Shown here one piece after another: positions 1-64,000 of a DNA stretch of 64,000 nucleotides. The first letter of the stretch is position 1; each line of letters starts with the position of its first letter. The translations under genes and the position numbers were made by a program. Origin of the DNA: Clostridia bacterium (GTDB lineage: Bacteria > Bacillota > Clostridia > Christensenellales > Aristaeellaceae); the NCBI GenBank assembly GCA_017550745.1, contig JAFZOG010000072.1, forward strand, positions 1 through 64,000, in the 5' to 3' direction. The notes below the pieces were generated by a model. It worked only from the letters and a program-made list of their open reading frames with translations. It ran no database searches and was not told the DNA's origin.

Positions 1-472
1 CCTGATCTCCTTTGGCTCCTGCTATTGGGGAAAGGGGCTTTTTATGCTCTTTTTGCCTCTTCTTCGGCTTTTCTGTTCTTGTTCAAATGGGGGCTGTGAT
101 TCAGCCAGTGGCTTTCTGCCTTTTTTCACAGCCCCTTTCGCTTTACTACGAAGCCGAAGGCTGAGTAGTAACCATCAGCCAGCTACGATTCAGGTATTCC
201 TGGGGAAACCGAGCGCTTCGGCCCCAAAGAAGGTTCCACAGGAAAACTTGAATCGCAGCCAAACTGTGCGTATTCCGCCAAATCATCATTTTTCAGCGCG
301 CGTGTCTTGCCCGCCCCGCTTTTTTGTGTATAATGAAAAAGGGACAAAGCCGCGCCGGGCGCTTTGACCCTTCAGCCCGGAAAGGATACCATAGCCCTTT
401 TTTCAACGGCAGGAGTTTTGTTTCTTTCCCGGCATCCGTCCGCATTTCAACCGAAGGAGGGCAAAGCGCGCC
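1..472. other. Intergenic leader region before the AEC carrier gene
   Basis: I see no convincing gene here. Positions 91-172 contain an inverted repeat (GGGGCTGTGA and TCACAGCCCC) with a loop rich in T and C, which could be the terminator of a gene left of the window. Positions 196-242 hold a decayed copy of the GGGGGAAACC hairpin family described elsewhere in this window. A promoter candidate lies at 307-334. Open frames in this stretch lack ribosome binding sites and recognisable protein content. Confidence 0.5.
307..334 (+). promoter_or_regulatory. Candidate sigma-A promoter for the AEC carrier gene
   Basis: TTGCCC at 307-312 and TATAAT at 329-334 are separated by 16 bases. The predicted transcript would have a leader of about 130 bases before the start codon at 473. 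Confidence 0.6.
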
Positions 473-1399
473 ATGATTGCCATCCCGCTTGCCAAAAAGA
501 TCGCCGAACTTTTCCTGATTCTGTTTGCCGCCGCCGCGCTGGTGAAGGCGGGGATTTTAAAGACGGAAAACAGCAAGGTGCTGTCCAGGCTGTCGCTTTA
601 CTTTGTGACGCCGTGCGTGGTCTTCAACTCATTTTTGAAGGAGCTCACGCCGGAGATCACCCGGGGACTGCTGACTGCCGCCGCGCTGGCCGCTGGCTTT
701 CAGGCGCTTTTTTTTCTGATCGCGGCAGTGCTTCGCCGCCTCTGGAAGGCGACGGAGGTGGAGCGGGCGTCCGTCGTTTTTACCAACGTCGGCAACCTGG
801 TCATTCCGCTGGTCGCCTTTGCGAAGGGGCAGGACTGGGTGATCTATACCAGCGCTTATATCCTGGTGTTTAATCTGCTGTTCTGGACCATGGGCGTGCG
901 GATGTTTGACAGCGAAAACGCGCTGAACCTGAAAAAGGTGCTGCTGAACCCCAACCTGCTGGCGACCGCGGCGGGCCTGGTCATGCTCTTTGCCCGCATC
1001 AAGCTGCCGGAGCCGGTGGCCTTGGCGTTCAGCGACGTTGCGGCCATGATCGGGCCGCTGACCATGATGATCACCGGCATGGTGGTGGGCGGGATGACCT
1101 TCCGGGGGATGTTTGCCAACCGCAGGGTGTTCGGCGTGCTTTTTTTCCGCATGATCCTCGCCTCCGGGCTGGCGGTGCTTGCCGCCGTCCTGATTGCCCG
1201 GGTGCTGCCGGTGGATAAGTCCATCGTGCTGATCCCGCTGCTCGGCGCCCTCGCCCCATCCGGCTCCAACATCAACCAGATGGCCATCCTCTACAATAAG
1301 GATGCCCAGTATGCCTCGGCCATCAACGTGCTGACCACCCTGTCCTGCATCGCCACCATCCCCCTGTGGGTAATGGTGTTTGAAGCGCTGGCCGGGTAA
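473..1399 (+). CDS. AEC family (auxin efflux carrier type) transporter
   Basis: The 308-residue product is a very hydrophobic membrane protein with about ten predicted transmembrane segments and no signal peptide. The N-terminus (LVKAGILKTENSKVLSRLS, then FVTPCVVFNSF) and the later NVGNLVIPLVAF segment are typical of the AEC/malate permease family. These carriers move small organic acids or related metabolites across the cytoplasmic membrane. The start is ATG with GGAGGG about eleven bases upstream. The gene has its own promoter and converges with the DUF5060 gene, with only two bases between the stop codons. The substrate cannot be read from the sequence. Confidence 0.9.
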   Translation: MIAIPLAKKIAELFLILFAAAALVKAGILKTENSKVLSRLSLYFVTPCVVFNSFLKELTPEITRGLLTAAALAAGFQALFFLIAAVLRRLWKATEVERASVVFTNVGNLVIPLVAFAKGQDWVIYTSAYILVFNLLFWTMGVRMFDSENALNLKKVLLNPNLLATAAGLVMLFARIKLPEPVALAFSDVAAMIGPLTMMITGMVVGGMTFRGMFANRRVFGVLFFRMILASGLAVLAAVLIARVLPVDKSIVLIPLLGALAPSGSNINQMAILYNKDAQYASAINVLTTLSCIATIPLWVMVFEALAG

Positions 1400-1401
1400 A
1401 A

Positions 1402-2940
1402 CTATCCTCTCCTGCGCACAGCCAGCACCGCCAGGTTTTCCTTTCCCGGCAGAAGGAGGGGTGTTTCGCCGGAAGCGTCCTCCCTCAGCGTTTCCCGGGT
1501 CATGTTCCAGACGTCGATGACTTCTACGCGATACCGCTTGTCCTCCGGCAGCTTCAACGTCATTTTTCCGTAGCATTGCAGATCATTGAACCACAGATAG
1601 GCTTCCTCGCCGCAACGGGCCGTCCAGACATGCTCCCCGGCGCAATGGAACCATCTGTCCCGATCTTCCATCCTGCTCAGGCTCGTGAAAAATGCTTTCA
1701 TGACGCCGTCGGCCCCGCTGATGATCCGGTTCATTTCATCCTCGCTCGCGTCGCCCAGGGCCTGCCAGCCGCCGGATACGGGTTCCAGCGGCCCCGGCAG
1801 GCTTTCCATGATCTGACGCAGGAAAGCGATGCGTTTCGGGCTTTCGCCTTTCAGCCTGCCGCCCCTGGCCCACCAGAGGATGCCGTCGTCGGAGAGAAAG
1901 GTTTCCCCATGGGTGCAGTAACCGCCGGAGGCGCAGCAGCGCCAGAAGCGTTTCACCATTTCCTGCCCCGAAATGCTGCCCCAGAAGTGGGGCAGATTGC
2001 CTTCATAGCAGCATTCGTCGATGATCACGGGCTTGCCCCAGGCTTTGATCCACCGGGGGATTTCCGTCAGGGCCTTGGTCTGGATGCAGGCATGGGTCAC
2101 GTTGGGCCTTGAAAAATCCCAAAAGCGCATGCAGTTGTGGTTGGACAGCAAGTGGCGGTAGGGATCGCGGGCCGCCACGTACTCCTCGATTTCTTCCCAT
2201 TCCGCCAGGGTTTTTGCGTCCATGTTCAAATCATATTCGTTGGCAAGCGACCACCAGATATAGGGTTTGGCGGCGAAGCGGCGGAGCAGGTAATCCAAAT
2301 AGCGCAGGTTATCCTCCCGGGGCATTCTGGCAAAGCCCCAGCGGTCATAGGGATGGAACAGGATCAGATCCGCCTGGATCCCCATTGCGCCGATGCGGTC
2401 CAGAATGCTTTCAAAGCGCCGCCAAAAGGCGATATTCGGCCTGTCCGTATCCCAGGCGCCGTCCGGCTTTCGTTCAAAAGCGTAGCAGGGCGGCTCGTTT
2501 TTGTTGTAATCATAATCCTTGGGAAACACGCACAGACGCACCTTATTGAAGGGGGCGTTTTTCAGGGTCTCCAGGGTCTGTTCCACCAGCGCGTCCTCCT
2601 GGGAGGCCAGGGCGTACACCGTGGTGCCGAAGGGCATGAAAAGGGTCCCGTCTTCATATTCAAAATGGGTGCCCACGGCCCGGACCAGCCCGTGATGACC
2701 GTTTGCGCTTTCGCAGGTTTCCTTCCCTTCCGCTTCGATACAGCCGGAAACGCGCCAGTGCCATGTGCCTGCCTGCTCCGGCAGAAAGCGCACCGCGTAC
2801 CGCCCGTCGCCGTCATAAAAGCCTTTGACGGTTTTCACGGTATCGCCGCAGGAAAACTCCGCCGTCAGGCCGATCCGGGCCCACCGGTCTGTCAGGGAAG
2901 CGCCTGAGAAAACGAGTTCAAAGGGTTCATACTGCCGCAT
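1402..2940 (-). CDS. DUF5060 / DUF4038-type glycoside hydrolase-like protein
   Basis: The 512-residue product has no signal peptide, so it is probably cytoplasmic. Residues 1-80 match the beta-sandwich DUF5060 pattern (PFELVFSGASLTD, then EQAGTWHWRVSG). A TIM-barrel-like middle follows, with FMPFGTTVYAL, IWWSLANEYDL and a second acidic strand VIIDECCYEGN; the two glutamates are plausible catalytic acids. A C-terminal beta domain closes the chain. I chose the ATG at 2940 because AGGAGGAAATAAC precedes it; a longer open frame upstream has no such site. Family members act on plant polysaccharide fragments, but the exact activity is unknown. It is monocistronic and convergent with the AEC gene. 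Confidence 0.85.
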   Translation of the reverse strand: MRQYEPFELVFSGASLTDRWARIGLTAEFSCGDTVKTVKGFYDGDGRYAVRFLPEQAGTWHWRVSGCIEAEGKETCESANGHHGLVRAVGTHFEYEDGTLFMPFGTTVYALASQEDALVEQTLETLKNAPFNKVRLCVFPKDYDYNKNEPPCYAFERKPDGAWDTDRPNIAFWRRFESILDRIGAMGIQADLILFHPYDRWGFARMPREDNLRYLDYLLRRFAAKPYIWWSLANEYDLNMDAKTLAEWEEIEEYVAARDPYRHLLSNHNCMRFWDFSRPNVTHACIQTKALTEIPRWIKAWGKPVIIDECCYEGNLPHFWGSISGQEMVKRFWRCCASGGYCTHGETFLSDDGILWWARGGRLKGESPKRIAFLRQIMESLPGPLEPVSGGWQALGDASEDEMNRIISGADGVMKAFFTSLSRMEDRDRWFHCAGEHVWTARCGEEAYLWFNDLQCYGKMTLKLPEDKRYRVEVIDVWNMTRETLREDASGETPLLLPGKENLAVLAVRRRG

Positions 2941-3055
2941 GTTATTTCCTCCTTCATTGGTCCCGCTTCCTGTTCTTATTCGGCGCGGAAGCAGCCGGTT
3001 CCTCTTTTCGGGCATGAATGCTCAGGCGGCCCCGGATAAGCCGTTATAATCCGGG

Positions 3056-3084
3056 TTGACCAAATGACAGAACTTTGATATAAT
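3056..3084 (+). promoter_or_regulatory. Sigma-A promoter of the secreted unknown protein
   Basis: TTGACC at 3056-3061 and TATAAT at 3079-3084 have the ideal 17-base spacer. The start codon lies about 80 bases downstream. Confidence 0.75.
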
Positions 3085-3170
3085 AACAATATGTGGGAAA
3101 ACAAACGCATATCCGGAGCTGAGAGACGTGTTTCAGTTTATTCCACAAAAGCAAAAAGGGAGGAATCACC

Positions 3171-4328
3171 ATGAACAGGAAATGGAATCGAACGGCTTGC
3201 GCAATCATCGCCCTCGTTCTTCTTTGCAGCTGTGCTCTGCCCGTTCTGGCGGAGACGGACGCAACCTTGAACGCGTTCACCAAGTATGCCAAAATGCTGC
3301 GGGGGAAAGGCGCCTCCTTTAAGTACGACGCGCCTGAGGTGTTTGAAGGGAAATCCGTTATCGCGGTATACTATGACCTGGGCGGCGCGCCCCTGGAATT
3401 GTCCACGGAAATCCTGCAGCAGGACGGGGATTACTGGATGATTCCCGAAGAGCTCCTGGCGAAAAACATCAAAGAAGCGGACTGGGCGCTGCTGGTATAC
3501 GGCCTGGATGAGGAATACTATGACAACGACTGGCCGATCACCGTTTACTGCTTTGCTGTGGATGTGAAAAACGGCGTGCAGTACGCGCCTTTTGAAATCT
3601 ATAGCCGCGATACCCTCATCGGGAATGACGAGCGCACCTATGAATTGAACGGAACATTGGCCGGGATGGATGAATTTATCATCTATCAGGCATGGCAAAA
3701 GCAGCATGGCGGCGAGACGGCGCAGCGCCAGGAAAGCGAATGGGAGCCTGAAAAAGAACCTGAAAAAGAGACCAAAGGGGAAAGCGAAAAAGAAAACGAG
3801 ATCGATGAATACTATCAGCAGGCAATGGACTTCCTGAGAGAGGAAAAGTACTACAGCGCCCGTGAAGCCTTCCTTTCAAGCTATACGGACGGCGCTTACG
3901 AGCAGGCCCAGAAGTGCTTAAAGGCCTGGCCGGGCAACGGCGAAGTATGGCGTACCTCCAGCGGGAAGGGGGACAAGTGTGAATTCACCGTCGTGGTGAA
4001 CCAGGACAGCGACCGCGCAATGCTGCTGCGGTTCTACAGAAGGGGTTATCCCATCTCCTTCGTGTTTATCGGCGGCACCGGCCAGGTGAAGATCACCCTG
4101 CCCGAAGGCCTGTATACGGTCAAGAGCGGCGAGGGCTACGATTGGTACGGCTACAAGGAAGCTTTCGGCCGCTACGGCAGCTATGAAACCATGACGTTTG
4201 ACGGCAAGGAAGAAATCAAGCTGGAAGCCGGGCATGCCTACACCCTTACGATCAATACGGACCAGGTCAATCCCGACGCGGATGACGTGGGATCGGAATA
4301 CGAGAGCTGGGAAGGTTTCTGCGAATGA
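3171..4328 (+). CDS. Secreted protein of unknown function with a charged linker
   Basis: I do not recognise a family. The 385-residue product starts with a signal peptide (MNRKWNRTACAIIALVLL then CSCALPVLAE); the two cysteines near the cleavage region leave open lipid attachment at SCA. An N-terminal globular part (about residues 30-180) is followed by a repetitive glutamate/lysine-rich linker (EPEKEPEKETKGESEKE). A helical, TPR-like stretch comes next (YYQQAMDFLREEKYYSAREAF), then a C-terminal beta-rich domain of aromatic and glycine residues. The start is ATG after GGGAGG. It is monocistronic, with a strong promoter upstream and a bidirectional terminator downstream. Confidence 0.8.
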   Translation: MNRKWNRTACAIIALVLLCSCALPVLAETDATLNAFTKYAKMLRGKGASFKYDAPEVFEGKSVIAVYYDLGGAPLELSTEILQQDGDYWMIPEELLAKNIKEADWALLVYGLDEEYYDNDWPITVYCFAVDVKNGVQYAPFEIYSRDTLIGNDERTYELNGTLAGMDEFIIYQAWQKQHGGETAQRQESEWEPEKEPEKETKGESEKENEIDEYYQQAMDFLREEKYYSAREAFLSSYTDGAYEQAQKCLKAWPGNGEVWRTSSGKGDKCEFTVVVNQDSDRAMLLRFYRRGYPISFVFIGGTGQVKITLPEGLYTVKSGEGYDWYGYKEAFGRYGSYETMTFDGKEEIKLEAGHAYTLTINTDQVNPDADDVGSEYESWEGFCE

Positions 4329-4390
4329 TCCGGAAATGGCATGCCGTTTTCCGATAGAACGCATGGGCTGAAAACAGCCTGATGAACATA

Positions 4391-4430
4391 AAAAGCCCCC
4401 TGCCGCAGAAGAGACGCTGCGGCAGGGGAT
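4391..4430. terminator. Bidirectional terminator between convergent genes
   Basis: A perfect 12-bp stem (CCCCTGCCGCAG at 4397-4408, complement at 4417-4428) lies between two converging genes. On the minus strand it is followed by a short T-run. Confidence 0.8.
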
Positions 4431-5090
4431 TTAATCTTCCGCCTGGCCCAGCGCGAAGTAATCCGGCAAAAGCAGAAAGTTTTGCCCTTCGCTGCCCGGC
4501 AAGCGTATAAAATGGCTTTCCGGCCCGGCGTCCTGCCATGCCTTGAAGGCCTGGGATTCCCCGTCTGTCCGGCGGATATTCACCGAGGAACGGGGCTCCT
4601 CAAAGTAGCTGAACAGCACATCCTCATGCAGGGCGATGGACATATACCTGTCGCCCTTCAGCAGTCCCTCTTGCACGATGGCAAAATGATGGTAAACATA
4701 TTCAAACATGTTTTCCGGCTTCAGATACGCGATGCGCCCCCGGCGGCGCAGGGGCGGCGGGTCCCGCCGCCAGTCTTCCGCGCCCCGCGGCTCACAGTGC
4801 CAGTAGATATGATACATCCTTGCCCAGTGATCCAGGCGGTCTTTCTGAGGCCAGGGGGAGAGCAGGGGATCGCATGGAGCCATAAATGCTTCCGGCGGGA
4901 AGATGTCTCCCAATGGCTCATAGTACAGAAAAAGCTGCGGGCCGTAATAAAACAGCGCCGCGGTCATCATTTTTCCTTTGTTGATGAAGTCCTGCGCCTG
5001 CTGCACGCAGGCCTGCAGCGCCGATGCGTCCATATCGCCGCGCAGCTGCGCGCGGTAATGGCAGCGGTAAACGGGCGTGGGTTCCTTCAT
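4431..5090 (-). CDS. Conserved hypothetical cytoplasmic protein
   Basis: The 219-residue soluble product is rich in tyrosine, tryptophan and histidine (for example MYHIYWHCEPRGAEDW and FEYVYHHFAIVQEG) and has no signal peptide or membrane segment. I do not recognise the family. The middle has alternating aromatic and acidic residues, compatible with a compact alpha/beta fold. The start at 5090 has a GGAG motif eight bases upstream and a promoter at 5137-5165. The open frame continues far upstream antisense to the neighbouring hydrolase, but that extension has no start signal and looks non-coding. Confidence 0.75.
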   Translation of the reverse strand: MKEPTPVYRCHYRAQLRGDMDASALQACVQQAQDFINKGKMMTAALFYYGPQLFLYYEPLGDIFPPEAFMAPCDPLLSPWPQKDRLDHWARMYHIYWHCEPRGAEDWRRDPPPLRRRGRIAYLKPENMFEYVYHHFAIVQEGLLKGDRYMSIALHEDVLFSYFEEPRSSVNIRRTDGESQAFKAWQDAGPESHFIRLPGSEGQNFLLLPDYFALGQAED

Positions 5091-5136
5091 TTGGCTTCTC
5101 CTTTTGCTCCGCTGTTTCAGAATCCCTCTGACAGGT

Positions 5137-5165
5137 ATTATAGCAGAAAAAGCGCAGGGCAGCAA
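5137..5165 (-). promoter_or_regulatory. Promoter of the hypothetical gene at 4431-5090
   Basis: On the minus strand TTGCTG (5160-5165) and TATAAT (5137-5142) are separated by 17 bases. Confidence 0.7.
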
Positions 5166-5176
5166 TGCGCCGGAGC

Positions 5177-5205
5177 TTGTGCGGCTGCCATTTTTCCCAT
5201 ATAAC
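5177..5205 (+). promoter_or_regulatory. Candidate promoter of the MBL-fold hydrolase gene
   Basis: TTGTGC at 5177-5182 and TATAAC at 5200-5205 have a 17-base spacer, about 35 bases before the start codon. Confidence 0.5.
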
Positions 5206-5240
5206 AGATGATGAAAAACACAAACCATGGAGGTGCGGGT

Positions 5241-6158
5241 ATGAAAACGGCTATCCCTTATTACAAAGCTGAATCCATCGCTGAAAAAAGCTGGATGATT
5301 AAAAACGGGTTTGTGGACCATTCCTATGCCCTGTGCTATCTTGTGGAAGGCAGGGATTACGCGCTCCTGATTGATTCCATCCTGGGAATGGGGAATCTGA
5401 AAGCGTTTTGCGAGACCCTGACGGAGAAGCCCGTTCTGCTGGTCAATACCCATGCGCATTCGGATCATTTCGGCGGCAATTTCTTTTTCGACAGCTGTTA
5501 TATCCATCATCGGGACATCCGTTTCTTCCAGGACTGCATCGGCGTGAAAAAACAGCGGGTGGCGGACATGGCGAAAGAAATGGCGCTGAAAGCGTATCAG
5601 GATCAGATTGAACCGGATGAGAATTTTACGGACTGGAAGCCAATGAAGGTCTATCCCATCTATGACGGCGATGTGTTTGATCTGGGCGGCCGGAGGATCG
5701 AAGTGGTGGAGGTTGGCGGGCATACGGAAGGCTCGGTGGTCCTCATTGATCCGGCCGCCAGGATCGCCTATTCCGGGGATGCCTGCAACGGCAATACCCT
5801 GCTGGAGTTTGAGAACTCCCTTTCGATCGTCTCCTATATGAAGGCGCTTCTCCGGCTGAAGGAGCATCAAAGCAAGTTTGACAAAATGTACGGCGGGCAT
5901 GAAATCTTTGATTCGTCCATCGTGGATGAAGCCATCGAAACCGTGGGCCGGGTGATCGCGGGAACCGACGACCGCGTTGAAAGGACCGGTATAATGGGTT
6001 ATCCGGTGTATTATGCCGCGGAAAAGGTGAAGGACGGCTATGAGCGCGCGGACGGAAAGCGGTTCAATATGAGCTATCTTCCCGATAAAATCCTGAAGCC
6101 GGAAAACCAAGGGCAAATCATTACGCTGAGGCAGCGGGAAAACCCGCCGGGGCAATAA
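5241..6158 (+). CDS. MBL-fold metallo-hydrolase
   Basis: The 305-residue product is a metallo-beta-lactamase-fold enzyme. The zinc-binding motif NTHAHSDHFGG (HxHxDH) is followed by the later ligands GGHTEGSVVL and YSGDACNG and a C-terminal GGHE. Such enzymes hydrolyse thioesters, lactones or similar esters; the substrate is not visible. I chose the ATG at 5241 (GGAGGTG five bases upstream) over an ATG at 5208 that has no ribosome binding site. The small membrane protein gene follows 34 bases downstream and may be co-transcribed. Confidence 0.9.
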   Translation: MKTAIPYYKAESIAEKSWMIKNGFVDHSYALCYLVEGRDYALLIDSILGMGNLKAFCETLTEKPVLLVNTHAHSDHFGGNFFFDSCYIHHRDIRFFQDCIGVKKQRVADMAKEMALKAYQDQIEPDENFTDWKPMKVYPIYDGDVFDLGGRRIEVVEVGGHTEGSVVLIDPAARIAYSGDACNGNTLLEFENSLSIVSYMKALLRLKEHQSKFDKMYGGHEIFDSSIVDEAIETVGRVIAGTDDRVERTGIMGYPVYYAAEKVKDGYERADGKRFNMSYLPDKILKPENQGQIITLRQRENPPGQ

Positions 6159-6192
6159 GCGCATCGTATGCCCGGCAGGGAGGGGAACGATA

Positions 6193-6672
6193 ATGAGCAG
6201 CAGGATCACCAGAGACGAGCACGGAAGATACCGTTGGAGCGGCACCGTAGACCGGGGCTACGAGGATAAGGCATGCAAAATCGTTCTTGGCGTATGCGGC
6301 GGGATCTGCGCGTTTTGGATGGCCGTGGGCCTCTTCCTGGGCGGGGAAATGCTGGTCCCGGTCTTCTCGTCCACCGCTGCCGCAATGGCGATTGCCGCAG
6401 GCGTTTGCTGGCTTTTCAAACGGAACGCGGGAAAAAGGAAACAGAGCTACATCATGACCGAAGACAGCGTCCAATTGTACCAGCGAAGGTATTATGCGCC
6501 GTTCACATTCCGCGGCATAAAAAGGGCCGTGGTATATGAGTCCAGGGATATGATCGAGCTGTTTCAGGCTGTGGGCTCCGCTCCGGTATTCACATCGCAT
6601 GAGGACTTTCCTTTTGTGAAGGACTTCATTTTGCAGCGGCTGCCTGATACTGCCCGGGTAGAGTATTGGTAA
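6193..6672 (+). CDS. Hypothetical membrane protein with two transmembrane segments
   Basis: The 159-residue product has a short hydrophilic N-terminus, two adjacent hydrophobic segments (about residues 36-53 and 58-76), then a basic turn (KRNAGKRKQS) and a soluble C-terminal domain of about 80 residues. This layout resembles small PH-like or YcxB-like membrane proteins, but I cannot assign a family. The start ATG has GGGAGGGGAACGATA upstream. It sits just after the MBL-fold hydrolase gene and ends five bases before the convergent btuD gene. Confidence 0.7.
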   Translation: MSSRITRDEHGRYRWSGTVDRGYEDKACKIVLGVCGGICAFWMAVGLFLGGEMLVPVFSSTAAAMAIAAGVCWLFKRNAGKRKQSYIMTEDSVQLYQRRYYAPFTFRGIKRAVVYESRDMIELFQAVGSAPVFTSHEDFPFVKDFILQRLPDTARVEYW

Positions 6673-6677
6673 ATCCC

Positions 6678-7442
6678 CTACGTCCATTGGGACAGCATTT
6701 CCCGCATCCAGGCGTATACGTCCATATCATAAACCCGGCGCAGGTTTTCCGGGGTCATGACGCTGCCGATTTCTCCCTGGGATACGCATTTTCCGCGATG
6801 CATCAGCACCGCGTGGGTGCCGTAGCGCCGGGCCAGGCTCAGGTCATGCACCACGGACAGCACGGCGCGGCCGGGCTCTCTGAGCCATTCCAGAATCAAT
6901 GAAAAAATGCGCTGCTGATACTTGAGATCCAGATGGTTGGCCGGTTCATCCAGGATCAGCACCTGCGGGTTCTGGGCGAACACCTGCGCCAAAAACACCC
7001 GCTGGGTTTCGCCGCCGGAGAGGGTGAGCATGCTGGCGTGGCGCAGTTCATCCAGCCCGGTCAGCCGGAGGGCCTGCTCAACCCGCGCTTTTTCTTCTCC
7101 GTCCCTGCCGGCAAGAAAGCCCGCTTGATAAGCGTAACGCCCCAGGCACACGACTTCCTCCACCGTGTAGGCGTAGCCCACGGTATTTTTTTGCGATAAT
7201 ACGCCGATCCGCTGCGCCCGCTGGGCGGGTTTGAGGGTGCGGATATCCCGGCCCGCCCATTCGATGGACCCGGTATAAGGCACGCCCTGGGCGATGGCTT
7301 CGATGAGGGTGGATTTCCCCGCCCCGTTGGGGCCTGCCAGCATCAGCCATTGACCTTCCCGCAGATGAAAGGTCAGATCGTCCACCGCGGCAAAACTGCC
7401 GTAGCGCACGGTGATATGGTTTCCCGACAGCATCCCCTTCAC
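6678..7442 (-). CDS. btuD: Cobalamin ABC importer, ATP-binding protein
   Basis: The 254-residue ATPase has Walker A (AGPNGAGKST), a signature motif (LSGGETQRV), Walker B (VLILDEPANHLDL) and a switch histidine (SVVHDLSLA). It belongs to the FecE/BtuD group that energises import of iron chelates, haem and cobalamin. The substrate is inferred as vitamin B12 because the operon begins with a cobalamin riboswitch. The likely start is GTG at 7442, sharing four bases (GTGA) with the permease stop; an ATG at 7433 is the alternative. It is the last gene of the operon. Confidence 0.9.
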   Translation of the reverse strand: MKGMLSGNHITVRYGSFAAVDDLTFHLREGQWLMLAGPNGAGKSTLIEAIAQGVPYTGSIEWAGRDIRTLKPAQRAQRIGVLSQKNTVGYAYTVEEVVCLGRYAYQAGFLAGRDGEEKARVEQALRLTGLDELRHASMLTLSGGETQRVFLAQVFAQNPQVLILDEPANHLDLKYQQRIFSLILEWLREPGRAVLSVVHDLSLARRYGTHAVLMHRGKCVSQGEIGSVMTPENLRRVYDMDVYAWMREMLSQWT

Positions 7443-8482
7443 CTGCCCTTCCTGGTGCGGTAGAAAATCATCACAAAAGCCACGGCGCCCACCATGGAGG
7501 TCACCACGCCGATGGACAGCTCAATGGGGCTGAGGAGCGTGCGGGCCGTCAGATCGGCCAGCAGCAGGAAGATGGCCCCGGAAAAGAGGGAGGCGGGCAG
7601 CAGCCGCCTGTGGTTGGGCCCCACCAGCATCCGGGCGATGTGGGGCATCACCAGGCCCACAAAGCTCACCGTGCCGGAAATGGACACACATACACCGATG
7701 AGCATGGACACCGCGACCAGAATGACAAGCTTCACCCGTTTCACATTCACGCCGATGTGCCGGGCGTTGTCCTCGCCGATGGCGAAGGCGTTCAGCTCCG
7801 GGCTCAGGCGAAGGATCACCCCGCCGCACACGGTCAGCGCGACGCACAGCAGCTTCGCCTGGTCGTAATTGACGCCGGAAAAGGAGCCCAGGGTCCAGAA
7901 ATTCAGGGAACGGGTGTGGTCGCTGGCGAAGGTGATGATCAGGGAAATGACGGACGAAATGAACATGGTGAAGATGACGCCGATGAGGATGATGCTGCTG
8001 GTGGCTAAAGAACGATCCAATGCGTAGGCCAGGGAGAGGATCAGCAAAAGCGAACCGAAGGCGAACACCATGGACGTGACCATGATGCCCCCATAGCCGG
8101 AACCGGGCAGGGAAAAGCCCGTGGCCATGGCGATCACCGCGCCCAGCGCCGCGCCGGAGGATACACCCATGGTGGAGCCGTCTGCCAGGGGATTGCGCAA
8201 AAGGCCCTGCATCGCCGCCCCGCACAGGGACAGCGCCGCCCCCGAAAGCGCAACGCAAAGCACGCGCGGGAGCCGCACGTTCAATATGATATTTTTGGCG
8301 GTGTTGTGCGGGACGGGTTTTCCCCGCAGCGCGTTCCATACGGCGGTGACGGTATCCGAAAACGAAATACGCACGCTGCCCACACATACGCATAAGATCA
8401 TCGCAAGCAGCAGTGTGACCGCCAACAGCGCGTAAGTCAGCGGCGTAAACTTTTCCCTTTTCATTGCTCGGGCATTTTTCAT
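7439..8482 (-). CDS. btuC: Cobalamin ABC importer, FecCD-family permease
   Basis: The 347-residue integral membrane protein has about ten hydrophobic segments. Hallmarks of the FecCD/BtuC family are RLPRVLCVALSGAALSLCGA, GLLRNPLADGSTMGVSSGA, and near the C-terminus SFVGLVMPHIARMLVGPNHR, the loop that contacts the ATPase. It forms the translocation pore in the cytoplasmic membrane. It overlaps btuD by four bases and lies 123 bases after btuF, a gap occupied by a hairpin of the GGGGGAAACC family. Confidence 0.93.
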   Translation of the reverse strand: MKNARAMKREKFTPLTYALLAVTLLLAMILCVCVGSVRISFSDTVTAVWNALRGKPVPHNTAKNIILNVRLPRVLCVALSGAALSLCGAAMQGLLRNPLADGSTMGVSSGAALGAVIAMATGFSLPGSGYGGIMVTSMVFAFGSLLLILSLAYALDRSLATSSIILIGVIFTMFISSVISLIITFASDHTRSLNFWTLGSFSGVNYDQAKLLCVALTVCGGVILRLSPELNAFAIGEDNARHIGVNVKRVKLVILVAVSMLIGVCVSISGTVSFVGLVMPHIARMLVGPNHRRLLPASLFSGAIFLLLADLTARTLLSPIELSIGVVTSMVGAVAFVMIFYRTRKGR

Positions 8483-8545
8483 GGCGTCCTCAAATTGAAA
8501 GCATGAAGGTCGTTCGTCCCCTGTATGGTTTTCTTGGAAAGGGGT

Positions 8546-8590
8546 ATGGGGGAAACCGTTCTTTGACCTTCAAAGAACAGTTTCCCCCAG
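8546..8590. repeat. GGGGGAAACC-type dispersed hairpin, copy 2
   Basis: GGGGGAAACCGTTCTTTGA is followed three bases later by its near-complement ending GTTTCCCCCAG. It is intercistronic between btuF and btuC. The same arms recur at 23385-23491, 27696-27740 and 57824-57882. It could act as an mRNA stability or partial-termination structure separating the binding-protein message from the rest. Confidence 0.8.
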
Positions 8591-8605
8591 AAAAATGAAA
8601 AGTGC

Positions 8606-9529
8606 TTACGCGGCGGGGACTTCCTCTTCCGCGATGCCGTTGATGAAGTTGTACAGTTCAATGGCGGCGTCCTTCAGCCTCGGGCCGGGACGGGAAAGGG
8701 TGTTGGAATCGGAAGCGTTGAATACCTGGCCGTCCTTCACGGCCTTCATATCCTGCCAGCCTTCGCGGCCCAGGATTTCTTCCACCGGGGTGGGGCCTTC
8801 GCCGTAGTACATGGTGATGGTCACGATATAATCGGGATCCCGGGCAATGACCTGCTCTTCACTGATGGAGGCCCAGTCGCTCACGTCGGCAAAGGCATTG
8901 GTCAGGCCGCAGATGCCCGCCAGCTCGTCCATGAAGGTGCCCTTGCCGGCAGTCCACAGGCCCCACTGCAGGGGAGACACCTCAAAGTAAACGGTCTTGC
9001 CCGCATCGGCGGATTTCGCTTTGATGTCTTCAAAGGTGGCCTGCATATCGGCGATGACGGCTTCGGCGTTCTCGTCCTTGCCCATCAGATGGCCGATCAT
9101 GCGGATGGCGTAGTATACGCCTTCAATATCTGTGGCTTTGCTGACTGCGACCTGGACGCCGTTCTGCTCCAGCTGCCGCACCTGCTCCTCGCTCTGGCCC
9201 ATGTCGTTCATCAGCACCACTTGGGGGTTCAGCGCCAAAATTTCTTCAATGTTGGTTTCAGCGCCGGACTGCACCAGGGGCAGGCTCAGGATGGAGGCGG
9301 GATAATCGCAGTATTGGCCGATCCCTACCAGCGCGTCCTCGCAGCCTATGGCGCAGAGGATCTCGCAGTCCGAAGGCTGCATGGCCACGATGCGGGTGGC
9401 GGGTTCGGCCAGGGTGATTTCCCGGCCGTGCATATCCGTCACGGTGATGGCGGTATCTTCGGCCAGGGCGGGCAGGCAGCTGAGCAGCATCAGCGCCGCC
9501 AGGAACAGGGCAACCGGTTTCTTGGACAT
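8606..9529 (-). CDS. btuF: Cobalamin-binding periplasmic-type lipoprotein or secreted receptor
   Basis: The 307-residue product begins with a signal peptide (MSKKPVALFLAALMLLSCLP then ALAE) whose cysteine could be lipidated, although the LLSC context is followed by LPALAE, a signal peptidase I-like site. The mature part is the helical-backbone metal receptor fold of BtuF/FhuD (TRIVAMQPSDCEILCAIG, then DALVGIGQYCDYP, and LNPQVVLMND). The start at 9529 has GGAGGG seven bases upstream; a frame extending to 9556 has none. It is the first gene after the cobalamin riboswitch, which makes B12 or a corrinoid the likely ligand. Confidence 0.9.
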   Translation of the reverse strand: MSKKPVALFLAALMLLSCLPALAEDTAITVTDMHGREITLAEPATRIVAMQPSDCEILCAIGCEDALVGIGQYCDYPASILSLPLVQSGAETNIEEILALNPQVVLMNDMGQSEEQVRQLEQNGVQVAVSKATDIEGVYYAIRMIGHLMGKDENAEAVIADMQATFEDIKAKSADAGKTVYFEVSPLQWGLWTAGKGTFMDELAGICGLTNAFADVSDWASISEEQVIARDPDYIVTITMYYGEGPTPVEEILGREGWQDMKAVKDGQVFNASDSNTLSRPGPRLKDAAIELYNFINGIAEEEVPAA

Positions 9530-9657
9530 ATTCTGTCCCTCCTCTTTTTTGATCAAATGAATCAGCGAGAGGGGATTTTTTCAAAGTCACAGTTCAGGCA
9601 AGGTACTGAACAATAACTTTTCAAGAAAAAAGCGTCCCTCCCTGAGGAACACTAACC

Positions 9658-9682
9658 GGACCTGCGGCATGGTCGCAGGCCC
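9658..9682 (-). promoter_or_regulatory. Hairpin in the btuF leader, possible riboswitch expression platform
   Basis: CCTGCG and CGCAGG arms form a strong short stem around a seven-base loop between the riboswitch aptamer and btuF. On the minus strand a T-run lies about 40 bases further downstream, so it may take part in either termination or sequestration switching; which one cannot be decided by eye. Confidence 0.45.
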
Positions 9683-9714
9683 AATAGCATATCCCACCCC
9701 CAGGGGATCGATTG

Positions 9715-9900
9715 ATTCACGGTGTAAACAAGTCTCCCGGCTTGGCCTCATCCTACTTGCGCACCTTCCCGCTTTCGCAGTGGCTTCCTTCGCGCGTTCG
9801 TCCGCTTCACGGTTACTGGGATAGCCCGGAACTTTCATCCGTGTTCCTATGACGCGCCCCTTCCGGGCCGCGCCGCGCATCGCTGCGCAGATACACCGGC
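9715..9900 (-). ncRNA. Cobalamin (AdoCbl) riboswitch upstream of btuFCD
   Basis: On the minus strand the conserved cobalamin-aptamer blocks occur in order. These are GGTGTA closing against TACACC (P1), the GGAACnCGGATGAAAnTTCC region, CCCAGTAACCGTGAAGCGG, GCCACTG, CGGGAAGG and GCCAAGCCGGGAGACTTG. The last three match the B12-box consensus closely. It sits between a strong promoter (9919-9947) and btuF. Binding of adenosylcobalamin is expected to reduce expression of the importer. Confidence 0.93.
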
Positions 9901-9918
9901 TATTCATTTGTCGTCATT

Positions 9919-9947
9919 ATTATAGCCCCTTCGTCCCACTGCGTCAA
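9919..9947 (-). promoter_or_regulatory. Sigma-A promoter of the btuFCD operon
   Basis: On the minus strand TTGACG (9942-9947), a 17-base spacer and TATAAT (9919-9924) precede the riboswitch by about 20 bases. Confidence 0.8.
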
Positions 9948-10036
9948 TTGATTTTTGCGGCTTGCGTATCTCTGGGCGCCGTTTCCGCTCCCCGGTATGA
10001 TTGCCGGAGGCCGCGCGGAAAGTCCGGCAAAACCGG

Positions 10037-10798
10037 TTACCTGATCAGCGGCAGCTCCGGCTGGCAGGGCCAGGAGGACGGGGTCGTGCTGTCAACGCCG
10101 TTATAGCATTCGGGGAATAAGCCCGCCCAGGACATGTTTTCATTTCCCGCCATCAGATGGCTGGCGTCCCCCAGGCCCACGCATCGGAATTCCACTTCTC
10201 CCTTGATCCGCTCCTGGGTCACCACCGTCGTCACGGAGCTGGTCACGCACAGGAACCCCTGCCACAGCGGAAGAGGCGAGACGTTGATCAAATGCGCCAG
10301 GATCGCCATGCCGATGCCGAAGTGGCAGAAGATAACAATGGTTTCATCTGTATTGCTTTGGCACTGATAGATCCCGCCCTTGCGAAGATAGCCGTGCTTC
10401 TCCAGCAAAGCGTCCGTTCCGGTTTTTGTTTCTTCCCAAATTTGGGCGACAGTCCCGCCCCGGGTCAGCGGATCGTTCAGCCAGTCGTCCCGGTCCAGCA
10501 GCCGCTTATGGCCATACCATTCCTGGGTGTGGTAATCCCAGGGGATGCGCTTGATTCCGTCCCGCACCGTAAAACCGCGAAACTCCGCGAGCCAGGGGAG
10601 CGTTTCTGCCTGTTTTCTCACAAGGCGCAGCGTGTATTCCGCGGTTTCCTGCGCCCGCCCTAACGGCGAAACGTAATAAGCGGATGCCGGGATCCCCGAC
10701 AGGCGTTTTCCAAGCAGCAGGGCTTCCCGCTTTCCTTTTTCTGTAAGGGAATCATGCGTATAATCGGGTTCGGCATGCCTTACGATCAGCAATCTCAT
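10037..10798 (-). CDS. Histidine phosphatase family protein
   Basis: The 253-residue product starts with the catalytic RHA signature (MRLLIVRHAEPDYTHDSLT) and has the second conserved histidine in IVIFCHFGIGM, plus SPLGRAQETAEY. These mark the phosphoglycerate mutase-like branch-1 phosphatases. It is cytoplasmic. The start at 10798 has AGGTGG five bases upstream, and a strong promoter lies at 10866-10894. It sits upstream of the B12 operon but has its own promoter and lacks specific similarity to CobC that I can see, so the substrate is left open. Confidence 0.88.
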   Translation of the reverse strand: MRLLIVRHAEPDYTHDSLTEKGKREALLLGKRLSGIPASAYYVSPLGRAQETAEYTLRLVRKQAETLPWLAEFRGFTVRDGIKRIPWDYHTQEWYGHKRLLDRDDWLNDPLTRGGTVAQIWEETKTGTDALLEKHGYLRKGGIYQCQSNTDETIVIFCHFGIGMAILAHLINVSPLPLWQGFLCVTSSVTTVVTQERIKGEVEFRCVGLGDASHLMAGNENMSWAGLFPECYNGVDSTTPSSWPCQPELPLIR

Positions 10799-11174
10799 TT
10801 TTTCCACCTCGTTCTCTTCAAGTCCGCGGCCAGGCATGGCCGCTGCGGCTGACCTGCCGCCTTTCATTATAGAGGATAAACCGCGTTAGGACAAGGGCCG
10901 AACAGAAAAACCCCTGAGGAAAAGCATAGCGGCGTCCCCTGCGCCGGGATGGACCTCCAAAGGCCAGCGGCCTTTATGGAAGTACCATTTCCTTCCCTGC
11001 TCATGGCCCGGCAGGGTGAATACAGGACAGATAATACAAAAAGTTAATAATGTGCTATATATGTTGAGTGAATCCTATTGAAAAAGGCGGGGAAACGATG
11101 GAAAATAAATATAGAAAATCGTCCGGGGCTCACCGGGCGATCACATCAATTTCATCCTGTAAGGAGGAAGACCC
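10799..11174. other. Intergenic region between divergent phosphatase and sugar-binding protein genes
   Basis: This 376-base stretch holds the phosphatase promoter on the minus strand and the leader of the solute-binding protein on the plus strand. A small hairpin (GGCCAGCGGCC region, 10973-10982) is visible. No gene with a ribosome binding site is apparent. I could not identify a good promoter for the importer; the AT-rich segment at 11035-11065 (GTTAATAATGTGCTATATAT) is the likeliest place. Confidence 0.5.
10866..10894 (-). promoter_or_regulatory. Sigma-A promoter of the histidine phosphatase gene
   Basis: On the minus strand TTGTCC (10889-10894) and TATAAT (10866-10871) are separated by exactly 17 bases. 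Confidence 0.75.
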
Positions 11175-12812
11175 ATGAAAAAGCTGTCCGTTCTCCTGGC
11201 GCTGATGCTGGCTGTCACGATGCTGGCTTCCTGCTGCGCCCTGGCGGAAGAAAAACCCGATCCCTTCGGAAAGTACGACGAGCCCGTGACCGTCCACTTC
11301 GTCCGCAGCACGGACGATACCCTGGACGCCAACTACTTCTCCCAGCATCCCGACAAGACCATGACCGATAACCTGTGGTGCGACCTGTACCGCGACGTCC
11401 TGAACGTGATCGTGGATTACGACTGGATCGTCAAGGGCGGCGACGAGTACGACCAGAAGCTGAATATCGCGCTGGGCGTGGGCGACATTCCCGAATTCGT
11501 GAACGTCAACACCCTGCAGCTCAAGCAGCTGGCGGAAGCCGACCTGATCATGCCCCTGGAAGACATCTATGAAGCCTATGCTTCTGACTTCACCAAGGAA
11601 ATCATGATGGAAACCGGCACCTCCCCCTTCGACGCCGCCACCATCAACGGCCATCTCTACGGCCTGCCCAACGTGGACAGCACCCTGATGATCGCCGACC
11701 TGCTGTGGATCCGCACCGACTGGCTCGAGAAGCTGGGCCTGCCCATTCCCACCACCATGGACGAAGTGCTGGCCACCGCCGAAGCCTTCGCCAAGGCCGA
11801 CTTTGACGGCAACGGCGTGGACGACACCATCGGCATCGCCATCGCCAAGGACCTGTGGGGCCAGCTGTTCAGCCTGCGCGGCTTCTTCAACGGCTTCCAG
11901 TCCTATCCCGGCATCTGGGTGGAAGACGAGAACGGCAACCTGGTGTACGGCTCTACCCTGCCCGGCACCAAGGACGCCCTCAAAACCCTGCACGAAATGT
12001 ATGAAAAGGGCCTGATCGACCCCGAATTCGGCGTGAAGGACGGCGGCAAGGTCGCCGAAGCTACCACTGCCGGCAAGTGCGGCCTGTTCTTCGGCGCGCA
12101 GTGGAACTCCATTTATCCCCTCCAGAGCTGCGTGAACCTGGATAAGGACGCCCAGTGGCGCGCTGTGTCCATCGTGCCCGCCACCGATAAGCCCCTCAAG
12201 GCCCAGACCGACGTGGGCACCCTGAGCTGGACCGTGGTGCGCAAGGACGTGGAGCATCCCGAAGCCGTGGTGAAGATGTTCAACGTGTTCATCGACAAGA
12301 ACTGGGGCCCCGAAAATGAAAACGGCATCTACTACGCGCCCCTCGATTCCGAGTCCATCTGGAAGCTGAGCCCCGTGGTGCCCACCAACCCCAACAAGAA
12401 CAACGGCGCTTTCCTGGACCTGGAGCAGTACCGCAAGGACGGCGACGAGAGCAAGGTCACCGGTGAAGCGTACAGCATCCTGATGAAGCTGAAGGCCTTT
12501 GAATCCGGCTCCGAAGACGGCTTCGCCCTCTGGGGCTGGGAGCGCATCTACGGCGCGGAAGGCGCTTACGGCGTGCTGATCGACTATCAGAACAAGGGCA
12601 TGCTCCAGGATAACCTGTTCGTGGGCGCTCCCACCGAGACCATGACCAGCCGCATGTCCACCCTGAAAGACCTGCAGGACGAAGTGTTCATCAAGATCAT
12701 CCTGGGCGAATCCGATATCGACGCCTTCGACAAGTTTGTGGAAGACTTCAACGCCCTGGGCGGCAAGGACATCACCGAAGAAGTGAACGAATGGTACGCT
12801 TCCGTCAAGTAA
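11175..12812 (+). CDS. Extracellular solute-binding lipoprotein of a carbohydrate ABC importer
   Basis: The 545-residue product has a lipoprotein signal peptide with the lipobox LASC (cysteine at about residue 20). The rest resembles the large LipO/YtcQ class of family 1 solute-binding proteins, with DIPEFVNVNTLQLKQLAEADL near the N-terminus and an aromatic ligand-binding region later. It would capture an oligosaccharide for the two permeases that follow. GGAGG lies nine bases before the ATG. A terminator-like hairpin after it separates it from the permeases. The codon usage is highly biased to C-ending codons, as expected of an abundant protein. Confidence 0.92.
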   Translation: MKKLSVLLALMLAVTMLASCCALAEEKPDPFGKYDEPVTVHFVRSTDDTLDANYFSQHPDKTMTDNLWCDLYRDVLNVIVDYDWIVKGGDEYDQKLNIALGVGDIPEFVNVNTLQLKQLAEADLIMPLEDIYEAYASDFTKEIMMETGTSPFDAATINGHLYGLPNVDSTLMIADLLWIRTDWLEKLGLPIPTTMDEVLATAEAFAKADFDGNGVDDTIGIAIAKDLWGQLFSLRGFFNGFQSYPGIWVEDENGNLVYGSTLPGTKDALKTLHEMYEKGLIDPEFGVKDGGKVAEATTAGKCGLFFGAQWNSIYPLQSCVNLDKDAQWRAVSIVPATDKPLKAQTDVGTLSWTVVRKDVEHPEAVVKMFNVFIDKNWGPENENGIYYAPLDSESIWKLSPVVPTNPNKNNGAFLDLEQYRKDGDESKVTGEAYSILMKLKAFESGSEDGFALWGWERIYGAEGAYGVLIDYQNKGMLQDNLFVGAPTETMTSRMSTLKDLQDEVFIKIILGESDIDAFDKFVEDFNALGGKDITEEVNEWYASVK

Positions 12813-12829
12813 TTTAACCGACCGAGGGA

Positions 12830-12860
12830 GGGGACTGGTGGCTGCCATCAGTCCCCTTTT
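12830..12860 (+). terminator. Intercistronic terminator after the solute-binding protein
   Basis: GGGGACTG (12830-12837) pairs with CAGTCCCC (12849-12856), followed by TTTT. A partial terminator here would give more binding protein than permease, as is common in such importers. Confidence 0.75.
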
Positions 12861-12907
12861 CTCATCCGCGCCCTGTTTCTGACCGACTGACAAAAGGGGA
12901 AAACCGT

Positions 12908-13840
12908 ATGCAAAAAACAGTTCGCGCGTCCCTGCCGCGGCATGGCTGGAAGCTCAGGAAGGAGCTGCCCTTTCATCTGATGCTGCTGCCCGGCGTGATC
13001 CTGGTGTTTATCTATATGTACGTTCCGCTGGGCGGGCTGATCATCGCGTTCCAGAAGTTCATCCCCGCCAAGGGCCTGTTCGGCAACCAGAAGTGGGTGG
13101 GATGGGACAACTTCATTTACCTGTATCATCTGCCGGGCGCCCTTTCCGCCCTGCAGAACACGGTCATCATCGCGTTCTGGAAGATCATCCTGCATCTGAT
13201 CATCCCCATCACGGTGTCCATCCTGCTCAACGAGATCCGCTCCTCCGCCTTCCGGCGCACGGCGCAGACGCTGATTTACCTGCCCCACTTCCTTAGCTGG
13301 ATCATCATGGGCGGCATCCTGATCGACATCCTGTCCCCTTCCGGCGGTATCGTCAATAAGCTGCTGGGGCTGTTCGGCGTGGAGCCTATCTTCTTCCTGG
13401 GCAGCAACGATTATTTCCGCTTCACGCTGATTTTTACCGACGTATGGAAGGAATTCGGCTTCAACACCATCGTGTACCTGGCGGCCATCACCAACATCGA
13501 CCCCAACCAGTACGAGGCCGCCACCATCGACGGGGCCAACCGGTTCCAGCGCATCCTGTATGTGACCCTGCCCAACATGCGCATGATCATCGTGCTGATG
13601 ATGGTGCTGTCCCTGGGCAACGTATTGAACGCCGGGTTTGACCAGGTGTTCAACCTGTACAGCAAGCAGGTGTACGCCACCGGCGATATCCTGGACACCT
13701 TCATTTACCGCATCGGCCTGATCGACGCCCAGTTCGGCGTGGCGACAGCCATGGGCATGTTCAAGTCCGTGGTGTCCACCCTGTTTATTTCCGTCAGCTA
13801 TTACTGCGCGTACCGCTTCGCGGACTACCGCATTTTCTGA
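12908..13840 (+). CDS. Carbohydrate ABC importer permease, LplB/YtcP-partner type
   Basis: The 310-residue membrane protein has six predicted transmembrane segments. The EAA loop that docks onto the ATPase reads QYEAATIDGANRFQRILYVTLP. The N-terminus (FHLMLLPGVILVFIYMYVPLGG) is typical of the LplB family, which pairs with LplC/YtcP permeases for polysaccharide fragments. AAAGGGG precedes the ATG. It lies between the binding protein and the second permease (12-base gap). No ATPase gene is present; such systems usually share an MsmX-type ATPase encoded elsewhere. Confidence 0.93.
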   Translation: MQKTVRASLPRHGWKLRKELPFHLMLLPGVILVFIYMYVPLGGLIIAFQKFIPAKGLFGNQKWVGWDNFIYLYHLPGALSALQNTVIIAFWKIILHLIIPITVSILLNEIRSSAFRRTAQTLIYLPHFLSWIIMGGILIDILSPSGGIVNKLLGLFGVEPIFFLGSNDYFRFTLIFTDVWKEFGFNTIVYLAAITNIDPNQYEAATIDGANRFQRILYVTLPNMRMIIVLMMVLSLGNVLNAGFDQVFNLYSKQVYATGDILDTFIYRIGLIDAQFGVATAMGMFKSVVSTLFISVSYYCAYRFADYRIF

Positions 13841-13852
13841 GGAGGCGGCGTT

Positions 13853-14737
13853 ATGGTTGAGTCAAAGCATTGGGCCAGCAGGCTGTTTGTGGTGGTGAAC
13901 TATATCGTCATCGGCTTTCTGGCGATCAGCTGCCTCGTTCCCCTGATCCACATTTTCGCCATTTCCCTGTCTGATTCCGCGGCGGCCACCGGCGGCCTGG
14001 TGGTGCTGTGGCCGGTGAACTTCACCCTTGAATCCTACGCTTACGTGGCGCGGCGCGCAGCGTTCTGGCATTCCATGCTGGTGTCCGTCATCCGCGTGAT
14101 CGTGGGCGTGGGGCTGAACATGCTGTTCTGCATCGTGTGCGCCTACCCGCTGAGCAAGGAAAAGGACCAGTTCCGCTTCCGCACGGTGTACGCCTGGTAC
14201 TTCTTCCTGACGATGCTGGTGTCCGGCGGCCTGATCCCGCTGTACATGGTCATCCGCCAGACCGGCCTGATGGGCACCTTCTGGGCGCTGGTCATTCCCG
14301 GCGCGGTGCCGGTGTACAATATCATCCTGCTGCTGAACTTCTTCAGGCAGACGCCAAGGGAGCTGGAGGAAGCGGCGATCATCGACGGCGCGGGCCAGTG
14401 GCGCATCATGTGGCAGGTGTTCGTGCCCACCTCCACCGCCGCCCTCGCCACGGTGGCGCTGCTGTCCACGGTATACCACTGGAACGAGTGGTTCAACGGC
14501 ATCCTGTACATGAAGACCCCCGACCAGTATCCCCTGCAAAGCTATCTGCGCACCATCGTGATTGATATGAAGCTCACCAACATGGGGGCCAACGACTGGC
14601 AGGCCCTGGCGCTGGTGTCCGATAAGACCGTCAAGTGCGCCCAGATTTTCCTCGCTTCCCTGCCCATCCTGCTGGCCTACCCCTTCCTGCAAAGGTTTTT
14701 CGTCAAGGGCATGGTGCTGGGGTCGGTAAAGGGATAA
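13853..14737 (+). CDS. Carbohydrate ABC importer permease, YtcP/LplC type
   Basis: The 294-residue product is the second permease of the importer, with about six transmembrane segments and the EAA loop ELEEAAIIDGAGQWRIMWQVFVP. The pattern SGGLIPLYMVIRQTGLMGT and the ending LQRFFVKGMVLGSVKG are characteristic of YtcP/LplC proteins. It follows the first permease by twelve bases, with GGAGGC ahead of the ATG. The histidine kinase gene lies 157 bases downstream. Confidence 0.93.
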   Translation: MVESKHWASRLFVVVNYIVIGFLAISCLVPLIHIFAISLSDSAAATGGLVVLWPVNFTLESYAYVARRAAFWHSMLVSVIRVIVGVGLNMLFCIVCAYPLSKEKDQFRFRTVYAWYFFLTMLVSGGLIPLYMVIRQTGLMGTFWALVIPGAVPVYNIILLLNFFRQTPRELEEAAIIDGAGQWRIMWQVFVPTSTAALATVALLSTVYHWNEWFNGILYMKTPDQYPLQSYLRTIVIDMKLTNMGANDWQALALVSDKTVKCAQIFLASLPILLAYPFLQRFFVKGMVLGSVKG

Positions 14738-14840
14738 ACCATCAGCAATGCGCTCTCCATGAACGAAGGCTTCCGTCCGAGAGGATAGAAAGCCTCCGGG
14801 CGGGGCAATTTGATCCTTTTCAAAATCCCCCTTTTCGTAG

Positions 14841-14846
14841 TATACT
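14841..14846 (+). promoter_or_regulatory. Weak promoter candidate (-10 TATACT) before the kinase gene
   Basis: TATACT at 14841-14846 lies about 50 bases before the start codon. No good -35 hexamer is placed 16-18 bases upstream, so read-through from the importer genes is equally possible. Confidence 0.35.
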
Positions 14847-14894
14847 AATCGCGGCAAGCACCGCGGACGATATACGGGAAAAGGGGGCTTTCTT

Positions 14895-16619
14895 TTGATA
14901 AAATCGACGGGACGGCGCAGCGGCGGCCTGAGCCTGAAAAAATCCGCCTTTGTTCGGCTGGTGCTCATCACCGTTGCCGCGGTGCTGGTTTTTTACGTGA
15001 TTGGCCTGACGATCAACCGCACGGGCATTCAGTATGTGCGCGATGACCTGGCGCACACGCTGGAAACGCATACCAGCTACATCGCCGGCCAGATCAGCCA
15101 GGAATTTGACCAGCTGATTTTTTTCATGCTGGAAACGCTTTCGGACAAACAGCTGATGCGCTATGCCCTTTCCTACCCGATCCTGAACGATTACCAGCGC
15201 ATGGACTACATCAAGACCCTGTCGGGCCTGGAATACATGATCAAGCGCTCCTCCAGCCTGCCCGAGCTGGTGCAGATCATGCTGCCGGGACAAAACCACA
15301 CCATCATCACCGACCAGGCGCTGTTTACCGACCTCGACCCCGACTTGTGGGAAGCGCTGATCCAGCGGTCCGAACGCAATCATGTGGCGGTGACCGAGTG
15401 GGACGGCAAGCTGTGGCTGCTGCTGCCCCGCTATGATCAGGGAAATCCGCTGTTCCTGATCGCTATTTCCATCACGCCGGAAAACCTGACGGCGGCCATG
15501 GCGGCCTTCGGCAGCGAGCAGACGGAGGGCCTGGCGCTGATCCGGGAGGACGGCAGCGTGTTCGCGTCCTGCGGCGAGGGGTTTTCCCTGTGGGAGGCGC
15601 GTGCCGGAGGGGACGCGGGAAAGAACATCCTTTCCGCGTCGTCGCCGGTGGCCGGCACCGCATTCACGCTGACGGGCTACGGCAGGATCGACGAAACCAT
15701 GGCCCCCTTTGTGCTGTACCGTTCCATGCTGTGGCTGCTCTCGCTGGTTTCGCTGATCCTGCTGGCGGCGTATCTGGTCTATTACCGCGTGTACATCATG
15801 CGGCCCATCAACGATATTTTCAACACTATGCGCCACGCCGGGCAGGACGGGCGCTACCGCATCCAAACGACCCGGGGCACGGACTATGACGACATTTATG
15901 TGCAGTTCAACGACATGGTGGAGCACATCGAAGCCCTGGCCGGGCAGGTATACGAGGAGCGCTACCGCGCCCAGAAGGCGGAGCTCAAGCAGCTGCAAAT
16001 GCAGATCGACCCGCATTTCCTGTATAACTCCCTGTACCTGATTTACCGCATCGCCCAGTCCGAGGGCAGCAAGAGCATCGCGGGCCTGAGCCTGAACCTG
16101 AGCAATTACTACCGCTATATCACCAAAATGCCGGAGCAGATCGTGTGCCTCAGGGACGAGATCAGGCACGTGACCAACTACCTGGAAATCCAGCGCATGC
16201 GCTTTGAGCCCCGTATCCATATCGACATCCAGAAGCTGCCGGAGGAAATCGCGGGGGAGAGGATCCCCTCGCTCATCATCCAGCCCATCGTGGAAAACGC
16301 CTTTCAGCACGGGGTGAAGGATCGGGTGAGCGACGGGCTGGTGCGGCTTGGGTATGAGGTTTCGGAGGATGTTTTCCGCGTGATCGTGTCGGACAACAGC
16401 GGCAAGATGGACGACGAAGCGGTGCGCAGGCTTTGGGAAAAAATAAAGAACCCCGACGATTCGGACGTCAGCGCCCTGCGCAACCTGTACCGGCGGCTGC
16501 AAATCTATGAGGACAGCGGCCACGCGCTGGCCCTGCAATGCGTCGATCACGGCCTGACCGCCGTGCTGACTTTCAGAAAGAGGGAAAAACCGCATGCGGA
16601 CACTGCTGATCGTGGATGA
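14895..16619 (+). CDS. YesM-type sensor histidine kinase
   Basis: The 574-residue product has an N-terminal transmembrane segment, a long extracellular sensor region (about residues 40-270), a second transmembrane segment (SMLWLLSLVSLILLAAYLV) and a HAMP-like stretch. The kinase core has the His box QMQIDPHFLYNSLYLI and the N box IIQPIVENAFQHGV. The ATP-lid region is unusual: VSDNSGKMD replaces the typical DNGxGM, and no GxGLxN motif is visible near the C-terminus. The start is TTG with AAGGGGG upstream. It overlaps its response regulator by 26 bases and probably controls the adjacent sugar importer. Confidence 0.92.
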   Translation: MIKSTGRRSGGLSLKKSAFVRLVLITVAAVLVFYVIGLTINRTGIQYVRDDLAHTLETHTSYIAGQISQEFDQLIFFMLETLSDKQLMRYALSYPILNDYQRMDYIKTLSGLEYMIKRSSSLPELVQIMLPGQNHTIITDQALFTDLDPDLWEALIQRSERNHVAVTEWDGKLWLLLPRYDQGNPLFLIAISITPENLTAAMAAFGSEQTEGLALIREDGSVFASCGEGFSLWEARAGGDAGKNILSASSPVAGTAFTLTGYGRIDETMAPFVLYRSMLWLLSLVSLILLAAYLVYYRVYIMRPINDIFNTMRHAGQDGRYRIQTTRGTDYDDIYVQFNDMVEHIEALAGQVYEERYRAQKAELKQLQMQIDPHFLYNSLYLIYRIAQSEGSKSIAGLSLNLSNYYRYITKMPEQIVCLRDEIRHVTNYLEIQRMRFEPRIHIDIQKLPEEIAGERIPSLIIQPIVENAFQHGVKDRVSDGLVRLGYEVSEDVFRVIVSDNSGKMDDEAVRRLWEKIKNPDDSDVSALRNLYRRLQIYEDSGHALALQCVDHGLTAVLTFRKREKPHADTADRG

Positions 16620-17325
16620 TGAAGTGATGATCGCCGACGGCCTGCGCGCCATGCTGGCCGAGGCGTTTGCCGGCCGCCTGCGGGTGCTGCGGTGCTATTC
16701 CGCGGCCCAGGCCATGGAGATCGCGGGGCGGGAGGCGGTGGATATCCTGCTGACAGACATCAACATGCCCGATGCCTCCGGCCTGGAGCTGCATAAAGCC
16801 TTCACGGAGAAGCAGCCGGGCTGCCGGGTGATTTATCTGACCGGGTATTCGGATTTTGATTACGCCCGCAAAGCCCTGGACCAGCACGCCTTTGCCTACG
16901 TGCTGAAGGGGGAGGGGGACGACTTTGTGATCAGCACGGTGGAACGCGCCATGGCAGCCGATGCCGAACAGACGAAGCCCGCGCCGGAAGAAAACGGCGC
17001 GGACTGGCTGCCCAGGCTGCACGAATACATCCGCGCCCATCTGCATGAGGATCTGTCCCTGAACCGGCTGGCGGAATACTGCCATTTTCATCCGGTATAC
17101 CTTTCCCGCATATATAAAGAAACCACCGGGGAAACCCTCAGTGATTTCATCAACCAGGCCCGCCAGGAGCAGGCCGAACACCTTCTGCGCAATACCCGCA
17201 TGACCGTGCTGGAAATCTCCCGGTTCATGGGCTTTGCCACGGATAACTATTTCTGCCGCTGGTTTCGGAAGCGCGTGGGCGTTTCGCCCCATGCCTACCG
17301 CGCGGGCAGAACGCCCGCGCCGTGA
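16594..17325 (+). CDS. YesN-type response regulator with AraC DNA-binding domain
   Basis: The 243-residue product has a receiver domain at residues 1-120 (LLIVDDE, phosphoacceptor aspartate in LLTDINMPD, lysine in AYVLKG). A C-terminal AraC-type double helix-turn-helix follows (LNRLAEYCHFHPVYLSRIYKE, then ISRFMGFATDNYFCRWFRK). The start lies inside the kinase gene, implying translational coupling. Together they form a two-component system that in related bacteria activates carbohydrate importer genes, here most likely the one just upstream. At 243 residues it is at the short end for YesN proteins, lacking a long linker. Confidence 0.93.
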   Translation: MRTLLIVDDEVMIADGLRAMLAEAFAGRLRVLRCYSAAQAMEIAGREAVDILLTDINMPDASGLELHKAFTEKQPGCRVIYLTGYSDFDYARKALDQHAFAYVLKGEGDDFVISTVERAMAADAEQTKPAPEENGADWLPRLHEYIRAHLHEDLSLNRLAEYCHFHPVYLSRIYKETTGETLSDFINQARQEQAEHLLRNTRMTVLEISRFMGFATDNYFCRWFRKRVGVSPHAYRAGRTPAP

Positions 17326-17354
17326 ATCCAAGAGCCCCTGTCAGGCAATAGGAG

Positions 17355-17912
17355 CTATGGTTCTTCCCGGTACTGCGCCGGGCCGGATTCGTAGAGATTG
17401 CCGCCGTGGGCGTCCATGAGCACGATGGCGGGGAAGTTTTCCACAGTGAAGCGGTGGATGGCTTCGGTGCCCAGGTCGGGATACGCCAGCACCTGGGTGC
17501 TTTTGATGCTGCGGGAAATCAGCGCTGCCGCGCCGCCCACAGCGCCAAGATATACAGCGCCGTATTCCTGCATGGCCGCCCGTACCGCATCGGAACGGCG
17601 GCCTTTTCCGATCATGCAGTTCAGGCCCAGCTTCAACAGCTGCGGGGTGTAGGCGTCCATGCGGTAGCTGGTGGTAGGGCCGGCGGAACCTGCGGCGTGT
17701 CCCGGCGAGGCGGGCGCGGGGCCCACATAGTAAATTGCCTGCCCCCGCACGTCCACGGGCAGTTCCCTGCCTTCCTCCAAAAGCTGGATCAGCCGCTTAT
17801 GCGCCGCGTCCCGCCCGGTGAGCATGGGGCCGGTCAGGTATACGATGTCGCCCGCGCGAAGCATGCGCACGTCATCGCCGGTCAAAGGAAGCGTTAAATA
17901 GTATTCGCTCAT
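17355..17912 (-). CDS. Class I fumarate hydratase, C-terminal (beta) subunit
   Basis: The 185-residue product matches the beta domain of two-subunit class I fumarases and tartrate dehydratases: VYLTGPMLTGRDAAHKRL, then IYYVGPAPA, GSAGPTTSYRMD and MIGKG. It works with the alpha subunit encoded upstream to interconvert fumarate and malate. TATATGAGCG marks the start, with GGAGG upstream. It is separated from the alpha gene by 278 bases containing a GTCATC repeat, an unusual split because the two are normally adjacent. Confidence 0.92.
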   Translation of the reverse strand: MSEYYLTLPLTGDDVRMLRAGDIVYLTGPMLTGRDAAHKRLIQLLEEGRELPVDVRGQAIYYVGPAPASPGHAAGSAGPTTSYRMDAYTPQLLKLGLNCMIGKGRRSDAVRAAMQEYGAVYLGAVGGAAALISRSIKSTQVLAYPDLGTEAIHRFTVENFPAIVLMDAHGGNLYESGPAQYREEP

Positions 17913-17997
17913 ATATGCCTCCGATCATACCAAGGTACAAGTCTGCAAAAATATTGGTTCTTCACGGAAAGTCAGGGAAAAAAAGTGAGCCTTCATT

Positions 17998-18120
17998 GTC
18001 ATCTTGAGCGGAGTGGAGCGAGAGCGGAACGGAGTCGAAAGATCTGTAGGTTGGCTTAACGATTCGCTGACAGATCCCTCGACTATGCCTCGCCTCTGGC
18101 TCGGCTTCGCTCGGGATGAC
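17998..18120. repeat. GTCATC...GATGAC dispersed repeat, copy 1
   Basis: The element starts GTCATCTTGAGCGGAGTGGA and ends TTCGCTCGGGATGAC, with imperfect inverted arms. Related copies are at 38244-38375 and 61208-61367. GTCATCCTGAGCG-type repeats are known in many bacterial genomes. This copy sits between the two fumarase subunit genes. Confidence 0.8.
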
Positions 18121-18190
18121 ATCGTAGGGTTGTAGTTTGATGGAACATTTCCCTATCAATTCGTGAAGAGCCAAAATATTCCCCGCGGAG

Positions 18191-19036
18191 CTATACCGTT
18201 CCCTCCGCGTGCCGTGCGGCGTGGCAGCAGATGTTCACGGCCACGGGCATCCCGGCGATGTGGGTGGGGGCATAGCCGATGTTCACAGCCAGGCAGGTGG
18301 TTCTGCCGCCGATCCCGGCAGGGCCGATGCCCAGGCGGTTGATGGCGGAAAGACTGTCTTTTTCCAGCTTGGCGTAGCGCGGGTCGGGATTATGGGATCC
18401 CACAGGGCGGGCGGTCATGCGTTTGGCGATCAGGGCAGCCTCCTCCAGGGTGCCGCCGATGCCCACGCCGATGATCATGGGCGGGCAGGGGTTGGGCCCG
18501 GCTTTCCGGGCCGTGTCGATGATGAAGCTGCGCACACTCTCCTCCCCGTCGGCGGGCACACACATCTTTACCGCGCTCATGTTTTCGCTGCCGAAGCCCT
18601 TGGCAGTGGCCAGGAAATGCACCTTCTCTCCCGGCACGATGCGCAGGTGCAGGATGGCGGGGGTGTTGTCGCCGGTGTTTTTACGGTCAAACAGCGGATC
18701 GTCCACCACGGATTTACGCAGATACCCTTCCGTATACGCCTGGCGTACGCCATCCTGGACAGCGTCCTCAAAGCCGCCGCCGGTGAAATGCACATCCTGG
18801 CCCACATCGATGAACAGCACGGCCATGCCGGTGTCCTGGCAGATGGCCACGCGCTCGTCCCGGGCGATCTGATAGTTTTCGCAAAGCTGGCACAGCACGG
18901 ATCTCCCGATGGGGGAGGGCTCGGTTTCACTGGCGGCGCGCACCGCGGCTTCCACGTCCGGCCCGATTTGATAGCTGGCGGTGAGGAACAGCTCCTTCAC
19001 CTTCGCCGTGATCTGCGATACAGGGATTTCCCGCAT
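18191..19036 (-). CDS. Class I fumarate hydratase, N-terminal (alpha) subunit
   Basis: The 281-residue product is the iron-sulfur subunit of a two-subunit fumarase or tartrate dehydratase. The cluster cysteines lie in ICQDTGMAVLF, GPNPCPPMIIGVG and a C-terminal region with VNICCHAARHA. LHLRIVPGEKVHFLATAKGFGSENMS is also conserved in the family. It would hydrate fumarate to malate in the cytoplasm with the beta subunit. The start has GGAGGGAGACCGG upstream, and a promoter lies at 19129-19156. The beta gene follows only after a repeat-filled gap. Confidence 0.93.
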   Translation of the reverse strand: MREIPVSQITAKVKELFLTASYQIGPDVEAAVRAASETEPSPIGRSVLCQLCENYQIARDERVAICQDTGMAVLFIDVGQDVHFTGGGFEDAVQDGVRQAYTEGYLRKSVVDDPLFDRKNTGDNTPAILHLRIVPGEKVHFLATAKGFGSENMSAVKMCVPADGEESVRSFIIDTARKAGPNPCPPMIIGVGIGGTLEEAALIAKRMTARPVGSHNPDPRYAKLEKDSLSAINRLGIGPAGIGGRTTCLAVNIGYAPTHIAGMPVAVNICCHAARHAEGTV

Positions 19037-19128
19037 CCGGTCTCCCTCCTTTGAATGCCAAATGATACACAGCTCGGCGCGCGCCCATGCGGAACCCGCC
19101 GAGACGGAAAGCTTTGCTTTCCTCGTTC

Positions 19129-19156
19129 ATTATAGCATGAAACGCATGTTTGTCCA
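19129..19156 (-). promoter_or_regulatory. Promoter of the fumarase alpha gene
   Basis: On the minus strand TGGACA (19151-19156), a 16-base spacer and an extended -10 TGCTATAAT (TATAAT at 19129-19134) lie about 90 bases upstream of the start codon. Confidence 0.65.
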
Positions 19157-19171
19157 GTGATCCCGCCGTAC

Positions 19172-19210
19172 AAAAAAGGGGCTGCTGAAAACCGTGACCA
19201 GCAGCCCCTG
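19172..19210 (-). terminator. Terminator of the putP gene
   Basis: AGGGGCTGCTG (19177-19187) pairs with CAGCAGCCCCT (19199-19209). On the minus strand a run of six T follows the stem. Confidence 0.88.
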
Positions 19211-19223
19211 TCCTGTATGGGGA

Positions 19224-20678
19224 TCAGAATTCTTCGTTGGACGTTACGCGGTCGAACAGCTTGACCACTTCCTTGTCCGGTTCCCTGCTGATCAGGGACA
19301 CGGCCGCAGCGGCCACAATGCCGCACAGGAAGCCGGGCACGATCTCGTACACGCCGGTGGAGCTTAAAAACGCCAGCCATGCAATGTCCACGCCCGCGCC
19401 GACCACGATGCCCGCCACGGCGCCGCCGAAGGTGAGCCGGCGCCAGAACAGGCTGAGCAGGAGGACCGGGCCGAAGGCCGCGCCGAACACGCCCCAGGCG
19501 TTGGAGACCAGGTTCATGATGCTGCCGCTGTTGGGGTTAGAGGCGATCAGCAGGGCGGCAACGGCCACGCCCAGCACCACCAGGCGTCCGGCCCAGAGCA
19601 TTTCCTTATCGCTGGCCTTGCCCTTGCGGATGACGGGCTTATACACGTCGCTTGCAAAGGCGGAGGCGCTGGACAATAGCTGGCTGTCCGCGGTGGACAT
19701 GGAGGCCGCCAGGATGGCGGACAGCAGGATGCCGCTGATGACGGGCGGGAAGATCTTGCGCACCATCTGGATGAATACGGTGGAGGTGTCGCTGATTTCG
19801 CCCAGGTACATACGCCCGATCAGGCCGGAAATGACGGCAAAGCCCAGGATGAGCACCGTCCAGGTGATGCCGATGGCCGCGCTCTTTTTGATGTCCTTAT
19901 CCGAGCGCACCGCCATGAAGCGGATGATGATGTGGGGCATGCCGAAGTAGCCCAGGCCCCAGCCCAGGCCGGACACGATGTCCTGCCAGTTGGAAAACAG
20001 GCTCCAGTAGGCCGGCTCAACTTGGTCCATGGTGGACACGCCCTGGCCGGACTGCACCAGCGCCAGCGCGAAAATGGGGGCGATGAGCAGCGCCGCCAGC
20101 ATCAGCATGCCCTGGAAAAAGTCCGTCCAGGACACGGCGGAGAAGCCGCCCAGGAAGGTGTAGGAAATGATGATGACCGCCGCCAGGTACATGGCCACGT
20201 TGGCGTCCACGCCTACCACCGTGTTGAACAGCGTGCCGCAGGCCTTGATGCTGCTGGCCGCGTAAATGGTGTAGGCCACCAGGAAAATAATGGCGCAGAT
20301 CACCTGGATGGATTTGTTTTTCGACAGGAAGCGGTTCGCCAGGTACTGCGGGATGGTGATGGAGTCATTGGCCGCGATGGAATAGCGGCGCAGGCGCGGC
20401 GCTTCCAGGATCCAGCTCAGGGCATAGCCGATGGCCAGGCCGATGGCGATCCACGTCTGGCCCATGCCCAGCGCGTAAACAGACGCGGGCAGGCCCATCA
20501 ATGACCAGGCGCTCATGTCCGACGCGCCGGCGCTGAGGGCGGATACCCACGGGCCCATCTTGCGCCCGCCCAGGAAGTAATCCTTCTCGCCGCCGCTGCG
20601 CATCCGCAGGAAGAAGTATACGCCGATCCCCAGCATAAATATCAGATAAACGATAAATACCACCAGTTCAATGTTCAT
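19224..20678 (-). CDS. putP: Sodium/proline symporter family protein
   Basis: The 484-residue product is a sodium:solute symporter with about thirteen transmembrane segments. LGGRKMGPWVSALSAGASDM and SAWSLMGLPASVYALGMGQ are typical of PutP. Serine-rich segments such as SAILAASMSTADSQLLSSAS form the conserved sodium site. It would import proline with sodium. A promoter (20728-20755) and a terminator (19172-19210) make it monocistronic. Related solutes cannot be excluded. Confidence 0.92.
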   Translation of the reverse strand: MNIELVVFIVYLIFMLGIGVYFFLRMRSGGEKDYFLGGRKMGPWVSALSAGASDMSAWSLMGLPASVYALGMGQTWIAIGLAIGYALSWILEAPRLRRYSIAANDSITIPQYLANRFLSKNKSIQVICAIIFLVAYTIYAASSIKACGTLFNTVVGVDANVAMYLAAVIIISYTFLGGFSAVSWTDFFQGMLMLAALLIAPIFALALVQSGQGVSTMDQVEPAYWSLFSNWQDIVSGLGWGLGYFGMPHIIIRFMAVRSDKDIKKSAAIGITWTVLILGFAVISGLIGRMYLGEISDTSTVFIQMVRKIFPPVISGILLSAILAASMSTADSQLLSSASAFASDVYKPVIRKGKASDKEMLWAGRLVVLGVAVAALLIASNPNSGSIMNLVSNAWGVFGAAFGPVLLLSLFWRRLTFGGAVAGIVVGAGVDIAWLAFLSSTGVYEIVPGFLCGIVAAAAVSLISREPDKEVVKLFDRVTSNEEF

Positions 20679-20727
20679 CCCTTCGACATCCTTTCCGGCT
20701 TATGGGGCCGTAAAATGTATATTATTC

Positions 20728-20755
20728 ATTATAATGCCTTTTATGCAGATTACAA
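20728..20755 (-). promoter_or_regulatory. Promoter of putP
   Basis: On the minus strand TTGTAA (20750-20755) and TATAAT (20728-20733) have a 16-base spacer. Confidence 0.65.
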
Positions 20756-20795
20756 GGGCAAAACAAAAAATGTACATTGTTACCGGAATGTAACG

Positions 20796-20832
20796 AAAAA
20801 GGGCGAAACCCCACGCCGCGGGGGTTTTGCCC
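20796..20832 (-). terminator. Terminator of the zinc-ribbon/DUF5685/J-domain/MazG operon
   Basis: GGGCGAAACCCC (20801-20812) pairs with GGGGTTTTGCCC (20821-20832). On the minus strand TTTTT follows. Confidence 0.88.
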
Positions 20833-20854
20833 AAATGAGGGAGGATGAAAAGGA

Positions 20855-21214
20855 TTATTGCTCTTTCAGATAGTTTTTATGCTCTCCCGGAAAGTCGCGT
20901 TCCAGATTTCGCCCGGCCTTTTCCCGGTAGGCCTTTTCAAATTCCTCCGGGGTGACCCCGCAGCAGAGCAGCACATCGGTCAGGTACATCCACACGTCGG
21001 CCATTTCCTCGCAGAAGTGGGCGCGAAGGGCCGCGTCCCGGGTCACCTCCAGCGCGCCGCGCTTTTTCAGGATGGCGGATACCTCGCCGATTTCCTCCAC
21101 GGCGTAGAGGAGATGATGCTTGGCGGTGTCCGGGCTGTCCCCTTCCCACACGCCCGCGTATTTTTCCTGAAGGCGGAGCTGATAATCCATCAGATCACGG
21201 ACGGTCAAAGCCAT
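20855..21214 (-). CDS. MazG-like nucleotide pyrophosphohydrolase
   Basis: The 119-residue all-helical protein has the MazG-type metal-binding pattern: LLYAVEEIGEVSAILKK (ExxE) and later FCEEMADVWMYLTDV (ExxxD). Such enzymes hydrolyse nucleoside triphosphates to monophosphates plus pyrophosphate and often clean up damaged or non-canonical nucleotides. The start has a GAGG motif upstream and lies 19 bases after the J-domain gene. It is the last gene before a strong terminator. Confidence 0.85.
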   Translation of the reverse strand: MALTVRDLMDYQLRLQEKYAGVWEGDSPDTAKHHLLYAVEEIGEVSAILKKRGALEVTRDAALRAHFCEEMADVWMYLTDVLLCCGVTPEEFEKAYREKAGRNLERDFPGEHKNYLKEQ

Positions 21215-21233
21215 GGTATAAACCTCGTTTCCT

Positions 21234-21959
21234 TTACAGGCAGCGGCAGCACATGTTGCACGCCAGGTTGATCAAACAGATGCGCATACACCAGCGGGAG
21301 GGGTCGGCTGCGCTCATATTGAAGCCCCTGGCGCGCTGGGTGTAGCTTTGGCCCGCCGACTGGTACTGCCGCAGCAATTGCTGATACACCGGATTGCCCG
21401 GCTCCATCTGCGCGGCGCGCTGGATTTCCTCCAGGGCGGTCATGGTGTTGCCCACGCCCGCATGGGCCAGGGCGAACAGGTAATGCCAGCGGGCGTTCCG
21501 GTCGGCGGAGCCCATGCGGGACAGGGCCTGGATCGCGTCGCCGTAACGGCCCGCGTTGATGGCCTGGATGGCTACGCGCACCTCCATGCTGTCATAGTTC
21601 ATTTCCTCGGGCCGCGTGCCGGCGTAGCCTGTCTGCTGGCGGAACCCGCCGCCAAAGAAATCGCTGAAATCGATCCATTCCGCGCCGCCCCATCTGCCGT
21701 AGGGGCTGTACCCGCCGCCATGGGAGGACGTGTTCTGCTGCCAGGGGTTGGCGTAGGGCTGCTGCTGTGCCCGGTACTTTTCCGGGTGCGTCAGCATATC
21801 GTAGGCTTCGTTCACCTGGTTCATTTTTTCGGTGGCCCTGGGGTCGTCGGGATGCAGGTCGGGGTGGCATTCTTTGGCCTTCTGCCGGTAGGCTTTCTTG
21901 ATTTCTTCCTGGCTCGCGCCGGGGGCGACGCCCAGGATCTTGTGCGGATCAATGACCAA
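21234..21959 (-). CDS. J-domain (DnaJ-like) protein
   Basis: The 241-residue product has an N-terminal J domain (DPHKILGVAPGASQEEIKKA, the HPD motif in ECHPDLHPDD, then NEAYDMLTHPEK). A glycine/tyrosine-rich linker and a TPR-like helical part (QAINAGRYGDAIQALSRMGS, then HYLFALAHAGVGNTMTALEE) follow. A cysteine-containing hydrophobic tail ends the chain. It lacks the zinc-finger and client-binding domains of true DnaJ, so it is a specialised Hsp70 co-chaperone. The start is TTG with GGAGG eight bases upstream, overlapping the DUF5685 stop by 11 bases. Confidence 0.88.
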   Translation of the reverse strand: MVIDPHKILGVAPGASQEEIKKAYRQKAKECHPDLHPDDPRATEKMNQVNEAYDMLTHPEKYRAQQQPYANPWQQNTSSHGGGYSPYGRWGGAEWIDFSDFFGGGFRQQTGYAGTRPEEMNYDSMEVRVAIQAINAGRYGDAIQALSRMGSADRNARWHYLFALAHAGVGNTMTALEEIQRAAQMEPGNPVYQQLLRQYQSAGQSYTQRARGFNMSAADPSRWCMRICLINLACNMCCRCL

Positions 21960-22806
21960 ACTCGTCGCCTCCTTCGGTTTCCGGCGGGTCCGTTTTCTTC
22001 TTTTCGTTCATTTTGTAATTATACGTCTGCCACACCCCGGAATAAAGGATGTTCCGCATCAGGTGCGCGTCCTGGACGAGCGGCAGGCCCTCGAAGGCTT
22101 CCGCCGCCTGGCCCATGGGCTGGCGCAGGATGTCCGCCGCGCCGCCGGGGGTGAGGCGCATGCGGGACAACGGGTTGTAGCAGCCTTTCTTTTGGTCGTC
22201 GTCAAAGTCGATCGCCGCGTCCATCATATAGATGAACTTGCCCAGGAAATACCCCAGGCAGCCCATCTGACGCCGGAAGAAGTCCTCCTTCACGGCAAAG
22301 ATTCCGGCCAGCATCTGCCCGGTCAGGTCAGCCGCCTGTTCAGGGGGAGCGGCTTCGTCCTTTTCCACCGCATGCAGCGCGTCAATGCTCTTTTCAATGG
22401 CTTCGCACTGCCGGGGCCAGCGTTCTCTGATCTGGGCGTAGGGGCGCTTGAGCAGCCCGGAATACACCTTGCCGGTTTTACTGCGCTCATCCATCCAGTC
22501 GTCCAGGGCTTTGTAATAGGTCAGCGCCACGGTCATGTCGGCGGCATAGCCGGTATATTCCGTGACGGTTTCCTGATGCTTTTTGACCGGATGCGGAGGG
22601 CACACGGCTTCCTTTGTTTTTTCCTCCGGCTCGTACAGGGAATTGAGCAGCAGGATCATGAACGTCATATCGTAGTTGAGCCCCATGCGCCCGGCCAGGC
22701 CGTACTTTTCATTCAGCTTCCGGCACAGGCCGCAGTACACCGCCTTGTAACGCGCTTTTTCTTCTTCCGTTAAATCGTTCATGTAAGGCCGGATCAGGCC
22801 GAACAT
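21949..22806 (-). CDS. DUF5685 family protein
   Basis: The 285-residue product begins MFGLIRPYMNDLTEEEKARY, then KAVYCGLCRKLNEKYG, the hallmark of the DUF5685 family found in Clostridia. It is mostly helical with scattered cysteines and histidines (YCGLC, CPPHPVKKH), and the helix CLGYFLGKFIYMMDAAIDFDDD resembles metal- or prenyl-binding helices. Its function is unknown. The start at 22806 has AGGAGG upstream; a longer frame into the preceding gene is not used. It is translationally coupled to the J-domain gene, suggesting a functional link. Confidence 0.85.
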   Translation of the reverse strand: MFGLIRPYMNDLTEEEKARYKAVYCGLCRKLNEKYGLAGRMGLNYDMTFMILLLNSLYEPEEKTKEAVCPPHPVKKHQETVTEYTGYAADMTVALTYYKALDDWMDERSKTGKVYSGLLKRPYAQIRERWPRQCEAIEKSIDALHAVEKDEAAPPEQAADLTGQMLAGIFAVKEDFFRRQMGCLGYFLGKFIYMMDAAIDFDDDQKKGCYNPLSRMRLTPGGAADILRQPMGQAAEAFEGLPLVQDAHLMRNILYSGVWQTYNYKMNEKKKTDPPETEGGDEFGH

Positions 22807-22829
22807 CGCTTCTTCCTCCTTTGGCTTGG

Positions 22830-23243
22830 TCAGGCTTTCATCCTGAACCGGTTCTGGCACTTGGGGCAGCAGATTTCCTTTTCTCCCGCGCCCCGGGTCA
22901 TGCGAAGCAGCGCCTTGCATTGCGGGCATTTGAAGTACTTGTACTGCTTGCGCAGCTTGAACCGCAGCGCGAACTGGCGGATTTTCGTGCCGATGGGCGT
23001 CCACCAGGAAAGGAACTTCTGGTTTTCCGCCGCCCGCTTGGGGCTGCGTTTGCTGAAGATGCGGAACAGCGCCCAGCCGTACAGGGCGATGCTCAGGAAT
23101 AAGATCACGTTCAGCCCCGTGATGGAACCCACCAGCTGCAGCAGCAGGCTCCCGATCAGGATGGCCATGGACAATTGGTCAAAGCCGTTCCGCGTGCTCA
23201 TGAACGCCATGAACCGCCGGCTGAGAATTTTAAAGAATGACAT
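22830..23243 (-). CDS. Membrane-anchored zinc-ribbon protein
   Basis: The 137-residue product has two hydrophobic segments near the N-terminus (LSMAILIGSLLLQLVGSITG and NVILFLSIALYGWALF). A basic linker and a C-terminal zinc ribbon with two CxxC pairs follow (FKCPQCKALLRM and ICCPKCQNRFRM). I know no specific function. It heads the operon with DUF5685, the J-domain gene and MazG. The promoter at 23298-23326 supports the start. Confidence 0.8.
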   Translation of the reverse strand: MSFFKILSRRFMAFMSTRNGFDQLSMAILIGSLLLQLVGSITGLNVILFLSIALYGWALFRIFSKRSPKRAAENQKFLSWWTPIGTKIRQFALRFKLRKQYKYFKCPQCKALLRMTRGAGEKEICCPKCQNRFRMKA

Positions 23244-23297
23244 GATGTTCCCCTCCGCAGCTTTTTATTCGAAACAGGGCATAACGGCCCAACCCAT

Positions 23298-23326
23298 ATT
23301 ATAAACGGAAACAGCCTTTGTTTCAA
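23298..23326 (-). promoter_or_regulatory. Promoter of the zinc-ribbon/DUF5685 operon
   Basis: On the minus strand TTGAAA (23321-23326) and TATAAT (23298-23303) are separated by 17 bases. Confidence 0.78.
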
Positions 23327-23384
23327 ATCTTTTTTTTGTCAACATGCGGCAGAAATATGGCAGAAAGTTACGATTTAGGTATTC

Positions 23385-23491
23385 CTGGGGGAAACCTTCT
23401 TTAGGGCCGAAGCGCCCGGAAAACAGACCGGTGGACTGTTTTCCGCGCAGGCCGGGCGGCAGCCCCGGAAAGCAAAGAATGGTTTCCCCCA
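23385..23491. repeat. GGGGGAAACC-type dispersed hairpin, copy 3 (long form)
   Basis: CTGGGGGAAACC at the left end and GGTTTCCCCCAG at the right end enclose inner complementary arms (GGAAAACAG/CTGTTTTCC, and GGGCCGAAGCGCCCGG against a GCCGGGCGGC stretch). The minus-strand end ATATCTGGGGGAAACCATTC also occurs at 57821. It lies between divergent operons. Confidence 0.8.
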
Positions 23492-23541
23492 GATATGTGA
23501 TTGGGAACGGCAGAAAAAACGGCGCGGGGATTGCTCCGCGC

Positions 23542-23570
23542 TTGACGCTGGAAGAAGAGGCGCATATAAT
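23542..23570 (+). promoter_or_regulatory. Sigma-A promoter of tcdA
   Basis: TTGACG (23542-23547), a 17-base spacer and TATAAT (23565-23570) precede the start codon by about 33 bases. Confidence 0.8.
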
Positions 23571-23602
23571 GATGATGATTTCCTGAACCGGAGGATGATG
23601 GG

Positions 23603-24313
23603 ATGGACCAGCTTGAGCGGGAAGCGCTGCTGATCGGCTGGGAAGGCGTGGAAAAGCTGCGCTCGGCACGGGTGGCGCTGTTTGGCGTCGGCGGGGTGGG
23701 CGGATATGTGGCGGAAGCCCTCATCCGCTGCGGCGTGGGCAGCCTGGATTTTTACGACGATGACCGGGTAGCCCTGTCCAACCTGAACCGGCAGGTCATC
23801 GCCCTGCGGAGCACCGTGGGCCGGGACAAGGCGGACGTGATGGCGGAGCGCCTGCGGGACATCAATCCCGACGCGAAAATCACCGGCCACAAACTGTTTT
23901 ACCTGCCGCAGGAAGCGGACCGGGTGGATTTTTCTTCATTTGATTATATCGCCGACGCGGTGGACACCGTAGCGGCTAAGCTGGACATAGCGGAGCGGGC
24001 GTACCGGCTGGGCGTTCCCGTCATCAGCGCCATGGGCGCGGGCAACCGGCTTGACCCTACGCAGTTCAAGGTGGGGGATATTTATGAAACCGAAAACTGC
24101 CCCCTGGCCCGGGTGATGCGGAGGGAGCTGCGCAAAAGGGGCGTCCCTTCCCTGAAGGTAGTCTATTCCGCCGAACCCGCCATCCGCCCGAAAGGCGATT
24201 TATCCGAACCAGGCGCCCGCCGCGCCGTGCCCGGCAGCGTCGCGTTTGTGCCGCCGGTGATGGGGCTGATCATGGCGTCGGTGATGATCCGCGATCTTCT
24301 TTCCGCCTCTTGA
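23603..24313 (+). CDS. tcdA: tRNA threonylcarbamoyladenosine dehydratase
   Basis: The 236-residue product is an E1/ThiF-like enzyme. The nucleotide-binding loop is GVGGVGGYVAEAL, followed by DDDRVALSNLNRQ. The TcdA-type segments GAGNRLDPTQF and NCPLARVMRRELRKRG are also present. It cyclises the t6A modification at position 37 of ANN-decoding tRNAs, using ATP. At 236 residues it is typical for Gram-positive members. The start ATG has GGAGG upstream and a strong promoter. Confidence 0.93.
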   Translation: MDQLEREALLIGWEGVEKLRSARVALFGVGGVGGYVAEALIRCGVGSLDFYDDDRVALSNLNRQVIALRSTVGRDKADVMAERLRDINPDAKITGHKLFYLPQEADRVDFSSFDYIADAVDTVAAKLDIAERAYRLGVPVISAMGAGNRLDPTQFKVGDIYETENCPLARVMRRELRKRGVPSLKVVYSAEPAIRPKGDLSEPGARRAVPGSVAFVPPVMGLIMASVMIRDLLSAS

Positions 24314-24339
24314 CACACGCTGTTTGCCCGTGTTACCAT
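24310..24339 (+). promoter_or_regulatory. Candidate promoter of the HAD hydrolase gene
   Basis: TTGACA (24310-24315) and TACCAT (24334-24339) lie 18 bases apart, overlapping the tcdA stop codon. Confidence 0.5.
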
Positions 24340-24364
24340 GCAATGGAGAAACGGAGGGAACACC

Positions 24365-25039
24365 ATGCAAAAGCAGCCGGGGCTTCCGCGCCGGGAATCG
24401 CCCGTTTCGCTGGCGCTGTTCGATTTTGACGGCACGCTGATCCCGGGGGACAGCGTGGCGTATTATCTGCGTTTCGCCCGCAAACAAAGGGCGGTGAACG
24501 CCGGCGAGTTTCTGCGCGCGCTGTGGGCTGCGGCAAAATACGGCATGAAGCGCATGAGCGACGCGGATTCCAAAAGCGCCGCCCTGGCGTTCAGGAAGCG
24601 GCATGATTCCAAAGCGCTGGAAGAATTGGACAGGACGTTTGTTCAACATGTCCTGCTGCCCAAGGTGTATGCCGACGGGAAAAAACGCATGGAAGAGCTT
24701 CGGCGGGAGGGGAAGATCCTGGCGCTGGTAAGCGCGTCCACAGAGAATTATATGCGGTTCGTGGCGGAAGCCCTGGGCTTTGACGTCCTGCTGGCGACGC
24801 CCATCGAGCCTGACGGTACGGTCAAACGAAACTGCAAGGGGGAGGCAAAGGCGCGGCGCGTGGAAGCATGGCTTGCGGAAAACGGCCTGACCGCGGATTT
24901 CGCTTCCTCCTGGGCCTTCGGCGACAGCAAAAGCGACCTGCCCATGCTGCGGCTCTGCGGCCATCCCGTGCAGGTAAACCCCAGGAAAGCGCTGCGGGAA
25001 ATGGCGCCTGAAATGGAAACCGTCATTTGGAAACAGTAG
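24365..25039 (+). CDS. HAD-IB family phosphatase
   Basis: The 224-residue product contains the haloacid dehalogenase motifs in order: LFDFDGTLIPGDS (nucleophile aspartate), LVSASTENYM (motif II), the lysine in NCKGEAKARRV, and FGDSKSDLPMLRLC (motif III). The helical cap after motif I and the overall length match the HAD-IB group, which includes phosphoserine phosphatase-like and lipid phosphatase-like enzymes. The start at 24365 is chosen for GGAGGG seven bases upstream; a frame from 24338 has no such signal. The substrate is unknown. Confidence 0.88.
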   Translation: MQKQPGLPRRESPVSLALFDFDGTLIPGDSVAYYLRFARKQRAVNAGEFLRALWAAAKYGMKRMSDADSKSAALAFRKRHDSKALEELDRTFVQHVLLPKVYADGKKRMEELRREGKILALVSASTENYMRFVAEALGFDVLLATPIEPDGTVKRNCKGEAKARRVEAWLAENGLTADFASSWAFGDSKSDLPMLRLCGHPVQVNPRKALREMAPEMETVIWKQ

Positions 25040-25089
25040 GGGCGGATATTTCCGCGGCTCCCCCTTGAATAAGAAAGCTGGGAACATTT

Positions 25090-25932
25090 TTGACTGCTTT
25101 ATACGGTGTGATGAACACGCTTTTGCCCTTTGAATGCTTTGAGCTGGACTTCATGAAGCGGGGCCTTTTAGCCATCCTGCTGCTGACTCCGCTGCTGGCC
25201 CTGATGGGCACCATGGCGGTGAACCGGCGCATGGCGTTCTTTTCCGACGCCCTGGGCCACAGCGCCCTGGCGGGGGTGGGCATCGGGATGCTGCTGGGCA
25301 TTCAGAACCAATTGATCAGCATGATCATTTTCGGCGTGGTGTGGGCTGTGATGATTTCCCGTATCAACCGCACCGGCGGCGCGTCGGCGGATACCATCAT
25401 CAGCGTGTTTTCCTCCACGGGCATCGCGGCGGGGCTGTTGATCCTGTCCCGAAACGGCAGCTTCGCCAAGTATTCCTCCCTGCTGGCAGGGGACATCGTG
25501 TCCGTGCCGGAGGGGGATTTGCTGTGGCTGCTGCTGGCGCTGCCGCTGGGAATAGCGGCCTGGGCGCTGCTGTATAACCGCCTGCTGCTCACCGCCGTGA
25601 ATCCCGCCCTGGCCCAAAGCCGGGGCGTGAACACCAAGTGGGTGGAGTACGCGTTCGTGTCGCTGGTGGCGGTGGTGGTGATGCTGTCCATCCGCTGGGT
25701 GGGCGTGCTGCTCATCAACGCCCTGCTGATCCTGCCTGCCGCCGCCGCCCGGAATGTCTCCCGCACCGCCGCCCAGCACGCCCTGTTCAGCATACTGATC
25801 GGCCTTTTCTGCGGGATCGCCGGGCTGGTGGCGTCCTATTACCTGGAAAATACCGGCGCAGGCGCGGCCATTGTGCTCTGTGCCGCCGCGTGCTACGCCA
25901 TTACATTGCCGCTCCGGGCGAAAGCAAGATAA
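25090..25932 (+). CDS. ABC-3 type metal (zinc/manganese) transporter permease
   Basis: The 280-residue membrane protein has about eight hydrophobic segments and the ABC-3 signature FFSDALGHSALAGVGIGM. It also has the family segment SIRWVGVLLINALLILPAAAARN, which docks to the ATPase. It would form the pore of a ZnuABC/MntABC-like importer. Neither an ATPase nor a metal-binding protein gene is adjacent, so it is an orphan here. The start is uncertain: TTG at 25090 with a poor ribosome binding site, or ATG at 25111. Confidence 0.85.
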   Translation: MTALYGVMNTLLPFECFELDFMKRGLLAILLLTPLLALMGTMAVNRRMAFFSDALGHSALAGVGIGMLLGIQNQLISMIIFGVVWAVMISRINRTGGASADTIISVFSSTGIAAGLLILSRNGSFAKYSSLLAGDIVSVPEGDLLWLLLALPLGIAAWALLYNRLLLTAVNPALAQSRGVNTKWVEYAFVSLVAVVVMLSIRWVGVLLINALLILPAAAARNVSRTAAQHALFSILIGLFCGIAGLVASYYLENTGAGAAIVLCAAACYAITLPLRAKAR

Positions 25933-25939
25933 AACAATA

Positions 25940-25976
25940 CGCGGAAATCCTGCAGGCAGGGTTTCCGCGCATTTTC
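25940..25976. terminator. Terminator between the metal permease and ohrR
   Basis: CGCGGAAATCCTGC and GCAGGGTTTCCGCG arms around a three-base loop lie between converging genes; ATTTT follows on the plus strand. Confidence 0.75.
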
Positions 25977-26432
25977 CTATTCCATGTTTTGAATCAGTTG
26001 ATGCAATAACTGATACAGTTGGAAGGCTTCGTCGTGGGCCAGGGGAATGCACCCGCCCACCTGGAAAGGAATGTCCTTCACCTGCTGGCGAAGCTCCCAG
26101 CCCTGGGGTGTGACGGTGACCGTCACCACCCGCTCGTCCTGCCGGGAACGGCTGCGGGAGATGAAGCCGCAGTCCTCCATTTTTTTGAGCAGCGGGGTGA
26201 TGGTGCCGTTGTCCAGGTACAGCCTGCGGCACAGGTCGCCCACTGTGGCGCTGCCGCTTTCCCACAGGGCCAGCAGCACGATGTACTGGGTGTAGGTAAT
26301 GCCCAGGGGTTTCAGATACGGCGTGTAATGGTTCACCACCTTCCGCGCCGCGGCATACAAAGGAAAACAAAGCTGGCTGTCCAGATGCAGCTGGGGGATA
26401 TCGTCCCGGGGGATCTGTTCAATATCGGTCAT
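25977..26432 (-). CDS. OhrR-type MarR family redox regulator
   Basis: The 151-residue product matches the organic-hydroperoxide regulator OhrR more closely than other MarR proteins: QLCFPLYAAARKV with the reactive cysteine at residue 22, YTQYIVLLALWE, LYLDNGTITPLLKKME and the wing SRQDERVV. Oxidation of the cysteine releases the dimer from DNA. The start at 26432 has AGGTGA five bases upstream; a GTG at 26441 is the alternative. No ohrA gene is adjacent. Instead, thioredoxin, a flavoprotein reductase and glutathione peroxidase lie nearby and may be regulated. Confidence 0.85.
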   Translation of the reverse strand: MTDIEQIPRDDIPQLHLDSQLCFPLYAAARKVVNHYTPYLKPLGITYTQYIVLLALWESGSATVGDLCRRLYLDNGTITPLLKKMEDCGFISRSRSRQDERVVTVTVTPQGWELRQQVKDIPFQVGGCIPLAHDEAFQLYQLLHQLIQNME

Positions 26433-26488
26433 GGTCGTCACCTGCCCATCAAAGTGAAAAAAACTGTAACGATGAGATCAATTGGAAT

Positions 26489-27250
26489 CTATACGCTGAA
26501 CAGTTCATGTTCCAGCACGTCCGCGTAATTCTGTACAACCGGCCCCAGCTCTTTCATCCCCAGCTTAATATCCTCCCTGCCTTTGAAGGATAACGGATGT
26601 TGCCGGATTTCGATTGTTTTTCTCAGCGGCGTGTCATCCGGAAAAAGGTGTTCCTCCAGTGCCCAGATTCCTGCCTGTGTTTTGGAGATGACATCATAAT
26701 GTCTCAGGGTATAGATACACCGGGCGATATCCAGCAGCCATCCGCAAGAATAAAGGCTTTCATCTGTTTGACAAGCATACTTTCGGATCGTGTCATAATG
26801 CCTGCGTACGGCTGATGCCAGTTCTTCTTTGCCAGGCGCGGGAAGAATCCATGGTTTGCCGCCGTATACGGGTATTCCATATTTTGACAGCTCAAACAGA
26901 GAAAAAGGATCCGGTATATAGCGGTCGGTGATCCGTTGCCCGCTCGTTCCCCAATAAACCAGTCTTTGAAAGGACTGGCTGCGGTATTCGTCCAAGCTGG
27001 CAATGACGCCTTCAAAAGAACGGTAATACAAGTTGCGGGGCTCTGTTTTGAGCATGTCCTGCCTGAGCGTCAGCAATCTTTCTGCCTGGTTTTCAGAGAT
27101 TGGACCATGAATCAGCGCAACAAAATCAATATCACTCCAACCCAGCCGAAAATCATCCAACGCGACACTTCCGTAAAGCCAGGCACCGTAAACACAGCCG
27201 TTCATCGTTGAGACGATTTCATTCATTATCCTTGTAATCGCATGAAACAT
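26489..27250 (-). CDS. Nucleotidyltransferase-domain protein (DUF4111-like)
   Basis: The 253-residue product has the minimal nucleotidyltransferase motif GSVALDDFRLGWSDIDFVAL (GS...DxD) near the N-terminus. A helical C-terminal domain with CIYTLRHYDVISKTQAGIWA follows, as in aminoglycoside adenylyltransferase-like DUF4111 proteins. It could adenylylate a small molecule, but the substrate is unknown. The start is ambiguous: ATG at 27250 has a purine-rich GGTGGAG that is very close; TTG at 27298 and a downstream ATG at 27223 are alternatives. Its lower GC content than its neighbours suggests a more recent arrival. Confidence 0.75.
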   Translation of the reverse strand: MFHAITRIMNEIVSTMNGCVYGAWLYGSVALDDFRLGWSDIDFVALIHGPISENQAERLLTLRQDMLKTEPRNLYYRSFEGVIASLDEYRSQSFQRLVYWGTSGQRITDRYIPDPFSLFELSKYGIPVYGGKPWILPAPGKEELASAVRRHYDTIRKYACQTDESLYSCGWLLDIARCIYTLRHYDVISKTQAGIWALEEHLFPDDTPLRKTIEIRQHPLSFKGREDIKLGMKELGPVVQNYADVLEHELFSV

Positions 27251-27296
27251 ACTCCACCGCCATATCCCGTTTTGCCGGGCAGAACCGCCATAAACC

Positions 27297-27338
27297 AATG
27301 GCGCAATTCAGCACCGGGCCGGTGATAATTGCGCCATT
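27297..27338 (-). terminator. Hairpin downstream of trxA
   Basis: AATGGCGCAATT (27297-27308) pairs with AATTGCGCCATT (27327-27338), with an inner CACCG/CGGTG stem. It lies just after the trxA stop; only a weak T-run follows on the minus strand. Confidence 0.65.
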
Positions 27339-27354
27339 TGGTTTACACGGTGAA

Positions 27355-27669
27355 TTACAGGTTGCCCTGAATCCAGGCGGTGATCATGGGTTCGGGCTTG
27401 AAGCCGACGGACTGGTCCACGAACTGGCCGTTCTTCATCATCACCAGGCAGGGCACGGAACTGACCTTGTACGCCATGGCCAGCTCGGGAGAATCGTCCA
27501 CGTCCACGTTGTAGAAGTCCACCTTGCCCGCCAGCTTCTCGCTGACGCTTTCCACCACGGGGGCCAGCATCCGGCAGGGGCCGCACCAGGTCGCGGAGAA
27601 ATCCACCACCGCCACGGCGCTCTTCTTTGCTTCGTTTTCAAACTGTTCCGCGTTGATCTTCTTAACCAT
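27355..27669 (-). CDS. trxA: Thioredoxin
   Basis: The 104-residue product has the classical thioredoxin fold sequence with active site WCGPC at residues 28-32, DVDDSPELAMAYKVSSVPC and the cis-proline in SVPCLV. It reduces protein disulfides in the cytoplasm. The start at 27669 has AGGAGA upstream. It follows the reductase-like gene, separated by a GGGGGAAACC-type hairpin, so the two form a probable operon. Confidence 0.95.
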   Translation of the reverse strand: MVKKINAEQFENEAKKSAVAVVDFSATWCGPCRMLAPVVESVSEKLAGKVDFYNVDVDDSPELAMAYKVSSVPCLVMMKNGQFVDQSVGFKPEPMITAWIQGNL

Positions 27670-27695
27670 TTTCTTTTTCTCCTTTTTTATTTTTT

Positions 27696-27740
27696 CCGGG
27701 GGAACCCGCTCTTTGGTGGCCAAAGAGCGGGTTCCCCCAG
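27696..27740. repeat. GGGGGAAACC-type dispersed hairpin, copy 4
   Basis: CCGGGGGAACCCGCTCTTTG and its near-perfect complement CAAAGAGCGGGTTCCCCC close on a five-base loop. It is intercistronic between the reductase-like gene and trxA, like the copy inside the btu operon. Confidence 0.8.
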
Positions 27741-27742
27741 CA

Positions 27743-28603
27743 TCACTTCCGTTCCTTCTGATCCAGAAATGCCACAGCGCTGAGGGCGGCCACGTTGCCC
27801 TCGCCCGCGGCCTTGATGTATTGGTAAGGCGTGCCGGTGATATCCCCGCAGGCGAACACGCCGGGGATGCTTGCGGCCATTTTGCGGTCCACCCGCACAT
27901 GGCTGCCGTCCGTTTCCAGGCCGGGCACCAGCTGGCTCGGCGCGACAGCTTCCCGCAGCACGAACACCCCGTCCACAGTATACCCGTTTTCCGCGGTTTT
28001 GACAACCCGGGCGCCGTCCTGATTTTCAATCCCGGCCACCTTCTCCCGGATGACCTTCACGGCCTCGGGGAGATGGGTCTCCTCCTTGTACACGGGGAAA
28101 TACAGCACTTCGCTGCATACCTCGGAAAGGAACGCAGCTTCCGCTTCTTCCCTCGGTCTGTAGCCGATCACGGCGGCGCGCTTGCCCCGGTACAGCGGCG
28201 CGTCGCAGGTGGCGCAGTAGCTGACGCCCCGGCCCAGCAGTTCTTCTTCCCCCGGCAGGGGCTTTGCCTGCACCACGCCGGTGGCCAGGATCACGCTGGA
28301 GGCTTCCAGCATGTCTTCCCCCGCCTGGAGCGCGAAGAAATCGCCCATGGCGTATACGGCGCTCACCCGTTTTTCGGTGATCTGAATGCCCATTTGGCTG
28401 ATATGCCGCTGGAACGCCGCGGCCAGGTCTTCTCCCTTTACCGCGGGGAAGCCCAGGTAATTCTGGATCTCATGGGCTTTGGCCAGCTTTTCGCACAAAT
28501 TCCTGCTGCCCAGCAAAAGCACGCGCTTATTCCGGATCGTGGCTGTGACGGCTGCCGACAGCCCCGCCGGGCCGGTGCCGATGATGGCGATGTCATAACG
28601 CAT
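27743..28603 (-). CDS. Thioredoxin reductase-like flavoprotein lacking the NADPH motif
   Basis: The 286-residue product has the FAD dinucleotide loop IGTGPAG (residues 8-14), the redox pair CATC (residues 130-133) and the C-terminal FAD motif ACGDITGTPYQYIKAAGEG. The NADPH-binding loop, normally GGGxSAxEEA, reads IGYRPREEAEAAFL (residues 146-159), and the HRRxxxRA motif is absent. Clostridial ferredoxin-linked flavin thioredoxin reductases (FFTR) share such a loss, so ferredoxin may be the donor. It presumably reduces the thioredoxin encoded next. The start ATG has AGGAGG upstream. Confidence 0.88.
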   Translation of the reverse strand: MRYDIAIIGTGPAGLSAAVTATIRNKRVLLLGSRNLCEKLAKAHEIQNYLGFPAVKGEDLAAAFQRHISQMGIQITEKRVSAVYAMGDFFALQAGEDMLEASSVILATGVVQAKPLPGEEELLGRGVSYCATCDAPLYRGKRAAVIGYRPREEAEAAFLSEVCSEVLYFPVYKEETHLPEAVKVIREKVAGIENQDGARVVKTAENGYTVDGVFVLREAVAPSQLVPGLETDGSHVRVDRKMAASIPGVFACGDITGTPYQYIKAAGEGNVAALSAVAFLDQKERK

Positions 28604-28711
28604 TTCTTAACCTCCTAATCAGCGGGTTGGGAAAGCACAGGGTACGGCATGCAGATGACAGGAGCCGGCGACAGAACCATTTGGCGGCAAAATGATCTGT
28701 AGGCCGCTTAC

Positions 28712-29254
28712 TCAAAGCAGCTTTTCAACCAACGCCGCCACGTCTTTCATGCTGGCGGTGGGCTCGAAGCGGGCGACAACGCTGCCCTGGCGGTCAATGA
28801 CGAACTTGGTGAAGTTCCATTTGATGTCGGGGTTGTTTTTGTAGTCCTTATCGATCTTTTTGAGCATCGTGCCCATGGCGAGCGCCATGGGGCCGTGGCC
28901 GAAGCCTTCAAAGCCCTTTTGGCTCTTGAGGTACTGGAACAGCGGCAGGGCGTTTTCGCCGTTCACGTCGCTCTTTTTCATCTGGGGAAACTGGGTGTTG
29001 TATTTCAGGGCGCAGAATTCATGGATCTCGTCGTCGGTGCCGGGGGTTTGCCCGGCGAACTGGTTGCAGGGCACGTCCACGATCTCCAGGCCCTTTTCGT
29101 GGAACTTCTCATACATGTCCTCCAGATCCTTGTAATGGGGCGTGAAGCCGCAGCCCGTGGCGGTGTTCACCACCAGCACCACCTTGCCTTCAAAGTTCTT
29201 CATGGAAACATCTTCACCCTTCGGGGCGGGTACACTGTAATCGTAAAAACTCAT
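28712..29254 (-). CDS. Glutathione peroxidase family (thiol peroxidase)
   Basis: The 180-residue product has the catalytic cysteine at residue 35 (NTATGCGFTPHYKDLE) in place of selenocysteine, the glutamine-containing motif DVPCNQFAGQ, and WNFTKFVID with the tryptophan and asparagine of the tetrad. Most bacterial members use thioredoxin rather than glutathione, which fits the thioredoxin genes next to it. The start at 29254 has AGGAG upstream. A promoter lies at 29315-29342. Confidence 0.93.
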   Translation of the reverse strand: MSFYDYSVPAPKGEDVSMKNFEGKVVLVVNTATGCGFTPHYKDLEDMYEKFHEKGLEIVDVPCNQFAGQTPGTDDEIHEFCALKYNTQFPQMKKSDVNGENALPLFQYLKSQKGFEGFGHGPMALAMGTMLKKIDKDYKNNPDIKWNFTKFVIDRQGSVVARFEPTASMKDVAALVEKLL

Positions 29255-29314
29255 GATGCCATTCTCCTTTATGATGTACTGTTTGAGGCTGATCAATAAC
29301 TTTAATCAAATATA

Positions 29315-29342
29315 ATTTTATCACATTTTTTTGTTTTGTCAA
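29315..29342 (-). promoter_or_regulatory. Promoter of the glutathione peroxidase gene
   Basis: On the minus strand TTGACA (29337-29342) and TAAAAT (29315-29320) are separated by 16 bases, in a very AT-rich stretch where a redox repressor could bind. Confidence 0.7.
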
Positions 29343-29452
29343 TCCCTGTTTTTGGATTTTCTGGAAAGAAATTTACAGGTTCATTCCTGCCGGCCCGAAA
29401 TGGATAAATCGCCAGAATGAACACAACAGATATAACAGAAATAAAATGAATT

Positions 29453-29484
29453 TGTTATACTCTTTTTTCAAAATCTGTTATGAT
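29453..29484 (+). promoter_or_regulatory. Two extended -10 elements before the first small peptide gene
   Basis: TGTTATACT (29453-29461) and TGTTATGAT (29476-29484) are both extended -10 boxes 23 bases apart. Neither has a good -35, which suggests activator-dependent transcription. A partial inverted repeat (GATATAACAG at 29429-29438 against CTGTTATGATATC at 29475-29487) overlaps them. Confidence 0.45.
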
Positions 29485-29534
29485 ATCCTCGTCACCGGGA
29501 AGGATACCCGGTGAGGAATAGGAGGAAAAAAACC

Positions 29535-29684
29535 ATGTTGTATTCCATGATGAACCAGTACATGAGCAATCTTTCCAGTGTTCTGGCCGAGGATGTGAAC
29601 GCGCCGGAGCTGCGCAATCCCATCACCGGCGGGATGCGGAAGGATGGCTGGCTGCAGCGCCTGCTTCAAAAAGCCGGGCTGTAA
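29535..29684 (+). CDS. Small peptide A of a paralogous pair (49 residues)
   Basis: The product is 49 residues with no cysteine and no transmembrane segment. A variable methionine-rich start (MLYSMMNQYMSNLSS) precedes the core VLAEDVNAPELRNPITGGMR, and the end is the basic amphipathic helix WLQRLLQKAGL. AGGAGG stands ten bases before the ATG. The near-identical core in the next gene and the conserved spacing argue that both are real. I do not recognise the family. Possible roles are a signal peptide for the AraC regulator next door, a ribosomal peptide precursor or a small regulator; none is shown by the sequence. Confidence 0.75.
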   Translation: MLYSMMNQYMSNLSSVLAEDVNAPELRNPITGGMRKDGWLQRLLQKAGL

Positions 29685-29816
29685 CGGCGAACGCAGTCAA
29701 AGAAAAAACACAAAATGAATAAAACAGAAAACACATGGAAATGATAGCGATGGCCCGCAAATAGTTTAAAATGTATTTGTCACTGAAACACGGACCGGAA
29801 TAAAGGAGGATTTTAC

Positions 29817-29951
29817 ATGATGAATAATGATATGCAGCATTTGTCTTATATGCTGGCGGAGGACGTGAACGCTCCCGAGCTGCGTAACCCCCTGAACAGC
29901 GGCATGCGCCGGGAAAGCTGGCTTCGCCGCCTGTTGAAAAAAGTCCTGTAA
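29817..29951 (+). CDS. Small peptide B of a paralogous pair (44 residues)
   Basis: The product is 44 residues. It shares LAEDVNAPELRNP and the pattern GMRxxxWLxRLLxK with peptide A, while its N-terminus (MMNNDMQHLSYM) differs. The ribosome binding site is AAAGGAGG seven bases before the ATG. It lies 132 bases after peptide A and ends just before a strong terminator. The gap between the two contains an AT-rich segment (TTTAAAATG) that could be a second promoter. The conserved block in third-position-divergent codons indicates selection on the protein. Confidence 0.75.
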   Translation: MMNNDMQHLSYMLAEDVNAPELRNPLNSGMRRESWLRRLLKKVL

Positions 29952-29956
29952 CAAAG

Positions 29957-29992
29957 ACGCCGCGCGCCGGAAAAAGGCGCGCGGTAATTTTT
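29957..29992 (+). terminator. Terminator after the small peptide genes
   Basis: CCGCGCGCC and GGCGCGCGG arms around a seven-base A-rich loop are followed by TAATTTTTT. It ends at the stop of the convergent AraC gene. Confidence 0.9.
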
Positions 29993-30756
29993 TACGCTTT
30001 CTCGGAGCTGCTCCCCCAATGCTTTTGATAGTGCGCCTTTCGGTATTCGGTAGGCGTATGCCCGGTGTATTTGCGAAAGAGCAGGGAAAAGTGGCTGTCG
30101 GAGGAAAAGCAGAGGTATTCGGCGATGTCCAGGCAGGAAAAATCCGTGTATTCCAGCAGGGTTTTCGCGGTCTCGATCCGCTTCCTGCGTATGTATTCGG
30201 ACACGGCGACGCCGGTTTCCTTCATGAACAGCACGGATACATAAGAGGCGGAGAGGCCCACCTCCCCGGCCAGGCTTTTCACTGTCACCGGCTGCTGCAA
30301 ATGGCTGTCAATATAATCCATGCAGCGGCGCACCTGCCGGGAATAAACGCTCTGCCGCCCGATGGACCGCATCCGCTGGGTATAATCCCGGAACATGGCG
30401 TCGTGCAGGTCAAAGATTTCCTGCACGGTCTTGCATTTGTCCATCTGCCGGATGTACACGTCGCTCAGGTTGAACGCGGTTTCCGCGGGCATGCCGCCCT
30501 CAATGCAGAACCGGCAGGCCATCGTGATGGAGGCGACAAACAAATATTGGTAATTCCTGACCGGGTCGTCGGAAATGGAGCCGGTGGTGGGCCCTTCAAA
30601 CATCTTTTTGCCCACGGAAATCGCTTTCATGCTCCCCTGGCGGATGTATTCGTACTGGCGAAGGTCTTCTTCATACGTATGGTGCTGAAAATTCGTTTCC
30701 CGGTTGTCAAAGGCCAGCTTCTCCAGCGCCTCCGCGATCTTGCGGTTGACCGCCAT
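29992..30756 (-). CDS. AraC family transcriptional regulator
   Basis: The 254-residue product has an N-terminal helical domain (about residues 1-145, including MACRFCIEGGMPAETAFNLSD, as in many clostridial AraC proteins). The C-terminal AraC-type double helix-turn-helix follows (VKSLAGEVGLSASYVSVLFMK, then IAEYLCFSSDSHFSLLFRKY). It lacks a receiver aspartate. The start has GGAGGG upstream. It converges on the two small peptide genes and is a plausible regulator of them, although that is inference from position only. Confidence 0.9.
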   Translation of the reverse strand: MAVNRKIAEALEKLAFDNRETNFQHHTYEEDLRQYEYIRQGSMKAISVGKKMFEGPTTGSISDDPVRNYQYLFVASITMACRFCIEGGMPAETAFNLSDVYIRQMDKCKTVQEIFDLHDAMFRDYTQRMRSIGRQSVYSRQVRRCMDYIDSHLQQPVTVKSLAGEVGLSASYVSVLFMKETGVAVSEYIRRKRIETAKTLLEYTDFSCLDIAEYLCFSSDSHFSLLFRKYTGHTPTEYRKAHYQKHWGSSSEKA

Positions 30757-30795
30757 GGACAGTTTTCCCTCCTTGTGTAAGTACCTGTATGAAAT

Positions 30796-31242
30796 GGCAC
30801 TTTAAGTCAGTAACGAAACGACGAGGCGAGGGCCTCTGCGGCCCTCGTGCACCTGCACCAAAGGACTTCGTCCTCTGGACTCCGACAGCGGAAACATCCT
30901 GTCAGGACGAATTGGCTTTGTTTCCGCAGAAACTTGAGAGAAACAGGCAGACTTTCGACGTGATGCTTCTGGCCCGGCGGCTGAAAGCCGCCTGACCGGA
31001 CGCAAAGCGTCCGGTGAAAGCCAGGGAATAATCCCCAGGGGAAAGCTCGCTTTCCCCTGGGGATTATCCCGGCTTTCTTGGGCCAGAAGCCGCTAACTTC
31101 CGTATCCCTGAATCAACTGGCGAAGATAGCTGGTTCTACCCAACGAAGTGTTTCGCCTATTGGGATGCAAGGGATGAAATCCCTTGCCGCAGGTCTGGGC
31201 GCGCGCAGCGCCCAGCGTAACCCCTTACTAACTTAAAGTGCC
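30796..31242. mobile_element. Structured MITE-like element with CACTTTAAGTCAGTAA ends, copy 1
   Basis: The 447-bp element begins GGCACTTTAAGTCAGTAA and ends with the complement (TTACTAACTTAAAGTGCC). It has no coding capacity. Inside are at least six local hairpins: GAGGGCC/GGCCCTC, CCAAAGGAC/GTCCTCTGG, GGCGGC/GCCGCC, CCGGACG/CGTCCGG, a 15-bp stem at 31027-31066, and CAAGGGAT/ATCCCTTG. CTTCTGGCCC (30964-30973) pairs over distance with GGGCCAGAAG (31080-31089). Ends with the same sequence bound the element at 61139-61435. It fills the space between the AraC and prfA genes. Confidence 0.75.
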
Positions 31243-31258
31243 CTTTTCAGCAGCCTAA

Positions 31259-32323
31259 TCATCCCATATTCATCGCCTGCAGTTTTTCCGCCTGTTCCTT
31301 CATGGTGAGGGCGTCGATGATCTCGTCCAGGTCGCCGTCCAGGATGGCGTCGATTTTGTAGAGAGTCAGGTCGGCGCGGTGGTCGGTGACGCGGCCCTGG
31401 GGAAAATTGTAGGTGCGGATGCGCTCGTTGCGCTCGCCGCTGCCCACCTGGGACTTGCGGTTTTGGGCGTAGGCCGCGTCTTTCTCGGCGCGGTAGAGGT
31501 CATACAGCCGGGAGGCCAGCACCTTCATGGCTTTTTCCTTGTTTTTGAGCTGGCTCTTTTCGTCCTGGCAGGTGACCACCAGCCCCGTGGGCAAATGCGT
31601 GATGCGCACGGCGGAGTCTGTGCGGTTGATGTACTGGCCGCCGTGGCCGGAGGCGCGGTAGGTGTCGATGCGGATGTCCTCCTGCCTGATCTCCACCTCC
31701 ACATCCTCGGCCTCGGGCAGGACGGCCACGGTGGCGGTCGAGGTGTGGATGCGCCCCCCCGCTTCAGTGACCGGTACGCGCTGGATGCGGTGCACGCCGG
31801 ATTCAAACTTCATCCGGGAAAAAGCGCCGACGCCGTTCAGGGTGAACACCGCTTCCTTGATGCCCTTGAGCTCCGTGGTGGAAATATCCACCGGCTCAAA
31901 CTGGAACCCCTTCCGCTCGGCATAACGCTGGTACATGCGCAGCAGCAGCGCGGCAAACAGCGCCGCCTCGTCGCCGCCCGCGCCGGGACGGATCTCCATC
32001 ACCACGGAACGGTCGTCGTTGGGGTCGTGGGGAAGGAGGAACAGGCGCAGCTTGTTTCGCTCCTCCTCTTCGCGGGGAAGCAGCGCTTTCAGCTCTTCCT
32101 CCGCCATTTCCGCAAGATCCCGGTCGTTCTGCATTTCCCTGGCCTGGTCGATTTCCGCCTGCAATTGCCGGTATTGCCGCCAGGCGGCTACGGCAGGCTC
32201 CAGCCGGCGCATTTCCTTCAGCATGGCCTGCCATTTGGGCACGTCGGCAATGATCTCCGGCTGGGCGGTGGCGACGGTCAATTCTTCCAGCCGCCCTTCC
32301 ATGGCCTCAAACTGCGCTTCCAT
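31259..32323 (-). CDS. prfA: Peptide chain release factor 1
   Basis: The 354-residue product is a class I release factor. The GGQ motif that triggers peptidyl-tRNA hydrolysis is in [20 protein letters not shown]. Other family blocks are [25 protein letters not shown] and [16 protein letters not shown]. The tripeptide selecting UAA/UAG should lie near [13 protein letters not shown]. The start at 32323 has GAGGGGGG upstream. The gene follows the GGDEF gene by about 70 bases and is followed by the structured element. Confidence 0.96.
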
Positions 32324-32394
32324 CTGCTGGCCCCCCTCTATCAAGGAATGCCTTCCCATATGGAGAAGGCATACTGTGTTGCTCCAGTATCGGT

Positions 32395-33450
32395 TTACTG
32401 TTTCTCCAAGTGGTTTGCCAGCATGTGGCACAGCATAAAAACCGCCGCGGTCTCCTCGTCCTGCCACAGGCGCATGGTGTGTATTTCCGGGCAAACGATC
32501 AGAAAACCGTATTCCGGGTGGTGATGGGCTACCTGCATAATGAGCGTGGATTCCATGCCAAGGTTTTTCAGCGTTTCACACAGATCGTGCTGATGCTGGT
32601 ACATATCGCTGAAGTTGGTGGCCGCATACATCCCTTTTTCCATCAGCATGCCCACGTTGGAAAAAGTCCCCAGCGCGGTGCCCGTCTGCACATCCGTCAG
32701 CCTGTCGTTTCCGTCAAGCCACAGCAGCCTGTGCATCCGCAGGTTTTCCTGCACCGGCAGGAATGCCCAGGAAAGCTTTTCCAGCACTGTGCCTTCCCCG
32801 GAGAACGCCGCTTCCATCTGGCGGAAGGTGTCATAAAGGCTGCGTTTGGCCAGGGAAGGGATTTCCAGGTGGGCATGCTTGGATTCCACATAGATGATGT
32901 AGCAGTTGCGGCCCTTTGATTTGCCCCGGTAAAGCGCTTTGTCGATCATGGAAAACAGGGTGTCATAGTCCCGGGCGTTGTCGGGGAAGCAGGCGCTGCC
33001 GACGGTGGCAGTGACGAATAATTCAGTGCCGCTGATCGCCAGTTTTTTCCGGAACACGCCCTGGGCGCTGTAAATCCGGTCAAACAGGTCGTGAATATCG
33101 TCATAGGAATTGCTTTTAAAGTATACGGCCATAAACTCGTCCCCGCCGAAGCGGCCCGCAATGCCGTCTTCGCCGAAGAAGGTGCGCACCGATTCGCCGA
33201 TGTGGGACAGCACGCCGTCGCCGGTCTTGTGGCCGTAGTTGTCGTTGATGTCCTTGAAATTGTCCAGGTCGATCATTACCAGCGTAAAGGGCGTGGCGGA
33301 GTCGATCAGGGAATGGATGAATTGCAGCATGAACGGACGCGCGATCAGCCCTGTCAGGGAATCGTGCAGCGCGGCGGCTCCGCTGGTTTCCAGCAGCTTG
33401 CGGAAAAAAGGATATGTGGACAGATAGTTCACGTCGTACAAGCATTTCAC
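32395..33450 (-). CDS. Diguanylate cyclase (GGDEF) with C-terminal GAF-like domain
   Basis: The 351-residue product has an N-terminal GGDEF domain (residues about 25-190: [28 protein letters not shown], and an intact GRFGGDEF). A C-terminal domain of about 150 residues resembles a GAF-type sensor. It should make cyclic di-GMP from GTP in the cytoplasm. It has no transmembrane segment. The gene has its own promoter at 33479-33507. An HD-GYP phosphodiesterase candidate is encoded 10 kb away. Confidence 0.9.
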
Positions 33451-33478
33451 CTGCTTTCTCCGCTCATATCACATTTTT

Positions 33479-33507
33479 ATCATAGCAGAATATTCCAGTT
33501 TGTGCAA
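33479..33507 (-). promoter_or_regulatory. Promoter of the GGDEF gene
   Basis: On the minus strand TTGCAC (33502-33507), a 17-base spacer and TATGAT (33479-33484) lie about 30 bases upstream of the start codon. Confidence 0.75.
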
Positions 33508-33553
33508 GGGATTTAAACAGGATGACAAAAAAACAGCCTGAATTTACAAATGA

Positions 33554-34120
33554 TCACTGCCGCTGTACCGCGAAGCATTCCGGCGCGCCGGGTCCGGCGT
33601 TGAGGAACCTGTGCCACAGCACGTTGAATTGCTGCGGCGGCAGGCTGGACAGCATGTCCGCCAAAGCCCGGCGTTCCCGATCGCCTTCCGCGTGGCCGGG
33701 ATAGGCGCAGATCACCAGCATGCCGCCGGGCCTGAGCAGGGCCAGCGCGCCTTCCACCGCCTGACGGGTGGTTTCCCAGCGGGTGGTCACGCTGTGGTCG
33801 CCGCCGGGCAGCCACCCCAAATTGAACACAACCGCGGCAACAGGTTCTTTCACCTGCGCCGCCATGTATTCATGCCCCTGGCAGAACAGCACGGCGCGGT
33901 CAAGCATCCCAGCTTCCGCCAGGCGCTTTCGCGTGTTTTCCACAGCCTTTTCCTGCACGTCAAAGGCGTACACCCTGCCCTGTTCTCCTACCAGCCGGCA
34001 GAGGAACAGCGTGTCGTGGCCGTTGCCCATGGTGGCGTCCACCACGGTGTCGCCGGGCGCTACGGCCCGGCGCAGGATATCCGCCGCCAGATACCGGGCG
34101 GATTTTAATTCATATGCCAT
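33554..34120 (-). CDS. mnmM: tRNA mnm5U methyltransferase, YtqB/MnmM type
   Basis: The 188-residue product is a class I S-adenosylmethionine methyltransferase. The cofactor loop is VVDATMGNGHDTLFLC, followed by YAFDVQEKAVENT, and the NLGWLPGGDHSVTT motif is diagnostic of the YtqB/MnmM family. That family methylates nm5U34 to mnm5U in the tRNA wobble position of Gram-positive bacteria. The start at 34120 has GGAGGG eight bases upstream. It closes a cluster of nucleic-acid maintenance genes on this strand. Confidence 0.88.
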   Translation of the reverse strand: MAYELKSARYLAADILRRAVAPGDTVVDATMGNGHDTLFLCRLVGEQGRVYAFDVQEKAVENTRKRLAEAGMLDRAVLFCQGHEYMAAQVKEPVAAVVFNLGWLPGGDHSVTTRWETTRQAVEGALALLRPGGMLVICAYPGHAEGDRERRALADMLSSLPPQQFNVLWHRFLNAGPGAPECFAVQRQ

Positions 34121-34146
34121 GGGGATTTCCCTCCGGACAGGCGGGG

Positions 34147-34620
34147 TCATTTCTGGATGATCCAGTTCTCCGTCTCGTCCTCGTCCGGGGCTTCAAAGCG
34201 CCGGACGCATTTTTGCAGCAGCCCCCCGTCCACATAGTAGTCGGAAGCGCCGGGAGCTGCGTTGCGGCGGGCGATGCGCTGCCGCCATACGTCTTCCGGT
34301 ATATCCAGATAATACCACTGCGCAAAGATGCCCAAATGCGAAAAGAAAGCGGCGGTTTCCTGCCGCTCTGCTTTCAGCCAGAAGCCCCAGTCCAGGATCA
34401 CGTTTGCCCCGCAGGCGGCAATCTCCGCCGCTTTGTTCATCAGGCATGCTTTTACCTTTTGGGATACCGCGGCATAGGCTTCATCGCCCTCCGGCTGGGG
34501 AAACAGCGTCATGATTTCGTCGCAGGACAGGATCACGGCGTTTTTTTCCCGCGCCAGCTTCCGGGCGAAGGTGGACTTCCCGCAGCAGATTTTTCCGCAG
34601 ATCAGATGAACGGCCGCCAT
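34147..34620 (-). CDS. P-loop kinase of the AAA/zeta-toxin-like superfamily
   Basis: The 157-residue product begins with a Walker A loop (LICGKICCGKSTFARKLA). SCDEIMTLFP follows as the acceptor-side acidic motif, and ILDWGFWLKAERQE as Walker B-like. The later RIARRN supplies basic lid residues. Similar short proteins phosphorylate small molecules or nucleotides, and some resemble zeta toxin, but no antitoxin gene is present. The gene lies three bases after the glycosylase gene. Confidence 0.8.
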   Translation of the reverse strand: MAAVHLICGKICCGKSTFARKLAREKNAVILSCDEIMTLFPQPEGDEAYAAVSQKVKACLMNKAAEIAACGANVILDWGFWLKAERQETAAFFSHLGIFAQWYYLDIPEDVWRQRIARRNAAPGASDYYVDGGLLQKCVRRFEAPDEDETENWIIQK

Positions 34621-34623
34621 GGC

Positions 34624-35217
34624 TTATGATGCTCCTTCCGGACGGTCCAGCGCTTCGGCCAGCGTCAGCACGTCCTGATCGTATACAGTGGAAAGCGTGC
34701 GCCGGTAAATGATGGACGCCGGGTGGTACAGCGCGAACAGCGGGATCCCCGCTTTGCTTTGCATCCATTGCCCGTGGCACGCGCCCACGGTATTTTTCTT
34801 ATCGGTGAGGGCTTTGAGCGGCACGTTGCCCAGTGTCACCAGCGCGCCGGGGCGCACCGCCTGGATTTCCTTCAACAGCCAGGGGATGAACAGGGAAAGC
34901 TCTTCCTTGTTGGGGGCGCGGTTCCGGGTCCGTCCGGTGGGGCCGATTTCCGAAGGCCGGATTTTGACTGCGTTGGTGACAAAGATGTCCTCCCGGTTCA
35001 ACCGGGCCAGGGTCAGAAATTCGTCCAGGTTCTTGCCTGCTTTGCCCACGAAGGGACGGCGCTTGATCACTTCCGTTTCGCCCGGCGCTTCGCCGATGAG
35101 CATGAGCACGGGGCTGCTGTCCCTGCCCTCGCCCAGCACCAGCGGCTTGTCCTCACCGGGCCAGAGGGGTTTGAAAAAAGCTGCCATTTCCTGATACAGC
35201 GTTTGAACTGTAGCCAC
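34624..35217 (-). CDS. Uracil-DNA glycosylase superfamily protein without iron-sulfur ligands
   Basis: The 197-residue product has the uracil-DNA glycosylase fold motifs IGEAPGETE and PFVGKAGKNLDEFL at the active site, and FALYHPAS as the C-terminal DNA-contact motif. The four cysteines that hold the [4Fe-4S] cluster in family 4 enzymes are missing; TNAVKIRPSE replaces CNVVKCRPP. It is next to a canonical family 4 gene. It probably excises uracil or a related base, but the altered site may change specificity. Confidence 0.85.
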   Translation of the reverse strand: MATVQTLYQEMAAFFKPLWPGEDKPLVLGEGRDSSPVLMLIGEAPGETEVIKRRPFVGKAGKNLDEFLTLARLNREDIFVTNAVKIRPSEIGPTGRTRNRAPNKEELSLFIPWLLKEIQAVRPGALVTLGNVPLKALTDKKNTVGACHGQWMQSKAGIPLFALYHPASIIYRRTLSTVYDQDVLTLAEALDRPEGAS

Positions 35218-35304
35218 AGAAACACCTCATACGATAGGATTCTTGCTGCCCGCCCGATCAATGCCTGAACCATCCGTCCTGTGTCCTTGGCCCCGCATTG
35301 GAAT

Positions 35305-35871
35305 TTACGTTGAAATGGGCGGCGCAGTCAGTTTTTCCTTTACGGCCTGCAAATCGTGCCAGGCGTCGCGCTTCTTGGTTTCGTCCCGCAGGAGGGCGGC
35401 GGGGTGGTAGGTGGGCATGAACCAGACGCCCTTTTTTTCCACCCATTGCCCCCGGTCGCGGGTGATGCGGATATGGTCGCCCAGCACGGCCCGGGCGGCG
35501 GTGGCCCCCAGCAGCACCACGACCCGGGGCCGCACCAGCGCGAACTGGGCCCGCAGATAGGGCATGCAGGCGGCGGCTTCCTCCGGAGTGGGCACGCGGT
35601 TGTGGGGCGGGCGGCACTTGACCACGTTGCAGATGTATACCTGGTCCCGGGACATGCCGATGGCGGCGATCATTTTCGTCAGCAGCTGCCCCGCCGCGCC
35701 TACGAAGGCAATGCCCTGCATGTCCTCGTCCGCGCCCGGGCCCTCGCCGATGAACATCAGGTCGGCGTTCCCGCTGCCCTGGCCCGGCACCTTATGGTGG
35801 ATCTGACGGCACAAATCGCACTTTTCGCACGCCGCGATGTCCGCGTGCAGCGAGTCCCAGGAAACCTCCAT
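35305..35871 (-). CDS. Family 4 uracil-DNA glycosylase (iron-sulfur)
   Basis: The 188-residue product has the [4Fe-4S] ligands at C15 and C18 (ACEKC), C86 (NVVKCRPP) and C102 (AACMPYL). Active-site motif 1 is GEGPGADED and motif 2 is MPTYHPAALLRDE. It removes uracil from DNA formed by cytosine deamination or misincorporation. The start has GGGAGG upstream. It is followed by the cysteine-less paralogue after 87 bases. Confidence 0.93.
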   Translation of the reverse strand: MEVSWDSLHADIAACEKCDLCRQIHHKVPGQGSGNADLMFIGEGPGADEDMQGIAFVGAAGQLLTKMIAAIGMSRDQVYICNVVKCRPPHNRVPTPEEAAACMPYLRAQFALVRPRVVVLLGATAARAVLGDHIRITRDRGQWVEKKGVWFMPTYHPAALLRDETKKRDAWHDLQAVKEKLTAPPIST

Positions 35872-35922
35872 ACCGCGCCTCCCGGATAGTATGATGGGAA
35901 AAGAGGGAAAACATGCGCTGCG

Positions 35923-36144
35923 CTATTGCAGCCGGGTCTTGAGGATGGAAAAGGTGCTGGAAATATCATCCTTCAGCCAGGAAAGGAGGCTGAACAGCAG
36001 GGCCAGCAGCACGAAAATGCAGATCACGCCCAGCACCACGCCCGCAAAATCCAGCATCTTATAAATCAGGCTGAACCGCTCGCGTTTTTCTTCCCGTTCC
36101 CATTCCATGCGCTGCTCATATTCCTGACGGCTTTGCTGAGACAT
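35923..36144 (-). CDS. Small single-pass membrane protein
   Basis: The 73-residue product has a charged N-terminal helix (YEQRMEWEREEKRERF) and one hydrophobic segment (FAGVVLGVICIFVLLALLF). A short C-terminal tail follows. I do not recognise a family. GGAGG lies seven bases before the ATG. It sits between trmL and the glycosylase gene on the same strand. Confidence 0.75.
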   Translation of the reverse strand: MSQQSRQEYEQRMEWEREEKRERFSLIYKMLDFAGVVLGVICIFVLLALLFSLLSWLKDDISSTFSILKTRLQ

Positions 36145-36161
36145 GGCGAAACCTCCTCACT

Positions 36162-36677
36162 TCAAACATAGTCCATCCATGGCGCGGCCTCGTCCTGCCG
36201 TCCGGTGAGCTGCCCCTGGGCGGACAGGCCGGGAAAACCGTTCTGCCGCAGGGCTTCATACAGGATGACGGCCACGGAGTTGGCCAGATTCAGCGAACGG
36301 GCGTCGGGCCGCATGGGGATGCGCACGCACCGGTCATACACCCGCTTCAGCAGCGATTCCGGCAGGCCCCTGGTTTCGCAGCCGAACACGAGGAAATCCT
36401 CCGGCCCGTACTGCGCTTCGGCGTAGGAGCGCGGCGCTTTGGTGGAAGCGAAATGATACTGTGCGCTGGGATACTTTTCCATGACCGCCTCGAAATGGGG
36501 CATCACCTGGATGTCCACCATGGAAAAATAATCCAGCCCCGCCCGCTTCATGTATTTGTCCGCCAGCTGGAAGCCCAGCGGCTCCACCAGGATCAGGCCG
36601 GTGCGGGTGGCGGCGCAGGTGCGGGCGATGTTTCCGGTGTTCTGGGGAATTTCCGGTGCGTATAATACCACGTGCAT
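36162..36677 (-). CDS. trmL: tRNA (cytidine/uridine-2'-O)-methyltransferase TrmL
   Basis: The 171-residue product is a SPOUT-class methyltransferase with the trefoil-knot motifs NTGNIARTCAA near the N-terminus, FGCETRGLPESLL, and the C-terminal MRPDARSLNLANSVAVILYE. TrmL methylates the ribose of wobble nucleotide 34 in two leucine tRNAs. Its length is typical. The start at 36677 lacks a strong ribosome binding site; translation may be coupled to the upstream gene. Confidence 0.93.
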   Translation of the reverse strand: MHVVLYAPEIPQNTGNIARTCAATRTGLILVEPLGFQLADKYMKRAGLDYFSMVDIQVMPHFEAVMEKYPSAQYHFASTKAPRSYAEAQYGPEDFLVFGCETRGLPESLLKRVYDRCVRIPMRPDARSLNLANSVAVILYEALRQNGFPGLSAQGQLTGRQDEAAPWMDYV

Positions 36678-36698
36678 TTTTGTTTTCTGCTTCCTCGG

Positions 36699-37382
36699 TC
36701 ATTCATGATTTTTCCAGGCCTTTGCCAGCGCGTCCAGCAGGCCCAGCAGCTGCAGGTCCATCAGCTGCGCGGTGACCAGATCCTCCAGGCCTGGGATTTC
36801 CCGCAGGTCCTCGTCCCAGATGGCGCGGTCGCTGAGGGCGGCGTAGGCCAGGGATTCCGGCGGCATGTCGCAGGACAGGCGGGAGAAGGAGGCGAGGATT
36901 TCTTCATCCCCGCTGACGAAGCATCGGCTGCCGTTTTTGAGGATGGTATACCTTCCGTCGTCCTCCTGCCGCGTCCCGGCGAACAGCATGATGAGGCAGG
37001 AAAGGCTCATGCACAGGCAGGGCGGCAAATGCCCGTCCCATTCCGCGTAGCCCTTCAGGATGGGCAGGGCTTGGGCGGCCCAGGCCTGCACGGCGTTTGG
37101 CAGCAGCAGGGCCAGCGGCTGGACAACGGCGGGATCTTCCATTTCTTTGCATACGGCCATGGCCACGGGGTCCAGGATATCCCGGTGCTCGCCCAGGCAG
37201 GGCATGATTTCATGCAGCAGGGTATGGCCCAGGTATGCCCGGAGGGTTTCGTCCCTCATGCAGTCCCTGACCGTGTCCAGCCCCGCCAGCATCCCCGCCG
37301 GGAGCAGGACGGAAGCAAGGCACCCCTGCATCCGCGTCCGCGCGATTTGCGCCTTTTCCCGCCGTTTTTCTTCGATGGTCAT
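36699..37382 (-). CDS. Stand-alone protein resembling the C-terminal domain of tagaturonate reductase
   Basis: The 227-residue helical product resembles the C-terminal domain of UxaB/mannitol dehydrogenase-like enzymes. GLDTVRDCMRDETLRAYLGH and LLHEIMPCL recall the family helices. The pattern ALPILKGYAEWDGHLPPCLCM with DGRYTILKNG and DLREIPGLEDLV follows the same order as the reductases. The N-terminal NAD-binding Rossmann domain is absent, and the upstream DNA does not encode it. It may be a decayed remnant under its own promoter or an adapted scaffold. The start ATG at 37382 follows GGGGAGGGG. Confidence 0.6.
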   Translation of the reverse strand: MTIEEKRREKAQIARTRMQGCLASVLLPAGMLAGLDTVRDCMRDETLRAYLGHTLLHEIMPCLGEHRDILDPVAMAVCKEMEDPAVVQPLALLLPNAVQAWAAQALPILKGYAEWDGHLPPCLCMSLSCLIMLFAGTRQEDDGRYTILKNGSRCFVSGDEEILASFSRLSCDMPPESLAYAALSDRAIWDEDLREIPGLEDLVTAQLMDLQLLGLLDALAKAWKNHE

Positions 37383-37418
37383 ATTTCCGCGCCCCTCCCC
37401 GCGATCCTTTTCCTGCCT

Positions 37419-37447
37419 ATTTTATCAGAAATTGCCCTGCCTGTAAA
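37419..37447 (-). promoter_or_regulatory. Promoter of the UxaB-like fragment and downstream genes
   Basis: On the minus strand TTTACA (37442-37447) and TAAAAT (37419-37424) have a 17-base spacer. Confidence 0.65.
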
Positions 37448-37494
37448 GAAATCCCCGCTTTGTTTTTTCTTTCCGTTTCCTGGAAACAGGGCCA

Positions 37495-37523
37495 TTGAAA
37501 AAAATACCGAATGATGCTATAAT
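37495..37523 (+). promoter_or_regulatory. Promoter of the phosphatidyltransferase gene
   Basis: TTGAAA (37495-37500) and TATAAT (37518-37523) have a 17-base spacer. It is divergent from the promoter at 37419-37447. Confidence 0.75.
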
Positions 37524-37592
37524 GTCCCTTGGTGGCAGCACCGCTTTTTTACGCACCGTTCTTTCGCGATCACACTACGGGAGTTGACTGAA

Positions 37593-38177
37593 TTGCCCAA
37601 AGAGAGGGAAAACATCTGGAATGTGCCCAATGCGCTCACGCTGATCCGGCTGGGGCTGATTCCGGTTTACTGGTATTTGATTTTGACCGACCATTATTAC
37701 TGGGCGCTGGCTGTGTTTGCCGTAGCCAGCCTGACGGATCTGGCGGACGGAATCATCGCCAGGAAGTATAACCAGATCACTGACTTTGGCAAGCTCATGG
37801 ACCCGCTGGCCGATAAACTGATGTCGCTTAGCGTGATGCTTTCGCTGACGGTGAAGGGCATCCTTCCCTGGCCTGCGCCGGTGCTGCTGCTGCTCAAGGA
37901 GGGCACCATGGTGGTGGGCGGCCTGATCCTGTACAGCAAGAAAGTGGTGGTGCATTCCGTCTGGATCGGGAAGCTGGCCCAGACCGTGGTGGTGTGTTCC
38001 CTGCTGTCCTGCTTCTTCCACGAACCGATCATGAAGCATCTGGGCTTCCCGCTGCACGTGTACCTGGTGTGGGCGGGTGTGGCGCTGACGCTCATCGCAC
38101 TGGTTTATTACATCAATATCGCGCTGAAGCTGAATAAAGAAGCCAACGCCAGGATCCAGCGCGAAAAGAACCAGTAA
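37593..38177 (+). CDS. pgsA: CDP-alcohol phosphatidyltransferase (PgsA-like)
   Basis: The roughly 194-residue membrane protein has the CDP-alcohol phosphotransferase signature in full: two aspartates in DLADGIIARKY and two in FGKLMDPLADK. About five hydrophobic segments surround it. The likely reaction is transfer of a phosphatidyl group to glycerol-3-phosphate for phosphatidylglycerol synthesis. A cardiolipin synthase-type role is also possible. I prefer the TTG at 37593 because GGGAG lies nine bases upstream; the TTG at 37584 touches that motif. Confidence 0.85.
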   Translation: MPKERENIWNVPNALTLIRLGLIPVYWYLILTDHYYWALAVFAVASLTDLADGIIARKYNQITDFGKLMDPLADKLMSLSVMLSLTVKGILPWPAPVLLLLKEGTMVVGGLILYSKKVVVHSVWIGKLAQTVVVCSLLSCFFHEPIMKHLGFPLHVYLVWAGVALTLIALVYYINIALKLNKEANARIQREKNQ

Positions 38178-38243
38178 TACTTTTCTCAAGTTAGATAAGC
38201 AATTTGAATAACGTATAAACAATGTCATCCCGACCGAAGCGAT
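38178..38243. other. Intergenic start of the pgsA-recO gap
   Basis: AT-rich spacer containing a partial GTCATCCCG motif at 38224, possibly a decayed repeat arm. No gene is visible; the rest of the 316-base gap is covered by the repeat and terminator listed next. Confidence 0.4.
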
Positions 38244-38375
38244 GTCATCCTGAGCGGAGCGCAGCGGAGTCGAAGGACCTGGCGGAGCGGAGTGGAGAGA
38301 CCTGAGCAACGTGATCAACCAGTTCAAAGATCCCTCGGCTCCGTTTCGTTCTCACTCCACTTCGCTCGGGATGAC
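38244..38375. repeat. GTCATC...GATGAC dispersed repeat, copy 2
   Basis: It starts GTCATCCTGAGCGGAGCGCA and ends CTTCGCTCGGGATGAC. Internal arms AGGACCT/AGAGACCT and GATCCCTCGG match copy 1 in pattern. It lies between the convergent pgsA-like and recO genes. Confidence 0.8.
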
Positions 38376-38451
38376 ATGATTGATTGATGTTGTTATTGTC
38401 GCTTATTTGATTTGAGAATAATATAAGTCATTTTTCCGGTTTCCTCGGAAG

Positions 38452-38492
38452 AAAAAGCGGGGGAAAACGTTTCGGCGTTTTCTCCCGCTCTT
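38452..38492. terminator. Bidirectional terminator between pgsA-like gene and recO
   Basis: AAAGCGGGGGAAAACG and CGTTTTCTCCCGCT arms enclose a six-base loop. TTTT follows on the plus strand and a T-rich run on the minus strand. Confidence 0.8.
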
Positions 38493-38493
38493 T

Positions 38494-39219
38494 TCATCTC
38501 CACAAGCCCTCATGCCGGATGGGCTTTTCCATGCGGGTTTCCACGTATTCGCTCAGCACCGCGCCGGGGGCGTCGGAGGGGGGCATATCGGTTTTGTCGA
38601 TGCCGCGGGCCAGCACGTCCCGCATCCAGCGCGCCTGGGCGGGGGAAAGGGGCCGGGCGGGACGCAGGCTGCTCTGGCAGTCCGCGCAGAGCAGGCCGCC
38701 TTCCGCTATATCCATCAGCCGGATCTCATCGTCCGTCATGCGGCGTCCGCAGCGCACGCAGTGGGAAAGCCTGGGCCGATAGCCGCTGATGGCGGAGAAA
38801 TGCAAAAGGAACGCGGCGGCCACGGCCTGGGCGTCCTTGTCCGTATAGGCCAGGCGCGACAGGGAACGGGCCAGCAGCGTGAACAGTTCCACCGCCCGGT
38901 CCCCCGGCTGGGCTGCGGCTTCGGCGACGGAAAGGATATAAGTGGCGTATTTCAAACGTTCGTAATCCGTGCGCAGGGGAAAGAAGCTCTCCGCCACATT
39001 GCAGGAGGACACGTTCAGGCGCCCCCTGCCGGCGTACAGCACGTATTCGCCCAGGGTGAACCATTCGCTGGCGGCCAGCAGCGGGCTTTGGGGCCGCTTG
39101 CAGCCCCGGCATACCGCTTCGACGCGCCCCATGGAGGGGGACAGCAGGGTCAGCATCCGGTCATGCTCCCGGTAGTCCGCGTGGCGCAGCACAATGGCCT
39201 GGGTGACAATGGAGGGCAT
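38494..39219 (-). CDS. recO: DNA repair protein RecO
   Basis: The 241-residue product has the RecO N-terminal OB fold (TQAIVLRHADYREHDRMLTL, then GRVEAVCRGCKRPQSPL). A helical core follows, with a C-terminal zinc module using HCVRCGRRM and LLCADC. RecO anneals single strands and helps load RecA with RecF and RecR. It follows the ABC-2 permease gene by six bases, so it is probably co-transcribed with the exporter. Confidence 0.93.
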   Translation of the reverse strand: MPSIVTQAIVLRHADYREHDRMLTLLSPSMGRVEAVCRGCKRPQSPLLAASEWFTLGEYVLYAGRGRLNVSSCNVAESFFPLRTDYERLKYATYILSVAEAAAQPGDRAVELFTLLARSLSRLAYTDKDAQAVAAAFLLHFSAISGYRPRLSHCVRCGRRMTDDEIRLMDIAEGGLLCADCQSSLRPARPLSPAQARWMRDVLARGIDKTDMPPSDAPGAVLSEYVETRMEKPIRHEGLWR

Positions 39220-39225
39220 TTTTCA

Positions 39226-40026
39226 TCAACTCCCGGTTGAACGGTAAAACCGCATGGCTCTTTGGAACACCAGATACATCACGCCGAACGTCACGGCCCC
39301 GGCCAGGGGCGTGGCGAAGGCTGTCCAGGCGGGCCAGCCGTACAGCGGTTTGCCTAAGATGTAAGCGGCGGGCACATGCAGCGTCAGGGCAAAAGGCGCG
39401 ATGACTGTAAATAAGACGCGCAGCGGCCGGGGGAATATGTCGATGGGATACTGGCAGGCGCTTCGCCCGCCGTAGGTGATGGCGTTCACCAGCTCCACCG
39501 ATTTCACCGAATGGATGCAGAACACCGCTTCGATCAGGAAAAGCCCCAGCACCAGCAGCCCGCCCAGCAGGACGGCTTCGGCCAGCGCCAGCCCTTTCAA
39601 AAACGTCCATTGAATGGCGGACATGCGGCTGCCCATCACCAGCGCCGCTGTGCCCACGGCGATGCAGGCGACGCGCCGGGGATCGATGGCGGAGCACAAT
39701 ACCTGGGTCAGCACGCCCCGGGGGCGCAGCAGCAGGGTGTCCAGCTGCCCCGAGCGCACCATGGAGGGAAAGCTGCCCGTCACGCCCCTGCCGAAGCATT
39801 CCGTCAGGTAAAACGTCACGGACATCACGCCGAAAAAGAAGAACAGATCCCCCGGCATCCATTGGTTCAGCCGTTCAAAGCGATCCACGATCAGGATCAC
39901 CGCCAGCATCTCTCCGCCCTCCATCACCAGCTGGGCCAGGGTCTGCATGAAGAAGGAAGCGGGATATTGCAGCTGGCTTTTGAGGAGCATCCCCATGGAG
40001 CGGAGGTATAATTTGATCGTGTCCAT
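39226..40026 (-). CDS. ABC-2 type exporter permease, subunit 2
   Basis: The 266-residue product has six predicted transmembrane segments and the pattern of the ABC-2 (PF06182-like) permeases: PASFFMQTLAQLVMEGGEML, VRSGQLDTLLLRP and YPIDIFPRPLR. With the next permease and the ATPase gene it forms a three-gene exporter of unknown substrate. The start has AAAGGA upstream. It begins 97 bases after the first permease gene. Confidence 0.88.
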   Translation of the reverse strand: MDTIKLYLRSMGMLLKSQLQYPASFFMQTLAQLVMEGGEMLAVILIVDRFERLNQWMPGDLFFFFGVMSVTFYLTECFGRGVTGSFPSMVRSGQLDTLLLRPRGVLTQVLCSAIDPRRVACIAVGTAALVMGSRMSAIQWTFLKGLALAEAVLLGGLLVLGLFLIEAVFCIHSVKSVELVNAITYGGRSACQYPIDIFPRPLRVLFTVIAPFALTLHVPAAYILGKPLYGWPAWTAFATPLAGAVTFGVMYLVFQRAMRFYRSTGS

Positions 40027-40123
40027 GTTTTATCCTTTTGCTTGATCATGCGCTGCGAATTGGACGGCGCAAACGACGGGATGAAATGTGGCTTGAGTGA
40101 AAAATATACTGCTTTGCGGCTCC

Positions 40124-40915
40124 TTATCCCCCCTGGATCACGAGCCGCTTTTGATTCCGCTGCCACAGCAGCAGGCCCAGGCCGGTGAGCAGCAGCGTCC
40201 ATACGCATTGGACGGCCAGGACCCGCGGGGTTTCAGAAAGGGGCCATTGGCCGGTGTAGAGGCGGATGGGGGCGTCCAGCAACTGGGCGTAGGGCAGCAG
40301 GGTCACGACCTTCTGCCAGGAATCCGGGAACAGGGTCAGCGGCAGGATGTTGCCGGAAAGGGTCATCATCAGCAGGTTCAGCATGGCCTGTACGCCCCGG
40401 GAATCCAGGGTGCGCATGGTGAAGGCCATGGTGATGTTTTCCAGGGCGCACACGCAGAACAGCCCCAGCAGCAGGCCCAGCAGCCCCGCGAAGAAGGCGG
40501 GGGCGGAAACGGGCAGCTGAATGCCCCAGCCCGCGGGGAGCAGCGCCGCGCACACCAGCATCGGCGCGGCGCGCAATAAGCTGCCCAACAGCTTTTGCGC
40601 CATGATGCGCACGTAGTAATACCCGTACAATTGCAGCGGGCGGCACAGGTCGTAGGCGATGGAGCCGGTGCGTATCTTGTCCAGCAGTTCCGCGTCGCTG
40701 GCCAGCAGCATGCGGAAAAACGCCTGCTGGAGCCACACGTAGGAAGCGACGGACGCGATGGGCACGGCCTGGGGCTTTCCGGCATACAGCGCCCGGTACA
40801 GCGCCACCAGGATCAGCCCGAAAAACATCTGGCACAGCACGCCGCCCACCACCGCGCCGCGGTACTGCAATTCCATCCGCCAGCGCATCCGGAATACGGA
40901 AAGATATGCTTTCAT
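40124..40915 (-). CDS. ABC-2 type exporter permease, subunit 1
   Basis: The 263-residue membrane protein has about six hydrophobic segments and the paired-permease features LDKIRTGSIAYDLCRPLQLY and TLSGNILPLTLFP. It overlaps the ATPase gene by four bases (ATGA), implying coupled translation. Both permeases together make the heteromeric pore. The substrate is not evident. Confidence 0.88.
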   Translation of the reverse strand: MKAYLSVFRMRWRMELQYRGAVVGGVLCQMFFGLILVALYRALYAGKPQAVPIASVASYVWLQQAFFRMLLASDAELLDKIRTGSIAYDLCRPLQLYGYYYVRIMAQKLLGSLLRAAPMLVCAALLPAGWGIQLPVSAPAFFAGLLGLLLGLFCVCALENITMAFTMRTLDSRGVQAMLNLLMMTLSGNILPLTLFPDSWQKVVTLLPYAQLLDAPIRLYTGQWPLSETPRVLAVQCVWTLLLTGLGLLLWQRNQKRLVIQGG

Positions 40916-41874
40916 AGGTCCATCTCCCGGTACATGGCGGCGATCATGTGGTCGATGTTCTGGGGCTGCGCCGTAAATTCCCGGATCGTTCCCGCTGATT
41001 GCAGGAGGGAAATCAATTGCGCGGCGGGGATTTTTTCAGGCGCGTAGGTGATCCGGATCTCTTCCGCTTCCCTTGCGACTTCGCAGCCCGGCGGCAGCTC
41101 TGGCAAAGCGGCGCCTGCCTCATAGCGCACGGTGAGGATCCTTTGGGTATCGTATCGGGAGAGCAGGTCCGGCAGGGCCCCGTCGTAGAGCTTTTTGCCG
41201 TGGCCCAGCACCATCACCCGGGGGCAGAGGGCGGCGATATCCTCCATGTCGTGGGTGGTAAGGAGGACGGTGGTGCCGTTGCGCCTGTTTTCTGCTTTCA
41301 GGAAGTCCCGCAGGGCCAGCTTGCTCACCGCGTCCAGGCCGATGGTGGGCTCGTCCAGAAACAGCAGCTTTGGCCCATGCAGCAGCGAGCCGCACAGCTC
41401 GGCCCGCATCCGCTGGCCCAGGCTCAGCAGGCGCAGCGGCGTGCGCAGGAATTCCCCCAGCTGCAGCGCGTCGGTCAGTTCGTCCAGCCGCCGCCTGTAA
41501 TCGCTGTCCGGCACGCGGTAGATGTCTTTCAGCAGGGAATAGCTGTCCAGAATGGGCACGTCCCACCAAAGCTGGCTGCGCTGGCCGAACACCACGCCGA
41601 TTCGCCGCACGTGCTCCCGCCTATCTTTCCAGGGCACCCGCCCGCCTACGGCCACATGTCCGCCGTCCGGCGTCAGGATCCCGCTGAGGATCTTCACCGT
41701 GGTGGATTTTCCCGCGCCGTTGGGGCCGATGTAGCCCACCAGCTCCCCCTCTTCAACGGAAAAGGACACGTTCTGCAGGGCGTGGATCACGCTCTTTTCC
41801 CGCAGGATGGTTCCTTCGCGCTTTTTGCGCACGGTGAAGCGCTTGTCCAATTCCTCCACGGCAATATACGGCAT
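40912..41874 (-). CDS. ABC-2 type exporter ATP-binding protein
   Basis: The 320-residue ATPase has Walker A IGPNGAGKST, a signature loop LLSLGQRMRAEL, Walker B LLFLDEPTIGLD and the switch histidine TTHDMEDI. An N-terminal extension and a C-terminal regulatory domain of about 80 residues match the family of ATPases paired with PF06182 permeases. The start at 41874 follows GGAGGAACGT. A promoter could not be identified with confidence; the candidate region lies at the edge of the palindromic element upstream. Confidence 0.93.
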   Translation of the reverse strand: MPYIAVEELDKRFTVRKKREGTILREKSVIHALQNVSFSVEEGELVGYIGPNGAGKSTTVKILSGILTPDGGHVAVGGRVPWKDRREHVRRIGVVFGQRSQLWWDVPILDSYSLLKDIYRVPDSDYRRRLDELTDALQLGEFLRTPLRLLSLGQRMRAELCGSLLHGPKLLFLDEPTIGLDAVSKLALRDFLKAENRRNGTTVLLTTHDMEDIAALCPRVMVLGHGKKLYDGALPDLLSRYDTQRILTVRYEAGAALPELPPGCEVAREAEEIRITYAPEKIPAAQLISLLQSAGTIREFTAQPQNIDHMIAAMYREMDL

Positions 41875-41923
41875 ACGTTCCTCCTGGGTTCCGCTGTGAT
41901 GGGGCTTCTATAAAAGAGGTATG

Positions 41924-42084
41924 ATTGCTCCACCAACATAATCATGAATGATCTGCGGGCGATAAATCGCTCCATCCTGCGTCACGAAACCTTGAAATAC
42001 GTTCAGTATTCCTGCGGTTTCGTTCCTTGTCTGGAACGATTTCTTATCCCGCATCTGAATTCACGATTATATTTGTGGAGCAAT
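41924..42084. mobile_element. Palindromic MITE-like element, 161 bp
   Basis: ATTGCTCCAC at the left end is repeated inverted as GTGGAGCAAT at the right end, and imperfect complementarity continues inward (ACATAATCATGAAT against ATTCACGATTATA). A central hairpin of CGAAACC and GGTTTCG flanks the middle. No protein is encoded. It lies between the divergent ABC-2 and radC genes, so it may affect their promoters. Confidence 0.7.
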
Positions 42085-42134
42085 ATTTTACCGTATCCCA
42101 CCCCCGTTTGTCAATCGTGAAACGCGCCTGCCGC

Positions 42135-42163
42135 TTGATTTTTGCATGGGTTCATGATAGAAT
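42135..42163 (+). promoter_or_regulatory. Promoter of radC
   Basis: TTGATT (42135-42140), a 17-base spacer and TAGAAT (42158-42163) precede the start codon by 25 bases. Confidence 0.7.
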
Positions 42164-42188
42164 AAAACCGACGGAAGGAGACGGAAAA

Positions 42189-42971
42189 ATGGAACACGAA
42201 GGGCACCGGGAACGATTGCGCAAGCGGTACGCGGAGAATGGGCTGTCCGGGTTCGCGGATCATGAAAAACTGGAGCTGCTGCTTACCTTCGCCATTCCCC
42301 GCGTCAACACCAACCCCATCGCCCACCGGCTGATCGACCGGTTCGGTTCCCTGACCGCCGTGCTGGAGGCGGACCGGAAAGAGCTGGAAGCAGTGAAGGG
42401 CGTCGGGCCCCAGGCGTCCACGCTCCTTTCCATGCTGCTGCCCCTGCTGCGGGATTACGAACAACAGAAAATACTGCCCCGGGTCCATTTTTCCACCTAC
42501 AGCGACCTGGCCGCCTTTTGCCGCACGCTGTACATCGGCGTGTACCGGGAAGAGTTTTATGTATTGAGCATGGACGCAGGCTTGAACCTGCTCTCTGCCA
42601 AGTGCATCACCCGGGGCACGCCCACGGAGGTAAACGCCCTGCCCCGGCAGGTGCTGGAGGAGCTATTGCAGAACCACGCGGCCTGCGCCGCCATCTCCCA
42701 TAACCATCCAAGCGGCTCTGAAATGCCCTCCCAGGAGGATGTGGATATCACCCTGGCCATCGAGCGCGTGCTTTCGGGCGTGGGCATCCGGTTTCTCGAT
42801 CATGTTCTGATTGCCGGAAACCGGCAATATAGTTTTATGCGGCACCATTGGCTGAACGGCGGCGAGCCCGAAGCGGCGGATCAGGAATTCCTCGCGGCGG
42901 AACGCCCCCAGCGTCTGATGCCCACGGAAAACGAAAAAAGGAAACGGAAAAATCAACGGAATGAAACATAA
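42189..42971 (+). CDS. radC: RadC family JAB-domain protein
   Basis: The 260-residue product has the N-terminal helix-hairpin-helix part (GHRERLRKRYAENGLSGFAD, then AVKGVGPQASTLL). A C-terminal JAB metallo-domain has the metal-binding motif ISHNHPSGSEMPSQEDVD. RadC proteins are widespread; their precise role in DNA maintenance is unsettled. The C-terminus carries a basic tail (ENEKRKRKNQRNE). The ATG at 42189 has GGAG upstream, and the frame overlaps the next gene by eleven bases. Confidence 0.9.
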   Translation: MEHEGHRERLRKRYAENGLSGFADHEKLELLLTFAIPRVNTNPIAHRLIDRFGSLTAVLEADRKELEAVKGVGPQASTLLSMLLPLLRDYEQQKILPRVHFSTYSDLAAFCRTLYIGVYREEFYVLSMDAGLNLLSAKCITRGTPTEVNALPRQVLEELLQNHAACAAISHNHPSGSEMPSQEDVDITLAIERVLSGVGIRFLDHVLIAGNRQYSFMRHHWLNGGEPEAADQEFLAAERPQRLMPTENEKRKRKNQRNET

Positions 42972-43581
42972 AAGAAAGCCTTCAATGTGGAGACGTTTTA
43001 TGCATTTGCTCGTCGTGCTGGTATTGCTGGGCGCCGCGCTGTTCGGCGCGGCGCTGGGCGCTTTATGCCTGGCGGAAGTGAATCCGCCGCCTGTGAGCAG
43101 TGAAAGCGGCGCGGTGATCGTGCTGGGCTGCCAGGTGTATTCCTCCGGAGAACTGAGCCCGCAGCTGGAATTGCGCCTGCAGACCGCGCTGGATACCTAC
43201 CGGGCCCATCCCCGCCCGATCGTCGTTTGCGGCGGCCAGGGGGAGGGGGAGCCCGCACCCGAGGGCCTGGTGATGCGGGAATGGCTGGTTTCCCAGGGCG
43301 TGCCCGCGGATGATGTGATCGCGGAATGCGAGTCCATGAACACCCGGCAGAACCTGGGGTACGCCTGCGCGCTGCTGCCGGACGGCGTGCGGCGCGTGAC
43401 CGTCATCACCAGCGATTATCATCTGCCCCGCGCCCTGGCCCTGGCCCGCGACCTGGGCCTGGAGGCTGACGGCATCGGCAGCCCCTGCCGCCCGGAAATC
43501 GGCTTCTGGATCAAAAACCATACCCGCGAGGTGCTGGCGTGGGGGAAATACCTGGCGCAAAAAATCCTGCCGATAAAATAA
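42961..43581 (+). CDS. YdcF/DUF218 family membrane protein
   Basis: The 206-residue product has an N-terminal transmembrane anchor (HLLVVLVLLGAALFGAALGA) and an extracellular DUF218 domain (VIVLGCQVYSSGE, then PIVVCGGQGEGEP, and ITSDYHLPRALALA). DUF218 proteins include SanA and ElyC, linked to cell envelope or vancomycin resistance functions. The role here is not known. It overlaps radC by eleven bases. Confidence 0.88.
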   Translation: MKHKRKPSMWRRFMHLLVVLVLLGAALFGAALGALCLAEVNPPPVSSESGAVIVLGCQVYSSGELSPQLELRLQTALDTYRAHPRPIVVCGGQGEGEPAPEGLVMREWLVSQGVPADDVIAECESMNTRQNLGYACALLPDGVRRVTVITSDYHLPRALALARDLGLEADGIGSPCRPEIGFWIKNHTREVLAWGKYLAQKILPIK

Positions 43582-43615
43582 TACCGACGATCAATCATCT
43601 GGAGGGGGAACCGGG

Positions 43616-44968
43616 ATGGAAACGAAGCCGCAGATATACGATCCGGAAAAACTGTTTCAGAAGGCGGAAGCGCGGGTAAACCGCTTCAATTTATCGTGCA
43701 TTGCCTGGCTGATTCTGCTGGCGATTTTTTCCGTAACACTCAACGAATTGGACATTTTTACGGTTGAGGAAGACACGATGCGGCTGAGCATGTGCGCCTG
43801 CGCCCTGCTGTTTGCCGTGCCGATTCTGGTCTACGTGATCCACGACAAAAACCTGCGCCGGGAAGATTCCGTGCTGAACCGGGAATGGTTCAAGTATCTC
43901 ATCGTCACCAGCGCTTTTTTGGGCCTTGCCGTCCTGTGCATGACGCTCACCTTCCAGTCGGTCATCCTGATGGCGATTCCGCCGATCCTGGCCGCCCAGT
44001 ACCGCGACCGGAAGCGGCTGCTGGTGTGGACGCTGGTAGGCACGGTGCTTTTGGTGCCCATCAGCGTGTACGGCGGCTTTTTCTACGGCACCCCGGACAG
44101 GAACCTGCTCAAGGGCGTAACCAGTACGGAGGCCGTCACCATGGCTGACCGCATTGCCCTGGCGACGCCGGAGCGGATGCTGGAATTATTTCCGCATCAC
44201 GTGCTGCCCCGGCTGCTGTGCGTCAGCGCCATTGCCGCCCTGGCTTTTGGCATCACCAACCGGAACCATAAGCTGCTGGACGAGCAGGCGGAGCTGGCCG
44301 ACCAGATCCGCAAGGAAATGGAACAGCGCAACAACCTGCAAAGCCGCGTGATCGACGCGCTGGCTACCCTGATCGAAACCCGGGACGTGGGGACAGGCGA
44401 GCACGTCATCCGCACGAAAAAATACGTGGGCATGATCGCCCGGGCCATGCAAAGGGACGATCAGTTCAAGGATCAGCTTTCCGACACCCTGATCGAAGAA
44501 ATCGAAAGCGCCGCGCCTCTGCACGACGTGGGCAAAATCGCCGTCAGCGACGTGATCCTGCTTAAGCCAGGCAAGCTGACGGACGAGGAATTTGAAAAAA
44601 TGAAACTGCATTCCGCAAAAGGCGGCCAGGTGATCCGGAACATTTTTTCCACCCTGGATGACGATACCCTGTTCCTCAAAATCGCCGAGGAAATCGCCGT
44701 GTCCCACCATGAAAAATGGAACGGCAAGGGATACCCCTATGGCCTGCAGGGCGAGGAGATCCCCCTGCCCGCCCGGATCATGGCGGTGGCGGACGTGTTT
44801 GACGCGCTGGTCTCCGTGCGCGTGTATAAGCCCTCCATGACGCCGGAGGACGCCCTTGACCTGATTGAGTCCGAAAGCGGCACCCACTTTGACCCGGACA
44901 TCATCCGCGTGGTGACCGGGATGCGCCAGGCCCTCATCGACGCCGCGAAATCGCCTGTGGAGCAGTAA
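43616..44968 (+). CDS. Membrane HD-GYP domain phosphodiesterase
   Basis: The 450-residue product has about six transmembrane segments in residues 25-225, a short coiled coil, and a C-terminal HD-GYP domain. That domain carries ETRDVGTGEHVIRTKKY, APLHDVGKIAVSD, the GYP motif in HHEKWNGKGYPYG, and IPLPARIMAVADVFDAL. It likely degrades cyclic di-GMP. GGAGGGGG lies before the ATG. Ten kb upstream is a GGDEF gene that could make the same messenger. Confidence 0.9.
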   Translation: METKPQIYDPEKLFQKAEARVNRFNLSCIAWLILLAIFSVTLNELDIFTVEEDTMRLSMCACALLFAVPILVYVIHDKNLRREDSVLNREWFKYLIVTSAFLGLAVLCMTLTFQSVILMAIPPILAAQYRDRKRLLVWTLVGTVLLVPISVYGGFFYGTPDRNLLKGVTSTEAVTMADRIALATPERMLELFPHHVLPRLLCVSAIAALAFGITNRNHKLLDEQAELADQIRKEMEQRNNLQSRVIDALATLIETRDVGTGEHVIRTKKYVGMIARAMQRDDQFKDQLSDTLIEEIESAAPLHDVGKIAVSDVILLKPGKLTDEEFEKMKLHSAKGGQVIRNIFSTLDDDTLFLKIAEEIAVSHHEKWNGKGYPYGLQGEEIPLPARIMAVADVFDALVSVRVYKPSMTPEDALDLIESESGTHFDPDIIRVVTGMRQALIDAAKSPVEQ

Positions 44969-45018
44969 TCGTTTAAATTGAAGCGTGTTTACCAGAACTG
45001 TGAAAGGAAGTGTTTGTC

Positions 45019-46230
45019 TTGCGGGTAGAGGAACGGTTTATGCGGTATATCGGCATCGACACCACCAGCGACGAAGCATGCCCGGACTGCCCGTCCACCC
45101 CAAACCAGTTTGTGCTGGCCAGGGAACTGGAAAAGGAAATGAAGGAACTGGGCATGTCCGGCGCGCGGGTGGACGACCACTGCTATGTGTACGGCTTCAT
45201 CCCCGGGAACGCGGAAAACGCCCCGGCCATCGGCCTGATCGCGCATATGGATACCTCAAACGCGGTGGCGGGCGGGCCGATGAACGCGCGCATCCTCCGG
45301 TACGAAGGCGGCGATGTGGCGCTGGACGCGGAAAAGGGCATCGTGATGCGGGCAGAGGATTACCCGTCTCTTTCGGACAAGATCGGCAAAGACCTGATCG
45401 TGACCGACGGCAGTACCCTGCTGGGCGGTGATGACAAGGCGGGCGTGGCCGAAATCATGGCCTTCTGCGAATATGTCCTTTCGCATCCGGAGTACAGGCA
45501 CGGGAAAATCTGCGTGGGCTTTACGCCGGACGAGGAGATCGGCCGCGGCGCGGATCTATTCGACGTAAAGGGCTTCGGCGCCGACTTCGCCTACACCCTG
45601 GACGGCGGCAGGGCCTGCGAAATGGAATACGAGAATTTTAACGCCGCTTCCGCGTCCATCGTGATCCACGGCTTTTCCATCCATCCCGGCAGCGCGAAGA
45701 ACAAGATGCGCAATGCCCTGCGTCTCGCCATGGAATTCAACGCCATGCTGCCGGCCAATGAAACCCCCGAATGCACCGAGGGCTACGAGGGTTTTTACCA
45801 CCTGAACGGCTTTAGCGGCGAGGTGCAGCGGGCCGAAATGCGCTACATCATCCGCGACCACGACAGGCAAAAGTTCGAGGCGCGGAAGGAGCGGGTGCGT
45901 TTGATCGCCGCGTATCTCAATGAAAAATACGGGGAAAACACCATTGACCTGACCATAAAGGACAGCTACTTCAACATGCGGCAGAAGGTGCAGGAAAAGC
46001 CCGAGGTGATCGACCGGGCCGTGAACGCCATCCGTGCCTGCGGCATGACGCCCGCCTGCGTGCCCATCCGCGGCGGCACCGACGGGGCCACGCTTTCCTA
46101 TCAGGGCTTGATCTGCCCCAACCTGGGCACCGGCAGCTACAACCACCACGGCGTGTTTGAATATGCCTGCGTACAGGAAATGGAAGCCATGGTGGAAATC
46201 GTGAAAAAGATCGTGGAAGCAAAATCATGA
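45019..46230 (+). CDS. pepT: Peptidase T (tripeptide aminopeptidase)
   Basis: The 403-residue product is an M20-family metallopeptidase. Zinc ligands are in IGLIAHMDTSNAV, LLGGDDKAGVAEI, the glutamate pair in GFTPDEEIGRGA, and the C-terminal NLGTGSYNHHGVFEY. It releases N-terminal residues from tripeptides in the cytoplasm. I chose the TTG at 45019 (product begins MRVEERFMRYIGID, matching the usual PepT start) with AAGGAAG eight bases upstream. The GTG at 45010 would abut the Shine-Dalgarno. Confidence 0.93.
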   Translation: MRVEERFMRYIGIDTTSDEACPDCPSTPNQFVLARELEKEMKELGMSGARVDDHCYVYGFIPGNAENAPAIGLIAHMDTSNAVAGGPMNARILRYEGGDVALDAEKGIVMRAEDYPSLSDKIGKDLIVTDGSTLLGGDDKAGVAEIMAFCEYVLSHPEYRHGKICVGFTPDEEIGRGADLFDVKGFGADFAYTLDGGRACEMEYENFNAASASIVIHGFSIHPGSAKNKMRNALRLAMEFNAMLPANETPECTEGYEGFYHLNGFSGEVQRAEMRYIIRDHDRQKFEARKERVRLIAAYLNEKYGENTIDLTIKDSYFNMRQKVQEKPEVIDRAVNAIRACGMTPACVPIRGGTDGATLSYQGLICPNLGTGSYNHHGVFEYACVQEMEAMVEIVKKIVEAKS

Positions 46231-46245
46231 AAGGGAGGGCGCGGC

Positions 46246-48465
46246 ATGCTGAAAAATGAGACGGTACAAAACGGCCTGCATCACCTGACCCAGCCCGGCG
46301 GGCCTGACCTGGCCTGGTACGGGGACAGCGGGATGGGCGTTATCGAAAAGGACGGACTGTATTTCAAGGATTTGGAGCGCACCGGCAGGCTGGTTCCCTG
46401 CGCGGACTGGCGTTTATCCCCGGAGGACAGGGCCAGGGACCTGGCCTCCCGGCTGAGCATGGAGGAAATTGCCGGGCTGATGCTCTATTCGCCCCACCAG
46501 ATGGTGCCGCCGCGCCAGGGCGGGCCGTTCCAGGGCACCTTCGAAGGAAAATCCTGGGAGGAATCCGGCAGGGAAAAATCCGCCCTGTCCGACCAGCAGA
46601 AAGGTTTTCTGGAAACCGACCACATTCGCCACATCCTGATGATGGCCGTGGAGGACGCGGATACCGCCGCGCGGTGGAGCAACGGCCTGCAGCGCCTGGC
46701 GGAACGGCTGCCCCACGCCATTCCCGTGAATATTTCCTCCGACCCCCGCAGCGGCGCGAAAAAGGCGGCGGCTGAATTCAAAACGGCGGGCAGCGACGTG
46801 AGCAAGTGGCCGGAGGGCCTGGGCTTCGCCGCATGCTTCGACCCGGAGGTGGTAAAGCAGTTTGCCCACGACGCTTCCCTGGAATACCGCGCGCTGGGCA
46901 TCACCACCGCCCTGGGCCCCCAGATCGACCTCTGCACCGAACCGCGCTGGATGCGCTTTGCCGATACCCTGGGCATGAAGGCGGAGGACGTGAAACCGCT
47001 GGTGAAGGCCTACTGCGACGGAATGCAGACCACGGAAGGCGCGCCCGGCGGCTGGGGCCGGGACAGCGTGAACACCATGGTGAAGCACTGGCCCGGAGGC
47101 GGCACCGGCGAGGGCGGGCGCGACGCGCATTACGCCTTCGGCGAATACGCTGTGTATCCGGCAGATAACGCGTCTGAGCACGAAAAGCCCTTTACCGAAG
47201 CCGCCTTCCGGCTGGACGGGCCTACGAAATGCGCTTCCGCCGTGATGCCGTACTACACCGTGTCCTGGGGCCTGGACAAAAAGAACGGAAAGAATGTGGG
47301 CAACTCCTACAGCGAATACCTGATCCATGACCTGCTGCGCGGAAAGTACGGCTTCTCGGGGGTGGTATGCACCGATTGGGACATCACCCGGGATCCCGCG
47401 CCGGTGATGGATTCCTTTGGCAGCCGCTGCTACAACATGCAGCAGTACAGCGAGCCGGAGCGGATGCTGATCGCTATCCTCAACGGGGTGGACCAGTTCG
47501 GCGGAAATGACGACCCAAAGCCTGTGCTGGAGGCTTACCGCCTGGGATGTGAAAAGCTGGGCGAGGAAGCCATGGCCCAGCGGATGCGGGTATCCGCCGC
47601 GCGGCTGCTGACCAATATTTTCCGCTGCGGACTGTTTGAAAATCCTTACCTTGATCCGGAGGCATCCGCCCGGGTGGTGGGCTGCGAAGCGTTCCGCGCC
47701 CACGGCGAGGAAGCCCAGCGCAGGAGCGTGGTGCTGCTCAAAAACCGCCCCGGCTGCCTGCCGCTGAAGGAGGGCCTGAAAATCTACGTGCCCAAGCGGC
47801 ATGTGGGCCCCTCCAAATCCTTTTTCCGCAGCGATCTTCCCGCGTATGACGAAGACCCCGTTGCCGACGAGCTGATCAGCGCGTATGGCGTGCGGGTGTC
47901 CTCCCCCGAGGAAGCGGACGCGGCCATTGTGTTCGCCGAAAGCCCGGCCTGCAACCCTTATGACAGGGAGGATGCGGAAAAAGGCGGCAACGGCTATCTG
48001 CCCGTCACCCTGCAATACCGCCCTTACACGGCGAAGAATGCCCGGCCCGTCAGCATTGCGGGGGGCGATTTCCGCGAGGGCTTTGCCAACCGCAGCTATC
48101 GCGGCAAAACCAACACCGCGTACAACGAAGCCGACCTGGACAACATCCTTTCCTGCCGCAAAGCCATGGGGAAGAAGCCCGTGATCGTGGTGGAAACCCT
48201 GAGCAATCCCATGGTGGTATCGGAATTTGAAAGCGAAACCGACGCGCTCATCGCGGAGTTCGGCGTATCCCGCGCCGCCGTGCTGGACGTGATTTTTGGC
48301 CGCTATGCCCCCAAAGGCAGGCTGCCCGTCCAGCTGCCCAAGGACATGGACACCGTGGAACGCCATTGCGAGGACAAGGCCCTGGACCTGGAGCCCCATA
48401 TCGACGCCTGCGGCCATGCCTACGATTACGGCTTCGGCATCGGATACGACGGAAAACCGCTGTGA
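46246..48465 (+). CDS. Glycoside hydrolase family 3 (beta-glycosidase)
   Basis: The 739-residue product has a GH3 N-terminal barrel (GITTALGPQIDL, VKHWPGGGTGEGGRDAHYAF) with the nucleophile aspartate in GVVCTDWDITR. The C-terminal alpha/beta sandwich follows (RRSVVLLKNRPGCLPL) with FGVSRAAVLDVIFGRYAPKG, as in family 3 beta-glucosidases. It has no signal peptide, so it acts on imported oligosaccharides in the cytoplasm. GGGAGG stands before the ATG. It starts 15 bases after pepT and may be co-transcribed with it. The insertion around residues 80-115 is longer than in many members. Confidence 0.92.
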   Translation: MLKNETVQNGLHHLTQPGGPDLAWYGDSGMGVIEKDGLYFKDLERTGRLVPCADWRLSPEDRARDLASRLSMEEIAGLMLYSPHQMVPPRQGGPFQGTFEGKSWEESGREKSALSDQQKGFLETDHIRHILMMAVEDADTAARWSNGLQRLAERLPHAIPVNISSDPRSGAKKAAAEFKTAGSDVSKWPEGLGFAACFDPEVVKQFAHDASLEYRALGITTALGPQIDLCTEPRWMRFADTLGMKAEDVKPLVKAYCDGMQTTEGAPGGWGRDSVNTMVKHWPGGGTGEGGRDAHYAFGEYAVYPADNASEHEKPFTEAAFRLDGPTKCASAVMPYYTVSWGLDKKNGKNVGNSYSEYLIHDLLRGKYGFSGVVCTDWDITRDPAPVMDSFGSRCYNMQQYSEPERMLIAILNGVDQFGGNDDPKPVLEAYRLGCEKLGEEAMAQRMRVSAARLLTNIFRCGLFENPYLDPEASARVVGCEAFRAHGEEAQRRSVVLLKNRPGCLPLKEGLKIYVPKRHVGPSKSFFRSDLPAYDEDPVADELISAYGVRVSSPEEADAAIVFAESPACNPYDREDAEKGGNGYLPVTLQYRPYTAKNARPVSIAGGDFREGFANRSYRGKTNTAYNEADLDNILSCRKAMGKKPVIVVETLSNPMVVSEFESETDALIAEFGVSRAAVLDVIFGRYAPKGRLPVQLPKDMDTVERHCEDKALDLEPHIDACGHAYDYGFGIGYDGKPL

Positions 48466-48466
48466 T

Positions 48467-49759
48467 TCAGTCCGGCCCGGGGAGACCGCTTCGCAAAGCG
48501 AGCGCCGTTAATTCACAGAACAGCGTCAGGCCGTGGCCCGCCATCCCGGCCCAGGCCGCGCCGTAAATGCCGTGGGCAGGCGTCCATTGCCAGGTGCAAA
48601 GCAGGGTGACGGCGGCTCCCAGCAATCCGGCGGCCAGGGAACGCTTTTGCAGGCCCAGGCCGGTCAGGATGCCGCCGGCGGTCTGCTGCGTGGGCAGGAG
48701 CACGGCCAGCGGCGCGGCGGCGCGAAGCAGGGGCGTCAGCTCCGGCAGACGGTAAAACAGGCGGGACACATACGGTGAAAGCGCGTACAGCCCCGCGGCG
48801 CAGAGCAGGCCCGTGGCCAGCGCCGCCGACAAAAGACGGAAAGCCAGCCGGTTTTCCGTCTTTTTTGTGCCGCATCGGGCCATGGCCGGGCCGCCGACGG
48901 CGGAAAGCGCCCCGGAAATGAGGCAGGGCAGGAACATGAGGGGCATCACCATGCCGCTGTACATGCCCAGCCTGCTCATGGCTTCCGCCCGATCCAGCCC
49001 GCCCGCCATGAGCCGCAAAGGGATCATGACCCCGCTCAGCGAGCGCAGCGCGGTGTGGCACAGCCGGTTCAGCAGCAGCGGCAGGCTGAGGGAAAAAAGC
49101 CAGCGCCGGACGATGGGCAGCCTTTCGTCCCGGCGGAAAGAGGGGATCCGCTTGGCCAAAGCCAGGATCACGATGAGCCCCGCCGCTTCTCCCGCGGTGG
49201 ACGCGGCGGCGGGCAGCGCTGCGCGGTAAGCCGCCGTCACCCGCGGGATCAGAAACGCCAGGGCGCCTACCGCGCAGAAACGGACGATCTGCTCCGCCCC
49301 TTCGCTGAGCGCCGGGGGCAGGGCTTTTCCGCAGCCGAAGAAATACCCGTCGTAAACGCTGGACAGCCCCACCGTCAGCACGCAGGGCGCGAAGAATACC
49401 AGCGCGGGCAGGGTGCGTTCGTCTCCAAGCGCCCGGGCCAGCAGCGGGGAGCAAAGCAGGAACAGCGGCGTGACGCACAGCCCCAGCCAGGCGGCCATCT
49501 GCCGCCCGGCATACAGCGCCAAATACCGCTGTTCCTGATTCTCCGCTTTCGCGGTCAGCCTGCTCACCGCGCTGGGCAGGCCCGCTGCCGCCGGGGCCAG
49601 GGCCAGCATGTGCGCCCCGGACGCCAGCTCCGTCACGCCCAGTGCTTCCGCTCCCAGCAGCCGCGAAATCCACAGCCGCAGCCCGAACCCCATCGCCCGC
49701 ACCAGCGCGCCGCAGCAGGCGGTGATCATGGCCTGCCGCTTCAGGCTTTCCTTCTTCAT
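48467..49759 (-). CDS. MATE/MurJ-superfamily flippase (SpoVB-like)
   Basis: The 430-residue membrane protein has about twelve hydrophobic segments. The start (AMITACCGALVRAMGFGLRL, then LGAEALGVTELA) and the segment GLPSAVSRLTAKAENQ match the polysaccharide-flippase family that includes SpoVB and MurJ. It likely moves a lipid-linked precursor across the membrane. It converges with the GH3 gene with one base between them. A terminator of the pyr operon ends upstream. Confidence 0.88.
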   Translation of the reverse strand: MKKESLKRQAMITACCGALVRAMGFGLRLWISRLLGAEALGVTELASGAHMLALAPAAAGLPSAVSRLTAKAENQEQRYLALYAGRQMAAWLGLCVTPLFLLCSPLLARALGDERTLPALVFFAPCVLTVGLSSVYDGYFFGCGKALPPALSEGAEQIVRFCAVGALAFLIPRVTAAYRAALPAAASTAGEAAGLIVILALAKRIPSFRRDERLPIVRRWLFSLSLPLLLNRLCHTALRSLSGVMIPLRLMAGGLDRAEAMSRLGMYSGMVMPLMFLPCLISGALSAVGGPAMARCGTKKTENRLAFRLLSAALATGLLCAAGLYALSPYVSRLFYRLPELTPLLRAAAPLAVLLPTQQTAGGILTGLGLQKRSLAAGLLGAAVTLLCTWQWTPAHGIYGAAWAGMAGHGLTLFCELTALALRSGLPGPD

Positions 49760-49814
49760 CCCCTCGCCTCCGCTTCCGTTCAGCGTATGCGGGGGAAAAA
49801 GGCGTTATGCCCAT

Positions 49815-49846
49815 ACAAAAACCCGGCCCCTGCTTTCACAGGGGCC
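49815..49846 (-). terminator. Terminator of the pyrimidine operon
   Basis: GGCCCCTG and CAGGGGCC arms (49825-49832, 49839-49846) are followed on the minus strand by GGGTTTTTG. Confidence 0.88.
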
Positions 49847-49857
49847 GTGCCGTGCGT

Positions 49858-50958
49858 TTACACCTGCTCCATATCGCAGTAGGCGCATACATATTTGGTG
49901 GGGATGCGGGTCAGCTGCCCGTGGCGCATCACCTGATGCACGGGGTAGAACAGCGGCTCCAGCCCCTGCTCGGTGGAAGAGATGCAGCGCGGATTCTTGC
50001 ACTGTTTCCCGGTGGTGATCAGCACGCGGCCCGGCCTGGGCTGCAGCCCGGTTTCCGCCATCAGCTTGAGGATCAGCGCCTTACGCATGATTTTTCCGTA
50101 CATCACCTGCTTGAAATAGCAGGCCCGGGGGTCGCTGTCCACCTTTACGTCGATCTCGTTCACCCGGGGCAGGGGATGCATCACGATCATATCCTTCGCC
50201 GCCAGGCGCATCTTCTCCTCGTCCAGGATGTAACTGTCCTTTAAACGCAGGTATTCTTCCACGCTGAAGAACCGCTCCTGCTGGATGCGGGTCATGTACA
50301 GCGCGTCCAGGCTGCCGATCTCTTCTTCCAGAGATTCCGTTTCATGATAGGACACGCCCGCTTCGGTCAGATCCACCAGCAGGTTGCCCGGCACGCGCAG
50401 CTCCCGGGGGGAGATGAGCACAAACTCATTGCCGGGATAGCGGGACAGCGCTTCCATCAGGGAATGCACCGTGCGCCCGAAGCGCAGATCGCCGCATACG
50501 CCCACCTTCAGATGATCCAGCCGCCCTTTTTCCTTTTTCAGGGTCATCAGGTCGGCCAGGGTCTGGGTGGGATGCTGGTGCCCGCCGTCGCCCGCGTTGA
50601 TGACCGGCACCTGGGCGCACTGCACGGCTGCCCAGGGCGCGCCCTCCAGCGGATGGCGCATGGCGATGATGTCCGCGTAGCAGCCGACGGTGCGGATGGT
50701 GTCCTTCACCGATTCGCCCTTGGCGGCGGAGGAACTGCCGGCCCCCGCAAAGCCGATCACGTGGCCGCCCAGCTCGTACATGGCCGCCTCGAAGGACAGC
50801 CGCGTCCGGGTGGAGGGCTCGAAAAACAGGGTGGCCAGCTTTTTCCCTTCCATGGCGCGGGCGTACTTTTCAGGGTTCGCTTCAATATCCGACGCTGTGT
50901 TCAGCAGCGCTTCCACCTCGTCCACGGATAAATCGGTGATGTTCAGCAAATGGCGCAT
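49858..50958 (-). CDS. pyrB: Aspartate carbamoyltransferase with fused PyrI-type zinc domain
   Basis: The 366-residue product begins with a full PyrB catalytic chain (about residues 1-305): FFEPSTRTRLSFEAAM, the HPTQTLADL loop, DLRFGRTVHSL and MHPLPRVNEID. A C-terminal zinc module of about 50 residues follows, with ligands C320, C325, C358 and C361 (CKNPRC and CAYC). This is the pattern of the zinc domain of the PyrI regulatory chain. The nucleotide-binding half of PyrI is missing, so allosteric CTP control is unlikely. It makes carbamoyl-aspartate. The gene is last in the operon. Confidence 0.92.
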   Translation of the reverse strand: MRHLLNITDLSVDEVEALLNTASDIEANPEKYARAMEGKKLATLFFEPSTRTRLSFEAAMYELGGHVIGFAGAGSSSAAKGESVKDTIRTVGCYADIIAMRHPLEGAPWAAVQCAQVPVINAGDGGHQHPTQTLADLMTLKKEKGRLDHLKVGVCGDLRFGRTVHSLMEALSRYPGNEFVLISPRELRVPGNLLVDLTEAGVSYHETESLEEEIGSLDALYMTRIQQERFFSVEEYLRLKDSYILDEEKMRLAAKDMIVMHPLPRVNEIDVKVDSDPRACYFKQVMYGKIMRKALILKLMAETGLQPRPGRVLITTGKQCKNPRCISSTEQGLEPLFYPVHQVMRHGQLTRIPTKYVCAYCDMEQV

Positions 50959-50978
50959 GGTGGGCCTCCTTTTTGCTC

Positions 50979-51419
50979 TCAGGTGTCAATTCTGACCATT
51001 TCGGTCAGTGCTTTGTTGCGGTAAGCCACATCGTTTCGGACGGTAAATCCCTGGGCTTCCCAAAAGGCGCTGCCGGCTTCATTCCGGTTGAACACCAGCA
51101 GGGCGGCCTTGTTGATCCCTTCGGCTTTCAGCGCGGAAAGGCAGCGCTCCACAAGCTGGGAGCCTATGCCCTGCCGCCGATAGGCTTCGGCCACGCTCAT
51201 ATGATAAATGTACCCCCGCCGCCCGTCCTGGCCCGAGAGAATCACGCCCGCCAGCGTGTCCCCGTCCGTGGCGACGAGCGAGGTGTTCGGATTGCGGCGC
51301 AGGAGCCGTTCCACGCCTTCCCTGCTGTCATCCAGATTGTTGAACCCCATGTTTTTGCATTTCATCCACAGGGCGTACACCCGGTCGTAGTCCTGCATAT
51401 TCATTACACGGATTTCCAT
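50979..51419 (-). CDS. GNAT family N-acetyltransferase
   Basis: The 146-residue product has the acetyl-CoA-binding motif RRQGIGSQLVERC (motif A), preceded by YIYHMSVAEAY, and motif B in VFNRNEAGSAFWEAQGF. It acetylates an unknown amine. It is located between pyrE and pyrB in the pyrimidine operon (one base after pyrE), a position not expected for a pyrimidine enzyme. Confidence 0.88.
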   Translation of the reverse strand: MEIRVMNMQDYDRVYALWMKCKNMGFNNLDDSREGVERLLRRNPNTSLVATDGDTLAGVILSGQDGRRGYIYHMSVAEAYRRQGIGSQLVERCLSALKAEGINKAALLVFNRNEAGSAFWEAQGFTVRNDVAYRNKALTEMVRIDT

Positions 51420-51420
51420 C

Positions 51421-52062
51421 TTACTTCACCATCCAGCTTTCGTCGCCGGGATCGTCGCGGAATTTCCGCAGGCGTTGGCAATCGGCTTTCTGAATATAGC
51501 CTTCCTCCGCCGCCACTTCGATGAGGGTGTCAAAATTGCTCAGGCTGATATTCTGTACGTTGGCGGCGGCGAGGCGGTCAAGGCCCTTCTTCATGCCATA
51601 GGTGAAAATACTGGCGATGCCCAGTACCTGGGCGCCCGCCTCCCGCAGGGCGTCTACCACCTCGATCACGCTGCCGCCGGTGGAAATCAGGTCCTCCACC
51701 ACCACTGCCTTCTGGCCCGGCTCCAGCTTCCCTTCGATCTGGTTTCCGCGGCCGTGGTCCTTTGCCCCGGAGCGGACATAGCCCATAGGCAGGTTCATCA
51801 GGTGCCCTGTGATGGCGGCATGGGCGATGCCTGCTGTGGAGGTGCCCATCAGCACTTCCGCGTCGGGATAGTAGGTTTCGATCAGCGCTTTCAGCCCCTG
51901 CTCCACATGGGTGCGCACCTGAGGCGCGGTGAGGGTCAGGCGGTTGTCGCAGTAGATGGGGCTTTTGATGCCGCTGGCCCAGGTGAAGGGCTCCTGGGGC
52001 CGCAGGAACACGGCGCGGATGGACAGCAGGTCGTGGGCGATGGTTTGGGCGACGTTCATCAT
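51421..52062 (-). CDS. pyrE: Orotate phosphoribosyltransferase
   Basis: The 213-residue product has PyrE features: [32 protein letters not shown], and the PRPP loop [16 protein letters not shown]. It converts orotate and PRPP to orotidine-5'-phosphate. The ATG at 52062 has GGAGA upstream. The C-terminal [17 protein letters not shown] is longer than in some relatives. Confidence 0.95.
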
Positions 52063-52084
52063 GGCGGCGATTCTCCTTCTGTTT

Positions 52085-52630
52085 TTATAGCATGGCCAGG
52101 ATCAGCATGCAGGTCTCGGTAATCTTCACGCTGTCCTTTTTCAGCAGTTCCCGGATGTTTTCCACGGACATTTTGTAGGAGCGGATTTCCTCGTATGCCT
52201 CGTCGCAGGGGCGCATATCCCCCCGGACGGTGACGAATACGGGCACGATCAGCTCGTCGGTGATGCCCACACTGTAGCAGGCGGGAGGCAGCATCCGGTC
52301 CACGCTGACCAGTTCCAGCCCCGTTTCCTCCCGCAATTCCCGCCTAGCCGCTTCCAGCGGCGTTTCGTCCCCGTCGATGACGCCGGTGGGAAACTCCCAT
52401 ACGTAATCGTTGACGGCGAAGCGAAATTCCCGGCAGAGCAGGTAATCCCCATCCTCGAAGCGGGCGATGATTTCCACGGCGGTATTTCGGCTCGCCAGGT
52501 CCTTTTCCGTTCTCAGGGGATTGAGCGAAATGACCTCCCAGCACACCGGCGTCCCGTCCGCGTCGTAATGCAGCTCATACTTTTTCAGAAACCCGCCGGA
52601 GACCGGGCGGATGGATTTGAGTGATTTCAT
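52085..52630 (-). CDS. NUDIX hydrolase (ADP-ribose pyrophosphatase-like)
   Basis: The 181-residue product has the Nudix box [20 protein letters not shown] followed by TGLEL. Together with EFPTGVI before it, this indicates the ADP-ribose pyrophosphatase type. It would hydrolyse a nucleoside diphosphate linked to another moiety. It sits inside the pyrimidine operon between pyrF and pyrE, so a role in nucleotide or PRPP clean-up is plausible but not shown. Confidence 0.88.
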
Positions 52631-52642
52631 TTTCGCTTTCCT

Positions 52643-54962
<2,320 letters not shown>

Positions 54963-54978
54963 AATCGCTCCTGTCATT

Positions 54979-55512
54979 TCAATTGTGGGCGGGGAAAGCG
55001 TTGAACCACGCGCGTTCATCCAGGGGCCGCTTCACGGGGGCTTTCGGCGCGTCCTCCGCGATGCCCACAGGCAGGAAGCAGACCAGCTCATATTCCTTCG
55101 GCACGCCCAGGATATCGGCCATCTGCCGCCCGATCTGGTCGGTGTCGGTGATATGGCCCTCGTACCAGCAGCTTTGGTAGCCCAGCGCCACGATGGCCAG
55201 CAGCATGTTTTCGATGGCGGCGGCGTAGTCCTGGGCGGCAAAGCAGCGGTCCCGGTAGGCGACGATCCTCCGGGTGAGCACGCAGATCACGGCGGGCGCC
55301 GTTTCGCCCACGGGCGGCTGGATGACCGCCCGCAGCTTCGCCAGCACCTTGGGGTCGTCCACGGCGATGAAGCTGGCGGTCTGCTTGTTGCAGCCGGAAG
55401 GCGCGGCGCAGCCCGCCTGCAGGATGGTCAGCAAGTCTTCCCTGGGTACGGGCGTGGGCAGGAATTTACCCCGGTAGCTTCTGCGGTTCATGATAGCGTC
55501 GATGGCGTTCAT
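54979..55512 (-). CDS. Nitroreductase family protein
   Basis: The 177-residue product has the FMN-binding RRSYRGKF motif and AAPSGCNKQTASFI near the N-terminus, then GYQSCWYEGHI and GVPKEYELVCFLPVG. It probably reduces a quinone, nitro compound or flavin with NAD(P)H. The start at 55512 has GGAGG upstream. It sits between the GNAT gene and pyrK within the pyrimidine operon, an unusual companion for this pathway. Confidence 0.9.
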   Translation of the reverse strand: MNAIDAIMNRRSYRGKFLPTPVPREDLLTILQAGCAAPSGCNKQTASFIAVDDPKVLAKLRAVIQPPVGETAPAVICVLTRRIVAYRDRCFAAQDYAAAIENMLLAIVALGYQSCWYEGHITDTDQIGRQMADILGVPKEYELVCFLPVGIAEDAPKAPVKRPLDERAWFNAFPAHN

Positions 55513-55537
55513 GCTTGTCCTCCATACATTTTGTTTT

Positions 55538-56407
55538 TCAGGATTTGGGCGATTTGAACATGGCCCTGCCGCTGACGGTTTCAAAGCCAAATTGTTCATA
55601 GAGGCCGTGGGCGTCCTTGGTCAGCAGCAGGCCGCGGAGAGTCGCGTATTCCGGCAGCGATACGATATACGACACCAGCGCTTTCCCCAGGCCCCTGCCC
55701 CGGTAAGCCGGGTCGATGACCACGTCGCACAGGTAGTAGGTGGTGGCATAATCGCTGATGACCCGGGCGAAGCCCGCCAGCTTCTTTTCTTCATCCAGCC
55801 GGACCCCATAGCAGGAGGAACAGCGCATGGATTTTTCGATTGTTTCCATGGACCGTTTGTCTGCCCAGTAGGTGGTTTTCAGGAGGGCGGCCACCTCCGC
55901 GGCGTTCATCTCCTCTGCCCGGTCGATGAAGCGGTAATTCAGTGACAGCGCTTTCCTGAGATAAATTTTTTCTTCCGTCCGGTATTCTTCCGTAAAGCCG
56001 TGCTTCAGAAAGAGCCTGACGGCCGGATTGTCAGCGGCCATATCGTCATAGAGGACGGAGACCCCGTTGCGCTTTGCCTCGGAGCAAAGCAGCGCCAATC
56101 CCTCCGCGCCGTACCCTTTCCTTCTGTAGGGAGCATAAATGATCACGTCCGCCGTCTCATGCCGGATACCGGCGTCGTAATGATACGCGATTTCCCCGAC
56201 GAATCGCCCCTCCGGGTCTTTCAGGTATCTGTAATACCGCTTGCCTTCGTGGTGGACCAGCCAATGGTCGTACCAGCCCCTCCATTCCGTTTCCGGCCAT
56301 GGAATCGTGCCGCCCCACGCGTGGTTATAGGACATGGTTTCCTGATCAGCCAGCATCGCCTGCCGAAACCATAAATCCTCATACTTTGGTTCGTAGAGTG
56401 TCAGCAT
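55538..56407 (-). CDS. Two-domain GNAT acetyltransferase
   Basis: The 289-residue product has two GNAT folds. The first (residues 1-150) carries IYAPYRRKGYGAEGLALLCS, as in RimJ/RimL types. The second (residues 150-289) carries DPAYRGRGLGKALVSYIVS. The start at 56407 has GGAGGG seven bases upstream; an ATG at 56413 is too close to it. The substrate is unknown. It follows pyrC in the pyrimidine operon with a 29-base gap. Confidence 0.85.
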   Translation of the reverse strand: MLTLYEPKYEDLWFRQAMLADQETMSYNHAWGGTIPWPETEWRGWYDHWLVHHEGKRYYRYLKDPEGRFVGEIAYHYDAGIRHETADVIIYAPYRRKGYGAEGLALLCSEAKRNGVSVLYDDMAADNPAVRLFLKHGFTEEYRTEEKIYLRKALSLNYRFIDRAEEMNAAEVAALLKTTYWADKRSMETIEKSMRCSSCYGVRLDEEKKLAGFARVISDYATTYYLCDVVIDPAYRGRGLGKALVSYIVSLPEYATLRGLLLTKDAHGLYEQFGFETVSGRAMFKSPKS

Positions 56408-56436
56408 ACGCATTCCCTCCTGTTTTCCCAACGGCA

Positions 56437-57702
56437 TTACTGATAAACCACTTTTCCGCCCGCCATGGTCATGGCCACGTCGCCGGTGGTTTCCCAGCCG
56501 TCAAAGGGCGTGGCGGTCCCCATGGAATAAAACCGGCCGGGGTCGATCACGCCGCGCCTGTTAGGGTCGATGACGGTGATGTCCGCCCGCTGTCCGGGGG
56601 CGATGCCTCCGGGAACGCTGAATCGTTTGCGCGGATTCAGGGACATGAGCTCCACCAGCTTTTCCAGCGTCAGGATCTTTTGACCGCGGACCAAACGGCC
56701 GTACAGCACCCGGAACGCGCATTCCAGCCCCGATACGCCCATGGCGCTGCCTTCCAGGCCCTTGGATTTTTCTTCCCAGGTATGGGGCGCGTGGTCGGTG
56801 GCGATCATATCAATGGTGCCGTCCAGGATCCCCTCGATCAGCGCGTCCCGGTCCGCGGCTTCCCGGATGGGCGGGTTCATTTTGAAGCGCCCGTCCTCCT
56901 TCAGATCCATGTCGGTGAGCAGCAGGTAATGCGGCGCGGTTTCGCAGGTGACGTCCACGCCCGCCCGCTTCGCCATGCGGATGGCCTGGACCGTTTCCTT
57001 CGCCGATACGTGGCACACGTGGTAGGGGCACCCGGTTTTCGCCGCCAGGCGCAGATCCCGCTCCGCCTGGGCGGTTTCGCTTTCGGAGCAGATGCCCGCG
57101 TGCCCGTGGGCCCGGGCATAGGGGCCGGCGTGGATATAGCCGCCCCGCAGCAGGCTTTCATCCTCGCAGTGGGCCGCGATCAGCTTGCCCGTCCTGCGCA
57201 CCGCCATCATGGCCAGCTCCATCAGTTCCCCGTCCTGCACGCCTTTGCCGTCGTCGGAGAAAGCGCACACATACGGCGCCAGGGCCGGATAGTCCGCCAA
57301 CTGCCCCCGCCCCCGCTGCTCCATGGTGATGCAGCCGTAGGGCAGTGTTTCGATCTTCGCGCTCTTCCGGATGGCGTTTAATTCCACCTTCAGGTTTTTC
57401 AGCGTGTCCGGCGCGGGGGAAAGGTTCGGCATGGCGCAGACGGTGGTATACCCGCCGCGGGCCGCCGCCATTGTGCCCGTTTCGATGGTTTCCTTATAAA
57501 CAAATCCCGGTTCCCGCAGATGCACATGGGCGTCCACGAAACCGGGAACGAGAAAACAATGGGAACAATTCAACATACGGTCGCCGGGCCGGGGAAGGAT
57601 ATGTTCGCCAACCGCCTCCACCTGCCCCTTTTTCACGGCGATATCAGCCAAAACAAATCCGCCGCGGCTGTAAACGAAACCTCCGGTCAGCAAGGTGCGC
57701 AC
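56437..57702 (-). CDS. pyrC: Dihydroorotase
   Basis: The roughly 421-residue product is a type I dihydroorotase with the metal motif VPGFVDAHVHLREPG, MPNLSPAPDT, HCEDESLL, CHVSAKETVQAI and the catalytic IATDHAPHTWEEK. It cyclises carbamoyl-aspartate to dihydroorotate. I favour the GTG at 57702 because GGAAG precedes it. An ATG at 57729 lies about two bases from the predicted transcription start, where no ribosome binding site fits. It is the first gene of the pyrimidine operon. Confidence 0.9.
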   Translation of the reverse strand: MRTLLTGGFVYSRGGFVLADIAVKKGQVEAVGEHILPRPGDRMLNCSHCFLVPGFVDAHVHLREPGFVYKETIETGTMAAARGGYTTVCAMPNLSPAPDTLKNLKVELNAIRKSAKIETLPYGCITMEQRGRGQLADYPALAPYVCAFSDDGKGVQDGELMELAMMAVRRTGKLIAAHCEDESLLRGGYIHAGPYARAHGHAGICSESETAQAERDLRLAAKTGCPYHVCHVSAKETVQAIRMAKRAGVDVTCETAPHYLLLTDMDLKEDGRFKMNPPIREAADRDALIEGILDGTIDMIATDHAPHTWEEKSKGLEGSAMGVSGLECAFRVLYGRLVRGQKILTLEKLVELMSLNPRKRFSVPGGIAPGQRADITVIDPNRRGVIDPGRFYSMGTATPFDGWETTGDVAMTMAGGKVVYQ

Positions 57703-57737
57703 GGTTTCTTCCACTTCCTTTCCGTACATTCCGGTGC

Positions 57738-57766
57738 ATTATACCCGATTCGTTCGGAAAAGTCAA
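57738..57766 (-). promoter_or_regulatory. Sigma-A promoter of the pyrimidine operon
   Basis: On the minus strand TTGACT (57761-57766), a 17-base spacer and TATAAT (57738-57743) are near consensus. The predicted start of transcription (about 57731) leaves a leader of about 30 bases before GTG 57702. That is too short for a PyrR attenuator. Confidence 0.85.
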
Positions 57767-57823
57767 TCTGCGATCTGTGCTGTTTTTGTGCAGATTCGTC
57801 CATGGCGGTTACCATTCAAATAT

Positions 57824-57882
57824 CTGGGGGAAACCATTCTTTGCATTCCGGGCGCTTCGGCCCCAAAGAAGGTTTCCCCCAG
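57824..57882. repeat. GGGGGAAACC-type dispersed hairpin, copy 5
   Basis: CTGGGGGAAACCATTCTTTG and the complementary AAAGAAGGTTTCCCCCAG enclose a short GC-rich centre (GGGCGCTTCGGCCC). It lies between the divergent pyr and nfeD-floA operons. Confidence 0.85.
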
Positions 57883-58045
57883 GAACTCATGGCGCGGTCT
57901 TTCTTATTTGCGGCAGACGCCTGATGGGAAAGCGTGATTGACAATTCAGACATGAAAACGATGTTTTCAGCCAAAAGCCCTTTCCCGCCCCTTGGATTCA
58001 TGATACAATAACGCCATCAAAAGCGAAAAGGAGGAACGCTGGCAT

Positions 58046-58546
58046 ATGGAAAGTGTGATGAGCGTTATCGTTCTGAACCTTCCGCTGGTCTTATGCCTGC
58101 TGGTGGGCGTGGCGCTGCTGGTGCTGGAGGTATTCGTGCCCGGCTTCGGCTTCCCCGGCGTGTCGGGGCTGGTGCTGATCGTGATCGGCGTGGTGATGAC
58201 CTGGAACACCTACGGCCCGGTGGCGGGACTGGCGGTCACGCTGATCGCCCTGGCGCTGGCGGGCATATCGATTTCAGTGTCCATCAAGTCCGCGGCCAAC
58301 GGCAAGCTGTCCCGCTCCGCGCTGATCCTGAACGAAGTAACGCCGCCCGTGGATCATGAAGAAACCAACGCTTTGCTGGGCAAGACGGGCAAAACCCTCA
58401 CCGTGCTCAATCCCGTGGGCTTTGCCGAGTTTGACGGTGTCAGGCTGAACGTGGTCAGCGAAGGCAGTTACCTGGAAAAGGATAAGCCGGTACAGGTAAC
58501 GAATGTGGAAGGAAACAAAATCATCGTGCGGGAAATGAAAGGTTAA
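58046..58546 (+). CDS. NfeD-like membrane protein partner of flotillin
   Basis: The 166-residue product has two to three transmembrane segments (LVLCLLVGVALLVLEVFVPG, FPGVSGLVLIVIGVVMTW, then VAGLAVTLIALALAGISI). A soluble OB-like NfeD C-terminal domain follows (GKTGKTLTVLNPVGFAEFDG, VRLNVVSEG). NfeD short forms associate with FloA in lipid rafts. GGAGG lies before the ATG. floA follows 87 bases later. Confidence 0.88.
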   Translation: MESVMSVIVLNLPLVLCLLVGVALLVLEVFVPGFGFPGVSGLVLIVIGVVMTWNTYGPVAGLAVTLIALALAGISISVSIKSAANGKLSRSALILNEVTPPVDHEETNALLGKTGKTLTVLNPVGFAEFDGVRLNVVSEGSYLEKDKPVQVTNVEGNKIIVREMKG

Positions 58547-58633
58547 TATCAAGGGATCGCCTCCGGGCGTCCGTCCGCCCGCAGACGGGGGCGGTGCACC
58601 GCCTGGAGATGAAAAAAAGAGGAGGAAAGAATC

Positions 58634-59641
58634 ATGCCTGAAATGCTCATTCTTGTCTGTGTCATCGCTGTGGTTGCCATCGTATTGATCAGCGTGTTCT
58701 TCCGTTATGTGCCCCTGGGGCTGTGGATCAACGCCCGGGCCTCCGGCGCGCCGGTGAAGATCAGCTCCCTGATCGGCATGCGGTTCCGCCGCATCTCTCC
58801 CCAGAAGATCGTGAACGCCTATATCAAAGCCCGGAAGGCCGGGCTGGACGTGACCACCGACATGCTGGAAACCCACTTCCTGGCGGGCGGTAATGTGGAG
58901 CGCGTTATCAACGCCCTGATTTCCGCCAAGCAGGCCAGCATCAACCTGAGCTTCACCACCGCCTGCGCCATCGACCTGGCCGGCCGCGACGTGCTCCAGG
59001 CCGTGCAGATGAGCGTGCTTCCCAAGGTCATTGAAACGCCTCCCGTGGCCGCTGTGGCCCAGGACGGCATCGAGCTGCGCGCCAAGGCCCGCGTGACCGT
59101 GCGCACCAACATCGAGCGCCTGGTAGGCGGCGCCGGCGAGGAAACCATCATCGCCCGCGTCGGCGAGGGCATCGTCACTACCATCGGCTCCTCCATCACC
59201 CACAAGGCCGTGCTGGAGAACCCCGATTCCATTTCCCAGACCGTGCTGGAAAAGGGCCTGGACAAAGGCACCGCTTACGAGATCCTTTCTATTGATATCG
59301 CCGATATCGACGTAGGCCGCAACATCGGCGCCCAATTGCAGACCGACCAGGCCGAAGCCGACCGCCGCATCGCCCAGGCGAAGGCCGAAGAGCGCCGCGC
59401 CATGGCCGTGGCCCATGAGCAGGAAATGAAAGCCGCCGTGCAGGAAATGCGCGCCAAGGTGGTGGAAGCCGAAGCCCAGGTGCCGCTGGCGATGGCCGAA
59501 GCCCTGCGGGAAGGCAAGCTGGGCGTGATGGACTACTACCAGATGCAGAACACCATCGCTGACACCGAAATGCGCAACGGCATCGCCAAGGCCGCCGCTC
59601 CCACTGTGGACAGCGTGAAGCCCCTGGATGGAAAGAAGTAA
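58634..59641 (+). CDS. floA: Flotillin-like protein FloA
   Basis: The 335-residue product has an N-terminal hairpin membrane segment ([20 protein letters not shown]), an SPFH domain ([20 protein letters not shown] and [20 protein letters not shown]) and a C-terminal alanine/glutamate-rich coiled coil ([20 protein letters not shown]). FloA organises functional membrane microdomains and influences cell-envelope processes. Its length is close to the B. subtilis protein. AGGAGG lies before the ATG. Confidence 0.95.
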
Positions 59642-59660
59642 GCGCCAGGGAGGAAGCGGG

Positions 59661-59702
59661 AGGCAGGAGGCTGGCCTACAGGCAAATCAACGCCTCCTGC
59701 CT
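59661..59702 (+). repeat. Intercistronic hairpin after floA
   Basis: AGGCAGGAGG (59661-59670) pairs perfectly with CCTCCTGCCT (59693-59702). It could stabilise the nfeD-floA message or reduce read-through into the next genes. Confidence 0.65.
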
Positions 59703-59739
59703 CAACGGCTCCTGGCTAAAATAGAAGGGAGGTTTGTCC

Positions 59740-60297
59740 ATGGAGGGATTCGCATGGATCGCGATTGTGGGGCTGTGGTGGCTCTTCGCCACCGTCATGA
59801 AGGGCTACAAAGCGTCCCAGAAAGCCGCGCAGAATCAGCATCAGGCGGCGCAGGCTCCCAAGGCCAAAGCGGCCCCCCAGGCGAAACCTGCGGCTTCTCC
59901 GGCTCCCCGGCCCGCAGCCATGAGCAGGCAGGATGAATGGGAGGACGAGGAGGACAGCTGGGACGAGCGGGACGCCCGGCGGGGAAGCCGGCAGCCCGTC
60001 GTGCCGACGGTCACGGCCCGCGCCCAAACGTCCGCCGCGGCGAAGCACAGCGACGCCAAGCCTTTTGAAGCCCATATGCATACCCCGGTCATGGGCGTGG
60101 AGGGCGAAGGCACCGAAGGCATCGACTGCTGCCATGAGTTTATGCTGGGCGGCATCGAAGATTCCGAGCCTGCCGATTTCCTGCCCATGCAGGAGGAAGA
60201 CCAGTCCCAGCGCGCCAAGGCGCTCCTGCAGGGGGTCATCTACAGTGAAATCCTTAAGCGCCGCGCCGTGCGGCGTTATCATGTGAAACAATCATGA
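59740..60297 (+). CDS. Unknown protein with N-terminal membrane segment and disordered linker
   Basis: The 185-residue product has one hydrophobic N-terminal segment (FAWIAIVGLWWLFATVMKG). A long alanine/proline/lysine-rich low-complexity region and an acidic stretch (DEWEDEEDSWDERDA) follow. A conserved-looking C-terminal part with FEAHMHTPVMGVEGEGTEG and CCHEFMLGG, then a helix (RAKALLQGVIYSEILKRR), closes the chain. I do not recognise it. The start at 59740 has GGGAGG seven bases upstream. It lies between floA and the LytTR regulator (four-base ATGA contact) and may be a scaffold partner of FloA. Confidence 0.75.
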   Translation: MEGFAWIAIVGLWWLFATVMKGYKASQKAAQNQHQAAQAPKAKAAPQAKPAASPAPRPAAMSRQDEWEDEEDSWDERDARRGSRQPVVPTVTARAQTSAAAKHSDAKPFEAHMHTPVMGVEGEGTEGIDCCHEFMLGGIEDSEPADFLPMQEEDQSQRAKALLQGVIYSEILKRRAVRRYHVKQS

Positions 60298-60305
60298 GGG
60301 AAACC

Positions 60306-61076
60306 ATGAACGTCAACGACGAAAAGAAACTGATCTCCGTATTGATCGCGGACGACGATCCCGGCATGCGCCTGATCCTGCGCAAGAAAATCCAGGCCAC
60401 GGACGGATTCTTTGTGGCCGGGGAAGCGCTGAGCGGCGAGGAAGCCATGGCCCTGTACGAAAAGCTGAACCCGCAGGTGGTGTTTCTGGACGTGGACATG
60501 CCGGGTAAAACCGGCGTGGAATGCGCCCGGCTGATTCAGGACCAGAATCCCGCCTGCATCCTGATCTTCGCTACGGGCCATGAGGAATACATGGGCGAAG
60601 CCTTTGAGGTCTACGCCTTTGATTACCTGGTGAAGCCCTTCAAGCTGGATCGTCTGGAGCAGACCTTGAGCCGCATCTATGACCGGCTGCACCGCGTGAA
60701 GCAGGAGTCCGTGACCCCGCCGATTCCCGGCCCCTCCAAGGTCGTGGCCGGGCGGCTGATGCTGCATCACCGGGAGGGCGTTTCCTTCATCAACCTGGAA
60801 GATATCCTGCTGGTACAGCGCGAGGACCGCGCCACCGTCATCTATACCGTGAACGAGGGCCGCTACGTGCTCAGCGAAACCCTGGGCGACATCGAATCGC
60901 GCCTCGACCCCGCTATCTTCTTCCGCTGCCATAAGAGCTACATCATCAACCTGCGCCGTATCCGCAATATCACGCCCTACGGCCGCTGGACATATGTGGT
61001 GCAGCTGGAAGGCACCCAGCACGACGCCCTCATTACCCACGAAAAATACGAAGAACTGGAAAAGAAATTCAGCTGA
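60306..61076 (+). CDS. LytTR-type response regulator
   Basis: The roughly 256-residue product has a receiver domain (LIADDDPGM, phosphoacceptor aspartate in VVFLDVDMPGKTG, lysine in YLVKPFK) and a C-terminal LytTR DNA-binding domain (FINLEDILLVQRED, FFRCHKSYIINLRRIRNITP). No histidine kinase gene is adjacent. The ATG at 60306 has AGGG upstream; an ATG at 60294 overlaps the previous stop but has no ribosome binding site. It closes the flotillin operon. Confidence 0.92.
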   Translation: MNVNDEKKLISVLIADDDPGMRLILRKKIQATDGFFVAGEALSGEEAMALYEKLNPQVVFLDVDMPGKTGVECARLIQDQNPACILIFATGHEEYMGEAFEVYAFDYLVKPFKLDRLEQTLSRIYDRLHRVKQESVTPPIPGPSKVVAGRLMLHHREGVSFINLEDILLVQREDRATVIYTVNEGRYVLSETLGDIESRLDPAIFFRCHKSYIINLRRIRNITPYGRWTYVVQLEGTQHDALITHEKYEELEKKFS

Positions 61077-61079
61077 ACA

Positions 61080-61115
61080 AAACCCATGCCGTTTGAACTG
61101 CGGCATGGGTTTTGT
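61080..61115 (+). terminator. Terminator of the nfeD-floA-LytTR operon
   Basis: AAAACCCATGCCG and CGGCATGGGTTTTG form a stem around a nine-base loop ending in TTTTG. Confidence 0.85.
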
Positions 61116-61138
61116 ATGCAGCGCTTTTGCGCAAAGAA

Positions 61139-61435
61139 CACTTTAGGTAAGTAAAGGGATCAGGGATTAGGGAATAGGGAATAGGGATTAGGCGAACAAG
61201 CACGTCTGTCATCCCTTCGACTACGCTCAGGGCAGGCTCTGAGCCGCCACGATACGGATGTGGCGTGCGAAGGAACTCCTTCGTTCCTTGTAAAGATGCT
61301 TTTACGAGTGAGTTTCTTCGCACGTGCCCATCTGTATAGTGAGGTCCTTCGCTTCGCTCAGGATGACAGGGTGGGTTCTCCCCTGATCCCTAATCCCTAA
61401 TCCCTAATCCCTGATCCCTTTACTGACTTAAAGTG
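61139..61435. mobile_element. MITE-like element with CACTTTAAGTCAGTAA ends, copy 2
   Basis: The left end CACTTTAGGTAAGTAAAGGG is matched by the right end CCCTTTACTGACTTAAAGTG. The second arm equals the left end of the element at 30796 base for base over 16 bases. Inside, AGGGATTAGGG-type repeats face their complement CCCTAATCCCT, and a GTCATC...GATGAC repeat is nested in the middle. It ends a few bases from the stop codon of the L,D-transpeptidase gene. Confidence 0.75.
61208..61367. repeat. GTCATC...GATGAC dispersed repeat, copy 3 (nested)
   Basis: It starts GTCATCCCTTCGACTACGCT and ends CTTCGCTCAGGATGAC. It lies inside the larger palindromic element at 61139-61435. Confidence 0.7.
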
Positions 61436-61440
61436 CCCTT

Positions 61441-62565
61441 TTATTTCTTCCAATAAGACATAACTTCTCCGGGTGACGAAGTCCTATGGATCTCATTGAT
61501 TTCTTCCAGCACGGCCTTGCGGCGCGGGGGCTGGCAGTTAGGGCAGGGCGTGAGGGAAGCGTAAGCGCTGTCGTCCAGCTGGCCGTAAGTAAAGGACTTC
61601 ATCTGCGGCCAGTATTTTTCCTTTACGCCTTTGCATTCATTGGTGGTATGGTAGTAACTGCCGCCGTCCGGGTTATAATACAGCACGGTATCGTCGTCTG
61701 GGATTTCCACCTGGCGGCCCTGATAATCTTCCCAAATCACGAGTTTGGTACCGGTCTTGATATTATCCCAGATCCATTTCATGTTGATGCCGTCGGGGTT
61801 TTTGAGCCGTTGCACGCGGATGCACCCGTGGCTGGAGCGGGTGCCCAGCTTCGGCTCGGTATTTTTATAGTTTTTGGAGCCGTCGCCGTTTTTGGTGTGG
61901 GGCACCTCATGGAGCAAATCGCCGCTGTTGAAGCGCAGGCCCATGGCGCAGATCAGGCTGTCGCTTCTGAAATCCCCCACCCGGGATACGATGATAAACT
62001 CGCCGGAGCGGGTTTCGTTATAGGGCTGCTTATCGTTATACAGGCCAGTAGATACGGCCAGGGTGCTCATCAGATGGCCGTCGTGGAAAAGATACAGCGT
62101 CTGCGTCAGCTTGTCGATCACGATGCCGTAATCCTGATTGACTTTTTTTGTTTTCAGCTTGCTTGACTGAACATAACCGGTGACAAAAGCGTTCCAGTTT
62201 TTCACCTTGCTGTCGTGGAAGGAACTGGAATAGGTCTCCACCTTCGTCCAGCCGTTGTTTCCCTGCTCCAGCACATGCACCGCCTGGCTGGCCCCGGTGA
62301 TGACGCCCAGCTGCTCGCTGTTTTTATCCGGCTCGGCGTACAGAATCACCTGGTCCTTCTGCCCCGCGTCCACGATGGTGATGGGCGAGGTCAGCATGGC
62401 CCACACCGCTTCCTCGTCGTGAATGTCCATGGGCGTGCACCAGTAGCAGGCTTCATGGTCCGGGTGGTATTCGCTGCGACAGGCGGGGGTGATGGCCTCT
62501 TCCGCCCGGGCGCAGGCCATAACGGATATAAGCGTGAAAAATATGAAAAGCGCCTTTTTCAGCAT
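61441..62565 (-). CDS. Secreted L,D-transpeptidase (YkuD) with SH3-like domain
   Basis: The 374-residue product has a signal peptide (MLKKALFIFFTLISVMACAR). An SH3-like domain follows (VILYAEPDKNSEQLGVITGA), then a YkuD domain with GIVIDKLTQTLYLFHDG and the catalytic motif SSHGCIRVQRL. A C-terminal cysteine-containing segment (TTNECKG, then CPNCQ) is unusual. Such enzymes make 3-3 cross-links in peptidoglycan or anchor proteins. The start at 62565 has AGGAGG upstream and a promoter at 62605-62633. Confidence 0.93.
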   Translation of the reverse strand: MLKKALFIFFTLISVMACARAEEAITPACRSEYHPDHEACYWCTPMDIHDEEAVWAMLTSPITIVDAGQKDQVILYAEPDKNSEQLGVITGASQAVHVLEQGNNGWTKVETYSSSFHDSKVKNWNAFVTGYVQSSKLKTKKVNQDYGIVIDKLTQTLYLFHDGHLMSTLAVSTGLYNDKQPYNETRSGEFIIVSRVGDFRSDSLICAMGLRFNSGDLLHEVPHTKNGDGSKNYKNTEPKLGTRSSHGCIRVQRLKNPDGINMKWIWDNIKTGTKLVIWEDYQGRQVEIPDDDTVLYYNPDGGSYYHTTNECKGVKEKYWPQMKSFTYGQLDDSAYASLTPCPNCQPPRRKAVLEEINEIHRTSSPGEVMSYWKK

Positions 62566-62604
62566 ACACGCGCCTCCTTTGCATAAAAATCTTGTTACCC
62601 GCCC

Positions 62605-62633
62605 ATCATACCACATTTTCACCCTGTTTGCAA
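62605..62633 (-). promoter_or_regulatory. Promoter of the L,D-transpeptidase gene
   Basis: On the minus strand TTGCAA (62628-62633), a 17-base spacer and TATGAT (62605-62610) lie 40 bases upstream of the start codon. Confidence 0.78.
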
Positions 62634-62711
62634 ATGCGGATGCAGGGCTGCGTGTTCTACTTTCTGTCCGCGGCGCATACCCATGGTGCAGACGCGATAG
62701 GAGGGACGAAC

Positions 62712-64000
62712 ATGGAATTTGAATGGATTCGTGAAAATATGGAAACCGAGCAGATCATCGCCGCCAAGCCGACCCAGGTGTCCGCGGAAACGGAAGTGAC
62801 CCTGCCGGGCGGCCTGCGGGAGGAAGCGAAGGTATATTATGCCGACGCCACGGCGGCGGTGAACGGCGGCGAGCTGAGCGGCAGCCGCGTCACCGCGGAC
62901 GGGCGGGTGACCTTTCATGTGCTTTACGGCCAGGGGGATTTGGCCAACGTTCGGGCACTGGAAGCGACGGCGGATTTTTCCCAGGCGCTGCCGCTGAAGG
63001 AGGATTACGGACAGCTGGCCGCGGTGCGCCTCCAGCCCAAGGCGGCGGTGCAGCACGTATCCGCGAAAGCGTTCAACGGCCGGCTGCTCCTGCAGGCCAT
63101 TCTGGAGCTGACCGCAGAAGCCAGCCTGCCGCGCACCGTGTCCTTCATCCGGGACGGGACGGAAGCGCCGGACATTCAGAAAACCAGCCAGACAGTGGCC
63201 ATGCAGCGCACAGTGGGCGAGGGCGAAGTGCAGAACCTGTTCCGAGAGGAATTTGAGCTGTCCGACGTGCTGAAAATCACCGACACGCTGTTTGCCTCCG
63301 CTGAGGCGCAGGTGGAGGACATCATGGGCGGAGCCGAGGGCAAAGCGGCGGTGACCGGCACCGTGACCATCGACGCTTACCACGCCTCCGGCCTCCCGGG
63401 GCGTCCGCTGGTATACACCCGCCACACCATGCCGTACGAGCAGCAGGTGACGCTGTCCGGCGCCCTGGGCACCGCCCTGGCCGCGCAGACGGCGGTGAAG
63501 GATGTGGCGGTGCTCAGCCAGGAAACCGAGGACGGCGGGCGGCTGATGCGGGCGGAAATCCAGCTGGCCACCGCCATCCGCGCCGTGGAGGATCAGGAAA
63601 TGGATACGCTGCGCGACGCCTTCACCACCACAGGGGACGCCCTGGAATTGCAGACCCGGCAGGTGGTTTTCCGCAGCGGCATGGTGAACGAAACCGCCGC
63701 CGAGAGCGGACGAACGGTGATGATCCTGCCCGAAGGCTCGCCCCGGGTGAAAACGCCGCTGCTGGCCTTTGTACGGCCCGTGCTGGCCGGTACGGAGCTG
63801 CTTAAGGACAACAGGCTGGCCGCGGACGGGGTGCTGGACGTCACCCTGATTTACCAGACCGATGACAGCGACGTGCCCGTATCCGTGCGGCAGGAGGAAG
63901 CGTTCCATACCGTTTTTTCCACCCAGGCCCTGCCGGAGGACAGCCTGACCCTGACCGCCGTCCAGGTGGAGCCCAGCGCGGTGACCGGCGACCGGGTGGA
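62712..64000 (+). CDS. SPOCS/DUF3794 domain protein, SipL-like (partial)
   Basis: The open frame runs from an ATG with AGGAGGG seven bases upstream to the end of the window (about 429 residues seen) and continues beyond it. The product has repeated beta-rich DUF3794-type modules: AETEVTLPGGLREEAKVYYA, RVTFHVLYGQGDLANVRALE, later VKTPLLAFVRPVLAGTELL and VTLIYQTDDSDVP. In Clostridioides such domains occur in SipL, which binds SpoIVA in spore-coat assembly. A LysM domain would be expected after the window end. There is no signal peptide. Confidence 0.85.
   Translation, partial: MEFEWIRENMETEQIIAAKPTQVSAETEVTLPGGLREEAKVYYADATAAVNGGELSGSRVTADGRVTFHVLYGQGDLANVRALEATADFSQALPLKEDYGQLAAVRLQPKAAVQHVSAKAFNGRLLLQAILELTAEASLPRTVSFIRDGTEAPDIQKTSQTVAMQRTVGEGEVQNLFREEFELSDVLKITDTLFASAEAQVEDIMGGAEGKAAVTGTVTIDAYHASGLPGRPLVYTRHTMPYEQQVTLSGALGTALAAQTAVKDVAVLSQETEDGGRLMRAEIQLATAIRAVEDQEMDTLRDAFTTTGDALELQTRQVVFRSGMVNETAAESGRTVMILPEGSPRVKTPLLAFVRPVLAGTELLKDNRLAADGVLDVTLIYQTDDSDVPVSVRQEEAFHTVFSTQALPEDSLTLTAVQVEPSAVTGDRV

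Follow-up and report, generated by a model that had tools for sequence, protein, structure and literature searches.

A small protein family associated with AraC-type regulators in one bacterial family of Clostridia

AcrZ of Escherichia coli is a 49-residue protein that spans the membrane. Its gene is activated by the AraC-family proteins MarA, SoxS and Rob, which also activate efflux genes, and AcrZ complexes with AcrB, an association thought to modulate the binding of some substrates (PMC11554990). The ANR proteins, among them Aar and Rnr, are small proteins coupled to AraC-type regulators in the accounts that two further sources give of them (PMC5570504; PMC10148876). Aar, the archetype of the group, has 63 residues and binds AggR according to the first of these accounts (PMC5570504).

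Annotation often overlooks proteins of fewer than 60 residues, and a regulator is known for few of them. Two adjacent genes in this size range are present on the plus strand of the window, by which we mean the whole 64,000-nucleotide stretch that was analysed. A first-pass annotation had described them as frames of 49 and 44 codons with strong ribosome-binding sites. Both frames are open. Gene 1 (29535..29684) encodes a product of 49 aa, MLYSMMNQYMSNLSSVLAEDVNAPELRNPITGGMRKDGWLQRLLQKAGL, gene 2 (29817..29951) one of 44 aa, MMNNDMQHLSYMLAEDVNAPELRNPLNSGMRRESWLRRLLKKVL, and their ribosome sites, at 29520-29525 and 29803-29809, respectively, are of the AGGAGG type. The 13-residue block LAEDVNAPELRNP is identical in the two products and is followed in both by GMR and WLxRLL, as the annotation had it. 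Over 131 nt the DNA of the two genes aligns without a gap at 70% identity. Their products agree at 29 of 44 aligned residues, 13 of these shared residues being encoded by different codons. Within the block 6 of the 13 codons differ, every change is silent, and between the two genes dN is 0.26 and dS 1.04. Across the family dN is lower than dS in 13 of the 14 distinct peptide pairs computed, the sole pair with dN above dS being L056/L067. The silent changes and the low dN argue that the protein itself matters, which is what the annotation had proposed for the two copies.

The two peptides are too short for simple searches. Single-peptide searches gave nothing convincing outside the genome of the window, and matches at E 0.2-0.8 in 10 of 59 other genomes were taken as chance. 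The same was done with a weak match that contains an internal stop (G023, E 0.006), the one match that a two-row profile, run across the genus, gave beyond the window's own genome. Scans of public genomes and viruses with peptide patterns yielded no confirmed member. A search with the AraC protein encoded next to the pair led to L015 and L016, records of uncultured Clostridia (one labelled as from water buffalo rumen) in which the AraC protein is 69% identical to that of the window and a diverged peptide gene stands beside the AraC gene. These two records are, by length and content, apparently the same contigs as G199:C464 (L047) and G180:C4 (L048) and were not counted as extra genomes. A four-row profile of the conserved core then hit 45 places (E 0.02), spread over 29 of the 308 genomes examined from the window's bacterial family, and a 35-row profile found the peptide in 29 of the 308, distributed over 9 of 50 genera with one to three copies each (E 0.01). 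The frame of the shared block is intact in these relatives. In the window's genus one of 29 genomes has the peptide by the 35-row profile, and among 396 genomes sampled from the order and 391 sampled from the class the window's own genome alone was matched. Genes 1 and 2 match the 35-row profile (A6) at E 1.8e-20 and 2.6e-20, each being itself a row of that profile. A third, diverged and weakly matching relative, MTMIREMLNAHAMNILMSEDVNEPSLR... (E 0.003 with the 35-row profile), is present on another contig of the same genome (L173, 5107-5391, minus strand), beside a gene that by eye resembles an ion channel gene.

From the 45 places G307:C211 (internal stop) and G122 and G035 (both weak) were dropped, and G000:C130 was viewed apart. 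The resulting 39 rows and the two window genes make up the 41 peptides considered here; counts over 40 peptides omit L047, and counts over 40 loci treat the window as one locus beside the other 39. Scans with 35 members found no convincing fit to the family in Pfam, NCBIfam, PHROG, PADLOC or PDB, in agreement with the annotation, which knew no family for the pair. The best matches, taken as chance, were at E 0.046 in Pfam, 0.15 in PHROGs, 0.04 in PADLOC and 0.92 in PDB, and in NCBIfam at E 0.0056, where one of the 35 members matched a flavorubredoxin model. The core motif had no match in print in the literature searched. By these profile matches the peptide pair are not orphans, and their family is a previously unnamed one of narrow range.

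Members have 44 to 87 residues, with 38 of 40 no longer than 62. All 41 begin with ATG and have a Shine-Dalgarno match of 5-8 nt, two features by which the starts were partly chosen. The alignment of 35 rows, from which six peptides (L062, L069, L081, L082, L084 and L085), the most diverged of the 41 among them, were set aside for being near copies or diverged, reveals three parts: a head rich in Met and Asn, a core of the form (A/S)ED(V/T/A)xxPELRNPxxSGMR, and a basic, variable tail that often contains GWLxRLF. The E and D of the core and the L and R of its ELR are invariant across the 35 rows. Tails have a net charge of at least +2 in 38 of 40 members (mean +5), and heads are near 0. The tails are mildly amphipathic, modestly above shuffled sequences (mean hydrophobic-moment z 0.62, s.e. 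0.13), and the heads are not (0.08). Five of 40 tails (L058, L062, L070, L083 and L085) end in a stretch whose hydrophobicity suggests a membrane anchor. This replacement of an amphipathic tail by a hydrophobic one in some members suggests that the tail associates with the membrane. Mean hydropathy exceeds 1.6 over 15 residues in just five of 40 members, and the window pair reach 0.29 and 0.01. In L047 (L015, 1-378), at a contig edge, the peptide frame reads in frame into the end of an acetyltransferase-like gene; in L049, its near relative, peptide and acetyltransferase are two separate genes. The fusion could be real or could be explained by a deletion or an assembly join.

The gene of an AraC-family regulator (29992..30756, minus strand, 254 aa) converges on the window pair, as the first-pass annotation had noted. 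Its product has a C-terminal AraC helix-turn-helix (PF12833, E 6.6e-20), and PF00165 matched it in two stretches. For its N-domain Pfam gave no match and a PDB search nothing usable. The best NCBIfam match is TIGR04094, at 124.5 bits against a cut-off of 200. At E 1e-40 the window AraC protein has matches in 32 of the 308 genomes of the bacterial family. AraC type and peptide are both present in 22 genomes, the AraC type alone in 10, the peptide alone in 7 and neither in 269 (odds ratio 85; Fisher p 3e-20, which overstates the case, the genomes being related and incomplete). The seven peptide-only genomes are drafts, some of which may merely appear to lack the AraC type. In the window's genus the AraC type occurs in one of 29 genomes, the same genome as the peptide. 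In g35 it occurs in 6 of 45 genomes, all within the eight that have the peptide, and in g69 in 8 of 28, including all seven peptide genomes (p 7e-6). Because several genomes (G263, G181, G308, G211 and G212) carry the AraC type and the peptide on different contigs, this co-occurrence is not a matter of linkage alone. G262 has a second AraC gene of this type apart from the peptide.

An AraC gene lies within 7 kb of the peptide in 25 of 40 loci, and in 15 it adjoins the peptide at a distance of no more than 176 nt. L055 and L080 are overlapping loci with one AraC gene in common, and contig ends cut some loci. The distances among peptides and among the AraC proteins of the same loci are correlated (Mantel r 0.40; p 0.001 for 13 loci and 0.0002 for 17), a correlation that includes strain relatedness. 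On these comparisons the link between peptide and AraC type, which the annotation had proposed from the window, is well supported. Other regulators also stand beside the peptide: the AraC protein of L072 has a cupin-type N-domain, that of L084 is similar by eye, and among the neighbours listed a LysR gene adjoins the peptide in L055 and L076. Around 14 AraC loci away from known peptides a rigid pattern found no peptide within about 1.5 kb. In the eight of these that were inspected by eye, the genes nearby were for a reductase (L182), an acetyltransferase (L183), a transporter (L179), a glycosidase (L174) and other products (L175, L181, L184 and L185). These loci make it probable that the peptide is one member of a broader regulon of the AraC type.

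In 10 members of the genus, 2.1-13.2 kb of sequence downstream of prfA carried none of the nine window genes from ThiF to AraC, and none of the other 28 genomes of the genus has the AraC type at E 1e-40. Peptide and AraC gene would thus have been gained here, have moved, or have been lost in the others, and their patchy presence suggests horizontal transfer. No mobile element that would account for such spread was identified; phages, plasmids and viral contigs gave nothing, the plasmid and phage matches having E values of 3 to 5. Contamination of the assembly was ruled out, as the prfA of the contig shares 80-93% identity with the prfA genes of the 10 members of the genus that were compared. 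Between AraC and prfA, at 30792-31246, the window contains a stretch of 455 bp with inverted repeats of 22 nt (91%) at its ends and a 22-nt hairpin inside; the sequence of one end recurs exactly at 61420-61437, and the stretch looks like a miniature inverted-repeat element. A nucleotidyltransferase gene at 26489-27298 has a weak match to PF13427, the aminoglycoside adenylyltransferase C-terminal domain (E 4e-5).

Operator-like direct repeats of one family, D2, precede each of the window genes. Before gene 1 the repeat is present as two overlapping copies with a spacing of 9 bp, among them AACAGAAATAAAATGAAT (29425..29451, plus strand), and a pattern made from this repeat has three matches in the 64 kb including itself, with 0.23 expected. 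Before gene 2 two copies lie 20 bp apart (29703..29740, plus strand), with 78% and 72% similarity to the reference copy, which stands before gene 1. A probable -10 box of gene 1, TATGAT at 29479..29484 (plus strand), was read by eye; a script picked another hexamer, and boxes similar to TATGAT recur in relatives. For gene 2 the script's pick, TAAAAT at 29767..29772 (plus strand), is weak and marks a possible -10 box. Just past the probable transcription start of gene 1 the leader may form a hairpin, UCACCGGG-AAGGAUA-CCCGGUGA (29492..29514, plus strand, fold z -3.4); the leader of gene 2 has no clear hairpin. An intrinsic terminator of 10 pairs with a T run follows gene 2 (29959..29985, plus strand, fold z -3.8). 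The first-pass annotation had the two genes share this terminator. The terminator itself stands, and a single transcript need not follow from it, because repeats of one family precede each gene.

These features extend to the family. In 39 non-redundant peptide promoters the strongest direct-repeat period is 20 bp (z 7.9 against shuffles), the next being 11 bp (z 3.4). The mean best match at 20 bp is 6.95, compared with 5.54 in 113 control promoters from the same loci, and at least 9 of 10 positions match at this spacing in 8 of 39 peptide promoters and in 1 of 113 controls. Strong 20-bp repeats thus belong to a minority of peptide promoters (8 of 39), and the first promoter of the window is spaced at 9 bp. 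The clear 20-bp repeats end 71-88 nt upstream of the start codon, near the -35 region of the probable promoter; upstream of L067 the direct repeat is TATTGCAAG-11-TATTGCAAG. Recognition of direct repeats is described as a property of few regulators, mostly of the AraC family (PMC9723621). From their form and position we infer that the repeats near -35 are candidate operators of the AraC type. A motif GTC(A/G)..AGG at the probable transcription start is present in 15 of 39 members and 4 of 113 controls. Leaders fold better than those of the controls (mean z -1.58 vs -0.48 in 113 control leaders; Mann-Whitney p 4e-5). A terminator was found within 140 nt of 24 of 40 members; for 17 of the 24, no frame of 120 aa on the same strand follows within 420 nt. 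The possession of a terminator of their own suggests that the peptides probably act in trans.

Among the 16 members without a found terminator, 11 continue into a same-strand gene, and five (L054, L064, L067, L069 and window gene 1) have neither. Partner identities were assigned by Pfam for the acetyltransferase of L048, the MATE gene of L055, the flavodoxin of L053 and the longest member of the reductase cluster, and for the others by BLAST clusters or by eye. Among the neighbours listed, an acetyltransferase gene follows the peptide directly in five loci (L048, L049, L061, L073 and L074) and is the second gene in L066 and L080. Within apparent operons, again among the neighbours listed, a MATE efflux gene occurs in three of 40 loci (L055, L076 and L080, two of them beside LysR), an aldo-keto reductase in L065 and L066, and a flavodoxin in L053. 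Four loci (L060, L068, L071 and L077) lie among genes of glycoside hydrolase family 3 in the listed neighbourhoods, two L060 genes being assigned by Pfam. A cluster of ABC-type proteins is present in 5 of 40 loci, at varying places, among the neighbours listed. In L070 a radical-SAM-like gene, so judged by eye and seen once, converges on the peptide from the other strand, 238 to 991 after the peptide start. Beside the window pair, on the minus strand at 27355-29296, genes for a thioredoxin, a thioredoxin-reductase-like and a glutathione-peroxidase-like protein stand in a row; the sequence downstream of prfA that was examined in 10 members of the genus does not contain them. Taken with these redox genes, the partners present in each of the 11 apparent operons render a regulon for chemical stress plausible.

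The switch, the repeats and the peptide recur as the enzymes and pumps change. This pattern fits a small effector that is made whenever the switch is on, and the best reading, a tentative one, is that of an AraC-driven small effector which acts in trans within a detoxification or efflux regulon, docked at the membrane and tuning an envelope partner. The activator would sense its signal, bind the direct repeats 20 bp apart near -35 and switch the peptide gene on, at some loci together with an acetyltransferase, efflux pump or reductase. The form and position of the repeats suggest that it is the AraC protein which binds them and acts as the activator. The small protein would remain inside the cell, where its cationic, mildly amphipathic and sometimes hydrophobic C-terminal tail could dock it on the inner face of the membrane. 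The conserved core (A/S)ED....ELR would then bind one common partner, most likely a transporter or other envelope protein, which the peptide would tune for the duration of the stress. The step from the pattern of switch, peptide and partners to a molecular action is one that we infer; docking, envelope partner and stress role are speculative, and the membrane-docked modulator is a guess whose chances we put well short of even. The comparisons do show the new family, of which genes 1 and 2 are paralogous members, as well as the mostly silent change, the co-occurrence with AraC, the enrichment of 20-bp repeats, the terminators of most members and the operon partners. Several observations run counter to the proposal. 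A basic tail is just as compatible with nucleic-acid binding or with an exported core. One of the 14 pairs has dN above dS, strong 20-bp repeats stand before a minority of the genes, and 14 AraC loci had no peptide in the stretch scanned around them. The AraC type occurs without a detected peptide in 10 genomes and the peptide without the AraC type in 7. Finally, members that adjoin glycosidase genes fit a role in sugar metabolism as well as one in detoxification.

Since the peptide adjoins an AraC gene in 15 of 40 loci, co-occurs with the AraC type and diverges in correlation with it (r 0.40, strain relatedness included), it might instead be a feedback partner: an AraC-controlled peptide that, like the Aar protein which binds AggR, binds the AraC protein to damp it. 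The partner of one regulator is not expected to keep its core across regulators as different as those beside the family, which include cupin-type AraC proteins and LysR, and 7 of 29 peptide genomes lack this AraC type at E 1e-40, with the proviso that some of these drafts may only seem to. We consider such feedback unlikely, though worth keeping in mind. The strongly basic tails, the well-folded leaders and the short units with terminators would also suit a nucleic-acid binding protein, or a dual-function transcript in which a short RNA with a folded structure and a terminator would double as the message for a basic peptide. Against such a role, the block's six codon changes are all silent and dN is below dS in nearly all pairs, which points to the protein; the Rfam scan of window positions 28500-31300 found nothing near cut-offs, and GGA in the leader loop, which would suggest control of the CsrA type, is only mildly enriched (9 of 39 vs 12 of 113), so that CsrA-type control was set aside. 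A function in binding nucleic acid, or as a structured RNA, therefore appears quite unlikely to us.

Some exporters cut at a pair of the GG, SG or SA type before the tail of a precursor. In 27 of 41 members such a small-residue pair directly precedes the basic tail (GG in 3, window gene 1 among them, and SG or SA in 24), the tail is small, cationic and variable, and some genomes have several copies. The peptides could accordingly be precursors of an exported signal, a modified peptide or an antimicrobial, with the acidic core in the leader and the cationic tail as product. The other 14 of the 41 members have no such pair, and by eye no signal sequence was seen and no maturase or exporter recurs among the neighbours listed; the radical-SAM-like gene stands alone in L070, and the ABC-type cluster changes its place over its five loci. 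A precursor appears improbable, and of the signal, precursor or small regulator that the first-pass annotation had offered, the small regulator, or effector, fits best. In 11 of 40 loci the peptide gene stands between the promoter and a gene for an enzyme or pump, a position that would be that of a leader peptide controlling translation or transcription of the next gene. A conserved block in the middle of the protein is at odds with such a function, as are the 24 terminators, 17 of them without a same-strand frame close behind, and we regard a leader peptide as highly improbable.

Returning to the membrane-docked effector, a more general statement can be made, with slightly less hesitation but still as one that may well fail. 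There would be one family, whose (A/S)ED....ELR core acts on a single conserved cell component, and which has been repeatedly rewired under different sensors (two kinds of AraC protein and LysR) and travels with an AraC switch within one bacterial family, so linking the sensing of toxic compounds or sugars to the control of that component. If this is true, a core with one common partner under several sensors would be a new coupling of chemical sensing to the envelope or metabolism in anaerobic gut bacteria. Comparative evidence alone has yielded a family, its likely switch, a likely operator and operon partners for direct testing.

The window regulator agrees with AraC/XylS proteins in its C-terminal helix-turn-helix, and the arrangement of operators in that group has its probable counterpart here in the enrichment of repeats with a 20-bp period. 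Regulators of TIGR04094 are, by the name of the model, next to their targets, the genes of YSIRK surface proteins. Unlike them, the window regulator has as its neighbour a small protein in which no surface signal was seen, and it scores below the cut-off of the model. The ANR proteins are described from Gram-negative pathogens, and their target is the AraC protein; the peptide family, in contrast, also accompanies LysR and an AraC protein whose N-domain differs. No ANR match is among the Pfam and NCBIfam results for 35 members, which bears on the question to the extent that these libraries include an ANR model. In its logic AcrZ under MarA comes closest among known systems, to judge by analogy: AcrZ is a small protein whose gene is activated along with efflux genes by AraC-family proteins, and the peptides would be under similar control. 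The partner of AcrZ is an RND pump, whereas no constant pump accompanies the peptides, and the single spanning helix of AcrZ has no equivalent in most members, 5 of 40 exceeding a hydropathy of 1.6 over 15 residues. The resemblance to AcrZ is one of logic only, that of a small protein which would stand under an AraC-type switch.
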